A DNA stretch of 64,000 nt from Gammaproteobacteria bacterium. GTDB taxonomy: Bacteria; Pseudomonadota; Gammaproteobacteria; Steroidobacterales; GCA-2729495. The stretch spans positions 1 through 64,000 of the forward strand of contig JAAERX010000166.1 in assembly GCA_024229935.1 (NCBI GenBank), read 5' to 3'. This document shows positions 1-64,000 of the stretch, piece by piece (positions within the stretch are counted from its first letter, which is position 1; every line of letters starts with the position of its first letter). The notes under the pieces were generated by a model. That model worked only from the letters and a program-made list of their open reading frames with translations. It searched no databases and was not told the origin of the DNA. The position numbers were made by a program, and so were the translations under genes.

Positions 1-2556
1 AAAGTCATTAATTCCATCTCTGTCTGTATTTTTATGAAGCGGGTCTGTTCCGTAGGTATTAACCTCGAGGCCATCTTTTAACCAATCGTCATCACTATCA
101 TCTTTGTTGGGATCGGTTCCCAACAAAGCTTCCTGTGCATCAGTAAGACCATCCCCGTCAGTGTCCAGGTTTCCTGAATTATCATCAGCCCCATTGAGCG
201 GGTCTGTTCCGTTGATTAGTTCATCACCGTCATTTATACCGCCACCATCACTGTCACTGTTATTGGCATTAGTCCCCAGTAATGTTTCCAGTACATCGGC
301 CAGCCCGTCACTATCTGTATCCAGAGTTGCATCATCTGCAGGATCTGCAGGATTGAAAGTAGCCTGACCTGAGTTGGGGGACAGTACTGTTTCTATATAG
401 TCAGGAATACCACCGCCATCACTGTCTAGCATATCGGTATAAAGATTAGGGTTCGTGCCGTCAATAACTTCTACGGCATCAGGGACTCCATTACTATCGG
501 TATCTTTATAATCTAATGGGTCTGCTGGATTTGTTCCATCAGTTGCTTCTTCAGTATTGTCAACGAGATCACCATCATCATCAACAATGCCATTTGCTGA
601 GATGATCAGCTGAATGGAGTCTCCCTGGGTAATCTTGTACATACCGTTGGCATCAACATCTGTGTATTCATCAATATCACCATTTGGCCATTCAACTGAA
701 ATATCGGCAAGTGTGTTACTGGCCAGACCTACATGAATACGCTTATGGTTTTGTGACCAACGATGGTATTTGCCATTCTGTTCACGGTATTGTGTGATAC
801 CGCCTGCAGTGATCAGGATTTTTGACCCTATCCCATCCCGGTTTGAGGTTGTGCCTTCCAGATCAATCTCTAGCCAGTTATTACTATTACCAAGGTTATG
901 AAACAGTTGCTTGGGCCCGCCGTATTCAACCGGTCGCATGTTATTGCCATTGGTGACAAAAATATCTAGAAACCCATCAATATCATAGTCAGCAATAATT
1001 ACGCTTTCACTGGTACCTGCACCATCGCCATAAGCAGCACCTATAAGGCCAGCGGCACCACCAGCATTTGCCAGGGCGGTAAACGTACCGTCACCCTGAT
1101 TTTCATAAAGTATATTTGCTATATTTTCTGGCCCACCTGTACAGGCCAGAAAAATATCCTGATCCATATCATTATCAAGGTCACCGGCAACCGCACTTAC
1201 GCAAAGAATTTTGTCATTGAGTCCTCGAGCAGTGGTTTCATCAGAGAAACCACTAGGATTATTTATCAATAGTTTTGGGGCGCTTGGTTTGTCAGCATTG
1301 GTGGCACCCTCAAAAACAACATCAGTAATAGGCTGGTCTGAATCAACTGCTACAAAAGCATACCTATATTCCTCACCATTTTGCCGAATCTGCCAGACAC
1401 CTTCATTGGTGTCATAGCCTATATTTATGCCCAAGGAGTTAGTTTTTATTCCCCAGTTTGCAGAATCATTTGGGTCAAGGCTGAATTCAAGGTCAGATGG
1501 GCTGTAGCCTCCTGCACCAATATCTATATATTTTGGATCTCCATTGTCTGGGTCACCAGCACGCAGATCAGCCATTACCGTAAGAATTCCGGCTGTCCTA
1601 AAATAGGTGCTCTTTACATTTCCACTTGCAGTAATTAATTGAGTTTCTATTCTGTAGCTATCAACCTGCACAGCACCTGATGGGCGTGATGAGGCAATAA
1701 CCTCAAATATATCCGGACGAAGATCACCATTAAAATCTGCTGTTATTGCATCATTGACCCGGTTTGTTTGCGGGAAATCTGATGTCACATCGGATACTAC
1801 TCCGGAGGCAAAACCATAAATATTCTCTGGGTAAACCCCATTACGTGGGGCACATATTAGTTCCAGGCCGATACCTGCATCAATATTAGCTATATGTGCA
1901 AAGGAGGCGTCATCATTGCAATCCACACTTGTATACCATGTGCGACTGTAACCAAAGGTGCCATTATTCTGACGTGGGTAAAATCGGGGATTGCCTAATG
2001 CTGCTGCCATTACATCCAGAAGGCCATCACCTGTGTAGTCAAGAAATAGTGACATACGTCCACCATCATGGCCGAATCGATCGACTTCCCATTCAGCTGA
2101 TCGGTCAGTTAGCAGGCCGCCGTCGTTAATAAGTAATATGTCATCATCACTACTTATTGTTATATACAGATCATCATCACCATCATTATCTATATCGCCC
2201 CAAATGGCACCATGCGTGTCTACATCAGAGCGTCCACCGGTCCAGCCTGGTGTTTCTGACAGGTCTACCTCATTAGAAACATCTGTGAAAGTGCCATCAA
2301 GGTTATTTCTAAAGAGCGTTGAGCGAGTTCGGTGGTTGGTTGAAAATACATCAGGATAGTAGTCACCATTAATATCACCCCATGCTGCGCCCCATGTTTC
2401 GGAGCCTGTCCCTGAAAAGCCAGCATCTTGACTGACATCCTCGAATGTTATCTGCGCAATTGTGCTGTTGGCTGCAAAGACCAAAAGAATGCCTGGCAGT
2501 GCATTTTTCAGACTAAAGGTAAATGAGGGTATTTTCAGGGTTTTACTGAGCATCAT
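1..2556 (-). CDS. Secreted FG-GAP/ASPIC protein with thrombospondin-3-type calcium repeats (3' end outside window)
   Basis: An open frame runs on the minus strand from the ATG at 2556 to base 1 without a stop, so the C-terminus is missing (852 codons visible). Residues 1-37 form a signal peptide ending near STIAQ. FG-GAP/VCBS-type repeats follow, each with a calcium-loop pattern: WGDINGDYYPDVF near 60, WGDIDNDGDDDLYI near 115, DFNGDLRPDIF near 280, DLDNDMDQDIF near 460 and DYDIDGFLDIFV near 523. Residues about 540-640 match the ASPIC/UnbV domain, including WPNGDIDEYTDV. From about 655 onward there are thrombospondin type 3-like repeats (DTDSDGL..E..LGT.P) that run off the edge. Seen: the domain order. 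Known: such proteins are secreted or surface adhesive beta-propellers. Inferred: a cell-surface protein related to the neighbouring sulfatase. A second ATG at 2553 is an equivalent start. Confidence 0.88.
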   Translation of the reverse strand, partial: MMLSKTLKIPSFTFSLKNALPGILLVFAANSTIAQITFEDVSQDAGFSGTGSETWGAAWGDINGDYYPDVFSTNHRTRSTLFRNNLDGTFTDVSNEVDLSETPGWTGGRSDVDTHGAIWGDIDNDGDDDLYITISSDDDILLINDGGLLTDRSAEWEVDRFGHDGGRMSLFLDYTGDGLLDVMAAALGNPRFYPRQNNGTFGYSRTWYTSVDCNDDASFAHIANIDAGIGLELICAPRNGVYPENIYGFASGVVSDVTSDFPQTNRVNDAITADFNGDLRPDIFEVIASSRPSGAVQVDSYRIETQLITASGNVKSTYFRTAGILTVMADLRAGDPDNGDPKYIDIGAGGYSPSDLEFSLDPNDSANWGIKTNSLGINIGYDTNEGVWQIRQNGEEYRYAFVAVDSDQPITDVVFEGATNADKPSAPKLLINNPSGFSDETTARGLNDKILCVSAVAGDLDNDMDQDIFLACTGGPENIANILYENQGDGTFTALANAGGAAGLIGAAYGDGAGTSESVIIADYDIDGFLDIFVTNGNNMRPVEYGGPKQLFHNLGNSNNWLEIDLEGTTSNRDGIGSKILITAGGITQYREQNGKYHRWSQNHKRIHVGLASNTLADISVEWPNGDIDEYTDVDANGMYKITQGDSIQLIISANGIVDDDGDLVDNTEEATDGTNPADPLDYKDTDSNGVPDAVEVIDGTNPNLYTDMLDSDGGGIPDYIETVLSPNSGQATFNPADPADDATLDTDSDGLADVLETLLGTNANNSDSDGGGINDGDELINGTDPLNGADDNSGNLDTDGDGLTDAQEALLGTDPNKDDSDDDWLKDGLEVNTYGTDPLHKNTDRDGINDF

Positions 2557-2750
2557 TGGTCCACCAATGTATGACTTATTATTTTACTTGCGCTTCTTGC
2601 GTTGGGTAGTTTTAAAAATTGTTATTTTTCGGTGCCAGAAAGCAATACCCAACATGGTTCATTCTAATTCGTCAGGCACATGGATAACAGCAGTTTATAA
2701 ATAAAATATGATGCAATGCAACCAAGAAATGCATGGTTTTGGGCAAGCCT

Positions 2751-5700
2751 TTAACATGGATCAAGTGTGTATGGGTCAAATGGCCCCATAATAGGGATAC
2801 GGGCTGGTCCCACCCATGCTAACGCATTACTTGGGGTATTAATGCTAATGCAGATATCTGCGCCATTGGGATAGGCAAAATCAAATCCATCGTACCAGGG
2901 GGCTATTATTTTTAACGTATAGAAAATTGCAGAAGGGTCGCTGCTGATATCAAACAAATCCCCTGGTTCCAAATTGACTGGGACCGTGTTGGTAATAGGT
3001 TGGCTGCCAGACACTGAACCTGAGTACGCTGTGTAGCCGTTACCAGCGACAGCACGTATAGACCAATTTCCTGATGTGCAGTCTTGCCATACAAATACAC
3101 CATGATCTATTGCAGGATTGTAGTTGGGGGTTCCACAGATCAATGTATCATTATCAAGAATGGTGGCGAGCCCGGTAGAGTCGGCAAAGCTTGCATTGGT
3201 AGGATTACTCAGGACAAGTTTAAAGTTTTCATTATCCTCAGGCTCACTATCATCAATAATTAATACAGTTACTGGTTGACTAATTTCCCCAGGATTAAAT
3301 AATAATGTTCCTGTAGTTGTCAGGTAATCAGTATTTGTAACTGCAGTTCCGTCCAGAGTAGAGAAATCAACAGTTATTGCATCATCACTGGTAGGAGTCA
3401 GCGTTACGCTAAATGAAGTGCCGCCAGTATTTTCCTGAATGCTAATATCATTAATAGATAATTTTGGTAAAGTTGTAACTGGCCCACAAGGATGCAGTGT
3501 GTTTGGGTTAAACGATGCGCCTGCAGGGATGCGCGCTGAGCCTACCAATACAGAAGTGTCTGATGGTGTGTCTACATTGAAACAAATATTTGCACTATTT
3601 AGAAAGCTAAAACTAAAGCCATCTTCGTAGGGTGGGCTTATCCGCAAGTCATAAATGATAGTACTTGGGTCGGTTGAATTATCAAAAATATCACTTGACT
3701 CATGGCTGTATGGAACAACGTTATTAAAGTTCTGGTCAGTAATTACTGTACCCCGGTAACGGGTATAACCACCACCTGCAGTCAGGCGAACATGCCAGAT
3801 ATTGGTCGTGCAATTTTTCCACAGGAATATGGTGCCTTCAGAGCCGGGGTCATATACAGGTGCATCACATACAGACATCTCATTATCAATAACAGTTCCT
3901 GTAGCATTTGGATCGCTTAACTCGGCATTAACCGGATTACTTAGTGTTAGAAGAAAAATTTCATTTCCTTCTTGATCAGTGTCATCAATAATTGCAACAG
4001 GAATTTGTTTGCTGGTTTCACCTGCACTAAAAAAAAGTACTCCGCTTGTAGCTTGATAATCAGATCCGGCAGTGGCTGATCCATCAGATGTCATATAATT
4101 TACCGAGACTTCATAGCTGCTTGGTGGCGAGAGAGTGACAGTAAAATTGGTGCTTCCTGTAGCTTCATCGACTGAATTATCAGCTATAAACAGATTAGGT
4201 GGTGAAGAGTTGCTTGTTGGCACTGTACGGGTTGACTGATTTACCGCATAGTCATAACTGTTCAGCATTGCAGTAATTCGTGCGGCATGTTGTGAGTTAT
4301 TTATAAGATTATTTTGCTGTGCTAAATCATTAGCAAGGTTGTAGAGTTCAATTGGGTTGTCATCTGGATCCATTACCAGTTCCCAGTCGTCAACACGTAT
4401 GCCGCGATAACTATTGTGCTCTCCCCAGTGAGCGGCTTGTATTATGAGTTCATTCCGAACTGGGTTATTTTCCGGTTGCTGCCCAAGGAGGATGGGCATT
4501 ATATTAGCGCTATCCAGTGCCTGGTCTTCAGGAGTGTTCTGATTAGTCAGGTCATACATGGCAGCTACCCAATCCTGAGCACTGATCATTTGCTGGCTGA
4601 CGGACCCGGGTGCAATCAGAGAGCCTGCGGGAGTTCCGTCACCCCACTTTGCGATGAAGGGCACCCCGTGTCCGCCGGCATAAATTAGTGTTTTTCGACC
4701 CCTTAACCCATTGACACTGTCATGGCCAGCAACTTTGTGTGTCCATGAAGCATTACCGCCGTTATCACTCGTAAATATAATCAGTGTATTTTCAGCTATT
4801 CCTCTGCTTTCCAATGCATCAATAATCTGGCCGACCTGAAGATCCAGCTCATAGATCATGTCGGCTTTTGCATCAATACCGCTAACTCCCTGAACAGGTT
4901 GTCCAGCCAATGTAGCGGGCGGAGTATTAGGCTCATGGATTGCCTGTGTTGAGTAGTACAACAAAAATGGTTTGCTGGTGCCGTACTGATTGTTGTGTGA
5001 GTCAATAAATTCGACAGCTTTTTGTGTAAGTGTTGGCCCGACTAGGCTGCTATCCCAGTTGGCATCTCCGAAGCCTGCTCTTTGTATAACCCCACCACCC
5101 ATAGGGCCTATATCCAATGCGACAATGCCGGGTTCATTTTGATTTATTGGAATGTAGGTTTCATTTTCAAAATATGCATAGAGGCTGGCCTGAATGCCAT
5201 TAGTGGTGACCCATGAATAATCAAAGCCATGATCTGTGGGGCCGTTTCTAAACTGTCTGGTAAAATCTATCTGAGTTGCATCACTGCCACGATAGATTGA
5301 ATTAGAATTCTTGGCGTAGAAGTCTCCGCCCAGATGCATCTTCCCGATAAATGCTGTGGCATAGTTTGCGGCTCGCAGAATGTCAGCAACAGTTTGCTGC
5401 CCGGATAAAAAATTTGATTTGTGGGTGAACCGCCAAACTCCCCAGCGATCTCTGCCCCGGTACGGATAATTACCTGTTAATAATGAATAACGGGATGGTG
5501 CGCAAACGGATGATGGTGTATGTGCATCCGTAAATATCATGCCCTCTTGAGCAAGTCTGTCAATATTGGGTGTTGGAATTGTAGATGTTGTAGTTTTGTA
5601 GGGGCCTACATCACCGTAACCTAAATCGTCAGCAAGTATGAAAACAACATTTGGTGGCCCATCCCCTGCAGCGGCCTCAACCCTTGTCAGCGGAACAAGC

Positions 5701-5756
5701 AGTAATCCCATTTGCAGGATTAAAAGAAAATATAGACTGCAAGCTCTAAACGACAT
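2751..5756 (-). CDS. Secreted type I sulfatase with two Calx-beta domains and two copies of an unknown C-terminal module
   Basis: Formylglycine-dependent sulfatase (arylsulfatase family) that would cleave sulfate esters, probably from a sulfated polysaccharide, outside the cytoplasm. The metal site ADDLGYGD, the signature CAPSRYSLLTG (its Cys is the residue matured to formylglycine) and GKMHLGG are all present. The sulfatase domain covers roughly 500 residues after the signal peptide. Then come Calx-beta 1, module A (from CDAPVYDPG to LHPC), Calx-beta 2, and module B (from CGTPNYNP to the last residue LDPC). The two modules resemble each other and those of the sulfatase at 37814-41131. The ORF extends to an ATG at 5822, which also has a possible ribosome site (AGGG). 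I prefer 5756: AGGA lies just upstream at good spacing and the protein then begins with an ordinary signal peptide (MSFRACSLYFLL). Substrate is unknown. Confidence 0.93.
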   Translation of the reverse strand: MSFRACSLYFLLILQMGLLLVPLTRVEAAAGDGPPNVVFILADDLGYGDVGPYKTTTSTIPTPNIDRLAQEGMIFTDAHTPSSVCAPSRYSLLTGNYPYRGRDRWGVWRFTHKSNFLSGQQTVADILRAANYATAFIGKMHLGGDFYAKNSNSIYRGSDATQIDFTRQFRNGPTDHGFDYSWVTTNGIQASLYAYFENETYIPINQNEPGIVALDIGPMGGGVIQRAGFGDANWDSSLVGPTLTQKAVEFIDSHNNQYGTSKPFLLYYSTQAIHEPNTPPATLAGQPVQGVSGIDAKADMIYELDLQVGQIIDALESRGIAENTLIIFTSDNGGNASWTHKVAGHDSVNGLRGRKTLIYAGGHGVPFIAKWGDGTPAGSLIAPGSVSQQMISAQDWVAAMYDLTNQNTPEDQALDSANIMPILLGQQPENNPVRNELIIQAAHWGEHNSYRGIRVDDWELVMDPDDNPIELYNLANDLAQQNNLINNSQHAARITAMLNSYDYAVNQSTRTVPTSNSSPPNLFIADNSVDEATGSTNFTVTLSPPSSYEVSVNYMTSDGSATAGSDYQATSGVLFFSAGETSKQIPVAIIDDTDQEGNEIFLLTLSNPVNAELSDPNATGTVIDNEMSVCDAPVYDPGSEGTIFLWKNCTTNIWHVRLTAGGGYTRYRGTVITDQNFNNVVPYSHESSDIFDNSTDPSTIIYDLRISPPYEDGFSFSFLNSANICFNVDTPSDTSVLVGSARIPAGASFNPNTLHPCGPVTTLPKLSINDISIQENTGGTSFSVTLTPTSDDAITVDFSTLDGTAVTNTDYLTTTGTLLFNPGEISQPVTVLIIDDSEPEDNENFKLVLSNPTNASFADSTGLATILDNDTLICGTPNYNPAIDHGVFVWQDCTSGNWSIRAVAGNGYTAYSGSVSGSQPITNTVPVNLEPGDLFDISSDPSAIFYTLKIIAPWYDGFDFAYPNGADICISINTPSNALAWVGPARIPIMGPFDPYTLDPC

Positions 5757-5833
5757 TGTGTTCCTCATGAAGTTTTTGTATCTCTTTAAGCGAGCACCTA
5801 ATTCTTTAATGAGGGACATCATTAAAAAGCCCT

Positions 5834-5857
5834 AATGTATGTGTACTTAAATACATT
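5834..5857. promoter_or_regulatory. Inverted repeat upstream of the sulfatase gene
   Basis: AATGTAT (5834-5840) and ATACATT (5851-5857) are perfect 7-bp inverted arms with a 10-bp spacer, just upstream of the longer sulfatase start. Position and symmetry would suit an operator, but the sequence is AT-rich and the protein that would bind is unknown. The remainder of 5858-6086 shows no gene. Confidence 0.25.
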
Positions 5858-6086
5858 TAATGCTCCCGTACGCTGTGTGGCCGAATTTATGCGTTGATTG
5901 GGTAAACTACTGAAGTCTAAGTATGGAGTATAAAATTGATATGTGCATTGCCCGTCTTTTTATTCTTTAAAAGGGCTAATGCAAATTATATTGCTATTTG
6001 GGCTTGATTGAAAATGGGGTTATGTAATGCAATAAAAGTAAGTGTTTACATAACTGAATGCTTGCAGTTAATGCTTTTAAGGTATT

Positions 6087-7214
6087 TTAGGGGTTAAAAA
6101 CAGGGTTGCTGGATATTACAGGCAGGGCATCACTCCATGTATAGGAATCACTTGGGTCAGCCCATGCTTTGCGGTTCCAGAATAAATAGCTAACATGCAG
6201 TTCATCTCTGGCAAACTGAAAAAGTTCATCCATAGTCCAGTAAGTCGTGCTATAGCTTGCATCCAGGTGCTCGTGATTGTAGCTATTGTATTGCATTGAA
6301 TTGAACAATGTCATCTTTCCATTGAACTCGTCATAGAACGGATATGTGTGAGTCTTAAGGGAGTGGCTATCCGGTAAAACATCCGGCCCACCCATAGCAA
6401 CACCTGCTGGAGCTACAGCATTTGCAATGTCACTGATGTAAGACATATTCCCTGGAAGGAAGTTCATGTACCAAAATGCTCTGGAATTAGGCACACTTTC
6501 AGCGGCATTCAATAAGGTTTCAATCAACGCATCCCTGTAAATTGCCGGGGTATAGCCGTAAGCATTAAGTGTGCTTTGTGTAAAGCCGTGTGCGCTTTCT
6601 TGTATAGCGACTCCCTCGAAGGCAGGGTGGTTGTCAAACCTATTTCCAAGCTCATCAATTAGTTTGCTAAATCGCTCTATGACATAAGGCTTCCAGCGTA
6701 TAGCGGTATAGCCACCCGCCTTGTTTGGGGCAGTATAGTTTGCCTGTAAGTACAGTGGCGTGGGAATTTCACCGTTAAAAGTTTTATCTTCAATGAAAAC
6801 TATTAATTGCTTATTTTGGGCTGCAAGCAGATCCAGGTCGGCCTCTACAGCAGAAAAATCATATTCGTTATAGTTTGGCTCTAACCATTTCCAGTGGTAG
6901 CGTATTTGTAACCCCGCCACCCCTGGTCGAAGGGCATTAAGCATGTTGTCATCTGTATCCCATGGATTCATTGAAATGTAATGCCCTGGGTTATATTTTT
7001 TTTCTGCTATGGGTGTTGCTACAGCAACATTTTCCGAAGGTGAGGCTGGGATTGATTCGCTCGTTTCAGCGTTTGATTCGCTTCTTTCAGCGTTTGATTC
7101 GCTTGTTTTGGTATTTGCACCTCCACCGGTGCCACAACTAACTACTAACAACACCAAGCATAGCGCGGCTGAGTTACGTATCAGACGTTTTTGTTTAATA
7201 AAATCTAGCATCAC
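6087..7214 (-). CDS. Lipoprotein resembling TIM-barrel glycoside hydrolases
   Basis: 375-residue lipoprotein. The signal peptide ends in a lipobox (VVSC, Cys27), followed by a Ser/Glu/Thr-rich linker (residues about 30-68) containing tandem SESNAE/SESNAET units. The globular part from about residue 72 starts with an N-terminal strand/helix layout like that of clan GH-A barrels: GLQIRYHWKWLEPNYNEYDF (retaining-hydrolase style W..LEP..G.YDF), LIVFIEDKTF, then EGVAIQESAHGF where the Glu of IQES could be the acid/base, and YLFWNRKAW near the C-terminus. I cannot name a family with certainty. Its position between a sulfatase and an EPS-type outer-membrane protein supports a polysaccharide substrate. 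Function is inferred; the lipoprotein nature is directly seen. Confidence 0.72.
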   Translation of the reverse strand: MMLDFIKQKRLIRNSAALCLVLLVVSCGTGGGANTKTSESNAERSESNAETSESIPASPSENVAVATPIAEKKYNPGHYISMNPWDTDDNMLNALRPGVAGLQIRYHWKWLEPNYNEYDFSAVEADLDLLAAQNKQLIVFIEDKTFNGEIPTPLYLQANYTAPNKAGGYTAIRWKPYVIERFSKLIDELGNRFDNHPAFEGVAIQESAHGFTQSTLNAYGYTPAIYRDALIETLLNAAESVPNSRAFWYMNFLPGNMSYISDIANAVAPAGVAMGGPDVLPDSHSLKTHTYPFYDEFNGKMTLFNSMQYNSYNHEHLDASYSTTYWTMDELFQFARDELHVSYLFWNRKAWADPSDSYTWSDALPVISSNPVFNP

Positions 7215-7410
7215 TTTACTTAATCCATATAAATGAAAAATGGATTATTGCGGTGAATCGCTTTATAAAGAGGGGTATAGTTCACATAAATGTTTTTGCA
7301 AAGTGGTACTTAGTTCACAAAATTGTCTTATGCGGAAAGCAGGCTGAGGCAATATTTATAGATTTAAAGCCTGATGGATTTCTGTGAATCCTTTGTTGGC
7401 TTAGTAAGTG

Positions 7411-7443
7411 CAGAGCAGGTGTCGTCAGGCCTCTGCTGCTCTG
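7411..7443. other. Stem-loop in the leader of the outer-membrane barrel gene
   Basis: CAGAGCAG (7411-7418) and CTGCTCTG (7436-7443) form a perfect 8-bp stem with a 17-nt loop, ending 14 nt before the likely TTG start at 7458. It could affect translation of that gene or form part of a promoter region. Two TAGTTCACA direct repeats 33 bp apart (7278 and 7311) lie further upstream in the same divergent intergenic region. Confidence 0.3.
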
Positions 7444-7457
7444 TGACATGATTACTG

Positions 7458-8774
7458 TTGCTATATAGCAAGAATTTTTATTTGGGGTATACGCCTTTGA
7501 CCGAAACACAGTTAGTTAAATACGTTTCTCATCTAGCAATTTTTTTACAGAATTGTTGGAATGGCTTTGGAGCTAATCCGATAAAGCTCATTGTATTAAT
7601 TGCTTTTGGGCTTGCATCAAATATATCTCTATCCGCAGATGATATTGCAACCAAGAGTAGTTGGTCTGCTTTGGTAAAGGCTATAAGCCCTTATGCCTCT
7701 GTAAAGTATCAGCACGATTCAAATCTGTTTCGTCTTCCGGATGAGATTCCCCCCGCTGATGGTCGTTCAGACCAGTATTCAACAATCACTGGAGGTATTG
7801 ATTCAGCGTTTAAGTATAGCCAGCAGGAGCTTGTACTTAAGGGGTATATGTATCGGAATAGTTACAATACCTATGATTATCTAGACTATACGGGTGGTAA
7901 TGGGCTGGCTCAGTGGAATTGGAGTGGCGGAAAAAAACTGGATGGAACGTTGGGCTATAAATATGATCGGAGAATGCGTGGCTTTGAGAATCAGATTATT
8001 CCTAATCCCCTAAAAAATCTGAAGACCGAGAAGACGGTATTCGCCAGTATGGATTTTAAGCTTCTTCGTAACTGGGTTTTGAATTTACGGGGGAGCTTGG
8101 CAGAGATAGATTTCACTACTTCAGAATTGTTAAATCTTGATCGTAATGCGGCAGGAGGGTCTATTGATTACGTATCTCGTTCTGGCAATCAGTTTGGTTT
8201 TGATATCGAAATAACATCGGGTAGCTACAATAATGATTCATTGAAAAACTACAATAAATTGGAGATCGGCCCTACATTTGACTGGAAGATGACAGAAAAA
8301 ACCAAGTTGAGAGGTCAGCTTGGCTACAGTCGACGTGAGAATGATGACATTAACCGAATTGATTATGATGGTTTTACAGCTGACGTCACTCTGGTTCGCA
8401 AGGGGGCGAAGGGCGATAAATTAACAGCAAAGGCATGGCGTAAACTCAGCAACCTTAATGATGAGATTGCAAATTTTGCAATCGTGCAGGGTGTCAGTAT
8501 AGAGCCGAGGTGGCAGTTATCCAGCAAAATAGCATTTGGTTTTAAAATGGGTTACGAGTATAGAGATTTTCAGGGTGCAGGACTGATCCCCCCTCCACCT
8601 GGTGTGGGGTCTCGTGATGATAATGTGTATACAGGGAATATTTCAGTAGACTGGAAGCTGAATAATATTTTTGACCTTTCACTAGGGCTTGATGCAGAAA
8701 AGAGATCCTCGAATCGAGAGTTTAGGGATTACGATGACCGTATTGTTTACGCACAATTTTCAGCGGAATTCTAG
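7458..8774 (+). CDS. Outer-membrane beta-barrel protein, EpsL-like (exopolysaccharide/PEP-CTERM type)
   Basis: 438-residue protein with a hydrophobic signal segment (IKLIVLIAFGLASNISLSA, about residues 42-60). The rest is almost entirely alternating amphipathic strands rich in Tyr/Trp/Asn, ending in Phe (AQFSAEF), the usual C-terminal signature of a barrel assembled in the outer membrane. The segment SPYASVKYQHDSNLFRLPDE resembles the N-terminal strand of EpsL-type outer-membrane proteins of exopolysaccharide loci. No ATG occurs in this frame before the mature region, so translation must start at TTG: 7458, 7482 or 7497 are the candidates. Function in export or binding of a glycan is inferred from family likeness and from neighbours (sulfatase, hydrolase-like lipoprotein, sulfotransferase). 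Confidence 0.75.
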   Translation: MLYSKNFYLGYTPLTETQLVKYVSHLAIFLQNCWNGFGANPIKLIVLIAFGLASNISLSADDIATKSSWSALVKAISPYASVKYQHDSNLFRLPDEIPPADGRSDQYSTITGGIDSAFKYSQQELVLKGYMYRNSYNTYDYLDYTGGNGLAQWNWSGGKKLDGTLGYKYDRRMRGFENQIIPNPLKNLKTEKTVFASMDFKLLRNWVLNLRGSLAEIDFTTSELLNLDRNAAGGSIDYVSRSGNQFGFDIEITSGSYNNDSLKNYNKLEIGPTFDWKMTEKTKLRGQLGYSRRENDDINRIDYDGFTADVTLVRKGAKGDKLTAKAWRKLSNLNDEIANFAIVQGVSIEPRWQLSSKIAFGFKMGYEYRDFQGAGLIPPPPGVGSRDDNVYTGNISVDWKLNNIFDLSLGLDAEKRSSNREFRDYDDRIVYAQFSAEF

Positions 8775-9501
8775 AGTAGTTCCTACAGAGTGTAATTATA
8801 TTCTCTGTGTTTAGGAGGTTTGTAGCGGGTCATATCGAAGGGTAGAGATAATTCTAAAGGCCCTGATATATCAGAGACCGCAAAGGTGGTGTGGGCTTTT
8901 AGATGGTGGATTTAGCGAGCGTACCTGTGAGGTGCTTATAGCTTAGCTAAAAGCATTGATAGGCTTTCTGGGCTCCACAGAAAAGCCAGGGGCTGTCTGT
9001 TTTGAGACAACCATACTGAAGGCAATGGTTCTCATACTTACTGCCGTGCTTGAAATTTAAAGTTTGCGCAATGTTGCTCAGCAACATGTCAGTTGTTTGC
9101 TTAATATTGAGAACTAAGCACTTGTTTTAGCCCCATGACCGGGTACTGTCATACCTCATGGTTAGCCACTTGCAGATGAAATTGCTAAATTCCCTATTGG
9201 ATGGCTTCATTGGCGAGGGTTCACCGTGCTTGGTCTAAACAATATACAGGAAATAATACTGTGAATTATCGAGTGGATTACGCCCAGCAATTAGACGGTG
9301 ATGGGCTTCGTATGGATGCTTTGTTCTGTGCTAGTGGTGTTAGTGCCTTGGCCTGGTATCTGTTGTTTATTGCGCTGGGTGAGATTACTAAAGCTGGGTT
9401 ACTTGGTAGTCTTTCGTGGCCAATATAAATAAAGAGTATTTCCTGCTCAGGGAATAATCAGGAAAGCCGGGTGCCTTAAGTTCAGAACACTTGTTGCATA
9501 C
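8775..9501. other. 727-bp stretch without a convincing gene
   Basis: Between the convergent barrel and sulfotransferase genes. A 75-codon frame (9201-9428) exists but has no homology I recognise and no good ribosome site. Two structured elements are visible: an imperfect hairpin at 8962-8987 (GGCTTTCTG pairing with CAGAAAAGCC, one bulged A) and a perfect palindrome at 9071-9087. No T-run follows the hairpin, so it is not an obvious intrinsic terminator. Confidence 0.5.
9071..9087. promoter_or_regulatory. Perfect 17-bp palindrome ATGTTGCTCAGCAACAT
   Basis: ATGTTGCT-C-AGCAACAT is perfectly symmetrical around a central base. The arrangement suits an operator for a dimeric regulator or a small cruciform. 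It lies in a gene-free region, so the target is unclear. Confidence 0.3.
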
Positions 9502-10413
9502 TTACGGGAGCCAATGAGCAAGATCACGGTCTGTTAGTTTTGCCAGATTATTAATGTCATCACGAAATTCCTCTGTAAGCATCTGGCGTAATTCACTTGA
9601 AAGCGGTTCACGTTTGTATTCAATTTTGTTCCATTCATGCAGCCAGTAACGAAGATTAGTTTTTTGTATTACCGGCAATTTTTCGAACTTGTTAAATGCT
9701 CTGGAAACCCTTGATGTTGAATCATGTGCCAGATTGGCGCCAAGCCAGCGAAACCTGTGGCGTTTATTAGTGTTCAGGCTCCGCGCGTCTCTTCGAGGCA
9801 TATAGGGGACGCCTAGAAATTTCAGTGTTTCTTTATATACCTTGTCGGCATCTGCATGCAGGTCTTCCATAAAGATAATTTTGACCTGCTCACGCGGGAC
9901 TTTGGTATAGAGTTTTTGTAAGTATTTCCCAAGCGCGCCAATTTCACGATATTGCAAAGCAAAAGGGACCTTACATCTAGGGACAATACCTTCACCCTTT
10001 TGACGGCTTTCCTGTAAATACCAGGCAGTTTTAAAGTCTTCAATCTGTTCCATGAATGTGTAATAGAGCTGTGAATGCCATGAGTAAACCAGATCAATGG
10101 GGTTGCGAAGCATTACGATGAAGCGTGCATTTGGGTCAAACTTGAGAATATTATCTACCGCTACTTCTGAATAAAGATAAATAACAGACTTTTCGCCCAC
10201 AGCTTTATGTTCATCAGTTACGGCATCAAATAATCTCAGATAACTTTCAGGTGTGTAGTTTGCTATAGACGGAAAATCAGTACAGAAATACTGAGGTTCA
10301 AAAGCCAGTGGTACATATATCTTTGGGTGCCAGCGCAGGGTATTGATGAGTGAACTCGTGCCACATTTAGGCGCGCCTATAATAAAGAAATTAGGTTTTT
10401 GGGCAGTTCTCAT
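9502..10413 (-). CDS. PAPS-dependent sulfotransferase
   Basis: 303-residue soluble protein of the carbohydrate sulfotransferase type. The 5'-phosphosulfate loop is at the N-terminus (FFIIGAPKCGTSSLINTL, residues about 9-26), with the conserved Lys of PKCGT. The 3'-phosphate motif follows as RFIVMLRNPIDLVYSWH around residues 97-113. It would transfer sulfate from PAPS to a hydroxyl of a glycan or small molecule in the cytoplasm. Neighbouring genes on the other side encode a barrel protein and a sulfatase, so the organism may both make and process sulfated polymers. The acceptor cannot be deduced. Confidence 0.9.
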   Translation of the reverse strand: MRTAQKPNFFIIGAPKCGTSSLINTLRWHPKIYVPLAFEPQYFCTDFPSIANYTPESYLRLFDAVTDEHKAVGEKSVIYLYSEVAVDNILKFDPNARFIVMLRNPIDLVYSWHSQLYYTFMEQIEDFKTAWYLQESRQKGEGIVPRCKVPFALQYREIGALGKYLQKLYTKVPREQVKIIFMEDLHADADKVYKETLKFLGVPYMPRRDARSLNTNKRHRFRWLGANLAHDSTSRVSRAFNKFEKLPVIQKTNLRYWLHEWNKIEYKREPLSSELRQMLTEEFRDDINNLAKLTDRDLAHWLP

Positions 10414-10636
10414 TGCGCGTCATGCTAGCATTCTGACAGGTTGTTTACATAGCCAATTTCTGTGGTATTGCTTATGTTGGTTCTGCCAATAGATTAAGGG
10501 GCGCTCATAACACCTTATGTATAAATTGTTATGAATCAGACTCTTGTTATAGAAGCCACTTACTGTTGAATACTAATTTACTGGTATGTCTTATAAGAAC
10601 AGGCAGGCGTGTTTACCATGTGCTTATGAAAAACGT

Positions 10637-11932
10637 TTAGTTTATTGCCTTAACCTCAGATAGCCGTTGCTGCATAGCCCAGATGAAGACAGCACCGTTT
10701 GCAGCAGCAACAGCAATGAAGGGTGCGCCGGGCGCAATGAGATCAAATAATTGCCCACCACCCCATGAGATGGCAAGGATACCAACGGCACCGAAGAAGC
10801 TTTGCACACCAAATACAGAGCCTCGAATACTAGAGGGGCATTCCTGAGCAAGTAAAACAGTAATAGCCAGTCCTGCACTGGACTGCCCGATACCTGCAAC
10901 TATAAGTGCAGGAGTAACTGACCAAACGGAGAGTACATCCGTACTTATTCCGAGCCATCCATAACCAATTGCAGCAAATATAAAGGCAATCAGCGTGAGT
11001 GATAGACGATCTATTCTGTCAGCAATAATGCCGAATATGGGGGCCCATATAAGTGCCGCTACAGAGTAGATAGCTACATATAAACCTGCTTTACCCTGTG
11101 CTTCAGCAGGCGTTAGCCCTGCATTACCCCCGGCCTGTACAACCCACAGAATGAAAAACAGTGTAATAATTGCCATATCAGCACGTGCTGCAAATGCAGC
11201 AAGGTAGGCTATGCTGATGCGTTTATTGCGTCCGGCCTTAAGACCTTCTTTAAGCAGTGTGAGTACAGGAACTTTTTCTGCTGCTTCTTCTGGTCTGCCT
11301 GGTTTAAGGCCAAACATAACCAGAGACCCAATAAATGCAATGGCGGCAACTGTAAGATAAGCATAATGCCCGGCCCATATTTCATCTGCACCCTGTCCCT
11401 GGTAAATGCTGGGTAGCTGACTTAAGCCGCCAAAAAAAGCAGCAGCACCCAGGCCATTTAAGATAAAGCTTATGCCGGTAAATTTGCCCCGAGACTGATC
11501 CTGTGGGTAATCAGCCATGATGGCGGCCAGATTAGTTGTAGTGGCGGCCACAGCTAAGGCAAATATAATGCGGAAGGCGAATAATTGTGGCAGGGACGTG
11601 GAGAAAGAATAAATACTGTATGCCACCGTCATTAACAGAAAGCCTGTTATATAGATGGGGCGTCGTCCGAACTGGTCTGAGAGGGCGCCCCACCAGCCTA
11701 TACACAATATAACAACTATTTCTTGCAGGAATTGTAGGTTACCGATAATACGACCGTGTTCTTCTTCTGGAATGCTAAGGTTAACCTTAAGGATGTAAGG
11801 TGTTAATGACATCAGATAGGTAAACATGCCGATGCTGATACCTGCAGCAAAAAGAAAACACAGGACGTGTCGGGTTGTTACACCCGGTTGCAATTGAACC
11901 GGGCCGAAGGTGGCTGCGATTAGTGCATTCAT
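10637..11932 (-). CDS. MFS transporter, second gene of the metal-response operon
   Basis: 431-residue major facilitator with about 12 hydrophobic segments. The inter-helix 2/3 signature is present in the form GWWGALSDQFGRRPIYITGF (residues about 79-98), and a related loop (GIIADRIDRLSL) sits in the second half, as expected for the two-fold pseudo-repeat. It starts 18 bp downstream of the P1B ATPase stop on the same strand, so both are probably cotranscribed from the MerR-type promoter at 14453-14484. That context suggests export of a metal or a metal-stress compound, but the sequence alone gives no substrate. Confidence 0.85.
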   Translation of the reverse strand: MNALIAATFGPVQLQPGVTTRHVLCFLFAAGISIGMFTYLMSLTPYILKVNLSIPEEEHGRIIGNLQFLQEIVVILCIGWWGALSDQFGRRPIYITGFLLMTVAYSIYSFSTSLPQLFAFRIIFALAVAATTTNLAAIMADYPQDQSRGKFTGISFILNGLGAAAFFGGLSQLPSIYQGQGADEIWAGHYAYLTVAAIAFIGSLVMFGLKPGRPEEAAEKVPVLTLLKEGLKAGRNKRISIAYLAAFAARADMAIITLFFILWVVQAGGNAGLTPAEAQGKAGLYVAIYSVAALIWAPIFGIIADRIDRLSLTLIAFIFAAIGYGWLGISTDVLSVWSVTPALIVAGIGQSSAGLAITVLLAQECPSSIRGSVFGVQSFFGAVGILAISWGGGQLFDLIAPGAPFIAVAAANGAVFIWAMQQRLSEVKAIN

Positions 11933-11950
11933 AGGCTCAGGGGTATCTGC

Positions 11951-14407
11951 TTAGGACTGTCTTAGTAGGCGCATGCCATTTAGGGTGACTAAAAGTGTAG
12001 CACCTACATCGGCCAGTACAGCCATCCATAGCGTTGCTATTCCTGGTATGGCCAGCGCAAGAAAAGCCAGCTTTAATGTCAGACTGAGCATTATGTTTTG
12101 TTTGATTACCTGCCTTGATTTACGCGCTATACGTAAAGCCAGAGCAACATGTGACAGATCATCCTGCATAAGCACGACATCAGCAGTTTCCATGGCCTGC
12201 GCTGTTCCACCGCCACCCATAGCGATACCTATATCTGCTCGGGCCAATGCTGGTGCATCATTGATACCATCACCCACCATTGCAACTGCAGCAGTATCGC
12301 TGTGCAGTTTTTCAATTTCTTTAAGCTTCTCATCAGGAAGAAGGTCTGCATACACTTTATCTATACCTGGAATCTGTCTTGCGACACGGCTGGCTGATTG
12401 ATAGTTGTCCCCAGTAAGCATGATTCTGCGTACCGGTGGGTTCATGTTACCTAATACGGTAAGTGCATTAGTGGAGTCTTTACGTACTTTATCCTGCACA
12501 CCGATGTATCCGATTATCTTATTATTCTGCGCAACATACATGATGGTTCGGCCTTCAGCCTGAGCTGCCTGTGCGTGAGGAGCAACCACATCCCAGCCCT
12601 CTTCTTTTTGGGTAAACAGATTGGTACTGCCCACGGACACGCGTGAACCATCTTTCAGGATGCCGATGACTCCTTTTCCAGGGATAGCCTGTATATCTTC
12701 TGCCATTGCAATGTGATCTACGCCCGAACGAGTACGGGCAGCTGCAACTATTGCATGTGCGACTGGATGTTCTGATGCTCGTTCAACAGCGGCTGCTACC
12801 GCAATTACATCATCACAATTGTTGCAATCCCCTTGACTGATAGCGCTATGTACACAATCGCTGGTACGCATGCCAGTAACTATTGGTTTGCCGACTGTTA
12901 ATGTGCCGGTTTTATCAAAACAAATGGTTTGTATATCGGCCATCCGGTCCAGGAGTGCACCGCTCTTAACCAGTACGCCCAATTGAGCAAGGCGTGTCAA
13001 TCCGCTAACCACTGTGACGGGAATGCTAATAACCAATGCACAGGGGCAGGCAATAATCAGCAGGGTTAGGCCACGGTACAGCCAGCCACGTGTGTCATCA
13101 ACTGTGTCCAGGAAGGGTTGTGCAAATATAAGCACAGGAACTGCAACGACCAGAGTTGCAAGTAAAACTACTGCTGGAGTGTAGTAACGAGCGAACCGAT
13201 CAATAAAACGTTCAGCTGGGCTGCGCTGAGACTGAGCTTGTTCAACCAGTTTGGCAATGCGTGCAATGGTGCCTTCAGAAGAAGGTCTGGTTACACGTAT
13301 TTCCAATGCAGCTTCGCCATTGACGGTACCTGCCATGACCTCATCACCAACTTCTTTAAGAACGGGCATATCTTCACCGGTTACCGGTGCTTGATTGACA
13401 GTAGAAAGCCCTTTAATAATTTCACCATCAACAGGAATACGTTCAGCAGGTCGGATGAGTACCCGGTCACCAGCATTAATCTCTTCTATAGGTTTAATGG
13501 TTTGGTGATCGTGCACTTTTTCAGCGTGCTCATTCTGTGAGCTATCGCTACCGTAGGATTTACCATGTTTATGTTTGCTTTGGTCATGTTTTTCAGCGCC
13601 ACCTTCAGCTTTTTTTAGTGCTGCATATGCGTGCTCACTGCGGTCATGATTACCATGATCGTGTTCACCACAACTACTGTAATTATTGTCGTTGCATTGC
13701 TTGTCTCTGTGTTCACTGGCATGGAATTCCAGCACAGTTGCTTCTTGTGGCTGTAATGACATTAGCGTACGTAAGGAATCACGTGCCCGTTCTGCACTAT
13801 AGGCTTCAAGTGCTTCACCGAGCATGAATAACAGTATGACTGTACAGGCCTCACCGGTTTCACCAATGCTAATAGCGCCAATTGCTGCAATAGCCATTAA
13901 TAGGTCAATGGTGATACGGCGGGCAAATATCAGTGAACGGAAACCCTTAATAAAAACAGACGCACCGGCAATAATGACTGCTGCACCAAAGAGAATACTA
14001 AGTGGAGGTATGTCGCCTATAGCTCCAATGTCAGAAGCTGGAATAATTATGATGCCAATAAATACGGCAGCTGTAACCATGAGTGCACGGCGCAGGGGTG
14101 GTTGTTCCCATAAAAAATGCACAAAGCCTTTCAGCCCGCGGTGCTCTGGTACAGCCATCTGGGTTGCATCATTCTCACTGGCAATTCGGTAACCAAGTTC
14201 ACGCAGACGTGATTCGATGTCATCCACTTTGACATCACCTGTTACTTCCATAGTTTCAGTTGTGAAACTTACGGTTGCTTCTTCAACGCCGGCCAACTTT
14301 TGCATGCTGCTTTCGATAGTCATTGCACAGCTGCCACAGTCCATGCCAATAATCCTGATTTTTAGCGGATCCTGAATGGACCTGGTTTTGGCTACAGCCT
14401 GATTCAT
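11951..14407 (-). CDS. P1B-type heavy-metal-translocating ATPase (Zn/Cd/Pb class likely)
   Basis: Inner-membrane metal exporter. Seen in order: an HMA domain with GMDCGSC, hydrophobic hairpins, a His/Asp-rich insert of about 90 residues (repeated HDH, HKH, SEHA clusters) just before the actuator domain, the actuator TGE (PVTGEDMPV), the CPC metal site in IACPCALVIS, phosphorylation site DKTGTLT, the HP motif SEHPVAHA and the hinge GDGINDAP. The frame can be extended to a TTG at 14491 (846 codons). I place the start at ATG 14407 (MNQAVAK) because AAGGA lies 8 nt upstream and the extra 28 codons coincide with a MerR-type promoter. CPC plus the His-rich insert suits Zn2+/Cd2+/Pb2+ rather than copper, but this is inference. 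MerR gene upstream, MFS gene downstream. Confidence 0.95.
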   Translation of the reverse strand: MNQAVAKTRSIQDPLKIRIIGMDCGSCAMTIESSMQKLAGVEEATVSFTTETMEVTGDVKVDDIESRLRELGYRIASENDATQMAVPEHRGLKGFVHFLWEQPPLRRALMVTAAVFIGIIIIPASDIGAIGDIPPLSILFGAAVIIAGASVFIKGFRSLIFARRITIDLLMAIAAIGAISIGETGEACTVILLFMLGEALEAYSAERARDSLRTLMSLQPQEATVLEFHASEHRDKQCNDNNYSSCGEHDHGNHDRSEHAYAALKKAEGGAEKHDQSKHKHGKSYGSDSSQNEHAEKVHDHQTIKPIEEINAGDRVLIRPAERIPVDGEIIKGLSTVNQAPVTGEDMPVLKEVGDEVMAGTVNGEAALEIRVTRPSSEGTIARIAKLVEQAQSQRSPAERFIDRFARYYTPAVVLLATLVVAVPVLIFAQPFLDTVDDTRGWLYRGLTLLIIACPCALVISIPVTVVSGLTRLAQLGVLVKSGALLDRMADIQTICFDKTGTLTVGKPIVTGMRTSDCVHSAISQGDCNNCDDVIAVAAAVERASEHPVAHAIVAAARTRSGVDHIAMAEDIQAIPGKGVIGILKDGSRVSVGSTNLFTQKEEGWDVVAPHAQAAQAEGRTIMYVAQNNKIIGYIGVQDKVRKDSTNALTVLGNMNPPVRRIMLTGDNYQSASRVARQIPGIDKVYADLLPDEKLKEIEKLHSDTAAVAMVGDGINDAPALARADIGIAMGGGGTAQAMETADVVLMQDDLSHVALALRIARKSRQVIKQNIMLSLTLKLAFLALAIPGIATLWMAVLADVGATLLVTLNGMRLLRQS

Positions 14408-14452
14408 ACTCGCATTCCTTGCGCCTGTTAGTGGCGGTTTAATATGCTGTAT

Positions 14453-14484
14453 ATGTTGTGGCTTAAAGTTGGGTTTAAGGTCAA
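14453..14484 (-). promoter_or_regulatory. MerR-type promoter/operator for the P1B ATPase-MFS operon
   Basis: Read on the minus strand: -35 TTGACC (14484-14479), a 20-bp spacer (14478-14459) containing TTAAA...AACTTTAAG, then CAACAT (14458-14453) in the -10 place. A 20-bp spacer with a dyad inside is the hallmark of ZntR/CadR/PbrR-type promoters, which the regulator untwists. It matches the site at 15417-15448 in TTGACCTTAAA and ACTTTA. The -10 hexamer is weak, as expected for an activated promoter. It ends 46 bp before the ATG at 14407. Confidence 0.7.
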
Positions 14485-14578
14485 GCGGCAATTTAAATTA
14501 TTGAAAAATAAGAAATATAATATTTATTTGCTCATAGCTGCCCTATAAAGCCCAAATATAGTGCTGACTATTTTTCAG

Positions 14579-15346
14579 CTATGCTTCCCCAACCTCCAGT
14601 GCCAAGAATAATTGGGCAAACAAAAATGCATTCTTACCACGGGCACGAAACAAGGTGCCACCATCAGCTTTTTCTATAGTGGGTTCAAGGTGTGCTTCAC
14701 AGCCTGATTCACATGCGGCGAGTTTTTGCAGGGCTTTTACCACCATGGCTGTCTGATTTGTAAAGAGGATTGAATAGCTCTCATCATCATCTTGCCAAAT
14801 ATGCAGGTGCTCTCCACGTAAATCTGTGAGTAAACTTTCCCATTCTGCCGAGGCCAGATTACAGCCCAGACGTTCGGTTAGTTTTTGTAGTGAAGATCGT
14901 TGCTGGTCGTCATGCTCATGACCGCAGATTTGTTCAATTAACTCACGATACTGATTGCCAACCTCCGGTCCGGCCGTCTCACCAATTTGTTCGGTGACAT
15001 CATCAAGAAATATCTCAAGCTCATGCCGTAGCACCAGCATTTCTGTAACGCGCCGTTCGATTTCCAGAAATCGCTGTTCAGCAATTTTGCGAATATCATG
15101 CTTGGAGCCATCACTATCATGTGCGGCACCGCGCATAAGTTTGATGTCATTCAGGGAAAAGCCATAGCGCTGGGCACGGCGTATAAATCTGAGGTGGCGG
15201 ACAGATTCAGGTGAGTAGAAGCGATATCCAGCAGCGGTGCGACCTACGGGCTCAAGCAAGCCCTCTTTCTCATAATAACGCAGCAGTGAGGTGGCTACAT
15301 TGCCCTGCTTTGCGAGTTCACCTATGGTTAGTGTTTGCTTGGTCAT
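14579..15346 (-). CDS. MerR-family metal-responsive regulator with a long C-terminal extension
   Basis: 255 residues. The N-terminal winged helix-turn-helix is typical of MerR (TIGELAKQGNVATSLLRYYE, then GRTAAGYRFYSPESVRHLRFI), followed by a coiled-coil dimerisation helix to about residue 125. Classic metal-sensing MerR proteins stop near 130-150 residues. This one adds about 110 residues with Cys/His clusters (ICGHEHDD, AACESGCEAH) that could bind metal, and a C-terminal segment (LFRARGKNAFLFAQLFLALE). It lies between two MerR-type promoters that face away from it: one for the ATPase-MFS pair downstream, one for the ABC exporter pair on the other strand. It probably regulates both and itself. 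Which metal is sensed is not known. Confidence 0.9.
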   Translation of the reverse strand: MTKQTLTIGELAKQGNVATSLLRYYEKEGLLEPVGRTAAGYRFYSPESVRHLRFIRRAQRYGFSLNDIKLMRGAAHDSDGSKHDIRKIAEQRFLEIERRVTEMLVLRHELEIFLDDVTEQIGETAGPEVGNQYRELIEQICGHEHDDQQRSSLQKLTERLGCNLASAEWESLLTDLRGEHLHIWQDDDESYSILFTNQTAMVVKALQKLAACESGCEAHLEPTIEKADGGTLFRARGKNAFLFAQLFLALEVGEA

Positions 15347-15416
15347 ACTTATCTATAAGCCTAATAATTAGAGTAGAAAAAACCACTGGTATGTGTGACA
15401 GATATAAAAATCCAGC

Positions 15417-15448
15417 TTGACCTTAAAGTGTACTTTAGGCTCTAGGAT
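15417..15448 (+). promoter_or_regulatory. MerR-type promoter/operator for the ABC exporter pair
   Basis: -35 TTGACC (15417-15422), a 20-bp spacer (15423-15442) with dyad core AAAGT-GT-ACTTT, and -10 TAGGAT (15443-15448). The overlong spacer with an internal inverted repeat is diagnostic of MerR-family activation. It lies between the divergent merR-like gene (starts 15346) and the ABC gene (starts 15526), the standard place for both activation and autoregulation. The near-identical half-sites at 14453-14484 support one regulator for both. Confidence 0.78.
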
Positions 15449-15525
15449 GTAATCATACAATCCCTGGAAATAAGGTTTTTGGGGCCGGATTTTGACTTTC
15501 AAACCAGATTTTTCGGAGCATAGTG

Positions 15526-17328
15526 ATGCTGGGTGTAGATGACAGATTGGTGACCGATGGCACCATGAAATGGGTCAGGGTAGGGTTAATTTCCGGTCTT
15601 GCAACAATTCCTGCGACCATAGTTCTTTATATAGTGCTGGGCATGGCGGTAGATGCGGCGTATGCGCAGTATCTGTTGACCTATGGCGGTGAATGGGCTG
15701 GTAAAGGAATTACAGTTCAGGCTGGGAACCTTGTTATTAGCTATATGCCTTGGTTGATAGCGCTGGTACTTGTGAAAGCAGCTCTTTCCTGGCTGTTCCG
15801 TACCGGGCAGTTTCGTGCTTCCAGTGAGGCCAAACTGAATGTTCGGGACCGGATATATAAGCAGGTCGTAAGTCTGGGCCCTGGCATACTCGGCAAACGC
15901 CGTACGGGTGAGATTGCTAACACCGCGACAGAAGGTGTTGAGTACCTTGATTACTACTTTAGTGTCTATTTTGTACAGGTCTGGGTTGCTATTGCTATCC
16001 CATTTTTCCTCTGTGCTGCAATTTTCTGGATTGACCCTATCGTGGGTTGGTGGATGTTGGCAGGTGTCCCACTGACGCCATTATTTGTTGGGTCATCGGC
16101 AAAAGGTTTCCGCCGTATTAGTGGCACCAATGAAGAAGTCAAGAATCATAATAGTGCTCAGTACCTTGATTCGGTACAGGGTATGTCGACATTGAAGATG
16201 TTCAATGAGGCAGAACGTCGTGGTGTACAAATCCAGAATGATAATGAGATTCAGCGTAAAGCAACTATGAAGTTGTTACTGGTTGCACAGGTTCAGTTTG
16301 TGTTTCTGGAATTGGGTTTCGCATTGTTTTCGACTGCGGTTGCCATGGTGGTTTCACTTTATCGCTTGAGTAATGGCTTTATGACCCCGGGTGAGGCAGT
16401 AGCTGTGGTACTGCTTAGTCTTGAGTTCAGCCGTACCCTGTTGCTGATTGGTGAATTTTTCTTTGCCGGCGCACTGGGCCGTGAAGTGGCTGCCAGTATT
16501 GTTAAGTTTCTTAATGAGAAAGCACCTGTTAAAAGTACTGATAGCAACAAGCGTGCTGCTGAGCAAGGCCAGGCGGTAGGTATAGAGCTAAAGGACGTGA
16601 CCTTTACCTACCCGGGCGCAACAGAACCAGCCATTCATAACTTGTCAATGAGTATTACACCTGGTGAAACCATAGCCCTGATCGGTAAAAGTGGCTCAGG
16701 CAAGACAACTGTAACCAACTTATTGTTACGTACACTTGATCCGGACTCAGGTCAGATTACCTATGACGGTATTCCAGAGGAAGAGTTGTCGCTTGAGTGG
16801 ATTCGTGAGCAGATTGGCCTGGTGCCACAGGATCCCTTCCTGTTTTATGGGACGATTCGTGACAATCTGACAATGGCCAAAGAGGATGCCACGGATGAAG
16901 AACTGATGGCAGCTATTACAGCGGCTGAGTTGAAAGGTTTTATTGATGCCTCACCCGATGGTCTGGAAACTAAAGTGGGTGATCAGGGCATGGCGCTTTC
17001 AGGTGGTCAGGCGCAGCGACTGGCTATTGCGCGTGCACTGCTCAAGGATGCGCCACTGGTTATTCTTGATGAACCAACCTCACAGATTGATGTTGAAACG
17101 GAAGCTCTGCTCAACCGTGCGTTGGGACGCTTGTGTGAAAACAAGACAGTTTTATTGATTGCGCATCGGCTCAGTACCATTGAACAGGCAGATCGCATTA
17201 TTGTTATGGATCAGGGCGGCCTGGCTGAGAGTGGTACGAAAGAAGCGCTCATAGCGCAGGGGGGCATTTATGCCTCCATGCTGCAGACTAAACACGATAT
17301 TGAACAAGCCGCTGCAGCAGCAGTCTGA
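15526..17328 (+). CDS. ABC exporter half-transporter, CydD-like
   Basis: Fused membrane plus ATPase half-transporter of about 600 residues. The membrane domain (first about 330 residues) has the CydD-like features VEYLDYYFSVYFVQVW and AQYLDSVQGMSTLKMFNEAE. The nucleotide-binding domain has Walker A GKSGSGKTT, the Q-loop VPQDPF, signature LSGGQAQRLAIARALL, Walker B LVILDEPTS and the switch AHRLST. LSGGQAQR is usual for CydD. GGAG (15515-15518) lies 7 nt before ATG 15526, so I prefer that to the GTG at 15523. The second half-transporter follows 14 bp later. CydDC proteins export cysteine/glutathione. Control by a MerR-type promoter suggests a thiol or metal-thiolate substrate here, but this is inference. 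Confidence 0.85.
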   Translation: MLGVDDRLVTDGTMKWVRVGLISGLATIPATIVLYIVLGMAVDAAYAQYLLTYGGEWAGKGITVQAGNLVISYMPWLIALVLVKAALSWLFRTGQFRASSEAKLNVRDRIYKQVVSLGPGILGKRRTGEIANTATEGVEYLDYYFSVYFVQVWVAIAIPFFLCAAIFWIDPIVGWWMLAGVPLTPLFVGSSAKGFRRISGTNEEVKNHNSAQYLDSVQGMSTLKMFNEAERRGVQIQNDNEIQRKATMKLLLVAQVQFVFLELGFALFSTAVAMVVSLYRLSNGFMTPGEAVAVVLLSLEFSRTLLLIGEFFFAGALGREVAASIVKFLNEKAPVKSTDSNKRAAEQGQAVGIELKDVTFTYPGATEPAIHNLSMSITPGETIALIGKSGSGKTTVTNLLLRTLDPDSGQITYDGIPEEELSLEWIREQIGLVPQDPFLFYGTIRDNLTMAKEDATDEELMAAITAAELKGFIDASPDGLETKVGDQGMALSGGQAQRLAIARALLKDAPLVILDEPTSQIDVETEALLNRALGRLCENKTVLLIAHRLSTIEQADRIIVMDQGGLAESGTKEALIAQGGIYASMLQTKHDIEQAAAAAV

Positions 17329-17342
17329 GGTGGAGAATAGAT

Positions 17343-19226
17343 ATGACTACTATAGACGCAACTGAAGCAGGCTTGGCAAAAGGCAGTAACTTCACCATGA
17401 TTATGCGTTTGCTCGGTTTTATGAAACCGTTTAATACGATCATGCTTTATTCACTGGTTGCTCGTTCAATAAAATTTATTGGTCAGGCAGCAGTGCTTGG
17501 TTTGGCGGCCTGGGCGGTTGGTGATTACATTACAAAATATGATCCGGCTCTGGAGATGAGCTTTTCATCTTTTTGGGGAAATATGGTTGGTAGTGCGGCT
17601 AATGCAAACTGGTCCATTATCTGGGGCTGGGTTGGCTGGATTGCATTTGCTGGCACAATCGTAGGCTTTACATCTTATATAGAGAACTACACGGGCCATT
17701 ATGTGGCATTCAAGATTCTTGCCGCCTTCCGTGATCAATTCTATTTTGCGATGCTGCCCCTGGCACCTGCCAAGACCGCTAAGCTGCAGTCTGGTGAGGC
17801 TGTGTCTCGCGTCATGACAGACTGCGAACGTATTGAACCGTTCTATGCTCATACGGTTGCGCCAGCGGTTACGGCTATTATTGTGCCGCTTGTTATTCTA
17901 GCCTGGTGTTACACCATTGAGCCTTCATTTGTGTATGTGCTGACACCGTTTTATTTAGGGACCACGGTTGTGTTGCCCTGGATTGTTTCTAAGCTGGGCG
18001 GTGATGGTGTTGATTATCGTCGTCAACTAGGTGAAGTGAATGCCTTTGTTTCTGACAGCATTCAGGGTGTTCGTGACACTGTTGCTTTTGGGTATGAGAA
18101 GCAACGTGCCAGGCATTTATTTACTGTTGGTGCACAGATGCAGGAAGGCCAAGAAAAACTTTATGGTGCAGATGCAAATCAGCGTGCACTGGCTGAGATA
18201 TTTATTACGGTAGGTATTCTGGCATCAGCTTTGTGGGGCACAGAGCTGGCACTAGAGGGTAAGATAGAGGTGTTGACCGAATTGCCTGCAATGATTGCTG
18301 TTTCTATAGTTGGTTTTTACCTCTCAGTAGGCCTTGCCAATAACTACACTGACTTTCGTGTATCCATTTATGCGGCGCGTCGTTTATTTGGCATGATGGA
18401 TCAGGATCCGGCGGTAGAGGATACTGCTACCTCAACACCAACTATCCAGGCATCTTCGGTAAGTTTTGATAATGTTGAATTTGAATATGATGCTGATGAT
18501 AAGGACTGGAGTCGGCAGAAGAAGGTTTTTGATGGCTTTGATGTAAATATCGCACCCGGTAAGCATGTTGCACTGGTAGGCCCTAGTGGCACTGGTAAAT
18601 CTACCGTTGTAAATCTGTTGCTGCGTCAGTGGGATGTGCAAGGCGGGAGTATTGCTGTGGGTGGGCATGCTTTACAGGCATTCCCGCTGGAAGAACTGCA
18701 AAAACAGTTTGCTGTGGTCTCGCAACGCAGTTTTATATTTAATGACACGATCCGCGCTAATATTCTAATGGGTAAGTTTGATGCAACTGAAGATGAGATT
18801 ATGGCTGCTGCCAGAGAAGCCGGGTTGGAGGGATTCCTTGCTACGGCAGCAGATGGTCTGGGTACTCAATGCGGTGAACGTGGTAGCAAGATATCAGGTG
18901 GTCAGCGTCAGCGTGTAGCTATTGCTCGTGCAGTACTTAAGAATGCGCCCATAGTTCTGCTTGATGAGGCAACTTCCAGCCTTGATATTGAGACTGAACT
19001 TAGTGTCATGACAGCACTAAAAAAGCTGACCCAAGGCCGGACCACTTTAACGATTGCTCATCGTTTGTCTACTGTCGTGGATAGTGACGAAATCCTAGTC
19101 ATGCTCGAAGGTAAGATTGCAGAGCGTGGCTCACATAAGGAGTTAGTGGCGTTGGGTGGGTGGTATTCAAAGATGTTTGAGATGCAGCAGGATGAAATTG
19201 ATGTGACTCTGGTTACTGATAACTGA
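17343..19226 (+). CDS. ABC exporter half-transporter, CydC-like partner
   Basis: 627-residue fused half-transporter with six membrane segments (residues about 25-340) and a C-terminal ATPase domain: Walker A GPSGTGKST, Q-loop VSQRSF, signature ISGGQRQRVAIARAVL, Walker B IVLLDEATSSLD and switch AHRLST. It begins 14 bp after its partner with GGAG 7 nt before the ATG, so the two form a heterodimer-encoding operon. Both halves appear to keep Walker A, signature and Walker B residues. Expression likely starts at the MerR-type promoter at 15417-15448. Substrate is not deducible; CydC-like assignment rests on partnership and length. Confidence 0.85.
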   Translation: MTTIDATEAGLAKGSNFTMIMRLLGFMKPFNTIMLYSLVARSIKFIGQAAVLGLAAWAVGDYITKYDPALEMSFSSFWGNMVGSAANANWSIIWGWVGWIAFAGTIVGFTSYIENYTGHYVAFKILAAFRDQFYFAMLPLAPAKTAKLQSGEAVSRVMTDCERIEPFYAHTVAPAVTAIIVPLVILAWCYTIEPSFVYVLTPFYLGTTVVLPWIVSKLGGDGVDYRRQLGEVNAFVSDSIQGVRDTVAFGYEKQRARHLFTVGAQMQEGQEKLYGADANQRALAEIFITVGILASALWGTELALEGKIEVLTELPAMIAVSIVGFYLSVGLANNYTDFRVSIYAARRLFGMMDQDPAVEDTATSTPTIQASSVSFDNVEFEYDADDKDWSRQKKVFDGFDVNIAPGKHVALVGPSGTGKSTVVNLLLRQWDVQGGSIAVGGHALQAFPLEELQKQFAVVSQRSFIFNDTIRANILMGKFDATEDEIMAAAREAGLEGFLATAADGLGTQCGERGSKISGGQRQRVAIARAVLKNAPIVLLDEATSSLDIETELSVMTALKKLTQGRTTLTIAHRLSTVVDSDEILVMLEGKIAERGSHKELVALGGWYSKMFEMQQDEIDVTLVTDN

Positions 19227-19431
19227 GACTGTTTTCCGGCTGTCCTAGGCAGTTGAAAAGATTTTAAGTAGAAATTCTTCCCGGAGTTGCTATTAAGTAG
19301 TTTTAGTAGTCTTTAAAGCCTCGTGCAAAGCTGATAGACCATGCTTACCAAAAGCTCAGCTATGTGTGTCTTTTTAATATTATGGAAAACCCATCCTCGT
19401 AAGGTTTTTTTTGACCGATACTATTTTTCTG

Positions 19432-19887
19432 CTACCAGAGGCTTGGTTTCCATATCATGAGGTAGAGGATGGCAAGCGCGCCAATGCAAATGCCTCCCCA
19501 CCAGGTTGTCAGGCGGTACATTAGTGTGAATAATTGCTGATTATCCGGACCCTGATCTTTGGCAAGATTAATCCATTTGTACATAAAGGGTCCGAAGGCT
19601 ATGCCCATAATGGTAAGTACAGTAAAAATTATCAGGCTGGTAATAATCCATGGTGAGTAAGTTGGCCACTGCCAAAGCCACATCGTTATGCCGCATATTC
19701 CGGTGACTGCATAGGAAGGGACAGCCATGCGATCATCAATTTTTTTAACCAGGCTGAGAATATTGGCTCTGTGTACAGGATCTTTGTTAGCTGAGATTAG
19801 CCAGAAGAAATGGGTAATGTTAGAGCCAAGTGCTATAACTGCAGTTGTGATGTGCAGCCATTTCAGGCCTATATACAGTTCCCCCAT
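19432..19887 (-). CDS. DUF2269-family integral membrane protein
   Basis: 151 residues with four hydrophobic segments (LKWLHITTAVIALGSNITHF, the YAVTGICGITMWLW region, WIITSLIIFTVLTIMGIAF, and WWGGICIGALAILYLMIW). The LKWLHI start with its early His, and the size and topology, fit the DUF2269 family of small inner-membrane proteins of unknown function. It is convergent with the ABC operon and appears monocistronic. Confidence 0.7.
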   Translation of the reverse strand: MGELYIGLKWLHITTAVIALGSNITHFFWLISANKDPVHRANILSLVKKIDDRMAVPSYAVTGICGITMWLWQWPTYSPWIITSLIIFTVLTIMGIAFGPFMYKWINLAKDQGPDNQQLFTLMYRLTTWWGGICIGALAILYLMIWKPSLW

Positions 19888-20249
19888 TTTAGGTCTCGGC
19901 CTCTTTTTTGATTAAAACGTAGATATGTATGTTAATAATTATGCTCGATTTTCTTAGTGTATGCATTAGTTGCTGAATTGAGCAGGTATATTTTGAGATA
20001 GGTTAATAGACTCAGGGGTTATAGCTTGTATTAGCTTAATACTTTGTTTTAGGAGGCTTTGGAAACCGCTTACTTTGAAGAGGTTGTTCGGTAGGATGGC
20101 ATCGGTGAGTGACTAGTTATGTATTTAGGCTTGGCTAAGGTTGGTCATCAATATGTATCAAGCGGTATAGGTATTACTCATGCTGAAAATAAAAGCTCAA
20201 TTTCTCACAATTTTTTCAGGCAGATTTTTGTCAGGCGGGCTATTTAATA
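19888..20249. other. Intergenic region upstream of the glycosyltransferase
   Basis: 362 bp separating the divergent DUF2269 and glycosyltransferase genes. It is AT-rich and must carry promoters for both, but I find no hexamer pair, hairpin or riboswitch-like structure good enough to report. Confidence 0.4.
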
Positions 20250-21236
20250 GTGCAGGTTAGCATAATAATTACTAGTCACAATTATGGCGGCTATCTACGA
20301 GACGCTATTGATAGTGCGTTGAATCAAAATTGGCCTGATGTAGAAGTTATAGTGGTTGATGATGGTTCTCAGGATAACTCTGCTGACATAATAGATAGCT
20401 ATACCGGCCAAATTACTGCCCTTTATAAACGTAATGGCGGTCAGTGTTCTGCTGTAAATGCTGGTGTGGCTGAGAGTCATGGTGATGTTGTCATTTTATT
20501 AGATGCGGATGACTACCTGTTGCCAAATGCAGCAGAGTTGCATGTCAGATGCATGCAGAAACCCGATGTGGTCAAGAGTTGTGGTTATCTTGATGTTATA
20601 GATACTGATGGACACCTGCTTGGCAGGCGGTTGCCCGATAGGTTTGGTAAGTCTGGAAATTATCTAGAGGCTACCCTGAATTATGGGCTCGATATTTATG
20701 GCTTGAGTTTTACATCGGGCCATGCGTGGTCTCGTAGTTTTCTAGAGCAAGTGTTGCCCCTCCCAGAGATGGATTTGATTGGTCCGGATGGCTATCTCAC
20801 CGCTATAGACCGGTTATTTGGCAGCATTGAGTTTATTCCTGCCCCGGTTGGTTGTTACCGACGACATGGTAAGAATAAAGGGCCAATGACCCAGCAGTTT
20901 ACCCGGGCTTTTTTGCAAGAGCGTATTAAAAGTAAGGATCTCCGTATTGAGTTTGCTATAGCATGGGCAATGAAGCTTGGTTATCCGGTTGATGAAAAAA
21001 AATTGGGAAAAATTCGTGATTGGCGCATTTTTTTGATGCGGCATTTATTGAGTCTGATGGAGCGCAGAAAATCACCTATTGGATTTACTGAGTTGGTGTT
21101 TGCTCCATTCCAACGGTTTAATGCAAGTCGATATGGATCAGTACTGCTGGCAGGCGGGCTTCTGCTAATCAGGTTTCTGCCACGAGAACTGGCATTGCCT
21201 GTATCTCGCCGGATGCTTTTACGGCATCACACATAG
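20250..21236 (+). CDS. Family 2 glycosyltransferase
   Basis: 328-residue inverting GT-A glycosyltransferase. The N-terminal nucleotide-sugar fold is clear: VSIIITSHNYGGYLRDAIDS (residues 3-22), VEVIVVDDGSQDNS (about 30-43), and the metal/UDP-binding DADD in VVILLDADDYLLP (about 81-93). The C-terminal third is helical with a hydrophobic stretch (VLLAGGLLLIRFLP) that may associate with the membrane. It begins at a GTG. It stands alone, so the sugar donor and acceptor are unknown; a role in surface polysaccharide is inferred. Confidence 0.9.
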   Translation: MQVSIIITSHNYGGYLRDAIDSALNQNWPDVEVIVVDDGSQDNSADIIDSYTGQITALYKRNGGQCSAVNAGVAESHGDVVILLDADDYLLPNAAELHVRCMQKPDVVKSCGYLDVIDTDGHLLGRRLPDRFGKSGNYLEATLNYGLDIYGLSFTSGHAWSRSFLEQVLPLPEMDLIGPDGYLTAIDRLFGSIEFIPAPVGCYRRHGKNKGPMTQQFTRAFLQERIKSKDLRIEFAIAWAMKLGYPVDEKKLGKIRDWRIFLMRHLLSLMERRKSPIGFTELVFAPFQRFNASRYGSVLLAGGLLLIRFLPRELALPVSRRMLLRHHT

Positions 21237-21326
21237 CGGCAAGTTATTATGCATAAATGATGTTCCGAATTAGCGCTGCATCTCGCCGCAGGCAGTTGGA
21301 AAAAATTGTAGTGAATTTATCTTGTG

Positions 21327-22313
21327 TTATTTGGCTGGCTCCCGTTCTTTTGCAAAGGTTTCCCAGGTTGTCATATTGGGTTCCACCCATTTATCCGGCG
21401 CATGTAGATATTCAGGATAATGTTTCTCGGTGTACTCTTTAATATGTGCCGGCAATTCATCTGTGCTGTTTAGAGAAAATACATTTGAGATCCCCAGAAT
21501 GCCGCCTTCCTGGTTATCCATCAACATCCATGGATGCCAGGGCGCAACTTTTTGCCAGGCGCCGGTATAGGGAACCTTTGGCATATCTGGGTTATTCAGG
21601 TTGGCAAGACTGGAATGAATTTGAAAATATTCACTGGTCCGGTACCAGTCACCAAAATGTTCTCGCTGCCATTTTTCTGGGTCAAGTGGGGTGGGCCAGC
21701 GGGTATTAACAGCAAATGAAACAATCACACGGTCGCCAAAGGTTTCCCAGGGCAGAATAAAAGGGAACTCTACTGTTTCAAAGCCACTTTCCTCCGTGCC
21801 AAAAGTTTGTTTAAAGCGGGTGGAATAATAGGAGTTAACCGGATCATTGTGGGTATTAAATATTTCGACTGTCTCTCCGGTGTAAGGGTTGTCCCAAGTT
21901 TCAAGTATTCGGTCTTCCCTTAATGGCAGGTAATAGACAAGTTCACGGTGCAGGTTTTCATAACGACCATCCGGTAGGCGTGTTACTCGGCTCATGCCAA
22001 AACCCTGAATACGGAATAAAGGTTCAATAACTTTTTGTGCGCCGATTACAGCGTAATGTGTGCCTGAAAAGAAGCCGCAGGTCTCGACGCCATTTTCAAG
22101 GCTCGATACAAGTTTTACCCATGCTGTTAGATTATCCTCGGGATTGGAAAAATCTAGATTCAGGCTTTTTTCTGGTTGGTTAGCAGGTTCAGGAGGTGCG
22201 CAGCCCGCAAGTCCGGCAGTACCTGCTAATGCACCAAATCCAAGTAGTGCGCTTCTGCGATCAAGTAGTTGTGTGCCTGAAATAATGCGGGCAGGGTCTA
22301 GACGGTTAAGCAT
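21327..22313 (-). CDS. DUF1838-family exported protein with a Tat-type signal
   Basis: The protein begins MLNRLDPARIISG and carries a twin-arginine type signal, DRRSALLGFGALAGTAGLAGCA, whose end also looks like a lipobox. The body (LTAWVKLVSSLENGVETCGFFSGTHYA and later WYRTSEYFQIHSSLANL) fits DUF1838. The open frame continues upstream to 22442. I use ATG 22313 because GGGAG lies 8 nt upstream and because this start puts the Tat signal at the N-terminus. It is divergent from a di-haem cytochrome / SnoaL-like / PNPOx-like group. DUF1838 proteins have no established reaction. Tat export suggests folding or cofactor loading before transport. Confidence 0.78.
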   Translation of the reverse strand: MLNRLDPARIISGTQLLDRRSALLGFGALAGTAGLAGCAPPEPANQPEKSLNLDFSNPEDNLTAWVKLVSSLENGVETCGFFSGTHYAVIGAQKVIEPLFRIQGFGMSRVTRLPDGRYENLHRELVYYLPLREDRILETWDNPYTGETVEIFNTHNDPVNSYYSTRFKQTFGTEESGFETVEFPFILPWETFGDRVIVSFAVNTRWPTPLDPEKWQREHFGDWYRTSEYFQIHSSLANLNNPDMPKVPYTGAWQKVAPWHPWMLMDNQEGGILGISNVFSLNSTDELPAHIKEYTEKHYPEYLHAPDKWVEPNMTTWETFAKEREPAK

Positions 22314-22551
22314 GGTGAGGTCTCCCAGTGACCATCCCTGATGAGTGTCTTTGGCATGCCCGTCCCTGAGTGATGCCTGCTTTAGAACTCCAGATTGCAT
22401 GGTAAACCATGCTGGGGATGAAATGGCCAGTTTTACGTCCACCCAGTAGTTTTGACAGCGGTGCTGCTTTACCCACGTGCGTATTTGCGCAACCCTACTG
22501 ATTGCTTGATCTTTGAATGTGCCCTTAAATAATCAAAAGTACCGGTCTTAG

Positions 22552-23535
22552 ATGCAGAAAATTTTTCTCAGGATAGTTGCTGTTCTTATTGTTGGGCTGG
22601 CGCTTGGTGCTGTGGCATTGGTCTCCCTGTTCCCACTACAAAGGCCAGCAGCTGATATTTCTGTAGCCATGACCCCTGAAAATATTGAACGAGGTCGTTA
22701 TCTTGCGATCAATGTATTCCAGTGTGTTGATTGCCACTCGGAACGTGACTGGACTTTATATGGAGGCCCACCGTTAGCGCCCGTTGGTGCAGGACGTTCC
22801 TGTATGACTCAGGCCACGCAGACTGCTGGGGTAAATTCCGGCCAGGAAAGCTTTCCTGGCAAGTTATGTATACGCAATATCACACCCGATAACCTTACCG
22901 GTATAGGTCAGTGGACTGATGGAGAAATTATTAGGGCTGTACGTGAAGGTGTAGATCATAATGGTCAAGGCTTGTTCCCAATTATGCCGTATTTTATTTA
23001 CCGGCATGTTTCTGATGAGGATATGGAGGCTGTAGTTGCTTACCTGAGATCTGTCGAGCCGGTTGTTTCAGATTTTCCTGAGCGACAGATAGATTTCCCG
23101 TTTAATCTGATGGTGAAAATGTGGCCAGAACCTTTAGATGGGCCGGTATTTGCACCTGATCCATCAGATCGTATTGCCTATGGTGAATATCTTGCCACTG
23201 TTGCCCGCTGTGAGTTTTGTCATACGCCTAAAGACCCAAGCTCAATGGAAGGGTTTGAGGGTCGTCGTTTTGCCGGAGGGATGCCCTTTTTTCTCAATGG
23301 CCGTGTGATGTATCCGATGAACCTTACGCCGCACAATAGTGGGCTTGGTGCCTGGAGCAAAGAGCAGTTTATTAATTTATTCAAACGCCGTAGCCAGCCC
23401 GTTAGTGTGCCAAAAAATGCAAATACAGTTATGAACTGGAATGCATTTTCTGGAATGACAGAGGAAGATTTGGGGGCATTGTATGACTTCTTTATGACGT
23501 TGCCTCCTGTGCCATTTGAAAAGGAACCAATCTAA
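22552..23535 (+). CDS. Membrane-anchored di-haem cytochrome c
   Basis: 327 residues. An N-terminal hydrophobic segment (IVAVLIVGLALGAVALVSLF) acts as signal or anchor. Two c-type haem sites are present: CVDCH near residue 58 and CEFCH near residue 222, each followed by a cytochrome c domain with late Met candidates (PIMPYF; GGMPFF). The layout resembles the cytochrome subunits of periplasmic dehydrogenases. Its stop TAA shares its last A with the ATG of the next gene, so the two are translationally coupled. It probably takes electrons from a periplasmic partner, possibly the divergent DUF1838 protein, but this is inference. Confidence 0.88.
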   Translation: MQKIFLRIVAVLIVGLALGAVALVSLFPLQRPAADISVAMTPENIERGRYLAINVFQCVDCHSERDWTLYGGPPLAPVGAGRSCMTQATQTAGVNSGQESFPGKLCIRNITPDNLTGIGQWTDGEIIRAVREGVDHNGQGLFPIMPYFIYRHVSDEDMEAVVAYLRSVEPVVSDFPERQIDFPFNLMVKMWPEPLDGPVFAPDPSDRIAYGEYLATVARCEFCHTPKDPSSMEGFEGRRFAGGMPFFLNGRVMYPMNLTPHNSGLGAWSKEQFINLFKRRSQPVSVPKNANTVMNWNAFSGMTEEDLGALYDFFMTLPPVPFEKEPI

Positions 23536-24185
23536 TGAAAATAAGATCTGTACAGATACTCGCAGTTCTTTTTGCCTTGCTTGTTGCGCCATTTATCATG
23601 GCCGGTGGGCATAAGGTAGTTAAGCCGATGGTTGATATCCCTGTGGACCTAGAAGTTCAGGAAGGTGTAACCAAAACGCTGATGGCGACAGAAGCAGCTT
23701 GGAACTCACAGGATTTTGCCAAAATACTGGAATTGTGGGATGAAGATCAGGAATTCCCAACCTATATTGCAGAGGAGCAGGCGCAATGGTTTGTTGGCTG
23801 GGATCGCCTGCGTGAATACCTTGACCCACCAAGGCCAAATCCTGCGATTGAGGCATTGCGCCTGGATTATTATGATATTCAGGTCAAACAGATTGCGCCG
23901 GATCTTGCTATCGCAATCTGGTACCTGCACTTTGAGATGAAAGTGATTGGTTCAAATCCGATTGGAGAAGAGGTTCGTGCCAGTGGCGTGTTCCGTAAAA
24001 CGGATGATGGCTGGAAATGGATTCATTATGCTGAATCACCAGTTACAGCCGCTGTTTTCTTGGAGAACCTTATGGAAATGCAGGTGAGAGATGACTGGGA
24101 CGAGTTTTATGAAGAGGCTCAAAAGAATAAGAAAGAAATCTGGAAGCGTAAGCGGGCAACAAAAAAAGCCACTGCCGGTAAATAA
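23535..24185 (+). CDS. Exported SnoaL/NTF2-like protein
   Basis: 216 residues with a cleavable signal (VQILAVLFALLVAPFIMAGG). Residues about 40-175 form an NTF2-like cone: VTKTLMATEAAWNSQDF, LWDEDQEFPTYI, LAIAIWYLHFEMKV, VRASGVFRKTDDGWKWIHY. The tail is highly charged (KNKKEIWKRKRATKK). AGGA from the end of the cytochrome gene provides its ribosome site (8 nt spacing). NTF2-like domains may be enzymes or binding scaffolds, so activity cannot be stated. Middle gene of a three-gene operon. Confidence 0.78.
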   Translation: MKIRSVQILAVLFALLVAPFIMAGGHKVVKPMVDIPVDLEVQEGVTKTLMATEAAWNSQDFAKILELWDEDQEFPTYIAEEQAQWFVGWDRLREYLDPPRPNPAIEALRLDYYDIQVKQIAPDLAIAIWYLHFEMKVIGSNPIGEEVRASGVFRKTDDGWKWIHYAESPVTAAVFLENLMEMQVRDDWDEFYEEAQKNKKEIWKRKRATKKATAGK

Positions 24186-24203
24186 TCATCAGGGAGTAAT
24201 ATA

Positions 24204-24758
24204 ATGAGTGTTGCACACCCATGGCTGGAGCAGGAACCCTGGCCAACACAAAAAATGCCCATTGATATGCTGGAGAAGCGTATTGAGCGGGTGCTTACAA
24301 TGACCAATATTGGCTATCTGGGGACGGTGAAAAAGGATGGGTCTCCTATTGTGAGTCCACTTGAGTTTTATAATGATGGTTTTGAGCTCTACATTTTTCC
24401 ACAGCCAAAAAGTCCAAAAGCGTATGCCATTAAACGTGACCCGCGCGTGGCTATAGCTATGGCCAATCCTATGGCAGGCTGGGCCTGCGTCATGGGCTGT
24501 CAGGTTTTCGGGCGGGCAACTTTACTGGATGTTGGTACTCCGGAATGGGAGCATGGCATGAAGGTATTCAAATGGGCGGCTTCATCCTCTGAACTGGGCA
24601 GGGCACTGGATGAGGCTCCACAAGGCCAGTTGTGTCGAATTATTCCTGATCGTATTGTTTATACGGAACATTTGATGCGTAAAGAAGGCTATGCCCCACG
24701 GCAGATATGGATGTCAGGTGCGACTGAGACACAGGTGGTGCCGGGTGGTAACGTTTAG
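24204..24758 (+). CDS. Pyridoxamine-5'-phosphate-oxidase-like flavin/F420-binding protein
   Basis: 184 residues with the split-barrel fold of PNPOx-like proteins: IGYLGTVKKDGSPIVSPLEF (residues about 33-52), LYIFPQPKSPKAYAIKRDPRVAIAM, and VFGRATLLD. No signal peptide, so probably cytoplasmic. A good GGGAG ribosome site lies 7 nt before the ATG, 18 bp after the SnoaL-like stop. Such proteins bind FMN, F420 or haem. Cofactor and substrate cannot be told from sequence. It completes the cytochrome/NTF2-like/PNPOx-like group. Confidence 0.82.
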   Translation: MSVAHPWLEQEPWPTQKMPIDMLEKRIERVLTMTNIGYLGTVKKDGSPIVSPLEFYNDGFELYIFPQPKSPKAYAIKRDPRVAIAMANPMAGWACVMGCQVFGRATLLDVGTPEWEHGMKVFKWAASSSELGRALDEAPQGQLCRIIPDRIVYTEHLMRKEGYAPRQIWMSGATETQVVPGGNV

Positions 24759-24882
24759 AGGTTGAGCTACTGCCATAGGTAGTTTGTACAGGCCTTGTGT
24801 CACTCCGAGATAGTGTGAGTGCAGCAACCATACGATAAAATACAGCGTTATCCATGCGGATGGCAGCGAATTGTTGCTGCTT

Positions 24883-24911
24883 TTGTGGATCATAAACAAC
24901 ATCTTTATATA
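24883..24911 (+). promoter_or_regulatory. Possible sigma-70 promoter of the RND efflux operon
   Basis: TTGTGG (24883-24888), a 17-bp spacer and TATATA (24906-24911), about 50 bp before the adaptor gene start. Hexamers are only partial matches to consensus, so this is a candidate only. Confidence 0.35.
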
Positions 24912-24963
24912 AGCTCACCCACATTTATCCAGAAATGGCTCTACGGGGTGAATCAGGAATCAC

Positions 24964-26115
24964 ATGCAAGTATTACTGCAAAAAGCCTCAAATATAATTG
25001 GTGCAATTGCCCGCCGCCCATTGCTATTAATAGTGTTAACTGTGGCGGTGATTGTCCTGATGATGGTTACGAGGCCAAAACTGGCACCCGTGCAGTTGCC
25101 GGAACGTATTTGGCCCGTAGATGTGGTGGAAGTATGGCAACAGGATGAACAGCCGTCATTGAATCTGTTTGGTCAGGTGGCTGCTGGTCGGCGTACAGAG
25201 TTACGAGCCCAGGTGCCGGGCCGTGTTGTTGAAGTTGGTGAAGGGTTTAATGAAGGGGCCCGTGTTACTCAAGGAGACTTTCTGGTGCAGGTCGACCCCT
25301 TTGAATACAACAATAATGTTGCAGAACAGAAAGCACTGTTATCTGAAGCTCAGACAAGAATGAATGTAGTGCGCCGTGACCTTGGGCGTATTAAAGAATT
25401 GCATACAGAGAAGAATGTCTCAGACCAGCAGCTTGATGACGCAGGGCTGGCGGTTAAGCAGCAGGAAGCGACACTTGCACAACGGCGAATTGGTTTAGAT
25501 CGTGCCCAGCGAGATTTGGAAGATGCTCGTTTAGTGGCTCCATTTAATGGCGTGGTTAATGGCGTTTCGGCTGACCTTGGTAAACAGCTAAGTGTTAATG
25601 ACAAGATTGCTGAGATTATTGATACTACTTCTCTTGAAGTGAGGTTTACCTTATCAAAATCCCAATATGGGCGAATTATTGAGGCAGGCGAAGCGCTGGA
25701 AGGGCGGTTGGTTGAAGTGAGCTGGCAAGTAGGTGACGGCACGATGAGGTTCGCAGCTACAGTAGAGCGTGTTGGCGCCGAGATTGATTCGACTACAGGC
25801 GGTGTTGATGTTTATGCGGTTATAGAGCCGGATGAAGAAACACTATTGCGGCCGGGAGCTTTTGTCTGGACAAAAATTACAGATCGAAAATATGAGAATG
25901 TGTATCGTGCCGCTGAAAGTTCTCTTTATGGTGATGAGGTCTACATCGTAAATAAGGAAAACCGGCTGGAAGCAAGGCCCATTAAAGTTCATGGGTATGC
26001 TGGTGAGGATGTGTTGTTTAGTAGTGCTGGTCAACCACCGATTAATAATGGGGATAAAGTCGTTACTACACAGATTCGTGAGGGTGGCGCAGGAATTAAA
26101 GTCGAGATTCGCTGA
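24964..26115 (+). CDS. RND efflux periplasmic adaptor (membrane fusion protein)
   Basis: 383 residues. An N-terminal membrane anchor (PLLLIVLTVAVIVLMMVT) takes the place of a lipobox. A biotinyl-lipoyl-like hairpin follows (RTELRAQVPGRVVEVGEGF ... LVQVDPFEY), then a coiled-coil hairpin (about residues 117-180), the second lipoyl half (RLVAPFNGVVNGVSADLGKQ), and beta-barrel/MPN domains. It would bridge the inner-membrane pump to an outer-membrane channel. AGGA precedes the ATG. The stop overlaps the start of the pump gene (TGATG). No outer-membrane factor gene is nearby. Confidence 0.92.
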   Translation: MQVLLQKASNIIGAIARRPLLLIVLTVAVIVLMMVTRPKLAPVQLPERIWPVDVVEVWQQDEQPSLNLFGQVAAGRRTELRAQVPGRVVEVGEGFNEGARVTQGDFLVQVDPFEYNNNVAEQKALLSEAQTRMNVVRRDLGRIKELHTEKNVSDQQLDDAGLAVKQQEATLAQRRIGLDRAQRDLEDARLVAPFNGVVNGVSADLGKQLSVNDKIAEIIDTTSLEVRFTLSKSQYGRIIEAGEALEGRLVEVSWQVGDGTMRFAATVERVGAEIDSTTGGVDVYAVIEPDEETLLRPGAFVWTKITDRKYENVYRAAESSLYGDEVYIVNKENRLEARPIKVHGYAGEDVLFSSAGQPPINNGDKVVTTQIREGGAGIKVEIR

Positions 26116-29100
26116 TGCCCGCAGGTCGCTTAGGCATAGTTGGTATGTTTGCTACCCACCCGGTAGCCGGTAACCTGTTGATGTGTCTTTTGATTGTGTT
26201 TGGTTTGTTTGGGCTTAGCAATCTAAACAGGCAGGTGCTGCCGGATTTTCAACTTGATATTATAAATATTACAATCGCCTGGCCAGGTGCTAGCCCACAG
26301 GATGTAGAAGAAAATATTATTGAGGCTGTTGAGCCTGAAGTACGTTTTATTGACCGTGTAGATACAGTTAAAGCTACGGCATTTGAGGGACGTGCTGAGC
26401 TAAGTATTACGTTTAAGGAAGGTGCCAATATGTCGGTGGCACTAACCGATGTGCAATCAGCCGTCTCGCGTATTACCACTTTTCCTAGTGATATAGAAAG
26501 TCCCGTCGTAAAGCAGTTAATTAATGCTGATGAAGTTTGTCGGTTGGAAATCTATGGCCCGTTTTCAGAGCAGGCACTTAAATTTTATGCCCGGAAGATA
26601 AGGGATGACCTGCTAGACCGTGGGCTAACACGTATACAAATTAATGGTGGCCGGCCTTCTGAAATCCTGGTTGAGGTGCCAGAAACTGCTCTGCGAGAGC
26701 TCGACCTTAGTCTGAATGATATTTCGGCAAGTATTGCTGACGCAAGCCAGGATCTGCCTTCCGGAAGTATTGAATCAGGCGGTCGATCCCGTCAGATTCG
26801 TAGTGAAGGCATGGCGCGTAGTCCGCTTGAAGTTGGCAATATAGAAATTATCTCGCGTGACTCAGGTGAAAAGGTCAGGCTCCGGGATGTGGCAGAAATT
26901 CATGAAGCCTTTAAAGAAGGTGAAGTGTCACATCTCCATGACGGTAAAACATCTATCGGGATTGTGATTACACGTGCCAAGGGGATCGATTCGATCATTG
27001 CGCAGAAGACGGTCGAGGACTATCTCACAGAGGTCAGGCCAACTTTGCCGCAGTCACTACAGATAGATATGTACGATGTTTTTGCCAAAGCAGTTAGTCA
27101 GCGTATTGATATGCTGCTATGGAATGGCCTTACTGGCTTATTGCTGGTGCTGGGAATTTTGTATTTATTTCTGAATGGTCGTATTGCATTCTGGGTGGCG
27201 GCAGGAATTCCCATTTCAATTCTGGCATCACTTGGGTGCATGTACCTTTTGGGCGTGTCGCTCAATATGATTAGTCTCTTTGCCGTCATTATGGGGCTTG
27301 GCATTATTGTCGATGACGCTATTGTGGTGAGTGAGCATACTGAGACCCTGCACCGTCGCGGCATGTCGCCTGAAGAAGCAACTCTGTTGGGTGCAAAACG
27401 AATGCTCTCGCCGGTTATGGCCGCCTCATTAACGACCGTTGCTGCATTTTTTCCGTTACTGATGGTTGGTGCGACAATTGGCAAGATAATTGGTGATATG
27501 CCAAAGACTGTTATTTTGCTTATCGTAGCCAGTCTGATCGAATGTTTTCTTGTATTGCCAACTCATTTACGTGGTGCGCTTAAGCGGTTGGATGCAGCAG
27601 GAGGGCCCAAGGTTGGTAAATTTCATATTGCATTTAATAAGTTTCGTGATACTCACTTCGAGAATTTTGTCAGTGCGGCTTTTACGCAACGCTACAGTGC
27701 TGTAACGGCTGCAGTCTGTGCTTTGATTATTTCTGTATTTATTATGATTTCTGGCCGAGTATCGTTTGAGTTTTTTGCCACACCTGAAACCGATATGATA
27801 TTTGGGAATTTTGCACTTAGCCCTGGTAGTCCGCGGGCAACAACTGTTGAAATGATGGCTGAATTGGAACGCGCAGCATATGCAACAGAAGCAAAGCTTA
27901 CGAAGGGCGAAAGGGGCTTGATTGCCTACAGTGTTGGCAGTGTTGCTACACGTGAAGGCCGGGCAATGGAGCAAGAAGCAGGTGGTGACCATCTCGGTGG
28001 TTACACAATTGAATTTATACCCAGTGATCAGCGTTATGTTCGGAATACGGCTTTTCTGCGTGCTTGGGAAGATGAGATACAAGCAGTAGCCGGCGTTGAA
28101 AAAGTTGTGCTCTCAGAACGCAGTGATGGTGGGCCACCTGGGAAGGATATTGATATTCGTGTATCTGGCGCAGAATTAGATGTGCTTAAAGCGGCAGCAA
28201 TGGAAATTCGCGAAATTTTACGTGATATGCCAGGTTTGATGGCAATTGAAGATGATCTCCCATGGGGCAAGCAGGAGATTATTATGCAGCTAAAGCCTGC
28301 TGGTCGGGCTATGGGCTTTACAACTGAGATGGTTGCACGGCAGGTGCGTAATTCCTTTGAAGGTTCAATCGCTAAGCGTTTCTCCCGTGATGAGGAAGAA
28401 GTAATCGTACGGGTGTTATTGCCTAAAGATACCTACCGATCCAGCACAATTCGTGATCTGTACCTGCTGACACCCATTGGTAGTCGTGCGCCTGGTGGTA
28501 ATCGAGTCGCATTAACTGAGGTGGTGGACCTGTCTACACGAGTTGGCTTTTCAATTGTCAGGCGTCAGGATGGAGTGCGGCAGGTTGCCATCAGTGCTGA
28601 TATAGATAAGGACATCAGCACGTCAAATGCAGTGCTTGCAGCATTTGACCAAAATTATGCGTCTGCGGTTATGAAGAAGTATGGTGTATTGGTTGAGTAT
28701 AAAGGCAGGGCAGAAGAACAGGCGGGGGCGGCAGAAGATGTTGGCAATGCTGCACTGGTGGCACTCGCTACTATGTACATTATTCTTGCCTGGGTATTTT
28801 CCAGCTACCGTGCACCACTAATTGTTATGTCCATCATTCCTTTTGGCCTGATAGGTGCAGTATTTGGTCATTTTATTATGGGCTTTAACCTGGGCATGCT
28901 CAGTATTTTTGCTCTGGTGGGGCTTGCCGGCGTGATGATTAATGACTCTATTATTCTGGTTACGGCTATTCGGCGCCTGCTAAAAGAAGGCAAGGATATG
29001 CATGATGCTGTGGTTGAGGGTTCAAAGGACCGTCTTCGTCCTGTGATACTAACAACGCTAACTACTATAGGGGGTTTGACGCCTCTGCTTTTTGAGACCA

Positions 29101-29264
29101 GTTTGCAGGCTCAGTTAGTGCAACCACTGGCAGTGACATTGGTCTTTGGCATGCTGGTCTCACCATTTCTGGTATTGGTATTTGTGCCTGCTTTGCTTGG
29201 CGTAGGTGATGACTTGGTTAATCGTAAGCAGCGTAATAAGCCTGTAGTTGATACAGGGTCATAA
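26115..29264 (+). CDS. RND-family efflux pump (AcrB/HAE1-like inner-membrane transporter)
   Basis: 1049 residues, the usual size for the family. Membrane segments fall in the RND pattern: one near the N-terminus, five around residues 330-475, one near 540 and five around 870-1035, with two large periplasmic loops between. The proton-relay acidic pair is present in GLGIIVDDAIVVSEHTE (about residue 400). N-terminal VLPDFQLDIINITIAWPGASPQDVEENI fits the porter domain. It exchanges protons for an exported compound. Substrate is unknown. Translationally coupled to the adaptor; its 3' end is convergent with nhaA with only 8 bp between stops. Confidence 0.94.
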   Translation: MPAGRLGIVGMFATHPVAGNLLMCLLIVFGLFGLSNLNRQVLPDFQLDIINITIAWPGASPQDVEENIIEAVEPEVRFIDRVDTVKATAFEGRAELSITFKEGANMSVALTDVQSAVSRITTFPSDIESPVVKQLINADEVCRLEIYGPFSEQALKFYARKIRDDLLDRGLTRIQINGGRPSEILVEVPETALRELDLSLNDISASIADASQDLPSGSIESGGRSRQIRSEGMARSPLEVGNIEIISRDSGEKVRLRDVAEIHEAFKEGEVSHLHDGKTSIGIVITRAKGIDSIIAQKTVEDYLTEVRPTLPQSLQIDMYDVFAKAVSQRIDMLLWNGLTGLLLVLGILYLFLNGRIAFWVAAGIPISILASLGCMYLLGVSLNMISLFAVIMGLGIIVDDAIVVSEHTETLHRRGMSPEEATLLGAKRMLSPVMAASLTTVAAFFPLLMVGATIGKIIGDMPKTVILLIVASLIECFLVLPTHLRGALKRLDAAGGPKVGKFHIAFNKFRDTHFENFVSAAFTQRYSAVTAAVCALIISVFIMISGRVSFEFFATPETDMIFGNFALSPGSPRATTVEMMAELERAAYATEAKLTKGERGLIAYSVGSVATREGRAMEQEAGGDHLGGYTIEFIPSDQRYVRNTAFLRAWEDEIQAVAGVEKVVLSERSDGGPPGKDIDIRVSGAELDVLKAAAMEIREILRDMPGLMAIEDDLPWGKQEIIMQLKPAGRAMGFTTEMVARQVRNSFEGSIAKRFSRDEEEVIVRVLLPKDTYRSSTIRDLYLLTPIGSRAPGGNRVALTEVVDLSTRVGFSIVRRQDGVRQVAISADIDKDISTSNAVLAAFDQNYASAVMKKYGVLVEYKGRAEEQAGAAEDVGNAALVALATMYIILAWVFSSYRAPLIVMSIIPFGLIGAVFGHFIMGFNLGMLSIFALVGLAGVMINDSIILVTAIRRLLKEGKDMHDAVVEGSKDRLRPVILTTLTTIGGLTPLLFETSLQAQLVQPLAVTLVFGMLVSPFLVLVFVPALLGVGDDLVNRKQRNKPVVDTGS

Positions 29265-29272
29265 ATAAGTTA

Positions 29273-30487
29273 TTAAATTTGGGGCCTATCTTTGTTGTCT
29301 GTCGTGTCAGTAGCGTTCTTGCTCGCCAGTTTCAATACAATAAAACCCAATATGCCGGCTACCAGTGAGCCAACAACAATGCCAAGCCTGTCAGGCCTTG
29401 AATAGCCAAGCCCTGAGCCCTCAAATGCCAGTGAGCCAACAAACAGGCTCATGGTGAAACCAACACCGCATAAAAGTGCTACGCCATAAATCTGGCCCCA
29501 GTTAGAACCCTCAGGTTTTTTGCACAGTCCCAGCATGATTGCTACCCAGGCAAAACCAAATACACCGATTTGTTTGCCAAAAAACAAGCCAACTACGATC
29601 GCAAGTGGAATGCCGGAGAGCAGGTCGTTTGTACTCATGCCACTGAGGTTGATTCCGGCATTGGCAAAAGCAAATAAAGGCAGGATGCCAAATGCGACAG
29701 CCGGGTGCAGATCATGAATTAATTTATCCAGTGGTGAGTACTCTTTATTGTCTTCATCCATACCTTTAAGAGGAATAAAGAAACCAAGTATTACGCCCGC
29801 CAGTGTGGCATGTACCCCGGATTTAAGTACTGCTACCCATAGGATCAAGCCAACCATCAGGTATGGAGTAATGCTTGTGACTTTGCGTAACTTAAGCAGA
29901 AAAAGCCAGCCAATCGCTCCGGCTGCTACTGAAAGTGACATGGTAGATAGTTCTGAGGTATAGAAGAAAGCAATTATTAGTATCGCACCAAGATCATCAA
30001 TAATTGCAAGTGTCATTAGAAATAGTTTTAATGCAGTAGGCACACGTGGCCCAACCAGTGCCAGTATGCCAAGGGCAAAAGCAATATCTGTTGCAGTAGG
30101 AATTGCCCAGCCCTGTAGTGCTAGAGGGTCATCCATGGTGATCAGGTAGTACAGGCCAGCGGGTACAATAATTCCGCCTACACCTGCAATGGCAGGTAAT
30201 GTGATCTGGTTCAATTCAGATAACTCGCCGATAAGAATTTCGCGCTTTACCTCCATGCCAATCATGAAGAAAAATATTGCCATCAAGCCATCATTTACCC
30301 ACAAAAATAAGGGTTTTGCGATGTAAAGTGCGCCAACACGTATCTCGCCAGGAGTATTGAGAAAAGCGTTATACAGATCACCAAATCCTGAGTTTTTCAG
30401 CATCATTGCTAAAGCAGCAGCAAAGATCAGCAGGATTCCACCTGCGGCCTCTAATTTGAGAAATTCTTTAAATTTTGACTGGAGCAT
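29273..30487 (-). CDS. nhaA: Na+/H+ antiporter NhaA
   Basis: 404 residues, slightly longer than the E. coli protein. Hallmarks: NDGLMAIFFFMIGMEVKREI (about residues 66-85), PTATDIAFALGILALVG with the transport Asp region, and LFLMTLAIIDDLGAILIIAFFY, where the adjacent Asp pair is the ion-binding site. C-terminal GVGFTMSLFVGSLAF is also typical. Inner-membrane antiporter that exports Na+ in exchange for H+ in pH/salt homeostasis, consistent with a marine host. Monocistronic and divergent from the small lipoprotein gene at 30617. Confidence 0.97.
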   Translation of the reverse strand: MLQSKFKEFLKLEAAGGILLIFAAALAMMLKNSGFGDLYNAFLNTPGEIRVGALYIAKPLFLWVNDGLMAIFFFMIGMEVKREILIGELSELNQITLPAIAGVGGIIVPAGLYYLITMDDPLALQGWAIPTATDIAFALGILALVGPRVPTALKLFLMTLAIIDDLGAILIIAFFYTSELSTMSLSVAAGAIGWLFLLKLRKVTSITPYLMVGLILWVAVLKSGVHATLAGVILGFFIPLKGMDEDNKEYSPLDKLIHDLHPAVAFGILPLFAFANAGINLSGMSTNDLLSGIPLAIVVGLFFGKQIGVFGFAWVAIMLGLCKKPEGSNWGQIYGVALLCGVGFTMSLFVGSLAFEGSGLGYSRPDRLGIVVGSLVAGILGFIVLKLASKNATDTTDNKDRPQI

Positions 30488-30616
30488 CTGTAGAGTCTCA
30501 TCATCAATATGTATATTGAGTTTAGTTTAGCAGCACGTTCACAAAAGTCGCGTTATCATGAGGGGCGGGCGCTTCAGGTGGTCTAAGTCTTGGGTATAAG
30601 GTATTGGGAGTAAGGG

Positions 30617-30961
30617 ATGAAAAGAGCTATTTGCTTATGTTTGGCCATACTGGTGCTTGTTGGTTGTGGCTCCATTCATGACAGCCCGGACTTTTACAGG
30701 CATAGCCTCAGTCAGATGAGTGAGCCTAGAGAGGGCGGTGATTACCTCTGGTTTGATGTAATGCTGACCCCTGAGCATCCTGGTGAGAATGAAAATGCTG
30801 AAGCCCTTCGTATGCAATGGCTGGAGACATGGCTTGAAGTTCGTAAAATTTGCGCTGATGGGTATGAGATATTAGAGCGAAGAGAGTTTGAATTTCTTGA
30901 GCACAATCCTGCTCGCTATGACCTTCGATATAAGGTCCAGTGTAAAGTTCCTGCCCCCTGA
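30617..30961 (+). CDS. Small lipoprotein of unknown function
   Basis: 114 residues beginning with a lipoprotein signal (MKRAICLCLAILVLVGCGS; lipobox LVGC, Cys17). The mature part is short, charged and without a family I recognise (RMQWLETWLEVRKICADGYEI, YDLRYKVQCKVPAP). Two mature Cys residues could form a disulfide. A good ribosome site (GGGAG/AAGGG) precedes the ATG. Convergent with the DUF192 gene. Confidence 0.7.
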   Translation: MKRAICLCLAILVLVGCGSIHDSPDFYRHSLSQMSEPREGGDYLWFDVMLTPEHPGENENAEALRMQWLETWLEVRKICADGYEILERREFEFLEHNPARYDLRYKVQCKVPAP

Positions 30962-30977
30962 GTTTAGAAATACGGGC

Positions 30978-31478
30978 TTAACCCGCTGGGAAAATAATTT
31001 CATCACCAGCTTTAATACGGAAGTATTCAATTGAGCCACCATTAAGCTCGATAACAGCTATTGCTTCCTGTCTGGATTGAATTATTTTCTCTGAATGAGG
31101 TACAGCGCCCTGATGCATACTCGCAATTTTCAGGGTTTTATCTAAAAAAAGCATGTCGAGGGGTATCAGGGTATTTTTCATCCACATAGATATGCGTGTA
31201 TTGACCTCATAAATAAAAATCATACCCTCATAAGTACCCATAGACTCAATATGCATAAGACCCTGGCTGCGCTGTGCAGAGGTTTGTGCAACATAGACAT
31301 CAAATAAAATACATTTGCCATTATTTGTATTAATAATGAGTTGTGTACGAGGGAATTCCCTGAGCAGGTTTTCAGGTTTTGCAGCATGAATTTCAATAGT
31401 AAAAATGCTCAGTGAGCATAGTGTTAGAAATAAAGAGCAGATACTTTTAGACATAAGTGCCGGACAGAAGATTTTCAT
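30978..31478 (-). CDS. DUF192-family exported protein
   Basis: 166 residues with an N-terminal signal segment. The DUF192 core is clear: VYVAQTSAQRSQGLMHIESM, GMIFIYEVNTRISMWMKNTL and IPLDMLFLDKTLKIASMHQG, ending GDEIIFPAG. These are small beta-rich proteins of unknown function, usually exported. It starts 8 bp after the stop of the 209-residue membrane protein and is probably cotranscribed with it. Confidence 0.88.
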   Translation of the reverse strand: MKIFCPALMSKSICSLFLTLCSLSIFTIEIHAAKPENLLREFPRTQLIINTNNGKCILFDVYVAQTSAQRSQGLMHIESMGTYEGMIFIYEVNTRISMWMKNTLIPLDMLFLDKTLKIASMHQGAVPHSEKIIQSRQEAIAVIELNGGSIEYFRIKAGDEIIFPAG

Positions 31479-31486
31479 GGTGATTA

Positions 31487-32116
31487 CTAATTCTGGCCTG
31501 AGTCAGGTTTAAACAGGCCTGAAAACTCAATCTCTCCCAGAGTGATTGAGCCAGGCCCTGTTAATTCGGCTAGTGCACTTGCACAGTAAATGTGGCCATT
31601 GATGCGCCAGGTTTCTTTAGTAGTGCCAGTTAGTAAGATCTGTTCATCAAAGGTTGTCCAGCAGCGAGGTTGCTCCTGGGTGCTGAAAAACTGGCTATTG
31701 CTTTGATTGATAATCGTAATATTGGCAGGTAGTTCTTTAATACTTTGTCCAAGTATGGCATCAGCAATACCAATAACAATTAGTAAGCCAGGTTGATCTT
31801 CATCCAGATGTTCATCAAATACCAGCCTTATGCCCTGCCCACCTGGTCGCTGCATGCCATCGCAGCGCATATTGGCGCCATGCCAGTCCAGATTGCTTTG
31901 AATAGTCCCGTAAAGCTGCCCGCGCAGATACCCATCATTGTCCATGATGCAGGGTGCAAGCAACCGTCTCTTGAAGTCGTTGGTACTGCCGGTTTTAAGT
32001 ACAGGAGCCGTAAAAGCCTGCCAGCTAAGCCATACAATGCAGCACAAACCGGCTGTTCTGATAATGCTTTCTTGCAAGCCCGGCACCTTTTTTTTGGGCT
32101 GTTCAGAAGATTTCAT
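31487..32116 (-). CDS. Single-pass membrane protein of unknown function
   Basis: 209 residues. One N-terminal membrane segment (IIRTAGLCCIVWLSWQAFTA, residues about 18-37) follows a positively charged start, so the bulk would face the periplasm. The rest has no family I recognise; it contains four scattered Cys (APCIMD, MRCDGM, PRCWTT, IYCASA) that could form disulfides, and ends in a beta-rich segment (GSITLGEIEFSGLF). First gene of a two-gene unit with the DUF192 protein. Confidence 0.65.
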   Translation of the reverse strand: MKSSEQPKKKVPGLQESIIRTAGLCCIVWLSWQAFTAPVLKTGSTNDFKRRLLAPCIMDNDGYLRGQLYGTIQSNLDWHGANMRCDGMQRPGGQGIRLVFDEHLDEDQPGLLIVIGIADAILGQSIKELPANITIINQSNSQFFSTQEQPRCWTTFDEQILLTGTTKETWRINGHIYCASALAELTGPGSITLGEIEFSGLFKPDSGQN

Positions 32117-32201
32117 TTTGCGTTAAACTGGTTTTGAGCCAGACTCAATTAAAATAACAAAAAACAATTATCACTTATCAGCGGGCAGAGTAAATGACCT
32201 T

Positions 32202-32810
32202 ATGTATCCTATAGAGTATTTGCTTGATCAGGGTAGCAATTTTCAGATGATCAAATGCCAACGAGGCAAAGATCATCTGCATGAGAACATTGTTTATGGT
32301 TTTGGTGAAAGTGATTCAGGCAGTTTTCTCATAGCCTTTTCCGAGCAGGGTTTGTGCTGGTTTGAGCCGCAACCAACAGCAGATAGTAGTTTACGGTTAA
32401 TCAGATGTTGGATGCCAGCGGTTGTTACTCGTGATGATCAGTGGGCACAGCAAAAGTTGCTTGATTTTCTGGGGGGGGGTGAAAAAGCACTTAACCTCCA
32501 TTTATGTGGCACCGCATTTCAGTTGCGTGTTTGGGAGGCACTTTTGTGTATTCCTTGTGGTGGCAGAGTGACCTATGGTGACCTTGCTGCAATGCTGGGG
32601 AATCATAAGGCTGCAGGGGCTTTAGGTGGTGCTGTTGGGGCCAACCATATTGCTATTTTAGTGCCTTGTCACAGGGTAGTCCCGGCAGCAGGAGGGATAG
32701 GGGGGTATCGTTGGGGTTCTGCTTTGAAACAGCAATTACTGGACAGGGAAGCGCATATTAAACATCCCGGGATACGGCAATCGTCAAGTATTCATCTCCA
32801 GGCCTGCTGA
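32202..32810 (+). CDS. Methylated-DNA-[protein]-cysteine S-methyltransferase (Ogt/Ada C-terminal type)
   Basis: 202 residues. Repairs O6-alkylguanine by moving the alkyl group to its own cysteine. The active site is PCHRVV in ILVPCHRVVPAAGGIGGYRWG (near residues 158-178), preceded by the DNA-binding helix GGRVTYGDLAAMLGNHKAAGALG. The arrangement is closest to the C-terminal half of Ada, with the N-terminal Ada regulatory part absent. One oddity: a run of nine G at 32471-32479 inside the frame (LGGGEK), a slippage-prone tract that would knock out the gene if it gained or lost a base. Start at ATG 32202 is the only early ATG before M16. Confidence 0.9.
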   Translation: MYPIEYLLDQGSNFQMIKCQRGKDHLHENIVYGFGESDSGSFLIAFSEQGLCWFEPQPTADSSLRLIRCWMPAVVTRDDQWAQQKLLDFLGGGEKALNLHLCGTAFQLRVWEALLCIPCGGRVTYGDLAAMLGNHKAAGALGGAVGANHIAILVPCHRVVPAAGGIGGYRWGSALKQQLLDREAHIKHPGIRQSSSIHLQAC

Positions 32811-33174
32811 ATCTATTTACTCTTCTCTGAATGGGGCTGAGTCCTCGATATACCTACAAGAAATTTGTCACCGGTACGTTACTTAATTCGCCTAAATCAT
32901 TTTAGGCTAGCGTCCGGCACCAGTGCGTATTCATGCAGGTACCAGTGCGCAATACCTACAAGAAGATTGTCACCAGTAAGTTACCCAATTCACCTAAAAC
33001 ATTTTAGGCTAGAATCCGACACCAGTGCGTATTCATGCAGGCACCAGTGCGCACTCATGCCAGATTTATTTAGTTGCATACTAGGAAATGTGAAATAGAC
33101 GGTATTGCATAACGGCCTGATTGCGTAGTTTCTTAAAAGTACTCCAGTGATATTGGGGTAGAAAAAAGGATGGT
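32811..33174. repeat. Gene-free stretch with two tandem 102-bp repeats
   Basis: Copy 1 spans 32851-32952 and copy 2 spans 32953-33054. Both begin TACCTACAAGAA and share GTCACC, a hairpin CCTAAA...TTTTAGG, and ACCAGTGCGTATTCATGCAGG followed by a further ACCAGTGCGCA. Copy 2 has the fuller hairpin (CCTAAAA-CA-TTTTAGG). The copies differ by scattered substitutions but no length change. Because 102 is divisible by three, a spurious 77-codon frame runs through both and repeats a 34-residue unit; I do not treat it as a gene. Possible regulatory or mobile repeat upstream of the GGDEF gene. Confidence 0.8.
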
Positions 33175-34404
33175 ATGGTACTAGGTACAGAAAATAGCAA
33201 GTTGGTAACCTCCCTTTACAAGGAGGCAACCTCCCTTTATGAGGATCAACTTAAAGCAGGGTTTGAGTCCTTACGCTTTGGTGATTTTCTGGAAGAAGAA
33301 TTTCGTGATGACTATCTAAAACAAAACTTTCAGAAATCCAGACTTGTTATGGGTATGTCGCTGATTGGTGTTGTCATTGTAACTCTGATGAATAACTCCA
33401 ATGCTGCGCCATCACCCGTTATGGGTCGGTTTGGGTTGTCACTTATGATGCCCATGTTGCTGGCGTCCCTATTTGCATCGTATATGGGTAACCGTTTTAT
33501 TTATCAATCAACAGTTGCACTTAGTGCATTGGTTATAGGCGTTGCTGGTTCTATAGTAGATGTACAGGCCAGTCTCGTAGGGCAGGGGTACTACTTTGCC
33601 GGCCAGATTGGCTGGTTATTTATTATCTGGTCGATGCTTGGCCTGTTGTTTACTTCAGCAACTGGTTTGTGCGCTGTTGTTTCACTTATATATATGGGGT
33701 GTGCCTCATATGTTGGATTGCCAGTCGAACAGTTATTCTTTGAAGGCTTTATGCTTTTAAACGTGAATTTGCTGGGTGGCTATAGTTGCTACAAAATTGA
33801 GTACTCAGCCCGTCGTACTTTTTTAGAGTCACGTATACTTGCACAGCTGGCTGAACGTGATGGGCTTACCGGGCTTTATAATCGCCGTGCCTTTGATGAA
33901 TATATAGAGCGTATTTGGCGGCAGTCACAACGTGAGAATTGTGCACTGACTGTGATGCTTATTGATATTGATCACTTTAAGTCTTACAACGATTTCTATG
34001 GTCACCAGGCTGGTGATGATGCACTGACCCAGGTGGCAAATGTTATTGCTTCAGGCATGCAGCGACCTTTAGATATTGCAGCTCGTTATGGTGGTGAGGA
34101 ATTTGCATTAGTCTTGTATGGACCTGCAACAGAATATGTGAAGAAATTGCCAGAGCGGTTGCGTTGCCAGGTTCTTGAGTTGGGAACAGTGCATGAAGCG
34201 GCAACACATACTAAATTTCTAAGTATCAGTATTGGTGTTGCTGTAATTAGTCCTGATACTAATTGTAGTCTGGGTGGTGTTATCCGGATGGCGGATGAAG
34301 CGTTGTATCAGGCTAAAGAAGATGGACGAAATCGGGTTGTGATCAGGCAATCTGGCACAACTGATGTTGCAACAGGCCGATTCCGGGCAAGGGAAGCCAG
34401 TTAG
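33175..34404 (+). CDS. Membrane-bound GGDEF-domain diguanylate cyclase
   Basis: 409 residues. About six hydrophobic segments (residues about 55-215) form an unassigned sensor module. The C-terminal GGDEF domain is complete: RDGLTGLYNRRAFDEYI at its start, the metal-binding LIDIDHFKSYND, and catalytic RYGGEEFALVLYG (GGEEF, an active variant). It makes cyclic di-GMP from two GTP. No EAL domain and no clear RxxD inhibitory site before the motif. AAGGA lies 4 nt before the ATG. The first codons contain a 21-bp duplication giving TSLYKEATSLYED. The signal sensed is unknown. Confidence 0.92.
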   Translation: MVLGTENSKLVTSLYKEATSLYEDQLKAGFESLRFGDFLEEEFRDDYLKQNFQKSRLVMGMSLIGVVIVTLMNNSNAAPSPVMGRFGLSLMMPMLLASLFASYMGNRFIYQSTVALSALVIGVAGSIVDVQASLVGQGYYFAGQIGWLFIIWSMLGLLFTSATGLCAVVSLIYMGCASYVGLPVEQLFFEGFMLLNVNLLGGYSCYKIEYSARRTFLESRILAQLAERDGLTGLYNRRAFDEYIERIWRQSQRENCALTVMLIDIDHFKSYNDFYGHQAGDDALTQVANVIASGMQRPLDIAARYGGEEFALVLYGPATEYVKKLPERLRCQVLELGTVHEAATHTKFLSISIGVAVISPDTNCSLGGVIRMADEALYQAKEDGRNRVVIRQSGTTDVATGRFRAREAS

Positions 34405-34433
34405 GTTTTAGCCCTTACTTTTCTTAGGGTTGT

Positions 34434-34853
34434 TTACCAGTGTCCGGTATTTGGCATGGAAGCCCATGGCTCTGCTGGTTTAAGTGCGCTACCAGCTTGT
34501 AATAACTCAATAGATATATTATCCGGTGAGCGTATAAATGCCATGTAGCCATCACGTGGCGGGCGGTTGATGGTGACTCCGGCATCACATAGTTTTTGGC
34601 AGCTTAGGTAAATATTTTCTACCTCATAAGCAATATGCCCAAAATTACGTCCTTCGTTGTAGCTTTCAGGATCCCAGTTGTAGGTCAGTTCCAGTAGGGC
34701 TGATTTATTACCATCTGCAGCGAGAAATATAAGTGTATATCGACCAGTATCACTGTCGTAACGTCTTTGTTCTTTAAGGCCGAGCTTATTGCAGTAGAAA
34801 TCCAGTGATTTATCGATATCGTGTATACGAATCATGGTATGAAGGTATTTCAT
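34434..34853 (-). CDS. gloA: Lactoylglutathione lyase (glyoxalase I)
   Basis: 139 residues, the bacterial size. N-terminal [40 protein letters not shown] and the C-terminal SIELLQ supply the His/Glu/His/Glu metal ligands in the positions seen in E. coli GloA. It converts the hemithioacetal of methylglyoxal and glutathione into S-lactoylglutathione in the cytosol. It has a somewhat longer tail ([13 protein letters not shown]) than E. coli. Monocistronic, convergent with the GGDEF gene. Confidence 0.95.
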
Positions 34854-34981
34854 TGGGGTATCTCGTATCAGTAATCTTCAGGTATGTATAACTGCAAAAT
34901 ATGCAATAGAAAAGTATATTGGGAAAATGTGTTAGTAGGCTTTAACCTACTTTTATCTATTGGAGTGCACAAGTTAGTGTA

Positions 34982-35887
34982 ATGAAGCATCAAGATATAA
35001 GCATTATTTTTGTGCCTGGCATCCGTGCAAAGCCGCCACCAGATTTGCACAGTGAGCAATTATGCCGCTGCTTAGAGGTGGGCATCATTCACGCAGGAGG
35101 TGTTTCAGCTGAGGCTTCTGTTATTGCGGAGGCATTTAATCTGGTTGGCTGGTCACATGCATTCTATGGTGAGCATGCTGATATTATGCTGGATATGCCT
35201 GGGGTAGAACGTTTACTGCGTGGTGAGGACAAGGAAGAAGATGACTTGCGTGAGGCACAATCATTTAGTCGTCGTTTTGTTGGAATCCTATATGCATTGG
35301 CAGATCGGTTCCCTATCCTTGGGAGTCAGTTCTCCACGCGCCGTATGCAGTCGCGAGTACATGAAATTAACCGGTACTTTAGCAATGCTGATGGGGCGGC
35401 CACTGTCGCCCGGAAACAGGTGGCAGGGGCAATCAAACATGCATGGGCAAACGAGCAGAGGGTGTTACTCATTGGCCACAGTTTTGGCTCAGTGATTGCA
35501 TACGATGCCTTATGGGGACTCTCTAGTGCAGGAACGATAGATAAAGTTGATATGTTTCTTACTATGGGGAGCCCATTGACAATGAGTTATATAAGGCAGC
35601 ACTTACAGGGGGCAAAGCTTCGTGGGAATGACCGTTATCCGGCATGTATCAGGCGGTGGGTGAACCTGACTGCAATCGGTGAGGTGACTTCAATGGATCG
35701 CAGGTTGAGTCATTGTTTTGCAGAAATGCGGGTATTAGGGCTGCTGGAATCCATTGATGATGATCTGGAACTGGTCAATCAGTTTCATGGGCCGGATGGC
35801 CTGAATGTACATGAATGTTATGGCTATTTTGCTAGTCAGAAGACCGGCCAGATTTTACTCGACTGGTATCGGGCCGGAAATATTTAA
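34982..35887 (+). CDS. Alpha/beta-hydrolase-fold protein, lipase/esterase-like
   Basis: 301 residues without a signal peptide. The first strand (DISIIFVPGIRAKPPPD) and a nucleophile elbow GHSFGS in VLLIGHSFGSVIAYDALWGL (around residues 161-180) define the fold. A candidate Asp lies in EVTSMDRRL and a candidate His in GLNVHECYGYF near the end. The length and the two-part layout resemble uncharacterised serine esterases. Substrate unknown. The last 33 bp overlap the 3' end of the convergent OmpA-family gene. Confidence 0.75.
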   Translation: MKHQDISIIFVPGIRAKPPPDLHSEQLCRCLEVGIIHAGGVSAEASVIAEAFNLVGWSHAFYGEHADIMLDMPGVERLLRGEDKEEDDLREAQSFSRRFVGILYALADRFPILGSQFSTRRMQSRVHEINRYFSNADGAATVARKQVAGAIKHAWANEQRVLLIGHSFGSVIAYDALWGLSSAGTIDKVDMFLTMGSPLTMSYIRQHLQGAKLRGNDRYPACIRRWVNLTAIGEVTSMDRRLSHCFAEMRVLGLLESIDDDLELVNQFHGPDGLNVHECYGYFASQKTGQILLDWYRAGNI

Positions 35888-37102
35888 TTTTACAGGCGTG
35901 ATCAGCAGGTCTATACGCCTATTTTTGGCACGACCTTTAGCGGTATTGTTATTGGCAATGGGTCTGCTGGCGCCGTAGCCAATAGCACTGATACGTTGAG
36001 GGATAATGTGCAGGCTGTTGATGATATAGGCCAGAACCGCATCGGCACGTTCTTGTGACAGCCTTTGGTTCATATCAGCGCTACCCTGAGCATCTGTATG
36101 ACCTTCTATAGACAGGTTTGAGTCAGGGTAAATATTAATAGCACGTTTAATTTTACTTAGTAATTCTGTGTGACGCTCATCAAATTTTGCTGAGCCGGAA
36201 GAAAATTTAAGGCCAATTAGTCGTACAACTATAGTATTGGATTGTTTAAATACTAGGGCCTCTGAGGGAAGAAACAGCTCCTCAGTTTGAGTAAGTTGCT
36301 CTTCTGTGCGAGCTTGACCTTCCAGTTCTAGTATTAGTTGGTGTCGTTCAGCAGAGGCACCACCTAGCTCATTATCCAGTTCACGAATTTCATTTTCGAG
36401 AGCCGCAGCAAAAGCCTGATGTTCAGAGAGATCCCGTTGTAGTTGTTGGTTGGCTGTATAAAGTTTGGTGATATGACCTTCCAGGTCACTAACAGCATCA
36501 TCTGGATCAGTATCCGTTGATATATTGATGCCAGCAGCCAGTTCAAGACGATTAATGTAGGTTTCCCACTTGAGTATTAGTTCCTCAAGGTCAGGCTTAC
36601 TCCGGACAAGAATAGCTATCTGACCTGCATGACGTGCGGTAACAGCGGCCTGGTTGGCCAGCTCAGATATGGTTTCAGTGGCATATCGGTCTGCTTCAAG
36701 AGCTACTTCTGCTGCATCAAGCAGATCGTGGGCTTTCCCCCGGGTTATAGGCGCATAACGTTTGGCGCGCAGGTCATCAGCATCATTGATAGCGTTTCGG
36801 GCATGATCCAGTAGCTTTTTATTGAGTGCTTCGAGCTGTGCTACTGAAAAGTATTCAGTGGCATCAAGAAATGCAGCTGTAACCTTATCAGGGTTGTTAT
36901 TTTCTTCGAGTAATTTAATGGCTCGAGTAAGTGATTTTTGTGCTGAGTTATAGGTTTTTTTGGCCAGTATTTCAGCATCAGCTTGGCGTGCGAGTTCACG
37001 TGCCTTAGTAGTTGATTCAAGATCCTGTGCGTAACTTATAAGGGGTAACAGGGTTATTCCCAGAATCAGGCATACAGGGGCTATGTTTAATTGATGATGC
37101 AT
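35855..37102 (-). CDS. OmpA-family peptidoglycan-binding protein with long helical N-terminal region
   Basis: 415 residues. Signal peptide to about residue 25 (LILGITLLPLISYAQ). Residues about 30-265 are helical and charged, with coiled-coil character (LQRDLSEHQAFAAALENEIREL). The C-terminal OmpA domain is intact: IVVRLIGLKFSSGSAKFDERH, LSIEGHTDAQGSADMNQRLSQERADAV and the Asn/Arg end NNNTAKGRAKNRRIDL, which binds diaminopimelate of the cell wall. No barrel, so probably a periplasmic or lipid-anchored linker rather than a porin. The start has no strong ribosome site. Confidence 0.88.
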   Translation of the reverse strand: MHHQLNIAPVCLILGITLLPLISYAQDLESTTKARELARQADAEILAKKTYNSAQKSLTRAIKLLEENNNPDKVTAAFLDATEYFSVAQLEALNKKLLDHARNAINDADDLRAKRYAPITRGKAHDLLDAAEVALEADRYATETISELANQAAVTARHAGQIAILVRSKPDLEELILKWETYINRLELAAGINISTDTDPDDAVSDLEGHITKLYTANQQLQRDLSEHQAFAAALENEIRELDNELGGASAERHQLILELEGQARTEEQLTQTEELFLPSEALVFKQSNTIVVRLIGLKFSSGSAKFDERHTELLSKIKRAINIYPDSNLSIEGHTDAQGSADMNQRLSQERADAVLAYIINSLHIIPQRISAIGYGASRPIANNNTAKGRAKNRRIDLLITPVKLNISGPIPVE

Positions 37103-37332
37103 GTTTGTTATGTATCCAATGATCTTTGAAAACTGTTTTTGCCTGGGTCTTGGTGATGTAAGTCTTTGTATTTAATTGACTATAGAATTCATAAATAGCT
37201 AAGTACTGCGGCTACAGAGGAATTGCTTGTCAGCCCCTGTATGGAGTTACTTTGCATAATTTTCACAGATTTTGCGCCTAAATTGTGGATTCCCTCACAG
37301 TATTTGTGCTGTTAGCCCCCTAATCTTAAGTC

Positions 37333-37530
37333 ATGGGCACTAAGTACTACACACGTTTTTTGTTACAGGCTGTCGACGAAACTGAAGTCGATGAGTATAG
37401 CGGTGTAGTGGAGCTACAAGTTGCGAACCAGTCTGTACTGGATTCAAAAGAGATTGAAGCCCTGCTGGCCAATAGTTTTGATCTTAAGTCAGAGCAAGTA
37501 GAGCTACTTAATTGGTCGCCTTTGCATTGA
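37333..37530 (+). CDS. Small acidic protein of unknown function
   Basis: 65 residues, acidic, no signal or membrane segment, no family recognised (MGTKYYTRFLLQAVDETEVDEY at the start and a C-terminal QVELLNWSPLH). It is supported mainly by context: it stands alone between a long upstream region and a strong intrinsic terminator that follows 47 bp after its stop. The ribosome site is weak. Confidence 0.55.
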   Translation: MGTKYYTRFLLQAVDETEVDEYSGVVELQVANQSVLDSKEIEALLANSFDLKSEQVELLNWSPLH

Positions 37531-37577
37531 CCTATATATCAGCCGCAAAAGGCGGCACACAGACTTCCCCCTGTATT

Positions 37578-37605
37578 GCCCGGTCCTAGTGACCGGGCTT
37601 TTTTT
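37578..37605 (+). terminator. Rho-independent terminator
   Basis: GCCCGGTC (37578-37585) and GACCGGGC (37591-37598) form a perfect 8-bp GC-rich stem with a 5-nt loop, followed directly by seven T (37599-37605). The strongest intrinsic terminator I see in the window; it ends transcription of the 65-residue gene. Confidence 0.92.
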
Positions 37606-37626
37606 AATGAGATCCATTTTCCAGCA

Positions 37627-37663
37627 GTCCGTAGCTCAGCAGGGTGAGCTTTGCTCTTCGGAC
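37627..37663. other. Nested fold-back element after the terminator
   Basis: GTCCG (37627-37631) pairs with CGGAC (37659-37663), enclosing GCTCA (37634-37638) with TGAGC (37645-37649). TAGCTCAGCAGG inside looks like a tRNA D-arm, but no anticodon arm or acceptor stem of the right size follows, so it is not a tRNA. Confidence 0.35.
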
Positions 37664-37813
37664 CCATCTCTCCTGTTATTGACGCCAAACAAACTCTCCT
37701 TTGGTCTTAAGGAGATAGGGGTAATTTGGTTTTAGTGTTTGATGTCTGGGTAGTGAGTGGCCACATAGCTGACAGCTCTGAATCCTCAACGCCAATACCA
37801 TTTAGCATGCTGC

Positions 37814-38612
37814 TTAATTGCACGAGCCAAAATCGGCGAGATTGAATGGTATTGAGACCTCGGTGCGAGACGGACCGACCAGGATTTTAGCGTTCTTAGG
37901 TAATGTCACATCAAAACATACGTTGGTACTGCCCAGGGTAGTAAAATCAAAACCATCATCCCACCCTTTGGTCATTGCGAGATTGAATGATACGGCACTG
38001 GGAATACTGTTGTTCAAGGTGTCGGTGCCTTCCAATGAGTAAGGGCTAACGTATGAAAAAGATTGATCTGCAGTGATCGTACCTGTGTAATTTGCCCAAC
38101 GGCCACCTCCGGCAGCACGCACTCGCCAGGATTGGTCGGGCTGCCGCCATAAAACAATCCCCCTGTCTGTGGCAGGGTTATATGCAGGGGCACCATCCGG
38201 GTTGATGCTGGGTGTGGTTGGTGCACATGGTTTGAAATCAGCAAGATTGAATGGTGGGACGACCGGTTCCCGGGCTGCGCCTACTAGAATTTCTGCGCCA
38301 TCAGGCATATCTATATCAAAACATACCTTGGCACTGCTCAGGATAGTAAAATCAAAACCATCATCCCACCCTTTGGTCATTGCGAGCTTGAATGATACGG
38401 CACTGGGAATACTGTTGTTCAAGGTGTCGGTGCCTTCCAATGAGTAAGGGCTAACGTATGCAAAAGATTGATCTGCAGTGATCGTACCTGTGTAATTTGC
38501 CCAACGGCCACCTCCGGCAGCACGCACTCGCCAGGATTGATCGGGCTGCCGCCATAAAACAATCCCCCTGTCTGTGGAAGGGTTATATGCAGGGGCACCA
38601 TTGGGGTTGATA
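37814..38612 (-). repeat. Tandem 405-bp duplication within the sulfatase gene
   Basis: The stretch from the codons of GAPAYNP to the end of the module occurs twice. CACGCACTCGCCAGG is found at 38116 and at 38521, giving a 405-bp (135-codon) period. Large blocks are identical at base level; differences cluster near the module ends. This points to a recent duplication or gene conversion that keeps the reading frame. Confidence 0.9.
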
Positions 38613-41131
38613 TCAACTGGGTCATCCCCGTTTTCCGTTACCTTCACTGTTATTGTTTGTGAATCGGACTGGCCGGAACTATCGGTTACTAATGCAGTGA
38701 TTGTATGAATACCAAGGGAAAGTGCGTGACTAACGGATGCACCAAGACCAAAATTTCCATCAATACTTGAATGCCAGCTGACACCGGCACTCACGTCGCC
38801 GTCCTCGCCATCATAGGCAGATACCATAAAATTCAGTACAGTACCTAGGATCACACTTGTGCCATTGTGCGCTCCATTGATTGTCACGATTGGAGCTGCA
38901 TTCATTGTTCTTTCTGTCACAATCCGTGCATTGGGCCCGACAAACATGCGGTGCTGGAACATATCAGAATGACGGTTGCCCACCCCATCAGAACCGTCCG
39001 GATACTGATCCGGATAAGCGCCCGCATTTGCTGCAACACGTGCGATAAAATTGCCAATGAGACTTGATGGAGATGGGCTGACGGCGGTGTGGGCTGCAAA
39101 GTGATGGAATAGATCACCGTCACCAGAATTGGTATCCACAGTCAAAGCAAAAGTTTGCCCTGCGCCGAGTGAAAAAGACTGTGCAAGGTTCACGTAGCGA
39201 AACTCGCCTTCAAGATAGCTATTATCGTTGTTCACCACAACGGAGGCCAGAAGGTTGCGAGAGGAGGCGTCAAACAACCTTACCGTATGCGTCACGTGCA
39301 ATCCATCTGGATTGCCTACGGTCTGCCCGTCACTTTTGGTGGAAGTTTCCTGATCTAAATAGTCACCAGTACCATCGTCCCACATCCCGAGGCTTTGTAC
39401 AGCGACGGGTTGATTGCCAACAGTAAATTCATAACCAATTGCTCCGTCCCTGTTGTTCATAAGGTTCGCGCCACCGTCGGTATGAAGAATTGGCCCGGTA
39501 TCGAGTTTGAGAGAGCGGCTAAAACCCTGATTGTGAAAGTGCAACAGGCGTTCAGTCAGGCTTGTCACCAGAGATTGATTGGCAGGTATCGCTAATACGT
39601 TAGTGTCCTGGTGAGGATCAGCATCCAGATCGAAAAGCTTTATCGGCACTGCCTGACCGCGGTTCTTACCATTTACCTTGTTTCGATTCACCAATTGACC
39701 GTCAATCATCATTGTGAAGGGATGGTTATGGATAGCAAGAACTGAATCATTCGGTAAATCGTTCTCTGAGATCTTGTCATCGTGGCTTACTAACAAGTGG
39801 GATCGTTGAAACTGTGAGTCTGTTTCCTGACCTAATAGTGCGGTAAGCACATTGGCACTGTCTTCCGCCTCATCTGGTCCTAGTGTGTGATTGATGAGAC
39901 TTGCAAGGCTTGCGTACATATCTACCTGACTAAAATTGGCGTTACTGATTGCACCACTGGGAACCCCGCCGTCTGGCCAGACAACCATAAACGGTACACG
40001 ATGCCCTCCCTCATATAGAGATCCCTTCTTGCCGCGTAATCCGGCATTTGCACTTTGACCAACTGGACGATCGGCACCATTGTCACTGGTGAAAATAAAC
40101 AGTGTGCTCTCACTGAGTGGGCGGCCTGTACGCGGGTCATTCAGTGCGGCAAGTTTGTCCAGCAGCAGCCCTAATGAAATATCATTCTCATAGACCATGT
40201 CATCACGTAAAGCACCATCACTGCCGTTACTAAAACGGGCCTGGTTACGAATAGGAAAGGACCGCCCCTGTGCGTGAAGTTGATTAGGAGGGTTATGGGG
40301 TTCATGGTTAGCGTTTGGCACATAGTAGAGAAAGAATGGTTTTGTTTCGGCGTCTGCTACATGCTCATCGATATAGCCCAGCGCCTCGGTGATATAACGC
40401 TGGCCGATACGTTGCTGATCCCAGTCTGATACTCCGGGCCCGATGCTATTACCTGGCGCACCATTCCATGACGGTACTCCAACAAATGAATTGTTGTTGA
40501 TGTAAGCCTTAATTGAATACCTCTTGTTGTGGTAGAAATTTCCGCCAAGCCCAAAAAAATTATCGAAACCATGGGCCAGAGGGCCATCAAAAATACTTTT
40601 AAGGTAGCCACTAGCTGTATTACCAATCTGAATTTTATTCCAGTTGGCCTGATTGCTCTCGGTGATGAACTGCTCCTTGCCATCTTTGCCTATCCAGCTA
40701 AAACCGAGATGCCATTTTCCGATGGCCGACGTGCGATAGCCGTTTTGCCGAAGAAGGGTGGCTAGAGTTGGTCGGCCTGGACTAATCATGGGCCGGGTAG
40801 CCCAGTCTCCGATTACCTTGTGTTTATTGTAGGTCCGCCATGGGTATCGGCCAGTCAGCATAGCGTAACGACTAGGGGAGCACATTGATGATGTGGTATG
40901 TACGTCAGTGAATACCATGCCCTGGGCGGCAAGTCGTTCCAGATTGGGCGTGACAAGTGTCTTCCTAACAGGATTCGTATTAGGCCCCAGCGGTATGCCA
41001 AGGTAGGGTCCGGCATCGCCGATACCCATATCGTCTGTCATCATGATGATGATATTTGGTTTGATCTGCCCAGAGGCATTGGTTGCCACCAGCAAACAAA
41101 GCGACAGTGCAGCCACTATTAAATTTTTCAT
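37814..41131 (-). CDS. Secreted type I sulfatase with beta-sandwich, Ig-like and duplicated C-terminal modules
   Basis: About 1105 residues from ATG 41131 (MKNLIVAALSLCLLVA signal; the frame extends 7 codons further to 41152, but GGGG clusters precede the inner ATG and it gives a standard signal). Metal site MTDDMGIGDAG, formylglycine signature CSPSRYAMLTG and GKWHLG are intact. After the sulfatase domain (to about residue 555) comes a beta-sandwich region (YEFTVGNQPVAVQSLGMWDD, FRYVNLAQSFSLGAGQTFAL), an Ig-like domain (VTINGAHNGTSVILGTVLNF ... ITALVTDSSGQSDSQTITVK), then two nearly identical copies of a 130-residue module. The same module occurs twice in the sulfatase at 2751-5756. Substrate unknown; secretion and catalysis are well supported. 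Confidence 0.93.
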   Translation of the reverse strand: MKNLIVAALSLCLLVATNASGQIKPNIIIMMTDDMGIGDAGPYLGIPLGPNTNPVRKTLVTPNLERLAAQGMVFTDVHTTSSMCSPSRYAMLTGRYPWRTYNKHKVIGDWATRPMISPGRPTLATLLRQNGYRTSAIGKWHLGFSWIGKDGKEQFITESNQANWNKIQIGNTASGYLKSIFDGPLAHGFDNFFGLGGNFYHNKRYSIKAYINNNSFVGVPSWNGAPGNSIGPGVSDWDQQRIGQRYITEALGYIDEHVADAETKPFFLYYVPNANHEPHNPPNQLHAQGRSFPIRNQARFSNGSDGALRDDMVYENDISLGLLLDKLAALNDPRTGRPLSESTLFIFTSDNGADRPVGQSANAGLRGKKGSLYEGGHRVPFMVVWPDGGVPSGAISNANFSQVDMYASLASLINHTLGPDEAEDSANVLTALLGQETDSQFQRSHLLVSHDDKISENDLPNDSVLAIHNHPFTMMIDGQLVNRNKVNGKNRGQAVPIKLFDLDADPHQDTNVLAIPANQSLVTSLTERLLHFHNQGFSRSLKLDTGPILHTDGGANLMNNRDGAIGYEFTVGNQPVAVQSLGMWDDGTGDYLDQETSTKSDGQTVGNPDGLHVTHTVRLFDASSRNLLASVVVNNDNSYLEGEFRYVNLAQSFSLGAGQTFALTVDTNSGDGDLFHHFAAHTAVSPSPSSLIGNFIARVAANAGAYPDQYPDGSDGVGNRHSDMFQHRMFVGPNARIVTERTMNAAPIVTINGAHNGTSVILGTVLNFMVSAYDGEDGDVSAGVSWHSSIDGNFGLGASVSHALSLGIHTITALVTDSSGQSDSQTITVKVTENGDDPVDINPNGAPAYNPSTDRGIVLWRQPDQSWRVRAAGGGRWANYTGTITADQSFAYVSPYSLEGTDTLNNSIPSAVSFKLAMTKGWDDGFDFTILSSAKVCFDIDMPDGAEILVGAAREPVVPPFNLADFKPCAPTTPSINPDGAPAYNPATDRGIVLWRQPDQSWRVRAAGGGRWANYTGTITADQSFSYVSPYSLEGTDTLNNSIPSAVSFNLAMTKGWDDGFDFTTLGSTNVCFDVTLPKNAKILVGPSRTEVSIPFNLADFGSCN

Positions 41132-41249
41132 CCCCAAACCCCAAATCCCCAATTTTTTATTAGCTAATTCACAGGTTATATATTTAAAATAAGTGACTTA
41201 TGCCTGCTTAAGCAGCATTAAGACTAATTGATGAGTGTCTCCGCCAGAA

Positions 41250-41291
41250 GGCTTTTCTACATAATCTGTGCTTAATTTATGTAAAAAAGCC
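41250..41291. promoter_or_regulatory. Long near-perfect inverted repeat between the sulfatase and lipA genes
   Basis: GGCTTTTCTACATAA (41250-41264) pairs with TTATGTAAAAAAGCC (41277-41291): 15 bp with a single mismatch around a 12-nt loop. A separate perfect palindrome CTGCTTAAGCAG lies at 41204-41215. Both sit in the 5' regions of divergent genes. No T-run follows, so it is more likely regulatory than a terminator. Confidence 0.4.
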
Positions 41292-41380
41292 CCTAAAAGC
41301 CTGCTGCCCGCTTCATTCCTGATTACCCCCGTTTCAAGTTAGAATTGCACCCCCGCCAACCCTGGAATAAGAACAAGATT

Positions 41381-42373
41381 GTGGCCACTCTTAAAGGAAT
41401 ACCCATTATTCAATCCGGTACCAAGTACCGGAATGATGAGGGTGTGTCTGCCATTAAGAATGGGGTTAAGAAAAAGCCTGGCAAAGAATCACCTCTGGTT
41501 ACAGGTAAACCTCGTTGGTTAAAGGCCCAGATTCCCAGTGGTAAAGCTTTTGCAGCTGTTCGGCGAAATGTGCATGAGCATAAACTTAGTACGGTTTGTG
41601 AAGAGTCAATGTGCCCGAATATTGGTGAGTGCTGGAATAATGGTACGGCCACCATCATGCTCATGGGTAGTGTCTGTACTCGGGCATGCCAGTTTTGTGC
41701 TGTAGATACAGGCAATCCTAATGGCTGGCTGGATGTGGCAGAGCCGGAGAATACAGCGCGGTCAGTGCAGATTATGGGATTGCGCTATGTAGTGCTCACT
41801 TCAGTTGATCGTGATGATTTGGCAGATGGTGGTGCCGCACATTATGCAGCCTGTGTACAAGCTATTAAGCTGTTGACCCCGGAGACTGCAGTTGAAGCGC
41901 TAACACCGGATTTTAGTGGCTCAAAGCAGGCTGTAGAAAGGGTGGCAACTTCTGGTCTGGATGTTTTTGCGCAAAACATAGAAACTGTTGAGCGGCTTAC
42001 CAGGTATGTGCGTGACCCCCGTGCAGGTTACTCTCAAACTCTGGATGTATTGGGTCAGGCTAAACAATGCGCGCCTGAAATCCTAACAAAGACAAGTCTG
42101 ATGTTAGGCCTTGGCGAAGTGATGGATGAGATTATTGCAACTATGGATGATTTGCGTGCACAGGATGTGGATATACTTACCCTTGGGCAGTATCTGCAAC
42201 CAACTACACACCATCTGCCAGTAGAGCGCTTTGTTCCACCCGATGAATTTGCATTACTCCGTGCAGAGGGGTTGCAGCGTGGTTTTGTAGAAGTAGTGGC
42301 AGGACCATTGGTGCGTTCAAGTTACCGTGCCGATCGAGTATTTGATAAGAATAATGCAGGCCTGAGTGCCTGA
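41381..42373 (+). CDS. lipA: Lipoyl synthase
   Basis: Radical-SAM enzyme inserting two sulfurs into protein-bound octanoyl chains to make lipoyl cofactors of 2-oxoacid dehydrogenases and the glycine cleavage system. The auxiliary cluster motif [12 protein letters not shown] and the radical-SAM CTRACQFC are intact, as are [37 protein letters not shown] and RSSYRAD. The open frame extends to a TTG at 41345. GTG 41381 (giving [17 protein letters not shown]) suits the usual length better, but neither start has a strong ribosome site. sohB follows after a short gap. Confidence 0.95.
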
Positions 42374-42418
42374 GTCTTTTTACCTGGAGTCGGGTTGCCG
42401 ACAGATTTGAATCTAATG

Positions 42419-43426
42419 ATGGAATTTTTTCTGGAATTTTGTTTGTTTTTTCTTAAGTCACTCACAATTGTGGTGGCTATTATTGCTGTTGTTATGGCAA
42501 TTATATCGGCATCACGCGGTGCTGATTCCGGTCATGGCCTTACTATTGAAAAACTGAATGAGAAGTATCAGTCAATGGCTGACAAGTTAAGTCAGGCTGT
42601 GATGTCAAAAACAGCATGGAATGCCTATGACAAGACGCAAAAGAAAGAGCGTAAGGCAGAGGCAAAACAATCTGATGAAGAGCGTGGCAAGCGTATATTT
42701 GTAATTAATTTTGTGGGTGATATGCGTGCCAGTCATGTGGATTCATTACGTGAAGAAGTTAGTGCTGTGATGTTGATTGCTACACAAGCAGATGAAGTTG
42801 TTGTAACGCTTGAAAATTCGGGCGGTACAGTGCATGAACATGGTCTGGGTGCCTCACAGCTGCAGCGGATAAAGGATCATGGCATTCCACTGGTAGTTAT
42901 AGTTGATAAGGTTGCTGCAAGTGGTGGTTACCTAATGGCAAGCATCGCAGATAAAATTATTGCGGCGCCCTTTGCCATTATTGGGTCTATTGGTGTGCTT
43001 GCTCAATTACCAAATTTCAATCGTTTTCTTGAGCAGCGGGGAATTGATTTTGAGCAGGTGACTGCAGGTAAATACAAACGTACTTTGACCATGTTTGGTA
43101 AGAATACTGAGGCAGATCGTGAAAAGACGCGTGAAGATCTTGAAGAGGTGCACCGATTATTTAAAGGTGCTGTTACAGAGCACAGACCGGCACTGGAGAT
43201 TGAGCGTGTTGCAACAGGGGAATACTGGTATGGCTCACGTGCACTTGAACTTGGGTTGATTGATGACCTTGGCTCCAGTGATGATTATCTTATGCGTTTG
43301 GCTACAGAGGATCATGCGCAAATTTATGCGGTAACGTATAAAGGCCGTGTAAGTTTCATGCAAAAAATACAGGGAGCTTTTGGTTCATTAGCAGCTTCTC
43401 TGGGTTTTGGTAGTGGCTTGCGGTAA
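42419..43426 (+). CDS. sohB: SohB-type inner-membrane serine peptidase (family S49)
   Basis: About 335 residues. N-terminal membrane anchor (LKSLTIVVAIIAVVMAIISA), a charged linker, then the S49 domain: VVTLENSGGTVHEHGLGASQ, the nucleophile in KVAASGGYLMASIADKI, and IIGSIGVLAQLPNFNRFL. The catalytic Lys is expected in GKYKRTLTMFG. Domain order matches SohB rather than SppA (single domain). The frame can start at TTG 42395, but MEFFLEFCLFFLKSL from ATG 42419 mirrors E. coli SohB. It lies directly after lipA. Confidence 0.92.
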   Translation: MEFFLEFCLFFLKSLTIVVAIIAVVMAIISASRGADSGHGLTIEKLNEKYQSMADKLSQAVMSKTAWNAYDKTQKKERKAEAKQSDEERGKRIFVINFVGDMRASHVDSLREEVSAVMLIATQADEVVVTLENSGGTVHEHGLGASQLQRIKDHGIPLVVIVDKVAASGGYLMASIADKIIAAPFAIIGSIGVLAQLPNFNRFLEQRGIDFEQVTAGKYKRTLTMFGKNTEADREKTREDLEEVHRLFKGAVTEHRPALEIERVATGEYWYGSRALELGLIDDLGSSDDYLMRLATEDHAQIYAVTYKGRVSFMQKIQGAFGSLAASLGFGSGLR

Positions 43427-43496
43427 AGGCAGTCTGGTGAAATAAATTCACTATTATTCTGAGCTTAGCTAGGTATTTATAGTTTATGTTTAGCGT

Positions 43497-44270
43497 ATGA
43501 ATATCATTAGTCGAGTTATCTGCTTTTTTCTTTCTGCTGTAATCGCAGCAGTACTAAGCGGGTGCGTGAGTCAGTCACAGATTGAAATAAGTTCCGATGA
43601 TGAATTTCAGCGAATGCGCACCTCAATGCCCTTGTCTAATAATCTTACGGACAGGGCATATGTCAGATGCGTAGCGCTCAGTATTATTGAACAGCTGGAT
43701 GAACCATACGCCAGTTATGACTGGGAAATAGAGCTTTTTGATAGTCAGGATGTGAATGCCTTCGCAATGGCGGGTGGTAAAATTGGTGTTTTTTCAGGAC
43801 TGTTAAATGTGGCAACAAATCAGGATCAATTGGCAGCAGTTCTGGGGCATGAAGTTGCACATGTGACTGAGGACCACACACTAGAGCGTGCCAACCGGGA
43901 TGCTGTGACCCGGAATGTAGCAATCTTTGGTTCAGAAGTACTGGATGCATCAACAGGGCTGGAAACAACAGATCTCATGGTTTTTGGTGCACAGGTGGGC
44001 TTGATGTTGCCTTACCAGCGGTCAGCTGAAAGTGAGGCTGATACAGTAGGCCTTATTTATATGGCTGCTGCAGGCTTTGACCCACTTGCCAGTATTACCT
44101 TATGGACTAATATGGCGAAGGTATCAGGTGGTGCTGGGCCACCGCCATGGTTGTCGACACACCCATCTGGGGATGCGCGTATTGCTGAACTGGCGGGGGA
44201 AATGATTGATATATTACCTATATATAACAAAGCCTTAGAGGAAGGCCGCCGGCCTAATTGCAGACATTAA
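43497..44270 (+). CDS. M48-family zinc metallopeptidase lipoprotein
   Basis: 257 residues with a lipoprotein signal (AAVLSGC, Cys23). Zinc site HEVAH in VLGHEVAHVTEDHTLERA, with the third ligand Glu in RSAESEADTVGLIYM. VNAFAMAGGKIGVFSGLL is the family lead-in. The size and anchoring fit the periplasmic LoiP/YcaL-like group that acts in outer-membrane protein quality control. Followed after a short gap by an L,D-transpeptidase, so this part of the region is devoted to the envelope. Confidence 0.9.
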   Translation: MNIISRVICFFLSAVIAAVLSGCVSQSQIEISSDDEFQRMRTSMPLSNNLTDRAYVRCVALSIIEQLDEPYASYDWEIELFDSQDVNAFAMAGGKIGVFSGLLNVATNQDQLAAVLGHEVAHVTEDHTLERANRDAVTRNVAIFGSEVLDASTGLETTDLMVFGAQVGLMLPYQRSAESEADTVGLIYMAAAGFDPLASITLWTNMAKVSGGAGPPPWLSTHPSGDARIAELAGEMIDILPIYNKALEEGRRPNCRH

Positions 44271-44326
44271 ACCAAGCCCTGAGTATAAATCTGTAGTGTC
44301 CCCAGCCTTCTATATAATGCATCCTC

Positions 44327-45463
44327 ATGGTCGTTTTTTTCCGACAGCTACTGCTGAGTATTTTTACAGGCGCTATTCTTGCTGCCTGTACCGTTCGGCC
44401 GGCTCAAGTATCACCTGAACCTGCGGCGGCGCTTAGACAAGAGCCTGCTGCTAATAAGCAGTTGGTTACTTATGTGACAGGTAATCCGCCACTAGTTACT
44501 GACCGGTTCTTACTGACATCACCAGATCAGGAAATTGTGGGTGCATTACAGGTAATTCATACACGCTATGAAGACACCTTTGTTGATATTGCTCGCACCT
44601 ATAACCTTGGCTTTGATGAATTAATTGAGGCGAATCCTAATGTAGATCCCTGGTTGCCAGGAGAAGGTACACGAGTTGTTTTGCCAACACAGTTTATTCT
44701 GCCAAATGCTCCTCATGAGGGCATCGTTATTAATCTCGCTAACAAGCGCTTGTTCTGGTATCTGCCAGCAGATAAAGATGGCGTGCATGCAGTTATGACT
44801 TTTCCTATTGGTATAGGCCTGCAGGGTACGGCAACGCCCACGGGTATTACGACCATAACGCAGAAAATTCGTAATCCAACATGGTTTGTGCCTGCTGCGA
44901 TTCGTGCAGAATATGCAGCTGAAGGCACACCATTGCCAAAGCAGGTGCTGCCTGGTCCAGATAACCCACTTGGTGGTTACGCATTATTACTAGGGATGCC
45001 TTCTTACCTGATTCACGGCACCAATCGTCCTGCTGGGGTAGGCATGCGAGTAAGTCATGGCTGTGTAAGGCTGTTTCCAGAAAATATTGAACGTCTTTAT
45101 TCTGAGGTTCCTGTTGGGGAGCCGGTAACTATTGTTGATCAGCCCTGGTTGGTGGGGTGGCGCAATAACCGGCTTTATCTGGAGGCTCATCCGCCACTTG
45201 AAGATGATTCCCGTGATTGGCCGGGCATTCTCCCTGGTCTGTTAGCGGGCGCAATGACTTCAGCGCCGTTAAAAATTGCTGATCACCCTGATTTAGATCG
45301 GGTTAATGCAATTATTAATGCAGGTCGTGGTATACCATTACCGGTGTTGTTTGATGAACCTACTACCCAAAGCTACCTGCAGACAGCCCTGATGGTAAAC
45401 AATATTATTGTGTTACCGCCTTTGGTGCGTGAACAGGTTGCTGCAGAAGGTATGGACAGATAA
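44327..45463 (+). CDS. LysM-containing L,D-transpeptidase (YkuD domain)
   Basis: 378 residues. Signal segment with lipobox-like LAAC. A LysM domain (about residues 77-125, TFVDIARTYNLGFDELIEANP) is followed by the YkuD catalytic domain: GIVINLANKRLFWYLP, LIHGTNRPAGVGMRVSHGCVRL with the catalytic Cys of SHGCVR, and IVDQPWLVGW. The layout matches the ErfK/YbiS/YcfS group, which crosslinks peptidoglycan or attaches proteins to it. The C-terminal 100 residues (after about 275) are an extension without recognised domain. Confidence 0.92.
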   Translation: MVVFFRQLLLSIFTGAILAACTVRPAQVSPEPAAALRQEPAANKQLVTYVTGNPPLVTDRFLLTSPDQEIVGALQVIHTRYEDTFVDIARTYNLGFDELIEANPNVDPWLPGEGTRVVLPTQFILPNAPHEGIVINLANKRLFWYLPADKDGVHAVMTFPIGIGLQGTATPTGITTITQKIRNPTWFVPAAIRAEYAAEGTPLPKQVLPGPDNPLGGYALLLGMPSYLIHGTNRPAGVGMRVSHGCVRLFPENIERLYSEVPVGEPVTIVDQPWLVGWRNNRLYLEAHPPLEDDSRDWPGILPGLLAGAMTSAPLKIADHPDLDRVNAIINAGRGIPLPVLFDEPTTQSYLQTALMVNNIIVLPPLVREQVAAEGMDR

Positions 45464-45514
45464 TTTAGCCGCAGTGCATTTAACAGGCTATACTTCCGGC
45501 ATCCATGCTGGGCC

Positions 45515-47104
45515 ATGGTTTTGTTGTCAATGCCATCAGATATAAATAATAGCTGCACATATGTTGTTGAAGGCTCTGCTCAGGGTCAGCCTATTCCTGT
45601 TGATGGTGATTCTGTTACTGCATTTGTAGGGCCTGCTCCGCGTGGCCCGGTTGATCATGCAGTAAAAATTAATAGTCCTGATGATTTTCTGCAAAACTTT
45701 GGCGCGCCTGAATACCATTGTCGGCTGGAATTTTCTATCCGCCAGTTTTTTGCCAATGGTGGTAGGAATGCCGTTGTTGTCCGTGTTTCTGGTACAAGTG
45801 TATGTCACCGTATACGTTTACGGGCAGGTAGTGAGGAGCTTGTGCTTGAAGCACGTAATCCTGGCCCATTTGAGTATCTGCGTGCATCAGTTGATTACGA
45901 CGGTATCAATGCTGAGGATGAAAGCTATTTCAATTTGGTTGTGCAGCGCTTGCGCCGCCCAGGGTCAGCATGGATTGATGCGCAGGAATATTATCGGGCT
46001 GTATCAATAGACCCGGGGAGTCGGGACTACCTTGGTTACATACTTAGCCAGTCAGACCTTATAAAAGTTATTGGTCAGCCACCTGTTTCCCGGCCAGAGC
46101 CCACTTATAAAGACTGTACGGTACGTGAACCAGACTATGTTGATATATTGACAGATCCTGTTTACAGCCCCCCTCCATCAGATTATGACCTGATAGGCTC
46201 GGCTGCTGATGGAACAGGGTTAAATGCCCTGGAACATATCCATGATATTGGTCAGGTTGTACTGCTGTCGGGTGCTGAAGGCACTCCAATTGGCCCGGTT
46301 GCGTTACTTGCTGCAGATCGTTTTTGTCGTAGTCATCAGTCCTTGCTCATCATAGACCCGCCAGCATGCTGGGTTACTGTTGAGGATGTCATGGCAGACC
46401 AGGCGCGTTCCGGATTCACCAGTCCAAATGCCATTACCTGGTTTCCTGGTGTCTACATCCGGAATTCACAGGGTGAAAAAGTTTTGACTAGTGCAGCGGG
46501 TTCCATAGCGGCTGCATTAACTGCCAGTGACCGTTGTGACGAAGTATTGCAACTGTATGCTGAGGGTCCTGTTTTGCTACGAGCTGGGGTCAAGCTGACA
46601 GCTGTAGTCGATGATGATGCAATACGTCGTCTTGCACGAGCGGGGATTAATACACTTGTTCAGCGTAGTGCGTTACACCTGCAGTTGCAGGGTAAAGTGA
46701 CTCAGGCTCGGTATGGGAGTATTTCGGCAGATTGGAATGCGCTTGAAATGCGGCGCCAGGTTTTATTTATTCTGCGGCGTATTCGTAGTGGTGCTTATTG
46801 GACGCATTTAAAAGAGTCCAATCAGGCGGTCTGGCAGGAGCTTACGGGCCAGATTAGTGAGTTTTTAAGTGAGCTACATGCACGTTCCATACTTGTAGGC
46901 GAATACCCACAGCAGTCTTTTTATATTAAATGTGACGCTGATACCAATGCAGAGATTGGTGAGCGTACAGGAGAAATAGCCTTTATTGTTGGCTTTGCTA
47001 TTCGACAGGAGGGTGAATTTCTTGTATTTCATTTCCATTGCTCCCAAGAGATGTGCCGCATTGCTGAATTGGGGTGGCAATCAAGTCTGGAACGTACCGG
47101 TTAG
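45515..47104 (+). CDS. Solitary contractile-tail-sheath-like protein
   Basis: 529 residues. The N-terminal domain (DGDSVTAFVGPAPRGPVDHA, then INSPDDFLQNFG, and FSIRQFFANGGRNAVVVRV, residues about 30-92) has the pattern of phage, R-pyocin and eCIS sheath proteins. The C-terminal domain also fits: EMRRQVLFILRRIRSGAYWTH, WQELTGQISEFLSELHARSI, FYIKCDADTNAE and EGEFLVFHFHC. In between, GVYIRNSQGEKVLTSAAGSIAAALTASD and LARAGINTLVQ are recognisable, but the usual grG.xxWGART stretch after the GIN motif is missing. No tube, baseplate, spike, ClpV or phage gene is found anywhere in the window. Neighbours are an L,D-transpeptidase and a lipoprotein methyltransferase. Start ATG 45515 or 45530; no clear ribosome site. 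Confidence 0.8.
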   Translation: MVLLSMPSDINNSCTYVVEGSAQGQPIPVDGDSVTAFVGPAPRGPVDHAVKINSPDDFLQNFGAPEYHCRLEFSIRQFFANGGRNAVVVRVSGTSVCHRIRLRAGSEELVLEARNPGPFEYLRASVDYDGINAEDESYFNLVVQRLRRPGSAWIDAQEYYRAVSIDPGSRDYLGYILSQSDLIKVIGQPPVSRPEPTYKDCTVREPDYVDILTDPVYSPPPSDYDLIGSAADGTGLNALEHIHDIGQVVLLSGAEGTPIGPVALLAADRFCRSHQSLLIIDPPACWVTVEDVMADQARSGFTSPNAITWFPGVYIRNSQGEKVLTSAAGSIAAALTASDRCDEVLQLYAEGPVLLRAGVKLTAVVDDDAIRRLARAGINTLVQRSALHLQLQGKVTQARYGSISADWNALEMRRQVLFILRRIRSGAYWTHLKESNQAVWQELTGQISEFLSELHARSILVGEYPQQSFYIKCDADTNAEIGERTGEIAFIVGFAIRQEGEFLVFHFHCSQEMCRIAELGWQSSLERTG

Positions 47105-47318
47105 GCGGGTTGTAAGCAGTTTAGCCTGATTTTAGGCCGATATATGGCCTGACTGCGTAGAAGTCAGAGTATCTATCAGCTGCCTCCTTCTCATGGTGAT
47201 CAACAGCACTAAAGTATTTTGGTCAAATAGCTGTACATGCTTGTTGATATCATCAGCTTTGTTCTAAGCTGGCTCTATCCAGTTTAATCAGATGCCTGTA
47301 CCGGTCAGGGGGATATCC

Positions 47319-48170
47319 ATGAAGAAAATTTTATGTGCAGCTATATTTTTTACAATGATCATTTTGTTGCAAGGCTGTGAGAAAAATAGTGTAACGCCAT
47401 CTTCAATTGTGGTGGATAAAAAAGCGGATGATAAACTGGCTGCTATATTGGCTGGTGAGCATCGTTCAGATGAGCATAAGGCCCGTGATAAATTTCGCCA
47501 TCCGGCAGAAACGCTCTCATTTTTTAGTGTGACACCCGATGCGAGCGTTGTTGAGATCTGGCCTGGTGGCGGTTGGTATACCGAAATACTGGCACCGTAT
47601 TTACGTGATGAAGGTCGATATATAGCTGCCGGTTTTGATCCTGAGTCTGATATTGAATTTATTCGTATTGCAGCGGGTAAGTATCAGTCTAAGCTTGATG
47701 CCAACCCAGAGCTTTACGATAAGGTTGAAACTGTGGTGCTAATGCCGCCGAATCAGCTGGACTTTGTACCGCCTGATTCTGTGGATGTGGTGCTGACATT
47801 CCGGAGTGTTCACAACTGGATGCCACGCAATGCTCAGGGGGTAATGTTTCAGGCGATATATACAGCCCTTAAGCCTGGTGGTGTTTTGGGTGTGGTTGAG
47901 CATCGTGGTAACCCTGCTATTCCGCAGGATCCAAAAGCAGCCACAGGTTACGTAAATCAGGATTATGTGATTGAGCTCGCAGAGTCAGCAGGATTTGTCT
48001 TAAATGGCAGCTCTGAGATTAATGCTAACTTGGCTGATACCAAGGATCACCCGGAGGGTGTCTGGACCTTACCGCCAACTCTGCGAATGAAAGAACAAGG
48101 TAAGGAAACATGGTTGAGCATAGGTGAAAGCGACCGGCTTACATTACGGTTTATTAAGCCCGTTAATTGA
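47319..48170 (+). CDS. Class I methyltransferase-like lipoprotein
   Basis: About 283 residues. ATG 47319 has GGGGG 6 nt upstream and begins directly with a lipoprotein signal (MKKILCAAIFFTMIILLQGC); the longer start at 47292 lacks this support. The mature protein has a Rossmann methyltransferase fold: VVEIWPGGGWYTEILAPYL (SAM-loop like, GGG), YIAAGFDPES, VDVVLTFRSVHNW and ALKPGGVLGVVEHRG. It matches the predicted methyltransferases with a signal peptide known in gammaproteobacteria. A SAM enzyme outside the cytoplasm is odd, because SAM is not normally found there, so the activity may differ. Confidence 0.82.
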   Translation: MKKILCAAIFFTMIILLQGCEKNSVTPSSIVVDKKADDKLAAILAGEHRSDEHKARDKFRHPAETLSFFSVTPDASVVEIWPGGGWYTEILAPYLRDEGRYIAAGFDPESDIEFIRIAAGKYQSKLDANPELYDKVETVVLMPPNQLDFVPPDSVDVVLTFRSVHNWMPRNAQGVMFQAIYTALKPGGVLGVVEHRGNPAIPQDPKAATGYVNQDYVIELAESAGFVLNGSSEINANLADTKDHPEGVWTLPPTLRMKEQGKETWLSIGESDRLTLRFIKPVN

Positions 48171-48413
48171 GTGATTTATTGATGCTTATTTGACTCAAAG
48201 ACCCTCAATTTATGGAGGTTCTGCTATTGCAGTTAGTTGCAACCATAGGTGGTTCTGCTACTGATCAAGAGCCCTTTCAGCATTGACTGGTATTTGTAAG
48301 CGTAATGTGCAGACTTTCAGATTTTAAACGCCTTCGGTAGGTATGCATAACTTTGTTTTATATGGCCTGCATTTTTCCACTGCAGGTTGACGTTTACCGG
48401 GTTGAAAATTATT

Positions 48414-48803
48414 TTAGTTCAGTTGCAGTGTCATGCTGTAACTGCATGTTAGCGGTTCAGCATTAGGGTTGGCTGTATAGCGAGCTTTTTGAGCCGCATT
48501 GATTGCGACTGAGTCAAAGTCTGATGTTGCACCTGTAATAAGTATATTTTTGATGCTGCCATTAGCATTTACTGTATAAGTCAGATTGACTGCCTGTGTC
48601 TCACCGGGGTGGATAATAGGCCCGTCAGGGTCCCATACTGTTGGCCCCATTGAGATGAAGCGATCTTTGCAGATGGCTGCTGGTAACAGGTCTTCTGAGT
48701 CTTGTCTGCGGCTAACGGACACCGCAAGCGCAATCAGTGTGATCACACCCAGAATTATGAACAGATTGGTAGTGGCTCTGCTGCCAGGACTTAGTTGACT
48801 CAT
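48414..48803 (-). CDS. Small membrane protein with TonB-C-like domain
   Basis: 129 residues: a single N-terminal membrane segment (LFIILGVITLIALAVSVS) and a periplasmic domain whose pattern (VNLTYTVNANGSIKNILITGATSDFDSVAINAAQKARY) is that of TonB C-terminal/energy-transducer domains. It lacks the Pro-rich spacer of a true TonB. Cotranscribed after the M16 peptidase (9-bp gap). Role unknown. Confidence 0.68.
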   Translation of the reverse strand: MSQLSPGSRATTNLFIILGVITLIALAVSVSRRQDSEDLLPAAICKDRFISMGPTVWDPDGPIIHPGETQAVNLTYTVNANGSIKNILITGATSDFDSVAINAAQKARYTANPNAEPLTCSYSMTLQLN

Positions 48804-48812
48804 AAGCAGAAG

Positions 48813-51575
48813 TTAATGACTGGTCACAGCATTGCCATCAGCATCAATAATTCTGATTTCACCAAGTTGTAATTCGTTTAGTTCCTCTTCAATACGCGCC
48901 CGATCACCAACAACAATCCATACAAGCTCAGCTTGATCAATTGTATCGTTTGCGGCTGTCACAACCTGTTCTAATTGGAGTTCATTCAGGCGTTGTGGGT
49001 ATGTATCCCAGTAGTCATCTGGTAGTCCGTATGTAACCAGTTGCGCCAGGTCACTGAGCACAGCTGGGTTGGTTTCCCAGCGCCCTGGTAATGACAGGAT
49101 GTTGGATTTTTGTACGCGCTCAAGTTCAGCGGTGGTAGGTGGTGTTTTACCCCTGATTTCAGTGATCTCTCTTAGCATCTCTGCTAGTGCGGGTGCGGTT
49201 TTATCAGTTTGAACTGGTGCATACATAAGGAATGGGCGTTGTGCACGGGTTGCTGTAATCAGACTGCGTGCTCCGTAGGACCAGGATTTTTCTTCGCGAA
49301 GGTTCATATTGATACGTGCAGAAAACTGTCCGCCTAGCACATCATTCATGGCCTCAATAGCAATCTCATTGGGGTTGTTCATAGGAACAACCAGTTGCCC
49401 GGCAAAAATGATGGATTGCTCAGCGCCCGGTTTATCAATTAGATACAGACCATCAGTTTGGACTCGCTCAACAGTAGCCGTATTTTTTTCAGGAACTTTG
49501 CCTGCTTCCCAGTTATGGAATAACTTTTCTATATGTGGAGTAATTTCTTCCAGTGTTGTATCTCCGACAACTACCAGCGTGGCATTATTTGGTTTGAACC
49601 AGGTGTTATGCCAGTTGATAAGGTCAGCGCGTGTGATTGCGGCCACTGATACCTCGGTGCCGCTACCCGTTAGTGGTTGTGCATAGGGGTGACCTTCACC
49701 ATACAAAAACTCGGGCAACAAACGGAGTGCCATACTGAGTGGGCGGCTCTTTTCCTGTTGAATAGCCGTCAGGTACTGGCTACGTACTCTTTCCAGCTCG
49801 GCCTCAGGGAAGGTTGGCCGCAGAACAACATCTGCGAAGAGATCCAGAGATGGCTCAAGGTTTTCAGTTAATGCAGACAGACTAACAGATGCAGTATCGA
49901 GACCAGCCCCAGCAGACAATTCTGCACCGAGTAATGCCAGTTGTTCACTGATTTCCAGTGCGTCTTTATTGCCAGCGCCCTCATCCAGCATTGACATAGT
50001 AATACTGGCTTCGCCAGTGAGATTAGGGCGGTCGCCTGCAGAGCCGGCGTCAAAAATAAGATTCATATTAACAACCGGAATACTTGGTCGGTTAACCACA
50101 ATGATATTCAGGCCGTTATCCAGTTTGGTGCTGGTGAACTGAGGAAACCTTGCTGTTGCAGGCGTACCAGGCGTAGGTAATGTGCTGCGGTCAGCACCTG
50201 TATCACTAAAGGATAGTTCAGGGTATGGAACGATATGTGCAACATACGGCGGTTGATCAAACCAGCGTTGGGCAACATCACGTACCTGTTTTGGTGTGGC
50301 TGAGCTAAGGTCATCGAGTTGTTGCTGGTAGCCGCCCGGGTTGCCTCCATAAACGGCATTTTCAGCCAGTACTGATGATTTACTGCCGGATCCACCTATG
50401 CGTTCGATGCCTCTTATAAAGGCAGATCGCTCTTTCATTTTGACGCGTTGCAGTTCTTTCTTGCTGGGCCCATTATTAAAAAAGTTTTCCAGTTCTGCTC
50501 TGGTTACGCGTTCGACCAGATCAACATCCACACCGGGTTTTACGGATACTTCCAGAATCATGATGCCGGAAATTTCCAGAGAAAAAGTTGCAAGACTGAC
50601 ATCAGTAGCTATCTGATCCTGATAAACCAGTCGTTCATACAGTCGTGAATTTTTGCCGTTGGCCAGTATGTCAGCTGCAAGTGTTAGCTGATTGGCATCA
50701 GTTGTGCCCCAGCGGGGGCCCGGCCAGGCGAGGTAGATGCGTGCCTGAGGCACTCTATCCTGAATTAGCTGGCGGCGTTCACTGGTATGGGTAGGTATCC
50801 ATTCTTTTTGAACAATTAGTGGTGGCCCTGGTTCAATGTCGCCAAACCAGTGCTCTACTTTTTTTAGTACATCTTCTGCTTTGACAGCACCTGCAACTAC
50901 CAGTACAGCATTATTTGGGCCGTAGTAGGTGCGGAACCACTCTTGCATGTCTTCAAGGCTTGCGGCTTGCAGGTCTTCCATTGAGCCAATGGTTTCCCAT
51001 GAATAAGGATGATCGGTGGGGAATACCTGTTTCAGTAGCGCTTCCCAGATGGCGGCATAGGGTTGGTTATCACCCTGACGTTTCTCATTTTGTACAACGC
51101 CACGTTGTTCATCCAGTACAGCCTGGTCAATCGCACCAAGCATGTGGCCCATCCGGTCTGACTCAAGAAATAACACACGATCCAGGGCGTCAACTGGCAC
51201 GGTTTGATAGTAATTAGTACGGTCAAACCAGGTGGTTCCGTTAAGTGTTGTTGCACCAACTGTTTCCAGTAATTCCAGGTATTCACCATTGGAATTTTCT
51301 GAACCCTGAAACATCAGGTGTTCGAATAAGTGTGCATAGCCGGTTTGCCCTGGTTTTTCATTGCGTGAGCCTACGTGGTACCAGATATTGACTGCCACAA
51401 TGGGCGCTTTATCATCCTCATGAACGATCAGGGTTAGGCCGTTATCCAGTGTGAATGACTTATAGGGAATCAGCTCTTCTTCGGCCCATGCGGTTTGCAG
51501 TAATAATGTGCAAAAGATAACTAGCGCTGCCTTGCAGGCAGCGCGGAGTAGAGAGTGGTTTACAAATTTGGTCAT
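48813..51575 (-). CDS. M16-family zinc peptidase, two-domain (insulinase/pitrilysin type)
   Basis: About 920 residues after ATG 51575, which has GGAA 6 nt upstream; an earlier in-frame ATG at 51587 is less well placed. Signal peptide (AALVIFCTLLLQTAWA). The first M16 domain has the inverted zinc motif HLFEH in GYAHLFEHLMFQGSENS and the distal Glu in AVLDEQRGVVQNEKR. The second M16 half (about residues 480-900; PVVNMNLIFDAGSAGDRP) lacks the HxxEH site, as is normal for the inactive half. Periplasmic peptidase, substrate unknown. Confidence 0.93.
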   Translation of the reverse strand: MTKFVNHSLLRAACKAALVIFCTLLLQTAWAEEELIPYKSFTLDNGLTLIVHEDDKAPIVAVNIWYHVGSRNEKPGQTGYAHLFEHLMFQGSENSNGEYLELLETVGATTLNGTTWFDRTNYYQTVPVDALDRVLFLESDRMGHMLGAIDQAVLDEQRGVVQNEKRQGDNQPYAAIWEALLKQVFPTDHPYSWETIGSMEDLQAASLEDMQEWFRTYYGPNNAVLVVAGAVKAEDVLKKVEHWFGDIEPGPPLIVQKEWIPTHTSERRQLIQDRVPQARIYLAWPGPRWGTTDANQLTLAADILANGKNSRLYERLVYQDQIATDVSLATFSLEISGIMILEVSVKPGVDVDLVERVTRAELENFFNNGPSKKELQRVKMKERSAFIRGIERIGGSGSKSSVLAENAVYGGNPGGYQQQLDDLSSATPKQVRDVAQRWFDQPPYVAHIVPYPELSFSDTGADRSTLPTPGTPATARFPQFTSTKLDNGLNIIVVNRPSIPVVNMNLIFDAGSAGDRPNLTGEASITMSMLDEGAGNKDALEISEQLALLGAELSAGAGLDTASVSLSALTENLEPSLDLFADVVLRPTFPEAELERVRSQYLTAIQQEKSRPLSMALRLLPEFLYGEGHPYAQPLTGSGTEVSVAAITRADLINWHNTWFKPNNATLVVVGDTTLEEITPHIEKLFHNWEAGKVPEKNTATVERVQTDGLYLIDKPGAEQSIIFAGQLVVPMNNPNEIAIEAMNDVLGGQFSARINMNLREEKSWSYGARSLITATRAQRPFLMYAPVQTDKTAPALAEMLREITEIRGKTPPTTAELERVQKSNILSLPGRWETNPAVLSDLAQLVTYGLPDDYWDTYPQRLNELQLEQVVTAANDTIDQAELVWIVVGDRARIEEELNELQLGEIRIIDADGNAVTSH

Positions 51576-51743
51576 GCGGGATTCCATTAGTTATCTGTTG
51601 ATATATGTGCTGTTTTCGTTTGCAGCGTTAATCTCACGAAAGCATCCAGTATACTGGTTCACTGTTATTACAAGCCTATTTAAGCAACAAACCCGAGGTG
51701 GGTCGATAGCTTTTTCAGGCAAGGGTTAAGAATAGAGGTAGTG

Positions 51744-52709
51744 ATGGCTGATGGTAACTCACGGCGTGGACTGTACCCGCCCGTTGCACCCTATAACACC
51801 GGACTGATGCCCGTATCTGCTGGCCATGAACTGTATTTTGAGGAATCCGGTAATCCGGATGGTAAGCCGGTAGTATTTTTACATGGTGGTCCGGGTGCGG
51901 GCTCTAATGCAGCCGTTCGTCGTTTTTTTGACCCGGTGCGATATCGCATCGTGGTATTCGACCAGCGCGGCAGTGGTCGCAGCCTGCCACATGCAAGTCT
52001 GGAAAATAATACAACCTGGGACCTGGTTGCGGATATAGAAAAATTACGCACTCAGCTGGGTATAGATTGCTGGCAGGTATTTGGTGGTTCCTGGGGCAGT
52101 ACCCTGGCACTGAGCTATGCCCAGACATATCCACAAGCAGTTAAGGAGTTGGTTTTACGCGGTATATTTCTGCTGCGCCCGCAGGAATTGCACTGGTTTT
52201 ATCAAGAAGGAGCCAGCCGACTGTTCCCTGATTACTGGCAGGATTTTGTTGCGCCTATACCGCAGGATGAGCGCAATAACCTCATTGCGGCTCATTACCG
52301 ACGTTTGACAGGTGATGATGATGAGGCGCGTATGGCATCAGCACATGCCTGGTCTGTTTGGGAGGGTGTGACCAGCAACCTGCTTGTATCTGAGGCGGCA
52401 GTGGGGCGTTTCCAGTCAGATGAATTTGCGCTCGCTTTGGCGCGTATTGAGGCGCATTATTTTGTTAATGGGGGCTTTATGGAGAAGCCGGATCAGCTGC
52501 TTGATAATATTGACAGAATTCGTGACATTCCTGCTGTGATTGTGCAGGGACGTTATGATGTGGTTTGCCCGGCTCAGACAGCCTGGGACTTACATACAGT
52601 TTGGCCCGAGGCAGACTTCCGCATAGTTCCGGATGCAGGTCATTCCTCATTTGAGGCGGGTATAGTGCATGAATTGGTTGAAGCCACAGATCGATTTGCG
52701 GCGCTTTAG
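51744..52709 (+). CDS. pip: Proline iminopeptidase (alpha/beta hydrolase, S33)
   Basis: Removes N-terminal proline from peptides. Conserved: HGGPGAGSNAAVRRFFDP (oxyanion region), VVFDQRGSGRSLPHAS, nucleophile elbow FGGSWGSTLALSYAQTYP, and the Asp/His in VQGRYDVVCP and DAGHSSFE. Length matches bacterial prolyl aminopeptidases. I take ATG 51744 rather than GTG 51741 because AGAGG has better spacing. Dihydroorotase follows 48 bp downstream on the same strand. Confidence 0.95.
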   Translation: MADGNSRRGLYPPVAPYNTGLMPVSAGHELYFEESGNPDGKPVVFLHGGPGAGSNAAVRRFFDPVRYRIVVFDQRGSGRSLPHASLENNTTWDLVADIEKLRTQLGIDCWQVFGGSWGSTLALSYAQTYPQAVKELVLRGIFLLRPQELHWFYQEGASRLFPDYWQDFVAPIPQDERNNLIAAHYRRLTGDDDEARMASAHAWSVWEGVTSNLLVSEAAVGRFQSDEFALALARIEAHYFVNGGFMEKPDQLLDNIDRIRDIPAVIVQGRYDVVCPAQTAWDLHTVWPEADFRIVPDAGHSSFEAGIVHELVEATDRFAAL

Positions 52710-52757
52710 ACTTTAAGAACATGCTTGCTTTTAGTTTCAGGACGATGAATATAAATT

Positions 52758-54092
52758 ATGAGTAATAACTGCCTGATTACCAATGCGCGTATAGTCAATG
52801 AAGGGCAGGTCACTGAGGGTGATGTGCGTATCTGTTCTGGCCGTATTGATACGATTGCATCAGGTTTGTCTGCAGTGGCAGGTGAGAGTGTCATCGATGC
52901 AGAAGGTGCCTGGCTGATGCCTGGCATGATTGATGATCAGGTGCATTTTCGTGAGCCGGGACTGACTGCAAAGGGCGATATGGCAACGGAGTCCGCGGCA
53001 GCAGTTGCGGGTGGCATTACCAGTTTTATGGAAATGCCCAACGTGAAACCACCAACCACCAATCTTGATGCTCTGGAAGACAAATATACGCGTGCAGCAG
53101 GGCGTGCAAGTGCTAACTATGCTTTTTATCTTGGTGCCACCAATGACAATATTGAGCAGATTCGCTCTATCAGACCCGGGCAGGCTTGTGGCGTCAAAGT
53201 ATTTATGGGCGCTTCAACCGGTGCCATGCTGGTGGATGATGAGCAGACATTAGAGCAGATATTTGCCGATTCGCCTTTGCTGATAGCGACTCATTGTGAA
53301 GACACACCAATGATTACTATCAATGAGGAGGCTGCTAGGCAGCAGTATGGTGAGGATGTGCCTATGTCTGAGCACCCAAATATCCGGTCAGAGGAAGCCT
53401 GTTATAAATCCTCCTCGCTGGCAGTTGAGCTGGCTCGCCGGCATGATTCACGTCTGCATGTTCTGCACCTGACCACTGCCCGGGAGCTTGAGCTATTTAC
53501 AGCAGGGCCGGTAACTGACAAGCGCATTACATCAGAGGCATGTGTGCACCATCTATTTTTTGATGCCAGTGATTATGAGAGGCTTGGTGCGCAGATTAAG
53601 TGTAATCCTGCTATTAAGACTGCAGCAGATCGTGAGGCGCTGCTAAAGGCCGTGGCATCTGACCTGATTGATGTGATTGCTACTGATCATGCGCCCCATA
53701 CGGCAGAAGAAAAGGCTTCCAGCTATTTCAAGGCACCAGCCGGACTTCCACTGGTGCAGCATGCGCTGCTTATGACTCTGGAGTTTGTGCATGATGGTGG
53801 TTTGGATATAGCGACAGCTGTGCGCAAAACCAGTCATGCTGTAGCGGATGTCTTTGGCGTGCAGGAGCGCGGGTATATACGGGAAGGGTATTTTGCGGAT
53901 CTTGTACTGGTTGACCCTGACCGGCCCACTCAGGTACGCACCAAAGACCTTATATATAAGTGTGGCTGGTCACCTCTTGTGGGTTATAAGTTTCGTTCCA
54001 GCATCAAGGCCACACTGGTCAACGGTGAGGCTGTCTGGCGGGATGGCGAGCTTACTGGCGCAATTACCGGGCAACGCCTTAAATTTGGCTGA
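52758..54092 (+). CDS. pyrC: Dihydroorotase (amidohydrolase)
   Basis: 444 residues. Closes carbamoyl-aspartate to dihydroorotate in pyrimidine synthesis. Seen: DDQVHFREPG at the metal site, AAVAGGITSFMEMPN, GVKVFMGASTGA with the bridging Lys, IATHCEDTPM, HVLHLTTARE, TSEACVHHLFF and DVIATDHAPHT. The first of the usual HxH pair is replaced by Gln (DDQVH), as I recall for the group typified by Bacteroidetes enzymes. Allantoinase or dihydropyrimidinase are relatives, but the FREPGLTAKGD and CKVFMG patterns favour dihydroorotase. Confidence 0.85.
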   Translation: MSNNCLITNARIVNEGQVTEGDVRICSGRIDTIASGLSAVAGESVIDAEGAWLMPGMIDDQVHFREPGLTAKGDMATESAAAVAGGITSFMEMPNVKPPTTNLDALEDKYTRAAGRASANYAFYLGATNDNIEQIRSIRPGQACGVKVFMGASTGAMLVDDEQTLEQIFADSPLLIATHCEDTPMITINEEAARQQYGEDVPMSEHPNIRSEEACYKSSSLAVELARRHDSRLHVLHLTTARELELFTAGPVTDKRITSEACVHHLFFDASDYERLGAQIKCNPAIKTAADREALLKAVASDLIDVIATDHAPHTAEEKASSYFKAPAGLPLVQHALLMTLEFVHDGGLDIATAVRKTSHAVADVFGVQERGYIREGYFADLVLVDPDRPTQVRTKDLIYKCGWSPLVGYKFRSSIKATLVNGEAVWRDGELTGAITGQRLKFG

Positions 54093-54410
54093 TTAAGGCC
54101 CTGCAGGTCTTTACATATTCTGGCTGGGGCAATAAAGGAAAAAAATACTTGTAACCTTTGCTCTGGCTGGTAATGTCTGCCCTGAGGCGCACGAAATATT
54201 GTCGCCAGGTGGGCTTTTCGAAGACCTTTTGTGGCTGTTGGGAAAGTCTGGTTTTACAGGTTACTGTGGATGGTACGTAGATGGCTCAAAATGATTTTAT
54301 TTATGGGTTGAATCTGTATAATCTCAGCGCCTTGATCGGCTCCAACTGTATTTTAAAGAACCTTAATAAATAGTTATCGTCTCTCCCTTACTTAAATAGC
54401 TCCCAGCTTT
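54093..54410. other. Intergenic region before the oxidoreductase operon
   Basis: 318 bp without a gene. A consensus -10 element TATAAT is present at 54317-54322; upstream the -35 place has no good match (ATTTTA). Nothing else of note apart from an AT-rich segment before the likely start at 54429. Confidence 0.4.
54317..54322 (+). promoter_or_regulatory. Consensus -10 element, likely promoter of the oxidoreductase operon
   Basis: TATAAT preceded by CTG; no convincing -35 at 16-18 bp. It lies about 105 bp before the first gene of the operon, the only good candidate in that gap. Confidence 0.35.
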
Positions 54411-54428
54411 TTGCAGGCACTTATTGCT

Positions 54429-56231
54429 ATGCGTCCGACGGATACGTCAAACCCAAAATATTTCCACAAAGTGGTCGATTGTCAGTACGCTTGTCCTGCG
54501 CATACCGACGTGCCTGGATACATTAGGCATATTGCGCAAGGTGAGTTCACAGAAGCTTATATGCTTAATCGGAAGTCGAATGTCTTCCCGGGCATACTTG
54601 GCCGTGTGTGTGATCGTCCCTGTGAACCGGCATGCCGACGTGGTCGTGTTGAAGACAAGCCAGTTGCTATTTGTCGATTAAAACGTGTTGCTGCGGATAA
54701 TCGTGATGATGTTAAGCACTTGCTTCCAGTGCCGCCCCCATCTAATGGTAAGAAAGTTGCTCTGGTTGGCGCAGGTTGCGCTTCTTTGGCAGTTGCAAAT
54801 GATCTTGCGCCGCTGGGCTATCAGTGCACAATTTTTGAGAAGTTTGATGTTACCGGTGGTTTGATGCGCTCTAACATCCCATCATTCCGTTTACCACCAG
54901 AAGTGCTTGATGATGAAATTGGTATGATTCTTGATCTGGGTGTTGAGTTGAAAACCAACCATCCGATTGAGAGCATGAATGCATTGCTGGAGCAGGATTT
55001 TGATGCTGTATTTGTTGGTACAGGTGCCCCACGGGGTAAGGAACTCAATTTACCCGGTAGGCAGGAGGCTGATGCCAACATTCATATTGGTATTGACTGG
55101 CTTGAATCTGTTGCATTTAAGCATACCGAGTCTATAGGCAAGAACGTTCTTATTATTGGTGTAGGTAATACGGCAATGGATTGCTGTCGGACTTCACTAA
55201 GGATGGGTGCTGACTCAGTTAAGGTTATGGCGCGTAAGCCCCGCGAGTTCTTTAAGGCGTCTGTCTGGGAGCTGGAAGATGCTGAGGAAGAAAATGTCGA
55301 TATCATCGTTAATCATTCACCAAAAGAGTTTGTAATTGAGAGCGGCAAACTGGTTGGTATGGCGTTTGAATTAATGGAATATGATATTGATGATAACGGT
55401 CGTATTACTGATCAGCGTACTACTGGTGAAGTAATTATTCCCTGTGATGATGTCATCCTTGCCATTGGGCAGGACAATGCATTCCCCTGGATTGAGAAAG
55501 ATGCTGGTATTGAATTTGATAAATGGGAAGTGCCAGTAGTTGATGAGGCTACTTTCCAGTCGACTCGTCAAGGGGTGTTCTTTGGAGGTGATGCTGCATT
55601 TGGGCCTAAGAACATCATCTGGGCAGTTGAGCATGGCCATCAGGCTGCAGTCTCAATTCATAAATACTGTCAGGGTGAAGATGTTGCTGATCGCTTGCCA
55701 GACGGCCAGACACTGGCCAGTACCAAGATGGGCATTCATGAGTGGAGCTATAGCAATAGTTTTGACAGTAATGAGCGGACTATCATGCCGCATGTCAGTC
55801 TCAAGGAGCGCTTTAAAAAGCTTGATATTGAGGTAGAGCTTGGTTTTAGTGCAGAGCTGGCAGCAGAAGAAGTAGAGCGTTGTCTTAACTGCGATATTCA
55901 GACGGTATTTACGGCTAACCTGTGTATTGAGTGTGATGCCTGTATTGATGTTTGCCCTGTTGACTGCCTGACCATTACTCATGATGGTGAAGACGAAGAC
56001 CTGCGTACACGTTTGAGTGCGCCTTCTGAAAATAATGAGCAGGCACTGTATGTGTCTGGAGCTTTACCCTCTACTGGCAAGGTCATGGTCAAGGATGAGG
56101 ATGTCTGTATACATTGCAGTTTGTGTGCTGAGCGGTGCCCAACAGCTGCTTGGGATATGCAGAAGTTCACGTTGCATCATCCCCATGCCAAAGATGAAGC
56201 CGGTCAGCCGGCAGTAAAGGATGTTGCCTGA
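54429..56231 (+). CDS. GltD-like NAD(P)/FAD oxidoreductase with C-terminal 2[4Fe-4S] ferredoxin domain
   Basis: About 600 residues from ATG 54429 (the frame extends to TTG 54411). N-terminal Fe-S domain like that of glutamate synthase small subunit: CQYACPAHTDVPGYI and GRVCDRPCEPACRRG. FAD-binding GxGxxG-like KVALVGAGCASLAVANDL, NAD(P)-binding NVLIIGVGNTAMDCC and GVFFGGDAAFGP follow. The C-terminal part carries two ferredoxin clusters: CIECDACIDVCPVDC and CIHCSLCAERCP. It directly precedes the alpha and beta subunits of a 2-oxoacid:ferredoxin oxidoreductase, so it most likely passes electrons between the Fe-S subunits and NAD(P)H. This is inferred from domain order and operon. Confidence 0.88.
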   Translation: MRPTDTSNPKYFHKVVDCQYACPAHTDVPGYIRHIAQGEFTEAYMLNRKSNVFPGILGRVCDRPCEPACRRGRVEDKPVAICRLKRVAADNRDDVKHLLPVPPPSNGKKVALVGAGCASLAVANDLAPLGYQCTIFEKFDVTGGLMRSNIPSFRLPPEVLDDEIGMILDLGVELKTNHPIESMNALLEQDFDAVFVGTGAPRGKELNLPGRQEADANIHIGIDWLESVAFKHTESIGKNVLIIGVGNTAMDCCRTSLRMGADSVKVMARKPREFFKASVWELEDAEEENVDIIVNHSPKEFVIESGKLVGMAFELMEYDIDDNGRITDQRTTGEVIIPCDDVILAIGQDNAFPWIEKDAGIEFDKWEVPVVDEATFQSTRQGVFFGGDAAFGPKNIIWAVEHGHQAAVSIHKYCQGEDVADRLPDGQTLASTKMGIHEWSYSNSFDSNERTIMPHVSLKERFKKLDIEVELGFSAELAAEEVERCLNCDIQTVFTANLCIECDACIDVCPVDCLTITHDGEDEDLRTRLSAPSENNEQALYVSGALPSTGKVMVKDEDVCIHCSLCAERCPTAAWDMQKFTLHHPHAKDEAGQPAVKDVA

Positions 56232-56325
56232 GCTGGCTCTTACTTAATGGAAGTGGATTATTAAACGCGGTCCCGGTAACGGGTTCGATACCTAAAACCC
56301 AAACATTAGCACCAGAAATATTCAG

Positions 56326-58134
56326 ATGAGCAAACCATCAGTCAATGAGTTCACAGTTAAGATAGCCAATGTGAACGGTACGGGTTCAGCAAGTGCAAAT
56401 GGCTTGCTGATGAAGTCTCTGTTCCGCATGGGCATCCCGGTTGTGGGTAAAAACTACTTCCCCTCAAACATTCAGGGTTTGCCTACCTGGTACGAAATTC
56501 GGGCCAGTGAGAAGGGTCATCTTGCTCGCTCAGGCCGGGTGGACATTATGGTGGCTATGAATGCAGAAACCTATAAGCATGACCTTGAGGATGTTGTTTC
56601 TGGTGGTTATCTGATTTATGACTCCACCTGGCCACGTCATAGTCTTTTGCAGCGAGATGACATCACTATCATTGGTGTGCCGCTGTCAAAGATGTGTAAT
56701 GAGAATTTTCCAACAGCACGTGCCCGTATTCTGATGAAGAATGTCGTATACGTAGGTGTAATTGCGGCATTGCTTGATCTTGATCTTGAAGTGATCAGCC
56801 AGCTTCTGAATGAGACTTTTGCCAAGAAAGCCAACCTGCTGGATGGTAACCAGCTGGCAATACACATGGGTTATGAGTGGGCAAAAAACAATCTTGAAAC
56901 CCCACTGGCATTTAAGGCAAAAACCAGTAACAAGACATCGGATCACATTATTATTGATGGTAATACTGCTGCTGGTTTGGGTAGCGTATATGCTGGTGCA
57001 ACCTGTGCCGCTTGGTATCCCATTACTCCATCCACTTCAGTAATGGATGCGTTTAGAAATTTTTGCACCAAGACACGTGTTGACCCAGAAACGGGCGAGA
57101 ATAACTTTTGTATTGTGCAGGCCGAGGATGAACTGGCTGCAATAGGTATGGTGCTGGGTGCAAACTGGGCAGGCGCCCGTTCATTTACAGCAACCAGTGG
57201 CCCTGGTGTGTCGTTAATGAGTGAGTTCCTTGGTTACGGCTACTTTACCGAGATTCCTGCCGTGTTGTTCAACGTGCAGCGCTGTGGCCCATCAACAGGC
57301 ATGCCCACCCGAACTCAGCAGTCTGACATCACCTCCTCGGCGTTTGCCTCACATGGTGATACCCGACATATATTACTGTTCCCGGCTGACCCTGAGGAAT
57401 GCTTCTATTCTGCCCGGGATGCTTTTGATCTGGCAGAACGGCTGCAGACGCCGGTTATCGTGTTGAGCGACCTGGATATAGGCATGAATGACTGGATGTC
57501 TCCTAGCTTGCAATGGGATGACAGTTATCAGCCAGACCGAGGCAAAGTATTGCGTGCAGCTGAAGTAGAGAAACTGGATGTTTTCCATCGCTATATGGAT
57601 ACAGATGGTGATGCAATTCCTTACCGTACAGTACCAGGTGATCATCCAAAGGGTGCTTATTTTACTCGTGGCTCCGGACACAACATGTATGGTGCATATA
57701 CTGAAAATGCGGATGAGTACCAGCAGGTTGTTGATCGCTTGCTGCGTAAATGGGATACGGCTAAGACACTTGTGCCTGCTCCAATAATTAAGCAGGACAA
57801 TAAAAATAATATCGCCATTATTTCAATTGGTAGCTGTGATCATGCTGTACGTGAAGCAATAGATATTCTGGGTGATGAAGGTGTGGGTATTAATTACATG
57901 CGCCTTAAGGCTTTCCCGTTTGGTGATGATGTGCAGAAATTTATAGATGCCCATGACAAGCTTTATGTTGTTGAGCAAAATCGTGATGCACAGCTGAAAA
58001 GCCTGCTCTGCTTAGAGTTACGGGTACATGATGAAGACCTGACAGCAATCCTTCATTACAACGGATTGCCAATGAATGCTGGATTTGTTGTGGATGCTAT
58101 AAACCAGGATATGGCAAAGGGAGAAGCAGCATGA
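56326..58134 (+). CDS. 2-oxoacid:ferredoxin oxidoreductase, fused gamma-alpha subunit
   Basis: 602 residues. The gamma domain (about 1-190) begins KIANVNGTGSASANGLLMKS; the alpha domain starts near residue 205 with GLGSVYAGATCAAWYPITPS, and carries SFTATSGPGVSLMSEFLGYG and RCGPSTGMPTRTQQSDI, characteristic of 2-oxoglutarate/2-oxoacid enzymes. It joins the beta subunit to oxidise a 2-oxoacid with CoA to acyl-CoA plus CO2, or the reverse. Its last four bases overlap the beta start (ATGA), so the two are translated together. Substrate 2-oxoglutarate is likely but not proven. Confidence 0.88.
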   Translation: MSKPSVNEFTVKIANVNGTGSASANGLLMKSLFRMGIPVVGKNYFPSNIQGLPTWYEIRASEKGHLARSGRVDIMVAMNAETYKHDLEDVVSGGYLIYDSTWPRHSLLQRDDITIIGVPLSKMCNENFPTARARILMKNVVYVGVIAALLDLDLEVISQLLNETFAKKANLLDGNQLAIHMGYEWAKNNLETPLAFKAKTSNKTSDHIIIDGNTAAGLGSVYAGATCAAWYPITPSTSVMDAFRNFCTKTRVDPETGENNFCIVQAEDELAAIGMVLGANWAGARSFTATSGPGVSLMSEFLGYGYFTEIPAVLFNVQRCGPSTGMPTRTQQSDITSSAFASHGDTRHILLFPADPEECFYSARDAFDLAERLQTPVIVLSDLDIGMNDWMSPSLQWDDSYQPDRGKVLRAAEVEKLDVFHRYMDTDGDAIPYRTVPGDHPKGAYFTRGSGHNMYGAYTENADEYQQVVDRLLRKWDTAKTLVPAPIIKQDNKNNIAIISIGSCDHAVREAIDILGDEGVGINYMRLKAFPFGDDVQKFIDAHDKLYVVEQNRDAQLKSLLCLELRVHDEDLTAILHYNGLPMNAGFVVDAINQDMAKGEAA

Positions 58135-59186
58135 GCTTCATGACCCGACCAACGGCAAGACACCCCAAGCTGCCTGTTAATGAGCTTGGCCTGACTGTGC
58201 GTGATTATGAAGGCGGCATGTCGACGTTGTGCGCCGGCTGTGGCCACGATTCAATTACAGCTGCCATTGTGCAGTCGGCATTTGAACTCAGCATACCTAC
58301 CCATCGCTTTGCCAAGCTATCAGGTATCGGTTGTTCTTCGAAGACGCCCGCTTATTTCCTGCGTGATTCACATGGCTTTAATTCAACCCATGGCCGTATG
58401 CCATCAGTGGCAACCGGTGCTAACAGTGCTAACCGTGATCTTACCTACATAGGTGTATCAGGTGATGGTGACTCATTATCTATAGGTATGGGGCAGTTTG
58501 CTCATGCCATACGCCGTAATCTGAATATGGTTTATATCATCGAGAACAACGGTGTTTATGGGCTGACTAAGGGGCAGTTTTCCGCTGCTGCTGATAAAGG
58601 CAGTAAGGCCAAGAAGGGTGAAGTTAACCTGCAGCCCGCTATTGACCCATGTCAGACAGCCATTACACTTGGTGCATCGTTTGTTGCACGTAGCTTCTCG
58701 GGTGATAAAGATCAGTTAGTGCCTTTATTGAAGGCTGCAATGAAACATCAGGGCTTTAGCCTGGTTGATATTATTTCACCCTGTGTAACCTTTAATGACC
58801 ATGTGGGTTCAACCAAAAGCTACGAATACACAAGGGCACACTTTAGTCCTGCAATTGCTACCGATTTTGTTCCGCCTGCCGAAGAAATTAAGGCGAAATA
58901 TAATGAGGGTGAAGCCATGCAGGTTGAACTGCATGATGGTAGTCATATAGTTCTACGTAAGATTGATAAGGACTTTAATCCTACAGACCGCATAAGCGCC
59001 ATGAGTAATCTGCAGAAAAATAATGCTGCCGGCGAAATTACAACAGGTCTTCTTTATGTTGATGAGTCGCAGGCAGAAATGCATGAGTTAAACAATACCT
59101 CGTCTACACCACTTGTTGATTTGCCCTATGACAAGGTTTGCCCGGGTAACGACATGCTGCAGAAGATTCAGGCGCGCTACCGTTAG
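58131..59186 (+). CDS. 2-oxoacid:ferredoxin oxidoreductase, beta subunit
   Basis: 351 residues. Thiamine-diphosphate binding: SGDGDSLSIGMGQFAHAIRR and MVYIIENNGVYGLTKGQ. The Cys ligands of its 4Fe-4S cluster are expected in CAGCGHD, GIGCSSKTP and ISPCVTFND. Overlaps the alpha subunit stop. With the GltD-like protein upstream it completes a three-gene enzyme whose ferredoxin part is on the flavoprotein. Gene symbol korB would be reasonable if 2-oxoglutarate is the substrate. Confidence 0.9.
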   Translation: MSFMTRPTARHPKLPVNELGLTVRDYEGGMSTLCAGCGHDSITAAIVQSAFELSIPTHRFAKLSGIGCSSKTPAYFLRDSHGFNSTHGRMPSVATGANSANRDLTYIGVSGDGDSLSIGMGQFAHAIRRNLNMVYIIENNGVYGLTKGQFSAAADKGSKAKKGEVNLQPAIDPCQTAITLGASFVARSFSGDKDQLVPLLKAAMKHQGFSLVDIISPCVTFNDHVGSTKSYEYTRAHFSPAIATDFVPPAEEIKAKYNEGEAMQVELHDGSHIVLRKIDKDFNPTDRISAMSNLQKNNAAGEITTGLLYVDESQAEMHELNNTSSTPLVDLPYDKVCPGNDMLQKIQARYR

Positions 59187-59387
59187 TTAAGGCTCTTCCT
59201 GCCGGGTCTTTGAGGGCTTTTCGTTTGACAATTTGCAAACGTATTTCTTAGCGCCTTTCTTATGGAGTATGCAGGCAAATAACCGCTTTAAAAAACTTCA
59301 TTTTTTTATTGCCAGTCTTTGTTTCGTTCTTCTCGCTGAATTTTTGTCAGATTTTTTTTGATGACATTACTAGACCCGTTTAAAAGT

Positions 59388-59417
59388 AAGGGGCTGACAC
59401 TGTTGTGCCAGCCCCTT
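59388..59417 (-). terminator. Strong hairpin, possible terminator
   Basis: 13-bp stem, GC-rich base, 4-nt loop. On the minus strand a T-containing stretch (ACTTTTAAAC) follows but it is short, so termination efficiency is uncertain; on the plus strand no T-run follows. Confidence 0.45.
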
Positions 59418-59481
59418 GGGGAGAAGTGGCTCGGTTACCAATCGTGCCACTATTGCGATGACATCCTTGCCATCTAATTTA

Positions 59482-59520
59482 GATCTGCCGGTATAGGGGG
59501 GAGACTGCAGTCGGCAGATC
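59482..59520. other. Stem-loop with inner palindrome
   Basis: GATCTGCCG (59482-59490) and CGGCAGATC (59512-59520) pair perfectly; the loop contains GACTGCAGTC (59503-59512). It lies 18 bp past the stop of the 99-residue gene. No T-run on either strand. Confidence 0.4.
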
Positions 59521-59538
59521 CAAAGTTCTTTGTATGCG

Positions 59539-59838
59539 TTAGCTTCTTTCGCGCTTTACTGTGATTGCCTGAGCGACCACCCTTGTTGGCTGGTGTTTTA
59601 GTTCTACCGTCAGGTCGGCAGCAACGTTCAGGACCATTTCATGGGCAGCTGTATCAGCATTTGCACGAAATTCCATGCCCAGTTCCTGGCGACGATAGTC
59701 TTCCAGAGTAATTGCACGTGTTTCCGCAATTTCTATGACCTGCCTGACACGGGGCAATTTATTACCCGTGATCCCGGCCAGGAGCAGGATGGCAATTCCT
59801 ATTAAAGCTGGAATTAATACTTTTGCCTGACCTTTCAT
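59539..59838 (-). CDS. Small single-pass membrane protein under sigma-54 control
   Basis: 99 residues. One N-terminal membrane segment (VLIPALIGIAILLLAGITG, residues 7-25) and a periplasmic or cytoplasmic tail (KLPRVRQVIEIAETRAITLE, EMVLNVAADLTVELK) with no family I recognise. AAGGA is 8 nt before the ATG. Upstream is a near-consensus sigma-54 promoter (59894-59909) and three repeats that would serve as activator sites, shared with the divergent sigma-54 activator gene. The promoter structure supports that this is a real, tightly controlled gene. Its function is not known. Confidence 0.72.
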   Translation of the reverse strand: MKGQAKVLIPALIGIAILLLAGITGNKLPRVRQVIEIAETRAITLEDYRRQELGMEFRANADTAAHEMVLNVAADLTVELKHQPTRVVAQAITVKRERS

Positions 59839-59861
59839 TTTAAATTTCCTTACTCATGTTT

Positions 59862-59878
59862 CCCGGCTCTATACCGGG
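59862..59878 (-). other. Small hairpin in the leader of the sigma-54-controlled gene
   Basis: CCCGG (59862-59866) and CCGGG (59874-59878) form a 5-bp stem with a 7-nt loop in the predicted 5' untranslated leader. It could affect mRNA stability or translation; short, so tentative. Confidence 0.3.
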
Positions 59879-59893
59879 GCTCAACCTCTCTAT

Positions 59894-59909
59894 TGCAGGA
59901 ACCGTGCCA
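59894..59909 (-). promoter_or_regulatory. Sigma-54 (-24/-12) promoter
   Basis: On the minus strand the sequence is TGGCACGGTTCCTGCA. It agrees with the TGGCACR-N4-TTGCW consensus at all defined positions except one (C for the first T of the -12 TTGC). GG and GC have the invariant spacing. Expected start is near 59883, giving about a 45-nt leader to the ATG at 59838. An activator gene of the sigma-54 type is next to it, which raises confidence beyond what the motif alone gives. Confidence 0.82.
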
Positions 59910-59955
59910 ACTTTGAGTCCCTTTAAAATCAAGGGCTTAGCTAAGGATGGTCTAG

Positions 59956-60006
59956 CGGAAATCCGTTAGTAACGGGAAACCGTTATATAAAAATGGCGGA
60001 AAGCCG
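59956..60006. promoter_or_regulatory. Three CGG-N4-CCG repeats, likely activator binding sites
   Basis: CGGAAATCCG (59956-59965), CGGGAAACCG (59973-59982) and CGGAAAGCCG (59997-60006) share the pattern RCGGAAANCCG. Centres are 17 and 24 bp apart. They lie about 75-125 bp upstream of the predicted sigma-54 start, the usual place for enhancer sites, and just before the activator gene, so they may serve activation of the small gene and autoregulation. Confidence 0.68.
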
Positions 60007-60020
60007 TGTATATTGTGTGG

Positions 60021-61859
60021 ATGAATATAAAAACTGATACAGCGAATCGTTATAGCGAGTTTTTCCACCAGGTGCCCATTATGGCTGCGTTATTGGATAC
60101 TGATGGTCGCTTTTTGGACGTCAGTAATCAGTGGGTACGGCGTACCGGATACACCACGGATGAATTATGTGGCATGTATCCGGGTGAACTGGCTACCCCT
60201 GAATCTTCAAAACGTATTCGGCTGGAATACCTGCCAGGGTTTCGGCGCACCGGCAAACTTGATCATGTGCCGATGGGCATGCTCGCAAAAGATGGTTCTT
60301 TACTTGAGTTATTAGTGCGTATGCGGGCAATTTATGATCATAGCGATGATCATATTTATTCAGTTGCTGTATTTTTTGAGACTTCCGCTCTGGCTCGGGC
60401 TGAACGTCGGTATGAAGATCTATATCACTCTACACCAGCCATGTTGCATACCATTGATGCTGAGGGTCACATCACGGATGTGAGTGACCACTGGCTCGAT
60501 AAACTTGGGTATAAGCGAGAGGATGTGATCGGCCGCTTAATTCTGGATTTTATGAGTGAGGATTCTCGCAGCCAGCTGGATAAGGGTATACGTGACATTG
60601 TGGAGGGTGGCGATAGAAAAAATGTGCCACGACAGATGCTGACACGCAGTGGTGAAGTGCTTGATTGTGTCATGTCTGCTCATACGGAGATTGATCAGGT
60701 GCGGGGTGTGCGGCGTTTATTGGTAGCCAGTAAGGATATGACTACACGTAACCGTGGTGAAGCAAAACTACGCGAAGCCTATGGGGAAATTGCCCGCCTA
60801 AAGGAAGAACTGGAGCGCGAACGTGATTATCTTCGTGAGGAAGTCAATGTCTCCATGAACTTTGGTCGAATTATTGGTGAGAGCCCTGCACTTGCGGCTA
60901 TGCTTGCACGTATAGAGGCAGTTGCTGAAACACCAGCTAATGTAATGATTGTGGGTGAGACGGGTACAGGTAAGGAACTGGTGGCACATGCGATTCATTC
61001 TCGTAGTCGCCGTGCTGATGCCCCACTGGTTAAAGTGAACTGTGCTTCAATTCCACAGGAATTATTTGAAAGTGAGTTTTTCGGTCATGCTAAAGGTGCA
61101 TTCACAGGGGCGTATCGTGATCGGGTGGGGCGGTTTCAACTGGCTGATGGTGGCACAATCTTTCTGGATGAAGTTGGTGAAATTCCTTTGGCATTGCAGA
61201 GCAAGCTGTTAAGGGTATTGCAGGAAAAAGAGTTCGAACGGGTGGGTGAGGATACTACTCGGCAGGTTGATGTACGTGTGATAGCAGCAACAAATAAAGA
61301 TCTGGAAAAGGCAGTTGAAGAAGGAAATTTTCGAGAAGACCTTTACTACAGGTTGAGTGTTTTCCCTGTGCAGGTACCTCCTTTGCGGAAACGTGGTGAT
61401 GATGTAATCCAGCTGGCAGTGCATTTCCTTGATCAGGTGTGTCGAGACTTTGGCCGCACTAATCCTGGCCTGACTCAAAGTCAGGTGAATGCTATGCGAC
61501 GCTATGACTGGCCTGGCAATATTCGTGAGTTAAAGAATGTCATAGAGCGGGCTGTGATCCTTTCTCCTGGGGCCTCACTCAGATTGGATTTGTCTTTACC
61601 GTCTGGTGAGCAGCCGCAGATAATCACAACACAAGCAACAAATTACGGTGAGAGGGACCGGGATTTTGTGACAGATGCCGAAATGAAGTTACAGCAAAGA
61701 GATAACATGAAGCGTGCGCTTGAGTATGCAAATTGGCGTATATCAGGTGAGCATGGTGCGGCGAAGTTGTTGGGGCTTAAGCCGAGTACGCTTAATGACC
61801 GCATGCATGCATATGCCATACACAAGCCTGCCAAGGGTTTGGATAAGGATGCATCATGA
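60021..61859 (+). CDS. PAS-PAS-AAA+-HTH sigma-54-dependent activator
   Basis: About 612 residues from ATG 60021; a GTG at 60006 is in frame but overlaps the third CGG site. Two PAS domains (residues about 8-115 and 130-240: IMAALLDTDGRFLDVSNQWV and MLHTIDAEGHITDVSDHWL), a short coiled coil, then the AAA+ domain with Walker A GETGTGKE, the sigma-54 contact loop GAFTGA, and Walker B GGTIFLDEVGEI. C-terminal Fis-type HTH: SGEHGAAKLLGLKPSTLNDRM. No receiver domain, so the PAS domains probably sense a ligand or redox signal directly. dacB overlaps its stop (ATGA). Confidence 0.92.
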   Translation: MNIKTDTANRYSEFFHQVPIMAALLDTDGRFLDVSNQWVRRTGYTTDELCGMYPGELATPESSKRIRLEYLPGFRRTGKLDHVPMGMLAKDGSLLELLVRMRAIYDHSDDHIYSVAVFFETSALARAERRYEDLYHSTPAMLHTIDAEGHITDVSDHWLDKLGYKREDVIGRLILDFMSEDSRSQLDKGIRDIVEGGDRKNVPRQMLTRSGEVLDCVMSAHTEIDQVRGVRRLLVASKDMTTRNRGEAKLREAYGEIARLKEELERERDYLREEVNVSMNFGRIIGESPALAAMLARIEAVAETPANVMIVGETGTGKELVAHAIHSRSRRADAPLVKVNCASIPQELFESEFFGHAKGAFTGAYRDRVGRFQLADGGTIFLDEVGEIPLALQSKLLRVLQEKEFERVGEDTTRQVDVRVIAATNKDLEKAVEEGNFREDLYYRLSVFPVQVPPLRKRGDDVIQLAVHFLDQVCRDFGRTNPGLTQSQVNAMRRYDWPGNIRELKNVIERAVILSPGASLRLDLSLPSGEQPQIITTQATNYGERDRDFVTDAEMKLQQRDNMKRALEYANWRISGEHGAAKLLGLKPSTLNDRMHAYAIHKPAKGLDKDAS

Positions 61860-63313
61860 AGATGCTGCTAAGAGAAATTAATTTAAAGCTATCTTTATAT
61901 GGCCTTATTACCGCATTTTTATTGCCGTCTTTTGGAGTCTATGCTGCAGGTCCTGCTGTTATACCGGATGAAATTCGGCAGGTAATGAAACGTTACAAAG
62001 TGCCATTGACAGGGGTAAGTATTGTTGTAAAGGAGGTTGGCGCCGGGAATAGTTTATTAAGTGTGGCTGCAGATAAACCACGTAATCCTGCTTCAACTAT
62101 TAAATTGTTAACAACCTGGGCGGCTCTCGAAGGGCTTGGCCCTGCCTGGACCTGGTCAACGGAAGCGTATGTAGATGGTTTGGTTGAGGACGGAACTCTG
62201 CGTGGTGATCTCATATTAAAAGGTTATGGTGATCCATATTTTATAACAGAGCGTATGTGGGGTTTTCAACGCCAGCTAAGGGCTCGGGGGATAAAAAATA
62301 TTGAGGGTAACCTAGGTATAGATAATAGCTATTTTTTACTGGAGCCCAGTGATACAAGTGAATTTGATGGTGAGGGTTTGCGAGCATACAACGTACTTCC
62401 AGATGCAATGCTGGTGAACTTTCAGACCATACATATGACTTTCAGGCCGGATTTTGTCAATAACAACGTGCAGCTTCTTGCCGACCCGGTGCCCACGAAC
62501 CTGAAGATTGAAAATCAACTCAAACTTGGACAAGGTTTTTGTGGTGGTTACCAGAATGGCATTTCTGTAACTGCAAAAAATGATCGTGTGCGTGATCAGC
62601 TTGTTATATCAGGGAAATTTGGCCGGGATTGTAATGAATACTCAATGAGCCGTTCTGCATTAACTGCGCCCACCTTTGCGTATGGCGTATTTCGGAGTTT
62701 ATGGGAAGAATCTGGCGGCCATTTATCCGGGGCATTGGCAGATATTAAAGTGCCTGCTGATGTTGAGCCATTTTACAGCACTGAATCTCCACCATTGGCT
62801 GATGTGATTACTTACATTAATAAGTTTAGTAATAATGTCATGGCGCGACAGCTGTTCCTTACATTGGGCGCAGAAATTGATTCTTTGCCAGGCACCCTGC
62901 AGAAGTCCCGTAAGGCAGTCCGACTGCTGCTTAAACAGAAAGGTTTAGAATTTTCTGAAATGCTTTTGGATAATGGATCGGGTCTGTCACGCAAGACACG
63001 AATTTCTTCGGCTCATCTAGGGGCAGTTCTGCAGCAGGCTTCCAGTAGTGCATGGTCGGCAGAATTTATTTCTTCAATGTCTTTGCCCGGGCTGGATGGA
63101 ACGCTACGCAAGCGTTTTACACATGAAGCAGCAACCGGTCGCATGCATTTAAAAACGGGACGATTAAGCAATGTATATGCAACTGCCGGTTTTGTGCATG
63201 CAAACTCTGGCCGTGAGTTTATTGTTGTTATATTGCAGAATTATAAGGGGGCAGATGATGGCCCCGGTGAGGAAGTACAGGCAGCCCTGTTAAGATGGGT
63301 CTATCAACAATAA
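61856..63313 (+). CDS. dacB: D-alanyl-D-alanine carboxypeptidase/endopeptidase (PBP4)
   Basis: 485 residues with a signal peptide. Penicillin-binding motifs: SxxK in NPASTIKLLT (near residue 80), SNN in INKFSNNVMARQLF, and KTG in LKTGRLSNVYATAGFV. Length and the long insert between SxxK and SNN match PBP4 (peptidase S13). Periplasmic enzyme trimming peptidoglycan peptides and cross-links. AAGGA precedes the ATG, which overlaps the sigma-54 activator stop (ATGA), so the two genes are translationally coupled. Confidence 0.94.
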   Translation: MKMLLREINLKLSLYGLITAFLLPSFGVYAAGPAVIPDEIRQVMKRYKVPLTGVSIVVKEVGAGNSLLSVAADKPRNPASTIKLLTTWAALEGLGPAWTWSTEAYVDGLVEDGTLRGDLILKGYGDPYFITERMWGFQRQLRARGIKNIEGNLGIDNSYFLLEPSDTSEFDGEGLRAYNVLPDAMLVNFQTIHMTFRPDFVNNNVQLLADPVPTNLKIENQLKLGQGFCGGYQNGISVTAKNDRVRDQLVISGKFGRDCNEYSMSRSALTAPTFAYGVFRSLWEESGGHLSGALADIKVPADVEPFYSTESPPLADVITYINKFSNNVMARQLFLTLGAEIDSLPGTLQKSRKAVRLLLKQKGLEFSEMLLDNGSGLSRKTRISSAHLGAVLQQASSSAWSAEFISSMSLPGLDGTLRKRFTHEAATGRMHLKTGRLSNVYATAGFVHANSGREFIVVILQNYKGADDGPGEEVQAALLRWVYQQ

Positions 63314-63344
63314 ATCACAGCCCAAGAAATAGGGACAGAATAAT

Positions 63345-63941
63345 ATGAAACGATATGCATTAATTTTAGTTGCCAGTTGGTGGCTATTGGCTTCGGCTCA
63401 GGCAGAGACTGCTTACGTAACAGATATGCTGCAGCTTAATATGTATGTCACGGTAGAAATGACTGGCTCACCTATTCTTAAGCTGCGCAGTGGTGACAAG
63501 ATGGAGATTATTCAGCGCAAAGGGCGTTATGCCCTGGTTGAATCTTCAGGAGGCAAGAAGGGTTGGGTTAAGAGCCTATACTTGGTAGATAGAGAACCTG
63601 CACGTACTCGGGTGAATCAACTGGAACACTCTAACCAGGGTCTGGAAGGTACTGTTAAAAAGCTGCGCTCTCAGCTGAGTGTAGAACAGGGTAAGTTAAA
63701 GGAATTAAAAGAAGCACAAAGTGGAGAGGTGGATCAGCTTGCTGCCAGAGAAACAGAACTGGAAGAACTGCGTAGTAAGAATAATCAGTTAAAAAACAGT
63801 CTTGAGGCTTATGCGATGAGTGTTCCAGTCACGTGGCTGCTTATAGTTTTTATTATTACTCTGGTTGGTGGTCTGGGTGGCGGGTGGTATCTGGTTGATA
63901 AGCGTAGTCGGGATCGTCATGGTGGATTTCGTATTTATTAA
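63345..63941 (+). CDS. SH3b-coiled-coil membrane protein (TIGR04211/YgiM-like)
   Basis: 198 residues: signal peptide (VASWWLLASAQA), a bacterial SH3 domain (about residues 22-82, LKLRSGDKMEIIQRKGRYALV, GWVKSLYL), a coiled coil (about 88-155) and a C-terminal membrane segment (VTWLLIVFIITLVGGLGGGWYLV) with a basic cytoplasmic tail. This order is that of the TIGR04211 family found in gammaproteobacteria. SH3b domains often bind cell wall, so an envelope role fits the neighbouring dacB. The window ends 59 bp later with no further gene. Confidence 0.9.
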   Translation: MKRYALILVASWWLLASAQAETAYVTDMLQLNMYVTVEMTGSPILKLRSGDKMEIIQRKGRYALVESSGGKKGWVKSLYLVDREPARTRVNQLEHSNQGLEGTVKKLRSQLSVEQGKLKELKEAQSGEVDQLAARETELEELRSKNNQLKNSLEAYAMSVPVTWLLIVFIITLVGGLGGGWYLVDKRSRDRHGGFRIY

Positions 63942-64000
63942 ATAATTTTGTGCTAGCGCTTTATTAATCATTCATTTACAGAAGCAGCTCAGTCGCATTT

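What the first reader, a model, noticed from the sequence alone, without database searches (positions are those of the whole stretch)
45515..47104. Orphan contractile-tail-sheath-like protein with no partner genes
The N- and C-terminal halves read as a phage/R-pyocin/eCIS sheath, but nothing else of such a particle (tube, baseplate, spike, ClpV, adaptor) is present within 64 kb. The neighbours are an L,D-transpeptidase and a lipoprotein methyltransferase. The usual WGART stretch is replaced, which may mean it cannot form a normal contractile helix. This could be a domesticated sheath with an envelope role, part of a split injection system with genes elsewhere, or a degraded remnant; the intact 529-codon frame argues against decay. 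The sheath likeness is pattern-based.
Basis: partly seen in the sequence, partly recalled or inferred. Interest (0 to 1): 0.75.

Follow-up and report, generated by a model that had tools for sequence, protein, structure and literature searches.

The report
Contractile sheath protein without its machine
A protein that normally forms the contracting outer sleeve of phage tails and bacterial injection machines has been kept, alone and without the rest of the machine, as a common gene across a large group of bacteria, and it appears to have been remodelled for some other job.

Summary
The gene at 45515-47104 is a genuine contractile-sheath homologue (PDB sequence match E 2.5e-24; model pLDDT 86.7, Z 32 to the Streptomyces sheath). 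It is not a local oddity: the same lone gene is in 38 of 40 genomes of its family (one copy each) and a match is found in 243 of 296 of its order. In 20 carriers, six on one contig, tube, gp25 and spike models hit over their cut-offs in one only. Sheath loci outside the order mostly carry a tube gene (22 of 25). Lone copies form one group in the tree and are under purifying selection (dN/dS 0.09-0.23). Their conservation is inverted: the outer insert beats the C-terminal assembly domain in 891 of 914 pairs, against 1 of 141 ordinary pairs. WGART, AEFV and the PGVY arm occur in 0, 0 and 1 of 48, against 26, 27 and 28 of 28. Best reading: an exapted sheath that no longer injects, perhaps a cytoplasmic scaffold or adaptor linked to an L,D-transpeptidase; that job is inferred. 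Remnant and split-machine readings are unlikely. Caveat: the same assembly holds a fragment of a different contractile phage tail, with its own unrelated sheath, which three partner models had missed.

The parts
45515..47104 (+). Lone sheath-fold protein, 529 aa (perhaps 524 aa from ATG 45530)
45554..45613 (+). Residues 14-33: remains of the N-terminal arm; canonical PG[VI]Y-type pattern in 1 of 48 lone copies, 28 of 28 ordinary sheaths
45614..45799 (+). Residues 34-95: N-terminal core, well conserved (F37, G44, P45, F62, F79, G82, V89, R90 invariant)
45800..46180 (+). Residues 96-222: insert (outer) domain; 96-165 is among the best conserved parts of the lone family and poorly conserved in ordinary sheaths; E120, R145 and Q157 are conserved here and uncommon there
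46181..46534 (+). Residues 223-340: subtilisin-like core, conserved
46535..47041 (+). Residues 341-509: C-terminal assembly domain, constraint relaxed; WGART replaced (columns of residues 392-396)
47042..47101 (+). Residues 510-529: C-terminal tail, longer than in most of the ordinary sheaths compared
44327..45463 (+). L,D-transpeptidase (YkuD), same strand, 51 bases upstream; commonly upstream in the family
43497..44270 (+). Peptidase M48 protein, recurrent neighbour
42395..43426 (+). Peptidase S49 (SohB-like), recurrent neighbour
47292..48170 (+). Methyltransferase-like protein (weak matches) with a lipoprotein-like N-terminus, recurrent neighbour downstream

Best explanation
This is an exapted contractile-sheath protein. 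SHOWN: it has the sheath fold; it is kept as a mostly single-copy chromosomal gene through most of a gammaproteobacterial order; its genomes, with one exception among 20, give no hit for the tube, gp25 and spike families that go with ordinary sheaths; and selection now guards the N-terminal core, outer insert and subtilisin-like core rather than the arms and C-terminal domain that build and contract a sheath helix. INFERRED: it stays in the cytoplasm (no signal peptide was seen by eye) and no longer contracts. It works as a structural or adaptor protein through its conserved outer face, alone or as a small ring or protofilament. It serves cell-envelope upkeep together with the L,D-transpeptidase and envelope proteases beside which it often lies. 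The exaptation part is held at about 0.9, the adaptor/envelope mechanism at about 0.3.
For: Fold: PDB sequence hits; Foldseek 9ezm E 4.3e-25; Z 32.2, 326 residues at 2.7 A to 9gts_2A; a second model, of a member 30% identical to the window protein, gives Z 34.9, 324 residues at 2.4 A. Distribution: 38 of 40 family genomes, 28 of 28 good ones; a match in 243 of 296 of the order, 193 of 232 good ones, 55 of 66 genera. No partners: PF04965, PF06841 and PF04717 hit over the cut-off only in G193 among 20 carriers, six of them single-contig; PF06841 recognises three tubes of ordinary relatives at E 1e-43 to 1e-47. Outside the order, 22 of 25 sheath loci carry a tube gene within about 1.5 kb; in 90 overlapping stretches around lone copies or their former neighbours there was none. 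Lone copies on one side of a branch, SH-aLRT 100. dN/dS 0.093-0.229 in 12 measurable pairs of 14. Inverted conservation (partly 68). Motif loss. L,D-transpeptidase upstream on the same strand in 29 of 35 family genomes, in 3 of 3 f2 loci and in four f9 genomes.
Against: Nothing here measures function or location. The arms are altered, not all deleted: 37 of 48 keep a loose N-arm pattern, and G14, E19 and I27 are mostly kept (40, 43 and 45 of 48), so some form of assembly may persist. Regional dN is mixed among close lone pairs: the insert is slower than the C-terminal domain in 5 of 8 only. Linkage to the transpeptidase is absent in genus g3 and in the single loci examined of f3, f5, f8 and f10, and it is about 5-7.5 kb in two f6 loci, so it may be ancestral synteny only. 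53 of 296 order genomes have no match, and a few of the 243 are weak and may be ordinary sheaths (for example G045, best E 1e-17). The assembly holds a contractile phage tail fragment on contig C163, which the tube, gp25 and spike models had missed, so those negatives cover only the families searched; the Baseplate_J model in turn found nothing in G193, which has the other parts. G193 carries tube, gp25 and spike genes beside a lone copy.
Confidence: 0.62

Rival explanations
1. It still assembles into a sheath-like tubule or stacked rings, static or contractile, without a tube, using altered arms; the polymer itself is the functional structure.
For: Whole sheath fold kept; 37 of 48 keep a loose N-arm pattern and G14, E19 and I27 are largely kept; the C-terminal domain still changes far more slowly at non-synonymous than synonymous sites.
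Against: Arms and C-terminal domain, the parts that make the helical mesh, are the least constrained; WGART 0 of 48, AEFV 0 of 48; three of five members of the window's own genus have lost the N-arm pattern (by eye).
Confidence: 0.25
2. Decoy or antagonist: the lone sheath binds or poisons the assembly of incoming phage tails or rival injection machines.
For: Loss of parts needed for contraction would suit a dominant-negative subunit; a contractile phage tail fragment lies in the same assembly.
Against: Widespread, mostly single-copy, in a recurrent neighbourhood of ordinary chromosomal genes; no informative PADLOC match.
Confidence: 0.07
3. Part of a split contractile injection system whose other genes lie elsewhere in the genome.
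For: C163 of the same assembly carries a contractile phage tail module; G193 has tube, gp25 and spike genes.
Against: Six single-contig carriers have no hit for tube, gp25, spike or Baseplate_J (that model also misses G193); the C163 module has its own DUF3383 sheath without significant similarity to this one.
Confidence: 0.03
4. Decaying prophage or injection-system remnant.
For: Alone; weak Pfam scores.
Against: No internal stop in the matches that searches list (the list is capped); order-wide conservation; dN/dS 0.09-0.23.
Confidence: 0.01

Closest known systems
Streptomyces-type contractile injection system sheath (PDB 8bky, 8bl4, 9gts)
   Same: Fold and sequence similarity, Z 32, 24% identity over 326 residues
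   Different: Such sheath genes sit in a cluster with a tube (example: a Streptomyces plasmid), and the ordinary sheaths compared keep the arms, WGART and AEFV; this one does not
Proteobacterial and IMG/VR injection-system sheaths L060-L064, L074-L075, L082-L092
   Same: Nearest sequence relatives found, full length; 22-27% identity where the tools give it
   Different: Patchy; tube gene on the locus; conservation concentrated in arms and C-terminal domain
Sheaths with an outer domain (9ezm from H. borinquense, T4 gp18, phage P1, Listeria Lin1278)
   Same: These align over 400 or more residues, so the match extends into the insert domain
   Different: Described as parts of tails or contracted sheaths in their entries
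Encapsulins (capsid protein exapted as a compartment; name recalled, the HK97-capsid passage seen in PMC8987985)
   Same: Single structural protein of a phage machine kept by cells without the machine
   Different: Different protein; the job of the lone sheath is unknown

Membership tests
Contractile sheath protein (homology and fold) | Significant sequence similarity to solved sheaths | tested here: met
   E 2.5e-24, E 1e-20
Contractile sheath protein (homology and fold) | Sheath fold | tested here: met
Contractile sheath protein (homology and fold) | Canonical N-arm, WGART and C-terminal AEF[VI] motifs (patterns chosen here from the ordinary sheaths) | tested here: not met
   1, 0 and 0 of 48 against 28, 26 and 27 of 28
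Contractile sheath protein (homology and fold) | Constraint concentrated in the N+C-terminal core that contacts the tube (PMC9230969, passages) | tested here: not met
   arms and C-terminal part relaxed; the N-terminal core (34-95) is still well conserved
Contractile sheath protein (homology and fold) | Polymerises and contracts | not testable with these tools
   -
Contractile injection system / tailocin / phage tail | Tube gene of the gp19 kind in the genome | tested here: not met
   0 in own genome at E<=1; 1 of 20 carriers, G193. Built-in control genomes: 2 of 14 at E<=1, none over the cut-off, 0 of 14 at E<=0.01; own positive control 3 of 3 tubes
Contractile injection system / tailocin / phage tail | gp25 baseplate and gpV/VgrG-type spike | tested here: not met
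   0 in own genome; 1 of 20 over the cut-off, G193; G046 a 34-position gp25 match under the cut-off
Contractile injection system / tailocin / phage tail | Baseplate_J gene anywhere in the genome | tested here: inconclusive
   0 of 10 relatives, G193 included although it has other parts; in G000 one hit on contig C163, part of an unrelated phage tail with its own sheath
Anti-phage defence system | Match to a PADLOC model | tested here: inconclusive
   only MTase_II at E 0.013

The most novel reading that the evidence does not exclude
An order of Gammaproteobacteria has turned the sheath of a contractile injection machine into a permanent, machine-free cellular component: a scaffold or polymer, possibly of the cell envelope. 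It would be the sheath counterpart of what encapsulins are to phage capsids.
Probability: 0.4. Interest if true: 0.9.

Novelty: new variant of a known kind. Interest (0 to 1): 0.72.

Why it matters
Phage-tail parts are known to be domesticated as whole machines (type VI secretion, tailocins, eCIS). A sheath kept alone, as a widespread gene of an order and with its selection pattern turned inside out, would be a new kind of reuse. It offers a defined gene, conserved residues (R123, D127, R145, Q157, E158, D225) and a gene neighbour with which to find the job by deletion and pull-down. I found no description of it in the library searched: 'Steroidobacter' + 'phage tail sheath' 0 papers, 'Woeseia' + 'tail sheath' 0 papers, six orphan/lone sheath phrases 4 papers, none on bacteria or phages, and broader combinations whose listed titles and abstracts describe no lone sheath (one search lists 15 of 83 and one search lists 8 of 9). 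The first two names rest on my recalled guess at the order. Most papers of subscription journals, and preprints, are not held.

Tried and rejected
Pfam and NCBIfam alone do not name the window protein: Gp18_domIII_N E 0.072 and an HslV match E 0.017, both treated as chance or too weak. Of 44 members scanned, 21 reach Phage_sheath_1C, 6 Phage_sheath_1 and 5 Gp18_domIII_N at E 0.01. Phage records gave 2 weak partial hits, so a recent prophage origin was dropped. The two genes often directly downstream in the family (cl17, cl12) were considered as obligate partners and rejected: both are absent from the window's genome, found in 63 and 58 of 119 order genomes, and lie 13-22 kb away in several f9 genomes (positions; stretches). 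A rhomboid protease and a gamma-glutamylcyclotransferase-like gene sit beside the sheath in some genomes only (names by eye). Promoter and terminator scans were uninformative. The viral structure library returned phage sheaths, as expected. The first neighbourhood table held spurious antisense frames in GC-rich genomes and was replaced. mis-set minus-strand ends; one search corrects it. One search printed reader warnings because alignment files were swept in; one search repeats it cleanly.

Rows dropped before counts. The 48 lone copies are 45 of 57 (12 left out: loci of genomes held twice, one identical pair, and both copies of G012) plus L079-L081; near-identical pairs remain among them. The 28 ordinary sheaths come from 28 of the 36 loci outside the lone group (left out: near-copies L061, L062, L065, L066, and L095, L098, L103, L104 as cut or odd frames; second copies in L064 and L097 too). 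Two of the 28, L097 and L106, showed no tube within their short flanks. The 25 loci counted for tubes are those given among 36 genomes outside the order that matched. In one search, 75 of 216 ordinary pairs had too few insert residues and were not counted. In one search, two of 14 pairs gave no ratio (identical, or dS saturated). The 90 stretches overlap and include some fetched for the neighbour genes only. The tree holds 26 of the 48 lone copies.

The order is not named by the tools. That it is the Steroidobacter/Woeseia lineage is recalled, from the contig lengths of G078 and G090. PMC7082342 passages only say that those two groups are sister lineages.

Full report
WHAT IS THERE. The frame at 45515-47104 (+) is intact and 529 aa long; relatives suggest that translation may start at Met6, 45530. 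It is a real sheath homologue. phmmer against PDB chains gives the Streptomyces contractile-injection-system sheath 8bky_A at E 2.5e-24, then 8bl4, 9ezm, Pvc2 and, weaker, Afp2. PHROG_23 'tail sheath' is at E 1e-20. Pfam sees little. AlphaFold2 on 44 aligned members gives pLDDT 86.7 and pTM 0.87. The 50 PDB matches that Foldseek lists are entries of sheaths, tails or injection systems (9ezm E 4.3e-25), and VIA-align gives Z 32.2 with 326 residues at 2.7 A to 9gts_2A. A distant member (L055, 30% identical to the window protein) gives the same answer, Z 34.9 with 324 residues at 2.4 A.

IT IS AN ORDER-WIDE GENE. One copy is found in 38 of 40 genomes of the family, 28 of 28 among those at least 90% complete and at most 5% contaminated. 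In a sample of the order a match at E<=0.001 is in 243 of 296 genomes, 193 of 232 good ones and 55 of 66 genera, mostly one per genome. 53 genomes have none, and a few of the 243 are weak and may be ordinary sheaths (G045, three matches, best E 1.1e-17). In 370 genomes sampled from the class, scored with the family profile, 41 match at E<=1e-20; five are members of the order, the window's own included, with 410-697 bits. Matches outside the order are scattered and score at most 359 bits there. In 397 genomes sampled from the phylum only two besides the window's own reach E 1e-60, with 386 and 271 bits. Both have WG[AS]RT, PAEFV and PGVY; one has tube hits and the other an AAA hit nearby.

NO MACHINE OF THE EXPECTED KIND. 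PF04984 and PF06841 find nothing in the window's genome. In 20 genomes that carry the gene, six on a single contig, PF04965 (gp25), PF06841 (tube) and PF04717 (spike) hit over their cut-offs only in G193; G046 has a short gp25 match below it. PF06841 rings over its cut-off in none of the tool's 14 control genomes, but it recognises three of three tubes beside ordinary relatives at E 1e-43 to 1e-47. Outside the order, 22 of 25 sheath loci show a tube gene within about 1.5 kb. In 90 partly overlapping stretches around lone copies or their former neighbours, none of the tube, DUF4255 or AAA queries hits at E 0.01.

A RESULT AGAINST A CLEAN ABSENCE. Baseplate_J hits contig C163 of the window's own assembly, and none of 10 relatives. 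It also finds nothing in G193, which has tube, gp25 and spike, so it is not a safe negative. The 6917-base contig (GC 0.441, window 0.44-0.47) is a contractile phage tail module: a DUF3383 sheath (Pfam E 2e-67, PHROG 'tail sheath' E 6e-42), an E217 gp32-like protein, tape measure, baseplate hub, sheath initiator (below Pfam's cut-off) and Baseplate_J. It has its own sheath, which shows no significant similarity to the window's protein. I read it as a phage or prophage fragment unconnected to this gene. It shows that the three partner models do not see every kind of phage tail, so the negatives hold for the gp19/gp25/gpV families that go with this gene's ordinary relatives.

HISTORY AND SELECTION. 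In a tree of 54 proteins the 26 lone copies lie on one side of a branch with SH-aLRT 100 (the root is not tested). dN/dS over the whole gene is 0.093 to 0.229 in the 12 of 14 pairs that could be measured. The gene is therefore maintained, not decaying.

INVERTED CONSERVATION. Lone copies (48) and a broad set of 14 ordinary sheaths have similar overall identity, 0.396 and 0.377, but distribute it differently: N-arm 18-33 0.33 against 0.51; N-terminal core 34-95 0.49 against 0.37; insert 96-165 0.48 against 0.23; core 223-340 0.45 against 0.29; 341-400 0.30 against 0.51; 401-472 0.35 against 0.52; 473-509 0.31 against 0.58. A closer set of 17 ordinary sheaths shows the same slope at higher overall identity (0.584; insert 0.38, C-terminal 0.84-0.85). 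Among pairs of 30-45% overall identity, the insert is better conserved than the C-terminal domain in 891 of 914 lone pairs and 1 of 141 ordinary pairs. Regional dN agrees only in part: the insert is slower than the C-terminal domain in 5 of 8 lone pairs, and faster in 5 of 6 ordinary pairs. WG[AS]RT is found in 0 of 48 against 26 of 28, AEF[VI] near the end in 0 of 48 against 27 of 28, and PG[VI]Y-type N-arms in 1 of 48 against 28 of 28. A paper on sheath evolution ascribes tube contact and tail assembly to the conserved N+C-terminal core and regards the other domains as additions (PMC9230969, abstract and passages). In the lone family the added domain is among the best kept parts and the C-terminal part of the core is relaxed. 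Still, 37 of 48 keep a loose N-arm pattern, so altered assembly is not excluded.

NEIGHBOURHOOD. The window order S49 - M48 - L,D-transpeptidase - sheath - methyltransferase recurs in the family with insertions of a rhomboid-like gene, a GGCT-like gene and the pair cl17-cl12. The transpeptidase lies upstream on the same strand within 3 kb in 29 of 35 family genomes; of the six misses, two (L018, L026) lie near contig ends. It is also upstream in 3 of 3 f2 loci and in four f9 genomes, about 5-7.5 kb away in two f6 loci, and not found beside the sheath in the single f3, f5, f8 and f10 loci examined. The link is suggestive, not universal.

HOW IT MOST LIKELY WORKS. Shown: sheath fold, stable inheritance, missing partners of the expected families, shifted constraint. 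Inferred: a non-injecting cytoplasmic structural or adaptor protein acting through the N-terminal core, insert and subtilisin-like core, perhaps for envelope upkeep beside the transpeptidase. No catalytic site is proposed. Invariant polar residues that could be tested are R90, R123, D127, R145, Q157, E158 and D225; E120, R145 and Q157 are uncommon at those columns in ordinary sheaths.

KNOWN OR NOT. As a fold it is a member of the sheath family. As a system it is not a contractile injection system on the features tested. I found no report of it in the library searched (listings and starts of abstracts seen). A review of exapted mobile elements treats phage tails as whole machines in the passages seen (PMC8987985).

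Noticed in passing
L036:9700-10383 and 10393-11055; downstream of the sheath in many of L002-L045: Two uncharacterised, well conserved genes (cl17 about 212 aa, cl12 about 219 aa; mean column identity 62% each) sit downstream of the sheath in most family loci, next to each other, and are found in 63 and 58 of 119 order genomes; no Pfam family over its cut-off. cl12 has a weak NHLP/Frankia_peptide-like stretch (E 0.056-0.1). Absent from the window's genome.
   Followed up: partly
L139 (contig C163 of the window's assembly) 1-6917: Fragment of a contractile phage tail module with DUF3383 sheath, E217-like parts and Baseplate_J.
   Followed up: yes
L060 1-7000, L062 1-6500: IMG/VR contigs with a contractile-system sheath and tube at one end and, on the other, genes that read like inovirus assembly genes (recalled, by eye); L064 has two sheath genes in tandem.
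   Followed up: no
G193 (L057, L059, L135): An order member with a lone sheath and, on other contigs, gp25, tube and spike genes; the only such case among 20.
   Followed up: no
L003, L004, L005 N-termini: Three of five members of the window's own genus have lost the recognisable N-arm strand pattern (by eye).
   Followed up: partly
L051 2961-7337, L131: In f9 the transpeptidase-sheath pair is preceded by genes that read like LemA and TPM-domain proteins (by eye).
   Followed up: no
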